Source: Thermoplasmata archaeon (GTDB lineage: Archaea; Thermoplasmatota; Thermoplasmata; Thermoplasmatales; Thermoplasmataceae). From it: a stretch of 11,033 nucleotides of DNA. The notes below the pieces were generated by a model that did not search any database, was not told where the DNA came from, and was given only the letters and a program-made list of their open reading frames with translations. This document shows, piece by piece, positions 1 to 11,033 of the stretch; the stretch's first letter is position 1, and the number at the start of each line of letters is the position of its first letter. The stretch covers positions 1-11,033 of the forward strand of contig JAJZZZ010000045.1 of NCBI GenBank assembly GCA_021797265.1. The letters run 5' to 3'. The translations under genes were made by a program, and so were the position numbers.

Positions 1-2845
1 TTGTGGTGGAGTTTCTTCTCTTGAGCCCTTCCTTCTCGTAAGTGGATCCATACCATCCGGGGAATACACCTCTGCTCACTGCCAGTATTTCGGATTCAGA
101 GTGGGATTCTTCATCAAGGAAGCTCATAACTCTCTCCGCCATTTCAAGGCCTGCACCGCTGTTGTAAGATATGCCAAGGAGCATGAGAAGGTCTGCGAAT
201 CCCATGTAGCCGAGGCCGATCTTCCTTGTAGTCCTTGCCATCTTCTCGATCTTATCAACAGGGAATTTGTTGGCGTCTATGACATTGTCAAGGAACTTTG
301 TGGAAAGGTGCACGACTTCCTTCAGATGGTTCCAGTCCACCTCTCCATTCTTCACGAACTTGCTCAGGTTTATTGATCCCAGGTTGCATGGCTCGTATGG
401 CATAAGCGGCTGTTCTCCGCAGTTGTGGACAACAAGGCCATTGGCTATAAATGAGTGTGTGGTTGGCTCAATGAGATCAAATACCTCCTCCTCGCCATCA
501 TCTGTTATGGATTCCACTGTTGCAATCCAGTTTTGGGTATAAGGGCCTCTTTCGTAGCCCTCAACAATAGCTCCAAGTTTTGCTGTCTTGCGTTCTGATA
601 AGAAACCTATCTTCTGATGGAATCTTACAAGCCCTTCACCTGTAATTACGAGGTCATGGTATGCCTGGGCATGGTACAGTGTGGGCTCTCTGATTGAATT
701 TGGCATCTCGGCATCCCTATCTTTCTTCCTGTTCCTGTAGATTCGGCTGTAAATGCCGAAGTTCAGAAGCAGCATTTGGGTTTCCTGAAGAAGTTCTTCA
801 CTGACAGAGGCAAGACTTATGCTGTGCCTTGATCTTGATGTGCTGGCAACGGTTCCGTCTGATTCAAAAAGTGCTTGGAGAAACCCCTTTTGCATTGCCT
901 CTGTGCCCATAAAGACTGCGTCAGGGATCCTTAACTTGTTTTCCAGTAGTCCCATCTGTGCAGCATACTCCTTCAGTCTTTCTGAGGACACCGTGCTGAG
1001 GTTCCTGCTTTCAATATTCACTACAGATATGTGGTATTCTCTGTCAATTGAGGCAGGCCTGACAATGCTGTTCACGTATTCGGCAAACTCCTGTGACAGA
1101 GGCCTATCCTGATCATAGAAGGAAAGAACAGCCCGCTTGTTGCCCGGGCCATGGTTGATGTGCCCGTCTCCAACAAGCCAGCCCAGTACGCGTCCTGATT
1201 CTAGGCCGCCTTCGGTTCCGAAGGCTCCTGGGTTGCTTAAAACTCTTATCTTTTCTCCCATTCTGAGGTCACCAGCCTTTACCCAACCTCTCTCGTGGCT
1301 GAATATCAGATGGTCTTCGGTGACACGGATACCGAAGCCTTCCCTTGTCCTGAGCTTAATAATCTGCTTTATCCCGGTGGAAATTATGTTAGAGGCATGC
1401 TGCAGTTTTCTCCCTGAGTTTCTCTTGTCGGTGACAACATCTATGGGATTTCCTTCTTTGTGAAGATCAAATGCCCGCATGAGCCCGTTGGAAGTATACA
1501 CAAGAGTATCTCCAGTAATGCACGGGTTTGTTGCCTCTATGTCTGCAATGTGCCTGACAGGGTTTTTCCTGTTCATCTCATCCAGGAAAATTAAGCCTGG
1601 ATCTGCGGTCTGCCATGCCTTGTTTATGATGGTGTCCCACATGGTCTTGGCCTTGATCCTGTTTATGATCTTGCCGCTCCTGGGGCTTCTGAGCTCTATG
1701 TAGTCATCTGAATCCAGTTTCTCAAAGAATTCATCATCCATTCCAACGGAAATGTTGAAGTTGCTGAGGATGGTGTTTTCCGCATCCTTGCTGAGTATGA
1801 AGTCCATGATATCCGGGTGGTCATACCTCAGTATGCCCATGTTGGCTCCTCTTCTCTTTCCACCCTGCTTGATGATGTCTGTGGTGACATCGAAAATCTT
1901 CATGAATGAGACAGGTCCTGAGGCAACTCCCTTAGTTGAACCGACAAGGTCGTCTCTCTCCCTGAGTCTTGAGAATGAGAAACCCGTGCCTCCGCCTGAC
2001 TTGTGGATCATAGCCTGGTATTTTAGTGATTCAAATATGTCCTCAATGCTGTCAGAAACCGGGAGGACGAAGCATGCTGAGAGCTGCCCCAACCTTGCGC
2101 CAGCGTTCATCAGTGTTGGCGAATTCGGAACGAATTCAAGGTTGCACATTACATCATAATACTTCTCAATGGTGTCGGTGGCAGTGGTTGGCTTTGAGTA
2201 AACAAAGTTGAGGAACTCTTCAAATGTGCCTTTGAGCTCCTTCTCATTTATCAAGTGGTCATGTGCCCTTTCCAGCACTTCCATCTGCGTCTTTGAGATT
2301 GCTCCGAACACCTTGCCGTCCTTGGGTGCTTTCCCTGTTTTCTGGTACGTCCTGAAATCATAAAGGAGTTCAACCACGCCAACGTGGGAGGCAACTCTTC
2401 TGAACATCTGGGTTGGTGTTTCAACGATTTTTCCATCCTCGTCCTTGAGGAGGTATCTGGCCTCAAGTGTCTTGATTGCGTTTATTGAGAGCTTAAGGTC
2501 ATCTGTAACCCCCAGCCTGGCCTTTTCTTCCCTAATTGTTCTTCTCTTTTCTCTGTACAGAATGTATGCCCTGGCAACCTCGTTGTATCTGTTCCCCTTC
2601 TTAGAGGTGGTCATAAGGACATTTTCAACCTTGTCCTGAACCTGCTCAACTGTTGGCGTAAGGGTTTCCTTTTCAACTTCGGAAACAACCTTTGCCGCAA
2701 TTTCATCAGCTTCCTTCATTGAGCCGGTTTTAACAGAGAGCATTGCTTTGTAAATGGCCCTGGAGATCTTTGATACGACAAAATCCACCTCGGTTCCATC
2801 TCTCTTGATTATTTTCTTTATCTTGTGTTCATGCTCATTAATCAT
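1..2845 (-). CDS. nrdJ: Class II (B12-dependent) ribonucleoside-diphosphate reductase, intein-containing, 3' end cut by window
   Basis: Reduces ribonucleotides to deoxyribonucleotides by radical chemistry; the class II enzyme uses adenosylcobalamin. The frame is open from the start to the window edge. Residues about 5-95 are an ATP-cone (KRDGTEVDF). Then come SACFVLPV with the first redox cysteine (C258), KSGGGTGFSFSRLR at 283-295 and KQGGKRRGANMGILR at 326-340. ATNP (438-441) leads to C442, where an intein of 367 residues begins. After it the protein resumes with CGEQPLMPYEPCNLGSINL, the finger loop with catalytic Asn, Cys and Glu. The visible part ends at GLKRRNSTT, just before the expected APTGTIS motif, so the C-terminal cysteine pair lies outside. 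The SGGGTGFSFSRLR and KRRGANMGIL signatures fit NrdJ better than class I NrdA. The chosen start is ATG at 2845; in-frame ATGs at 2878 and 2884 are alternatives, and neither has a clear Shine-Dalgarno or a well-placed TATA box. I saw no nrdB-like gene here. Confidence 0.95.
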   Translation of the reverse strand, partial: MINEHEHKIKKIIKRDGTEVDFVVSKISRAIYKAMLSVKTGSMKEADEIAAKVVSEVEKETLTPTVEQVQDKVENVLMTTSKKGNRYNEVARAYILYREKRRTIREEKARLGVTDDLKLSINAIKTLEARYLLKDEDGKIVETPTQMFRRVASHVGVVELLYDFRTYQKTGKAPKDGKVFGAISKTQMEVLERAHDHLINEKELKGTFEEFLNFVYSKPTTATDTIEKYYDVMCNLEFVPNSPTLMNAGARLGQLSACFVLPVSDSIEDIFESLKYQAMIHKSGGGTGFSFSRLRERDDLVGSTKGVASGPVSFMKIFDVTTDIIKQGGKRRGANMGILRYDHPDIMDFILSKDAENTILSNFNISVGMDDEFFEKLDSDDYIELRSPRSGKIINRIKAKTMWDTIINKAWQTADPGLIFLDEMNRKNPVRHIADIEATNPCITGDTLVYTSNGLMRAFDLHKEGNPIDVVTDKRNSGRKLQHASNIISTGIKQIIKLRTREGFGIRVTEDHLIFSHERGWVKAGDLRMGEKIRVLSNPGAFGTEGGLESGRVLGWLVGDGHINHGPGNKRAVLSFYDQDRPLSQEFAEYVNSIVRPASIDREYHISVVNIESRNLSTVSSERLKEYAAQMGLLENKLRIPDAVFMGTEAMQKGFLQALFESDGTVASTSRSRHSISLASVSEELLQETQMLLLNFGIYSRIYRNRKKDRDAEMPNSIREPTLYHAQAYHDLVITGEGLVRFHQKIGFLSERKTAKLGAIVEGYERGPYTQNWIATVESITDDGEEEVFDLIEPTTHSFIANGLVVHNCGEQPLMPYEPCNLGSINLSKFVKNGEVDWNHLKEVVHLSTKFLDNVIDANKFPVDKIEKMARTTRKIGLGYMGFADLLMLLGISYNSGAGLEMAERVMSFLDEESHSESEILAVSRGVFPGWYGSTYEKEGLKRRNSTT
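422..1522 (-). other. Intein with LAGLIDADG homing endonuclease, in-frame in nrdJ
   Basis: This is a self-splicing protein insert of 367 residues. It starts with Cys1 (CITGDTLVYTSNG, splicing block A), has block B as TEDHLIFSHERGW (T68, H71), and ends in block F/G as EEEVFDLIEPTTHSFIANG followed by LVVHN, with penultimate His366 and terminal Asn367. The first downstream residue is Cys, the required +1 nucleophile. Between the splicing blocks lies a two-motif LAGLIDADG (DOD) endonuclease: block C is VLGWLVGDGHIN (Asp119, bases 1154-1189) and block E is FLQALFESDGT (Asp222, bases 851-883). I translated the whole insert and found no stop or frameshift, so splicing and endonuclease both look intact. 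RNR inteins are an established group in archaea and bacteria. The host junction is ATNP/C...HN/CGEQPL. Base composition is not visibly different from the host gene. Confidence 0.96.
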
Positions 2846-3263
2846 ACTCTCATCTCGCTTTTTCGTTGTCGGTAACATTATCATTTCTCAGAGGTACAAA
2901 TCTTTTTTTTGTCACCAGAATCTGTTATTGCTTGGTAACCATATCTGGTAATACATTATCTGATTTGATCACAATCATGATAACTAATGTTTTACACGTT
3001 CTGATCATATTAAATTTTTTTAGTGTTAACTGAGACTTATCTCTTATATGGCAATTGCAAATTTGATAATAAACTTCATCCCAGACATTGTAATATTGCT
3101 GTTTTAGATAATATGTATTATAATATATCACTATATAGAAAACCATTGGAACAGTGATGTTGTTTTTGTTATTTGTTAACAGGTGTGAATGAATGACTTC
3201 CCATTAATTTCCTTGTTGAAAATCCTGTTCAAATTTAATATTCGTCTTCAATATCTCATACTC
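2846..3263. other. AT-rich divergent intergenic region between nrdJ and the ftcD operon
   Basis: About 400 bases without a convincing gene, visibly richer in A and T than the flanking genes. It must hold the nrdJ promoter (leftward) and the operon promoter (rightward). Rightward TATA-like boxes lie at 3234-3242 (annotated separately) and at 3131-3138 (CTATATAG, with more A/T-rich sequence from 3118). The second would place a transcript start near 3157, where a 12-codon reading frame begins (see findings). For nrdJ the best leftward TATA-like stretch is the reverse complement of 3004-3012, which would leave a leader of roughly 100 bases or more; this is weak. GCAATTGC at 3051-3058 is a perfect 8-base palindrome. 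No tRNA-like fold, CRISPR repeat or hairpin terminator was seen. Confidence 0.6.
3234..3242 (+). promoter_or_regulatory. TATA-like box for the ftcD-fchA-ilvA operon
   Basis: TTTAATATT is centred about 26 bases before the ATG at 3264, the spacing expected for an archaeal leaderless transcript starting at or next to the start codon. There is no Shine-Dalgarno before that ATG, which fits leaderless initiation. It also helps choose 3264 over the in-frame ATG at 3189. The box was read by eye and is not experimentally supported. Confidence 0.5.
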
Positions 3264-4160
3264 ATGAAGACAGTCGAATGCGTTCCAAATTTCAGTGAAG
3301 GGCGCAATCGTGGTAAAGTGGAGCAGATTGTTGAAGCGATATCTTCTGTGGAAACTGTGAAGATTCTCGACATGGAACTTGATGAAAATCATAACAGAAG
3401 CGTAGTTTCATTCACTGTTGGGCTTGAGCATGCGGTGGAGGCGGCGTTTGCAGGGATTGCCAAAGCTGCACAGCTGATTGATCTGAACAAGCACTCCGGT
3501 GAACACCCAAGATTTGGCGCATCCGACGTTATACCTTTCATACCGTTATCAGGGGCCACTTCTGATGACTGCATAAAGCTTTCAAGAGAACTGGGGAAGA
3601 AAGTTGGTGAAGAACTCCAGATACCAGTTTACATGTATGCAGATGCAGCTTTTCTTGAAAACAGAAAAAGCCTCGAGAACATAAGGACAAAAAGCTTCCA
3701 GTTTGAGGAACTCAGGGCCTCAATAGGTGAGGCTGAATGGAAACCGGATTTCGGGCCTGCAAAGATCGGCCCGGCGGGTGCAAGCATAATTGGAGCCAGG
3801 GATTTTCTAATTGCATACAATGTTAACCTGAACACCCAGGACATATCCATCGGAAAGAAGATTGCCAAAGCACTCAGGGCAAAAGACGGTGGCTTCACCT
3901 TTGTGAAAGCGCTGGCTTTCTTTCTGGAAGACAAGAAGATGGTGCAGATCTCAATGAATCTGACCAATTACAGGAAAACCCCCATACACAGGGTTTTTGA
4001 GTTAGTGAAGCTGGAGGCTTCCAGGTATGGGGTTTCCGTTGTGGAATCAGAAGTAGTTGGCCTGGTTCCGCTTGAAGCCATGACAGAGGCTGCAAAATTC
4101 TACCTTCAGCTTAATGGTTTCAAAGGAGACCAGATCCTTGAAAAGAAGATGTGGGGATGA
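3264..4160 (+). CDS. ftcD: Glutamate formiminotransferase
   Basis: Transfers the formimino group from N-formimino-L-glutamate to tetrahydrofolate, giving glutamate and 5-formimino-THF, a late step of histidine degradation. The 298-residue product has the length of a free-standing formiminotransferase, corresponding to the N-terminal half of the bifunctional animal enzyme. It opens with MKTVECVPNFSEGRNR, the family's N-terminal signature. KHSGEHPRFGASDVIPFIPL at 76-95 carries His81, which by motif alignment from memory matches the catalytic His82 of the pig enzyme. IGPAGASIIGARDFLIAYN follows in the middle, where the second subdomain begins. The frame is open back to an ATG at 3189, which would add 25 hydrophobic residues, but the family start and the TATA box at 3234-3242 both point to 3264. 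Its stop overlaps the next gene's start as ATGA, so translation of the pair is probably coupled. Confidence 0.92.
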   Translation: MKTVECVPNFSEGRNRGKVEQIVEAISSVETVKILDMELDENHNRSVVSFTVGLEHAVEAAFAGIAKAAQLIDLNKHSGEHPRFGASDVIPFIPLSGATSDDCIKLSRELGKKVGEELQIPVYMYADAAFLENRKSLENIRTKSFQFEELRASIGEAEWKPDFGPAKIGPAGASIIGARDFLIAYNVNLNTQDISIGKKIAKALRAKDGGFTFVKALAFFLEDKKMVQISMNLTNYRKTPIHRVFELVKLEASRYGVSVVESEVVGLVPLEAMTEAAKFYLQLNGFKGDQILEKKMWG

Positions 4161-4777
4161 AAATGGAATCATTAGACAGCTTTGTGGAAAGGCTTGCAAG
4201 CGCTAGCCCGGCACCAGGCGGTGGGGCTGCCAGCAGCCTGGTGGCTGTTGTCGGTGCGGCCCTCACATCAATGGTGGCAGGACTCACATTGGGCAAGAAA
4301 GGATATGAGGACAGCCAGAAAATTGCAGAGCAGGTTTCCAAAAGGTCTTCTGAACTGAGGGCAGAACTTCGGGACTTGATGGGTCAGGACGAGGAGGCTT
4401 TCGACAAAATTGTTGCGGCATGGAAGATGCCAAAGTCCACCGACGACGAGAAGGCTGAGAGGGAAAAGGAACTTCAGATTGCAACAATGGATGCCATAAG
4501 GGTTCCCTGGAAAATAGCATCAGCTTCGCAGGAAGTTCTGAGGATATCGGCATTGTTGGTTTCTTATGGTAACCGGAATGCCATAACTGACGCAGGCTGC
4601 TCACTGGAGTTTTCACTTGCTGCCCTGAAGGGCGTAATCCAGAATATACGGATAAACCTCAAATCACTCAAGGATCCGGAAATGGTGGAAATGGAACAGC
4701 TGAAGATCAAACTGTTTCTTGAGGATTCGGAGCAGATTTACCGTGACGCAATGAAGGAACTTGAAAGAAAGCTTTAG
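4157..4777 (+). CDS. fchA: Formiminotetrahydrofolate cyclodeaminase
   Basis: Converts 5-formimino-THF, the product of the preceding enzyme, to 5,10-methenyl-THF and ammonia. The 206-residue, largely helical protein has the family signature ASASPAPGGGAASSLVAVVG near residues 15-34, DEEAFDKIVAAWKMPK near 77-92 and YGNRNAITDAG in the C-terminal half. Many bacteria and animals fuse this domain behind the formiminotransferase; here the two are separate but overlap by four bases (ATGA at 4157-4160). An in-frame GTG at 4151 and an ATG at 4163 are other possible starts; 4157 is preferred because of the overlap. It is the second gene of the operon and needs the folate made available by the first step. 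The two neighbours support each other's identification. Confidence 0.92.
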   Translation: MKMESLDSFVERLASASPAPGGGAASSLVAVVGAALTSMVAGLTLGKKGYEDSQKIAEQVSKRSSELRAELRDLMGQDEEAFDKIVAAWKMPKSTDDEKAEREKELQIATMDAIRVPWKIASASQEVLRISALLVSYGNRNAITDAGCSLEFSLAALKGVIQNIRINLKSLKDPEMVEMEQLKIKLFLEDSEQIYRDAMKELERKL

Positions 4778-4781
4778 GTGA
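4776..4781 (+). promoter_or_regulatory. Shine-Dalgarno site for the dehydratase gene
   Basis: AGGTGA is complementary to the conserved 3' end of archaeal 16S rRNA (AUCACCUCC). It lies six bases before the GTG at 4788 and supports that non-ATG start. It overlaps the stop codon of the cyclodeaminase gene, as expected for an internal operon gene that is not leaderless. Confidence 0.7.
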
Positions 4782-4787
4782 AATAAA

Positions 4788-6008
4788 GTGAAAGACGGAT
4801 TGCCTGAATTAAAGGATATAAAGGAAGCTCAGAAATATCTCAATGGAAAGACCAACAGGACCCAGCTTGCCAGGTCTACTACATTCAGTGAAATGCTAGG
4901 GGGAACCATATTCTTCAAGATGGAAAACCACCAGAAGACCGGTTCTTTCAAGGCAAGAGGTGCCCTCTACAGGGTGTCAAAGCTTACACCAGAGGAGAGA
5001 AAGAAAGGCGTGATAACTGCCAGTTCCGGCAACCATGCGCAGGGTGTCGCTTATGCAGCAAAATATAACGGGATATCTGCAAAAATTGTCATGCCCGAAT
5101 TCACCACCCCGGCGAAGATCAACGCGGTTCAGGGATATGGGGCGGAAGTAGTTCTAGGCGGGGCAGACTACACTGAGGCAAAAGCCATTGCAGACAGGAT
5201 AAGGGAAGAGGAAGGCCGTATATTCATAGAGGCATTCAATGACCCTTACATTATTTCCGGCCAGGGTACAGTGGGGCTTGAAATCATGGAAGAACTCCCG
5301 GACGTTGATATGATCGTGGTTCCAATTGGAGGCGGCGGGCTAATGTCAGGGATATCAATTGCAGCAAAGAGCATCAACCCCAAGGTCAGGATAATCGGGG
5401 TGGAATCAGAGCTGTCTGATTCAATGCTCAAGTCAGTCGAGGAGGGAAAGATAGTTCCCCACACAAGCGGGCAGAGCATTGCTGAGGGCATATCGGTGAA
5501 GTACCCGGGCGAACTGACATTCAAAGCGGTGCGCCAGAATGTGGATGAGATAGTGACTGTCAGCGACGAATCCATTGCACTTGCCATATACAAACTTCTG
5601 GAAAGAAACAAGACCCTGGTTGAGCCATCAGGTGCGGCCGCTGTTGCAGCGCTGATGGACCACAAGATCGATGTGAGGGGAAAGAAAGTGGCAGTTATCC
5701 TATCTGGCGGGAACATGAACTTCCTCCTGCTCTCCAAGATAATCTACAAGTCTCTTGAGATCGAATCTAAACTGGTCAGGATTGAATTCAAGATACCAGA
5801 CAAGCCTGGAACTCTCTACAGGATCGCATCTGTTATTTCGGAAATCGGGGGGAACATCTACCACGCGGAAGTGGACAATCTGGCCCGGAATACTCCTGTG
5901 GGATACCAGACCGTTACTTTCACAGTTAACGTAAGGGACGAAACCCACCTGGGAGTGCTCCTAGATAAAGTCAAACTACTGGGATACAAGTTTGAGGTAG
6001 TCACCTGA
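4788..6008 (+). CDS. ilvA: Threonine ammonia-lyase (threonine/serine dehydratase) with C-terminal ACT domain
   Basis: A PLP enzyme that deaminates L-threonine to 2-oxobutanoate, often L-serine to pyruvate as well. The catalytic fold-type II domain spans about 20-320: KTGSFKARGA contains the Schiff-base lysine K55, SSGNHAQG (79-86) is the substrate loop, GGGG (181-184) is the phosphate-binding loop, and LSGGN (306-310) is near the cofactor ring. A single ACT domain follows from about residue 328 (RIEFKIPDKPGTLYRIA), so allosteric control by an amino acid is likely. The 406-residue length fits threonine dehydratases with one C-terminal ACT domain. The start is GTG with a good Shine-Dalgarno. 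Its position behind two histidine-degradation genes suggests a catabolic role, but isoleucine biosynthesis cannot be excluded. The last 8 bases overlap the convergent acylphosphatase gene. Confidence 0.9.
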   Translation: MKDGLPELKDIKEAQKYLNGKTNRTQLARSTTFSEMLGGTIFFKMENHQKTGSFKARGALYRVSKLTPEERKKGVITASSGNHAQGVAYAAKYNGISAKIVMPEFTTPAKINAVQGYGAEVVLGGADYTEAKAIADRIREEEGRIFIEAFNDPYIISGQGTVGLEIMEELPDVDMIVVPIGGGGLMSGISIAAKSINPKVRIIGVESELSDSMLKSVEEGKIVPHTSGQSIAEGISVKYPGELTFKAVRQNVDEIVTVSDESIALAIYKLLERNKTLVEPSGAAAVAALMDHKIDVRGKKVAVILSGGNMNFLLLSKIIYKSLEIESKLVRIEFKIPDKPGTLYRIASVISEIGGNIYHAEVDNLARNTPVGYQTVTFTVNVRDETHLGVLLDKVKLLGYKFEVVT

Positions 6009-6273
6009 TGACGACGAACTCTTGGAGTTCCTCAATCTCATCTTCCTGAGACTGGAATTTTTCAACTTTTGCTGGAAATAGCTCCGTACATGATCTGTGG
6101 ATCATTGACTGGATTAACTGTGGCTCACCTTCGATATGGGCTTCCACCGAACCATCTGCAAGGTTCTTCACCCAGCCAACAAGCTTAAGGCTGTTTCCAA
6201 GCGCGGCAAAATTTCTCCTGAAATTCACTCCCTGCACGTCACCGTAAAATCTTACCCTTCTAGCAACAATCAT
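6001..6273 (-). CDS. Acylphosphatase
   Basis: A small cytosolic enzyme that hydrolyses the carboxyl-phosphate bond of acylphosphates. The product from this start is 90 residues, the usual size. The signature YGDVQGVNFRRN holds the phosphate loop and the catalytic arginine (VQGVxFR). GWVKNLADGSVEAHIEG holds the catalytic asparagine, as in the family's GWVxNxxDGxV motif. Starts at 6282 (ATG, three residues longer) or 6285 (TTG) are possible. I chose the ATG at 6273 because it gives the family's usual N-terminus and leaves AGGT about 10 bases upstream, whereas AGGT is only 2 bases from 6282. The gene follows the GTPase stop within a few bases, so the two are almost certainly one transcript. Its 3' end overlaps that of the dehydratase. 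Confidence 0.9.
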   Translation of the reverse strand: MIVARRVRFYGDVQGVNFRRNFAALGNSLKLVGWVKNLADGSVEAHIEGEPQLIQSMIHRSCTELFPAKVEKFQSQEDEIEELQEFVVIR

Positions 6274-6286
6274 TCTTACCATCAAC

Positions 6287-7372
6287 CTAATTTCTGCTTA
6301 TTATAGTGAGAACATCACTGTCCAGGAGCTCGTATTCCAGGCCAACCCTCAGTTCAGCCTGCTTCCTGTGGGGGCCGGTAATTATTGCATACCTGAAGGA
6401 ATCAAGCATTTCCCTGCTTATCTTCCTCACGATTTCCCGGACAACCACCCCCTTTCTCACAACCATTGGCCTCTCCATATCGACACGACCGGACTTTTCT
6501 CTGAGGTAAATGCGAACCAGCTCCAGCGACTGGTAAATCTGTTCCTTGAGGTTCTCTATCCCTATGTTTGCAGATGCTGAAACGGTCAGGACCTTGCCAT
6601 ACTGCCTGAGGCTATCGAGGTTTTCCTTCCTGTGAGGCAGGTCAATCTTGTTCACAATGAAGAGCCCTGGAGCATAAATTGTATTTCCCCTGAGGTGGTC
6701 AATCAGGTCATCCATGGTTATAGCCTCCCTAATGAACACATCCGCGTTGGTGATCTTGAATTCCTTCAGGACAGAACGGATTTCATCATCGTTTATGTCG
6801 ACTTTCTTGGGCTTGTGTATCTTGATGCCGCCGCTGTTTCCCTTCTTTATGGAAATATTCCTTCTCCGCCTGTTGAGGACAATGCCTGCACGATGAAGCT
6901 CAAATATTATCTTGTCCACCCCTTTGGCATCAACATCGGTGATGACCAGGACCAGGTCAGCGTTCCTGACCATGCTCAGGACCTCTCTTCCCCTCCCGGA
7001 GCCCACGCTGGCATTTTCAATTATTCCAGGAAGGTCCAGTATCTGTATCTGGGCACCCTTGTAGTTCAGTGTCCCAGGTATGACTGTCAGCGTTGTGAAT
7101 GCAAAGCTTCCTATCTTGCTCTCCTGGGAGGTGAGCTTGTTCAGGATGCTGCTTTTTCCCACGCTTGGAAAACCAACAAGGGCTACCGTTGAATCACCGG
7201 ATTTCGGGATAGAAAAGCCCTCGCCGCCACCTTTCTTCTGAGTTTGGGATTCCAGCTCCAGCCTCGACAGCTTGGCCTTCAGAATACCTATATGCTTCTG
7301 TGTGGCCTTGTTGTACTCTGTCTTGTGGAGTTCCTCCTCAATTTCCTTTATTCTGTCCTGAATGGTAGGCAT
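6287..7372 (-). CDS. Drg-family (developmentally regulated GTP-binding protein) GTPase
   Basis: A translation-factor-class P-loop GTPase of the Obg/Drg superfamily, cytosolic and thought to work with ribosomes or polysomes. The 361 residues match the Drg length. Residues 1-48 are a charged helical N-terminus. Then come G1 GFPSVGKS (67-74), G2 FTTLT (92-96), G3 DLPG (113-116), G4 NKID (241-244) and G5 SAS (265-267). The lysine/arginine-rich insert between G3 and G4 (about 168-205) and the VGFPSVGKS P-loop are typical of Drg rather than bacterial Obg. A TGS domain occupies about 286-361. Start is ATG at 7372, with a TATA-like TTTAAA upstream and no strong Shine-Dalgarno. It is first in a two-gene unit with the acylphosphatase and divergent from the NfeD-like gene. 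Confidence 0.93.
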   Translation of the reverse strand: MPTIQDRIKEIEEELHKTEYNKATQKHIGILKAKLSRLELESQTQKKGGGEGFSIPKSGDSTVALVGFPSVGKSSILNKLTSQESKIGSFAFTTLTVIPGTLNYKGAQIQILDLPGIIENASVGSGRGREVLSMVRNADLVLVITDVDAKGVDKIIFELHRAGIVLNRRRRNISIKKGNSGGIKIHKPKKVDINDDEIRSVLKEFKITNADVFIREAITMDDLIDHLRGNTIYAPGLFIVNKIDLPHRKENLDSLRQYGKVLTVSASANIGIENLKEQIYQSLELVRIYLREKSGRVDMERPMVVRKGVVVREIVRKISREMLDSFRYAIITGPHRKQAELRVGLEYELLDSDVLTIISRN

Positions 7373-7398
7373 TTGGTTTACAGGTCATTATTTCCACA

Positions 7399-7404
7399 TT
7401 TAAA
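7399..7404 (-). promoter_or_regulatory. TATA-like box for the Drg GTPase unit
   Basis: TTTAAA lies about 27-32 bases before the ATG at 7372, giving a leaderless or very short-leader transcript. The hexamer is a palindrome, so orientation is assigned only by distance to the GTPase start. It sits in an 85-base region shared with the oppositely directed NfeD promoter. Confidence 0.45.
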
Positions 7405-7425
7405 ACTCTATGAGTCTTTTCGGGT

Positions 7426-7434
7426 AAAATTATA
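7426..7434 (+). promoter_or_regulatory. TATA-like box for the NfeD-like gene
   Basis: AAAATTATA is centred about 28 bases before the ATG at 7458, consistent with a leaderless or near-leaderless archaeal transcript. No Shine-Dalgarno precedes that ATG. This box and the one for the GTPase are about 20 bases apart and face away from each other, so the two basal promoters may compete. Confidence 0.45.
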
Positions 7435-7457
7435 ACCAAAGAGATAATAGTGGAACA

Positions 7458-7817
7458 ATGCAGGTTTCCCAGACGACATTTATCCTATACGCACTCATCT
7501 TTCTACTGGTAGGGGGTGCGATGGGTTCTTGGCTCACCAGGCTCATAATGAGGTACCCGTTCGGCAGAAATCCGCTCACGGGCAAAGATTCGTACGTTGG
7601 CAGAAAAGCAGTCGTTGTGGGCAAGAAACCAGGTTTTCTCAGGGTTTCTATTAATTCCCAGGTCTGGAATGCTGAATGCGCTGACATGGACTCTGTCGGG
7701 ATCGGGGATACTGTGACTGTCACGGAAATGGAAAACCTCACTTTGAAGGTGGAGAAGAAAGTCCTACCTGAAAACGCTGCACAGATTGACGCAAAACTTA
7801 AGGGCCCGTCCTCTTGA
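7458..7817 (+). CDS. Short NfeD-like membrane protein (TM helix plus OB-fold)
   Basis: A 119-residue protein with one N-terminal membrane helix (about residues 7-30, FILYALIFLLVGGAMGSWL) followed by a small beta domain. DSYVGRKAVVV, GFLRVSINSQVWNAE and the closing IGDTVTVTEMENLTLKVEK resemble the soluble OB-fold domain of NfeD proteins, which typically reads G..G.v.v.G..w.A....I..G..V.V..v.gl.L.V. NfeD proteins usually partner with SPFH/stomatin proteins in membrane quality control; none is visible here. The longer NfeD form carries a serine-protease-like domain, absent in this one. Start ATG 7458 is supported by the TATA box. The last 20 bases overlap the convergent methyltransferase gene. 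The family call rests on pattern only. Confidence 0.72.
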   Translation: MQVSQTTFILYALIFLLVGGAMGSWLTRLIMRYPFGRNPLTGKDSYVGRKAVVVGKKPGFLRVSINSQVWNAECADMDSVGIGDTVTVTEMENLTLKVEKKVLPENAAQIDAKLKGPSS

Positions 7818-8382
7818 AAAGCTGGTAAAGGTAAATAGTTTCAAAGAAGAATGATTGCCTGGCTTTTTCCAGGAAGGTGTACTGGTTGAATTCAGCTATT
7901 AGTGAATTGACATCGGTAAGGCTTGACAGAATTATGTAAATTGATCCGTGTTCCTCAAGATGGTTAGATGCATCTTTCAGAAATGGCCTGATGACATCAA
8001 AACCCTCTGACCCGCCGTTCCACTGGCCAGCTTCTTCATACCTGTCTTCTGTGGGAAGGTAAGGCGGATTGAAGATTATGGTGTCAAACCTGCCCTCTAT
8101 CCTGTTGAAAAGTTGCGAATCAACAATCTCGAATTCAACATGGTTCCTGATTGCATTTCTTTCACAGCAGTTCCTGGCATCCCTGGAGACGTCACAGCAG
8201 GTAACCTTTCTTCCCAGCTTGCAGCAGTAAATGGAAATAATTCCAGTGCCACAGCCAACTTCAAGGACATTGGTGCCCGGAATCATATGGTCCATTATGA
8301 GAAAAGTGTCTTCTGCAGGGCCGTATACCTTGCTGCAGTGCTCGATGGAAATTGAACTGTACTTCTCGTAATGGACTATCAA
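7798..8382 (-). CDS. HEMK2/PrmC-like N5-glutamine methyltransferase
   Basis: A SAM-dependent class I methyltransferase of 194 residues. VYGPAEDTFLIMD (19-31) is the N-terminal signature of the HEMK2/Mtq2 branch. VLEVGCGTGIISI (39-51) binds SAM. FNPPYLP (104-110) is the NPPY motif used to methylate glutamine or another planar nitrogen. In eukaryotes and archaea this branch modifies the GGQ glutamine of the release factor together with a Trm112-type partner, so aRF1 is the inferred substrate. No Trm112 gene lies here. The first possible start is TTG at 8382; no ATG or GTG precedes it in frame after the stop at 8413-8415. A nearby ATGATG (8387-8395) is out of frame. A TATA-like box 25 bases upstream supports the TTG. 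There are three Cys-Cys pairs (53-54, 62-63, 72-73). Confidence 0.86.
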   Translation of the reverse strand: MIVHYEKYSSISIEHCSKVYGPAEDTFLIMDHMIPGTNVLEVGCGTGIISIYCCKLGRKVTCCDVSRDARNCCERNAIRNHVEFEIVDSQLFNRIEGRFDTIIFNPPYLPTEDRYEEAGQWNGGSEGFDVIRPFLKDASNHLEEHGSIYIILSSLTDVNSLIAEFNQYTFLEKARQSFFFETIYLYQLFKRTGP

Positions 8383-8402
8383 CTTTTCATCATGACACTG
8401 GT

Positions 8403-8410
8403 GGATAAAG
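8403..8410 (-). promoter_or_regulatory. TATA-like box for the methyltransferase gene
   Basis: On the minus strand this reads CTTTATCC, centred about 25 bases before the TTG at 8382. That spacing fits a leaderless transcript beginning at the TTG and is the main support for this unusual start. The match to a TATA consensus is moderate. Confidence 0.4.
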
Positions 8411-8487
8411 TGTTAAGCCATCTGTAATAAGTTGCAGAGACCTGAAAATTTCCAACAAATGCGGAGCCATTGCCAGACAGGTAAAGA

Positions 8488-8496
8488 ACTTAATAG
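8488..8496 (+). promoter_or_regulatory. TATA-like box for topA
   Basis: ACTTAATAG is centred about 26 bases before the TTG at 8517 and is preceded by a purine-rich stretch (GGTAAAGA) where a BRE would lie. It predicts transcription starting at the TTG itself, with no leader. Confidence 0.45.
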
Positions 8497-8516
8497 AAGA
8501 AGCATTTAATGGACGA

Positions 8517-10904
8517 TTGCAAGAAACAACTTCACCAAAGAAGATCATTATCACAGAAAAGGCTGATGCAGCAAGGAGAATTGCCTATATTCTCTCAAAT
8601 GGGACCTCCAAGCAGAAGAGATCTAAAGGCCTCAATTACATTGAATTCGGAGAGGGGGATGACCGGCATGCAGTCATTCCACTTAGCGGGCATATAGTGG
8701 CAATTGATTTCAACGACAGCATGAAGGACTGGAAATCCACAAAGCTGGAGAATCTCATTTCCTCAAACATTGTCCACAAAGTAACCAACAAGAGCGCATT
8801 CAACAGCCTTGTATCTCTCACAGACAAGGCTGACAGCATCATTGTTGCCACTGACTATGACAGGGAAGGGGAACTTATCGGTGTTGAGGCACTGGACATA
8901 GTGGACAGGAATGTGCTCCAGAAGGTGAAATCAAATCCTGAAATCAAGCGTGCACGATTCAGCGCCCTCACACCAGACGACATAAGGAAGGCATTTGCTG
9001 AACTTGCTGATGTGGACAACGACTTAGCTCAGTCAGCGTCAGCAAGGGAAGAAATTGACCTTTTCTGGGGAGCAGTCCTCACAAGGTTCTTTTCATTGAC
9101 CTCAAACCGCCTGGGAAAAAATTTTCTGTCAGTTGGAAGAGTGCAGACCCCTACACTGGCGCTTGTTGTGAGGAAGGAGATCGAAATCCGTGACTTCGTG
9201 GAGAAGCCTTACTGGACAATCAGCATACTGTTCAACAAGAAGAGGGATTTCCTGGCAACCTCCAAGGAAGGGGCAATCTGGGAACGGAAAGATGCCGACA
9301 GGATTTACGAGGAAATCAACGGTCGAAACGGGACGGTCAAGGAATTCTCCAGGAACGATGAAAGGATATACAAGCCTCCACCATTCAACACCACAGAGTT
9401 TATCAGGGAAGCTTCCAGGATTGGAGTCCAGCCGGGAAGGGCTATGAAGATTGCCGAGGGCCTCTACACAAGGGGATTCATCAGTTACCCAAGGACCGAC
9501 AATACAGTCTACCAGAGGTCCATAAACCTCAAGGGTGTCTTGAACAAGCTCAAGGATACTGAGTTTTCTGAACTGGTCAAGAAAGTGCTGGAACAGGAGA
9601 CGATCAGGCCCTCAAGGGGAAAGACTGAGGCAACCGATCACCCTCCTATCTATCCGGTATCAGCCGCAAAACAGTCTGATCTGAGGGGTGATTACTGGAA
9701 AATCTACGAACTCATTGTGAGGAGATTTCTGGCCACACTTTACAGGGAAGGGACAAAGGAAGTCTCTTACGCCCTCATTGATGTCAATGGCCATGATTTT
9801 GAGTCCAGGGGACAGACCATAAAGGATCATGGCTGGCTCGAACTCTATCCATACAGGAGGGTCGAGGAGACATTGATCCCGGAGCTTCAGCCAGGAACAG
9901 AGGTTAAAGGCAAAGAATGGAACCTTAACGAGGAAATGACCAAACCACCAAGAAGATACGACATGGCTTCACTCATAAAGAAAATGGAGGAACTGAACCT
10001 TGGAACAAAGAGCACAAGGCATGACATTATAGAAAAACTCCAGATGAGGGGCTTCATTGAGGGTAATCCGGTCAGGCCCACACATCTGGGAATGGGGCTC
10101 ATAGAGGCGCTTCTCATGGTACATTCCACAATTACTGAGCCCGACATGACGGCGACCCTTGAAACTGAAATGGATGGAATAGCAAACAGGAAGAAGACCA
10201 AGTCAGATGTGGTGCAGATTTCCAAGGATATGTTGCTGGATGTCCTGGAGCAGTTCAGGACCAAGGAGGCAGTCATAAGGGAGACTATCATAAGTTCCCT
10301 GAGGAAGGGAAACCCCGTTGGGAAATGCCCTATCCATGGCATGGACATAGTCCTGATGAGGAACAAGGATTATTCCAGGCTCAAGTGCGAACAGGAAGGC
10401 TGTGTTATTGATTTTCCCAGCCCACTAAGAGGCACTCCTCAAATCCTGGAGGACAAATGTGAGGAATGCGGCCTTCCGCTGATAAGGGTGATCAGGAAGG
10501 GACAGTCACCTGAGACCAGATGCATCAATCCCAAGTGCCAGTTTAACTCAAACAGAATCCTTATGGGTAAGTGCCCGCAGGACAATGGAGATCTCATTAT
10601 TCGCCAGTCAAGGTTCGGCAAACGGTTCCTTGGCTGTTCAAACTATCCCAAGTGCACAACAACCTACCCTCTGCCGCAGATGGGCCAGCTCAAGAACACA
10701 GGGGAAATATGCGAAGAGTGCGGGGCACCCCTAATAATAGATTTCAGGAACGGCAGGGCATGGAAGTTCTGCCCCAAGATGGACTGCAAGTACAACAAGG
10801 AAAAGAAAGCCAAGCCAAAAGAAACTGGCGACAAAGAGAAGCCAAAGGAGAAAAAGAAGAGTGTGAAAAGCAGTGGCAGGCGCACTAAAAAGCAAAGTTC
10901 CTGA
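8517..10904 (+). CDS. topA: DNA topoisomerase I (type IA) with C-terminal zinc fingers
   Basis: Relaxes negatively supercoiled DNA by single-strand passage through a 5'-phosphotyrosine intermediate. The 795 residues contain a TOPRIM domain with IITEK (Glu14) and ATDYDREGE (Asp113, Asp115), SVGRVQTPTL (206-215), and the catalytic Tyr324 in FISYPRTDN. Residues about 600-760 hold four zinc-finger-like repeats with cysteines/His at 604/607/624/629, 648/651/669/674, 686/707/713 and 732/735/752/757; the third has Asp689 where the second cysteine is expected. A lysine-rich tail (761-795) follows. There is no helicase domain, so this is not reverse gyrase. TTG at 8517 is the only possible start between the upstream in-frame stop (8406) and the TOPRIM motif, which begins nine residues later; the ATG at 8509 is out of frame. 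The 3' end overlaps the next open frame by 32 bases. Confidence 0.95.
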   Translation: MQETTSPKKIIITEKADAARRIAYILSNGTSKQKRSKGLNYIEFGEGDDRHAVIPLSGHIVAIDFNDSMKDWKSTKLENLISSNIVHKVTNKSAFNSLVSLTDKADSIIVATDYDREGELIGVEALDIVDRNVLQKVKSNPEIKRARFSALTPDDIRKAFAELADVDNDLAQSASAREEIDLFWGAVLTRFFSLTSNRLGKNFLSVGRVQTPTLALVVRKEIEIRDFVEKPYWTISILFNKKRDFLATSKEGAIWERKDADRIYEEINGRNGTVKEFSRNDERIYKPPPFNTTEFIREASRIGVQPGRAMKIAEGLYTRGFISYPRTDNTVYQRSINLKGVLNKLKDTEFSELVKKVLEQETIRPSRGKTEATDHPPIYPVSAAKQSDLRGDYWKIYELIVRRFLATLYREGTKEVSYALIDVNGHDFESRGQTIKDHGWLELYPYRRVEETLIPELQPGTEVKGKEWNLNEEMTKPPRRYDMASLIKKMEELNLGTKSTRHDIIEKLQMRGFIEGNPVRPTHLGMGLIEALLMVHSTITEPDMTATLETEMDGIANRKKTKSDVVQISKDMLLDVLEQFRTKEAVIRETIISSLRKGNPVGKCPIHGMDIVLMRNKDYSRLKCEQEGCVIDFPSPLRGTPQILEDKCEECGLPLIRVIRKGQSPETRCINPKCQFNSNRILMGKCPQDNGDLIIRQSRFGKRFLGCSNYPKCTTTYPLPQMGQLKNTGEICEECGAPLIIDFRNGRAWKFCPKMDCKYNKEKKAKPKETGDKEKPKEKKKSVKSSGRRTKKQSS

Positions 10905-11033
10905 GGTCTCAAGCCTTATACTTTTTGTAATATCAGCCCTATTCGCGACTTTCCTCTCATCCCTGATTATAGCGTCAGGTGCCCAGTCTCCCCCAACCAG
11001 TGGCACTCAGGGGGCCTCTTACATCATCTATTA
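10873..11033 (+). CDS. Unidentified membrane-anchored protein, 5' part only
   Basis: I do not recognise this gene. From a GTG at 10873 the frame is open to the window edge (53 codons). It encodes a short basic N-terminus (K6, K8), a strongly hydrophobic segment at about 15-34 (LILFVISALFATFLSSLIIA), then a Ser/Thr/Gly/Pro-rich stretch (SGAQSPPTSGTQGAS). That is the shape of a signal anchor or first membrane helix leading to an outside domain. An in-frame TGA at 10864 limits the upstream extent, and GTG is the only usual start codon visible before the helix. It overlaps the end of topA by 32 bases and has no clear Shine-Dalgarno, so the start is uncertain. The membrane-protein pattern makes a real gene more likely than chance. 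Confidence 0.5.
   Translation, partial: MAGALKSKVPEVSSLILFVISALFATFLSSLIIASGAQSPPTSGTQGASYIIY

What the first reader, a model, noticed from the sequence alone, without database searches (positions are those of the whole stretch)
419..1525. Intein placed exactly at the thiyl-radical cysteine of ribonucleotide reductase
The insert begins at the cysteine of ATNPC and ends before CGEQPL, so the +1 splicing nucleophile is also the catalytic Cys of the NxCxE finger loop (N440, C442 in spliced numbering; equivalent to Cys439 of E. coli NrdA by motif). Unspliced enzyme must be inactive, and splicing could act as an on-switch for DNA precursor synthesis. RNR inteins are known, including, as I recall, in Ferroplasma, so the class is not new, but this allele sits at the most conserved point of the gene.
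Basis: partly seen in the sequence, partly recalled or inferred. Interest (0 to 1): 0.7.

Follow-up and report, generated by a model that had tools for sequence, protein, structure and literature searches.

The report
Homing intein in archaeal ribonucleotide reductase
A self-splicing, self-spreading protein insert (intein) interrupts an archaeon's DNA-building-block enzyme exactly at its catalytic cysteine; this is a known, widespread insertion site, a nearly identical relative lacks the insert, and it looks like a mobile parasite rather than a switch.

Summary
A 367-residue LAGLIDADG intein (window 422-1522, minus strand) interrupts a class II, B12-dependent ribonucleotide reductase (NrdJ) of a Thermoplasmata archaeon, between Pro and the catalytic Cys of ATNP|CGEQPL. 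Its +1 nucleophile aligns with Cys322 of Thermotoga maritima NrdJ. The site is not new: all 119 of 120 listed homologues with an intact N-junction have NP before the intein, in archaea and bacteria, and Ferroplasma's copy was catalogued in 2014 as rir1-b. What I add is strain-level evidence: a genome whose DNA is 99.5% identical over 5.3 kb has the empty site. Of 117 genomes in the order, 15 are occupied, 66 empty, 26 undetermined and 10 unmatched. Inteins have moved between lineages in at least one clear case (82% intein DNA identity against 66-68% in the exteins). Both endonuclease aspartates are present, so homing explains the pattern. The proposed on-switch has no positive support. One oddity remains: all 119 copies have Pro at -1, a residue described in print as incompatible with splicing, so splicing rates at this site deserve measurement.

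The parts
2..2884 (-). nrdJ precursor gene (class II RNR large chain with ATP-cone), incomplete: runs off the window start
   Evidence: open frame of 961 aa; Pfam domains; TIGR02504 NrdJ_Z 498.6 bits, cut-off 399.95
1523..2884 (-). N-extein, ending ...EATNP
   Evidence: 100% identical protein in the intein-less L016
422..1522 (-). intein, 367 aa, 41.1 kDa, splicing domain plus LAGLIDADG endonuclease
   Evidence: PF14890 and PF14528; model pLDDT 85.8 matching solved endonuclease inteins
1520..1522 (-). intein Cys1, first splicing nucleophile
   Evidence: Cys in 118 of 118 complete homologous inteins
1310..1321 (-). block B, T68-E-D-H71
   Evidence: T68 and H71 in 118 of 118
1157..1186 (-). first LAGLIDADG motif LGWLVGDGHI with D119
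   Evidence: D119 in 114 of 118
851..883 (-). second LAGLIDADG motif FLQALFESDGT with D222
   Evidence: D222 in 118 of 118
422..433 (-). block G, VVHN, penultimate His366 and terminal Asn367
   Evidence: Asn in 118 of 118, His in 112 of 118
419..421 (-). +1 Cys: second splicing nucleophile and catalytic Cys of spliced NrdJ
   Evidence: aligned with Cys322 of T. maritima NrdJ
1523..1525 (-). -1 Pro codon; differs synonymously from the empty allele at its third base, as does the Asn codon at 1526-1528
   Evidence: NP in 119 of 119 listed homologues with this junction
2..421 (-). start of the C-extein; 10 synonymous differences from the empty allele in 421 bases

Best explanation
A full-size class 1 intein with an apparently intact LAGLIDADG homing endonuclease occupies the known rir1-b site of nrdJ. 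The precursor removes it autocatalytically: acyl shift at Cys1, transfer to the +1 Cys, Asn cyclisation. The +1 Cys then serves as the catalytic Cys (inferred from conserved residues, not shown). At the DNA level the endonuclease cuts empty nrdJ alleles at the codons of the catalytic loop, and repair copies the intein in with some flanking DNA (inferred from sequence traces). It persists by homing and because imprecise loss at an essential residue would be lethal. No regulatory role is needed.
For: Domains, splicing residues invariant and endonuclease Asp kept in 114 of 118 (D119) and 118 of 118 (D222), fold. Empty site in a 99.5%-identical locus. Ten synonymous differences in the 421 bases downstream and two abutting the intein, against 25 in the next 5298 upstream bases. 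15 occupied and 66 empty of 117 genomes; at least 6 changes of state forced on the extein tree. L020/L028: intein DNA 82.3%, exteins 66.0 and 67.6%. L035/L036: 3.1 kb identical across the intein. L038: both endonuclease aspartates lost but splicing residues kept.
Against: No donor of the window's intein was seen; its nearest listed relative is 72% identical. In only 7 of 120 intein pairs is the intein more alike than the mean of the two exteins, and four of those seven include or neighbour L037/L032 with small or doubtful margins. Occupancy is clustered on the tree (1-2 of 500 shuffles as low), with ten occupied rows in one clade, so much of it is vertical. L035/L036 are again identical from -956 to -1300, so ordinary recombination could also have made the tract. 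Splicing and cleavage were not measured.
Confidence: 0.93

Rival explanations
1. Regulatory on-switch: splicing is slow or conditional (redox, metal, temperature, folding), so the intein gates dNTP synthesis to the host's benefit.
For: The site must block catalysis until splicing. Pro at -1 is described as disrupting the first splicing step (PMC13123727 passages). Precedents: an intein in A. aeolicus R2 raised iron content and doubled activity (PMC8772380 passages); conditional splicing is reviewed in PMC7765530 (passages).
Against: A close allele and at least 66 of 117 genomes lack the intein. Only Cys1 in the intein, and 34 of 118 homologues likewise, so no conserved internal disulfide partner. 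14 of 15 inteins in the order keep both endonuclease aspartates, as homing predicts.
Confidence: 0.05
2. The empty L016 allele arose by precise loss from an occupied ancestor, rather than the window's copy by recent gain.
For: Counts of change cannot tell gain from loss. The window intein's nearest listed relative is only 72% identical, so no recent donor is seen.
Against: The four nearest relatives on the extein tree (L016, L022, L041, L042) are all empty. Synonymous differences abut the site and are denser downstream, as co-conversion would leave (post hoc).
Confidence: 0.2
3. Assembly artefact: the insert was joined into nrdJ wrongly.
For: The window is a metagenome-type contig with no whole genome held.
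Against: Reading frame, both junctions and catalytic residues are intact; a cluster of 9 member sequences holds the same full-length protein (P0002); 119 other precursors show the same architecture.
Confidence: 0.01

Closest known systems
rir1-b intein allele (Ferroplasma acidarmanus fer1, Ferroplasma sp. Type II, Halobacteria, many bacteria; PMC4071816, passages)
   Same: Same host gene; Ferroplasma homologues (P0019, P0030) have the same NP|C...N|CGE junctions and a LAGLIDADG domain. Identity of the allele is inferred through Ferroplasma, since the passages give no insertion coordinates.
   Different: About 55% identical to Ferroplasma copies in the intein; nothing structural.
NrdJ-1 split intein (PDB 8ubs; PMC13123727, passages)
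   Same: RNR intein at the same catalytic loop; profile match
   Different: Split, native junction NPC|SEI, one residue downstream, +1 Ser, so it avoids Pro at -1
TliVMA and PI-PfuI, endonuclease-bearing inteins (PDB 7qsu, 1dq3)
   Same: Splicing domain plus LAGLIDADG fold, Foldseek E 6.9e-21 and 2.1e-19
   Different: 20% and 16% identity; TliVMA is in a V-type ATP synthase chain
Mth RIR1 mini-intein (pTWIN2; PMC9033041, one passage)
   Same: RNR intein; recalled, not checked: same site, natural Pro at -1
   Different: Mini-intein without endonuclease (passage and recall)

Membership tests
Class 1 intein | Cys/Ser at intein position 1, TxxH block B, terminal Asn, Cys/Ser/Thr at +1 | tested here: met
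   Cys1, T68-E-D-H71, Asn367, +1 Cys; PF14890 52.9 bits, cut-off 35.8
Class 1 intein | Autocatalytic splicing with ligation of the exteins | not testable with these tools
   needs expression
LAGLIDADG homing endonuclease | Two LAGLIDADG motifs with acidic catalytic residues | tested here: met
   D119 and D222 present; PF14528 82.2 bits, cut-off 22.5
LAGLIDADG homing endonuclease | Cleavage of the empty site and homing | not testable with these tools
   only sequence traces
rir1-b allele | Same insertion site and sequence clade as the catalogued rir1-b inteins | tested here: inconclusive
   Site shared with Ferroplasma homologues, and Ferroplasma is listed as rir1-b; the catalogued sequences themselves were not aligned
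Class II RNR (NrdJ) | NrdJ model above cut-off and catalytic NxCxE loop | tested here: met
   TIGR02504 498.6 bits, cut-off 399.95; NPCGE aligned with T. maritima NrdJ

The most novel reading that the evidence does not exclude
Because the catalytic loop fixes Pro at -1, rir1-b inteins must splice after a residue held to be incompatible with splicing. They may have evolved a special solution to the first acyl shift, or splicing may be gated by folding of the RNR barrel around the loop, so that the intein acts as a built-in delay on dNTP synthesis.
Probability: 0.1. Interest if true: 0.6.

Novelty: new member of a known kind. Interest (0 to 1): 0.24.

Why it matters
It is an ordinary member of a large, known family, but it gives a natural matched pair (occupied window, empty L016) at about 99.5% flanking identity. 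That allows clean tests of homing, of co-conversion and of whether the intein affects its host. The invariant Pro at -1 raises a concrete chemical question about how this widespread allele splices.

Tried and rejected
Search of the window's own genome: none is held. Viral contigs: one scan of close-relative patterns gave one hit, L019, 27% identical and in a terminase-like gene; this does not exclude a viral donor. Rfam at gathering thresholds: no RNA family in the window. Redox switch by a disulfide inside the intein: rejected, one Cys only; a disulfide with an extein Cys is not excluded. Contigs of G013 and G091 seemed to enter an intein; read directly, they are empty sites ending NPCGEQPLLPYES. 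L037 drops from identity to heavy divergence at -346 upstream (544 differences); it may be a chimeric assembly and I do not lean on it. The 120 listed homologues are the best-scoring of 2404, so they favour endonuclease-bearing inteins and the 114 of 118 count is biased that way. The AlphaFold2 model covers the intein alone. Literature searches covered open-licence papers only; one search found none with Cys322 and T. maritima NrdJ. All papers were seen as passages only.

Full report
What is there. One open frame on the minus strand (2..2884) encodes a B12-dependent ribonucleotide reductase with an insert. The insert is 422..1522, 367 residues, 41.1 kDa. The protein reads ...EATNP|CITGDT...GLVVHN|CGEQPL.... 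Pfam finds ATP-cone, both RNR large-chain domains, Intein_splicing and LAGLIDADG_3. An AlphaFold2 model of the insert (mean pLDDT 85.8, pTM 0.87, 16-row alignment) matches endonuclease-bearing inteins best: 7qsu (TliVMA), E 6.9e-21, and 1dq3 (PI-PfuI), E 2.1e-19.

The catalytic residue. The intein-less protein of L016 aligns with T. maritima NrdJ so that NPCGE pairs with residues 320-324, Cys on Cys322. That Cys322, and E. coli NrdA Cys439, carry the thiyl radical is recalled by me; one search found no held paper with those terms. The precursor should be inactive until spliced (inference).

Not a new site. A search restricted to residues 455-830 of the window's precursor (the intein plus nine residues) found 2404 proteins, of which the best 120 are listed (P0002 is the window's own). 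Of these 120, 119 have NP directly before the intein and one (P0013) lacks its N-terminus; 119 have C[GA]E directly after it (four of them CAE) and one (P0103) lacks its C-terminus. Names given by sources include Ferroplasma, Acidiplasma, Halobacteria, Chloroflexi, Actinobacteria and Acidobacteria. PMC4071816 (passages only) lists Ferroplasma acidarmanus fer1 and Ferroplasma sp. Type II under rir1-b, an allele with 15 halobacterial, 55 bacterial and 5 other euryarchaeal members. I infer that the window's allele is rir1-b; I did not align the catalogued sequences. Reviews already say that inteins sit in active sites of conserved enzymes (PMC7765530, PMC5874633, passages), and the A. aeolicus R2 intein separates iron ligands (PMC8772380, passages).

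The empty site in a near-identical genome. One genome-contig scan gave 18 loci, 5 of them with an intein at this place (L006, L008, L012, L013, L018). L016 (JAMDCA010000014.1) matches the window at 99.49% over 5305 bases and 97.6% over the remaining 421. It has no intein and encodes an intact 799-residue NrdJ whose N-extein protein is 100% identical. Base by base, the two differ at -1 and -4 next to the intein, then nowhere until -694, with 27 differences in 5302 upstream bases; downstream there are 10 in 421, all synonymous, since the first 129 residues are identical. From -4 to +421 there are 12 differences in 425 bases against 25 in the next 5298 (p 8e-6, chosen post hoc). Co-conversion during homing leaves such a pattern, but no donor was found. 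Homing with co-conversion is described for haloarchaeal MCM inteins (PMC10643990, passages).

Distribution in the order. A search of 117 genomes with P0002 gave matches in 107. By the printed match table, which is cut short, 15 carry the intein in one frame and 64 have an N-half ending at residue 453 in a frame of 680 aa or more (handles typed). G013 and G091, read directly, are also empty. That makes 15 occupied, 66 empty, 26 undetermined and 10 without a match. At least three of the empty genes (G058, G083, G107) carry one stop codon in the matched part. The empty genomes at 52-56% identity (G005-G025, G044) may hold a different NrdJ subfamily. In the 34 loci examined, 19 empty and 15 occupied, the site reads [AS]TNP|CGEQPL in all, with no extra base in the empty ones.

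Movement. On an extein tree of 34 rows (18 empty, 16 occupied) the label needs 7 changes, 6 forced by well-supported branches; shuffles average 11.6-11.7, and 1-2 of 500 are as low. So there is both persistence within clades (10 occupied rows form one clade) and repeated gain or loss. The four rows nearest to the window are empty (L016, L022, L041, L042). L020 and L028 have intein DNA 82.3% identical but exteins 66.0 and 67.6%: the one clear horizontal case. L035 and L036, from two genomes, are identical from -159 to +1880 across the intein, about 3.1 kb; 40 differences lie between -160 and -955, none from -956 to -1300, and 15 between +1881 and +2444. The tract is therefore asymmetric, and ordinary recombination is not excluded. 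Of 120 intein pairs, the intein is more alike than the mean of the exteins in 7, clearly so only in L020/L028 and in pairs with the doubtful L037; it is less alike in the window against all 15 others, which fits long independent residence.

Endonuclease and splicing residues. Of 120 homologues, 118 inteins were complete: Cys1, T68, H71, D222, D349 and N367 are invariant in them, D119 is kept in 114 and the penultimate His in 112. In the order, L038 has lost both endonuclease aspartates and 31 residues of length but keeps Cys1, the TxxH motif and the terminal His-Asn; the other 14 keep both aspartates (L036 and L037 inteins are identical to L035). Active-looking, decayed and empty states coexist, as the homing-cycle model (recalled) expects.

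On the switch idea. Nothing here supports regulation directly. The intein has no Cys besides Cys1, and 34 of 118 homologues are alike in this. A near-identical allele and many relatives do without it. Against my reading, an RNR intein with a benefit is in print: A. aeolicus R2 made with its intein had more iron and twice the activity (PMC8772380, passages). And one fact keeps the question open: Pro at -1 is present in all 119 listed copies with this junction, because the host loop is NPC[GA]E. [quoted passage not shown] the NrdJ-1 split intein studied there has the native junction NPC|SEI, one residue downstream. I recall that the Mth RIR1 intein splices poorly with its natural -1 Pro, but that paper is not held.

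Verdict. Observation confirmed. A self-splicing, homing parasite is very likely. The site is known. The on-switch is unsupported. The matched empty and occupied alleles and the -1 Pro question are what is worth following.

Noticed in passing
L019:3542-6100: A viral contig encodes an 852-aa terminase-like protein interrupted by its own intein (26.6% identical to the window's, terminal VSN instead of VHN); the terminase naming is my reading of the sequence.
   Followed up: no
L037:442-3816: nrdJ of G110: intein and C-extein DNA 100% identical to L035, but the N-extein only 72%, with the break at -346 upstream of the intein: far co-conversion or a chimeric contig.
   Followed up: partly
P0042: A 1596-aa relative with extra endonuclease Pfam domains (PF05204, PF14527) besides this intein, suggesting a second intein in the same RNR.
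   Followed up: no
P0040, P0043, P0064, P0096, P0105, P0114: Six homologous inteins have Ala or Ser instead of the penultimate His.
   Followed up: no
3189-6008 (+): Glutamate formimidoyltransferase (FtcD), a methenyltetrahydrofolate cyclohydrolase-like protein (176.5 bits, below its cut-off of 275) and threonine ammonia-lyase lie in a row with overlapping or near-adjacent ends.
   Followed up: no
8517-10904 (+): DNA topoisomerase I (PRK07220, 801 bits, cut-off 635), apparently without an intein.
   Followed up: no
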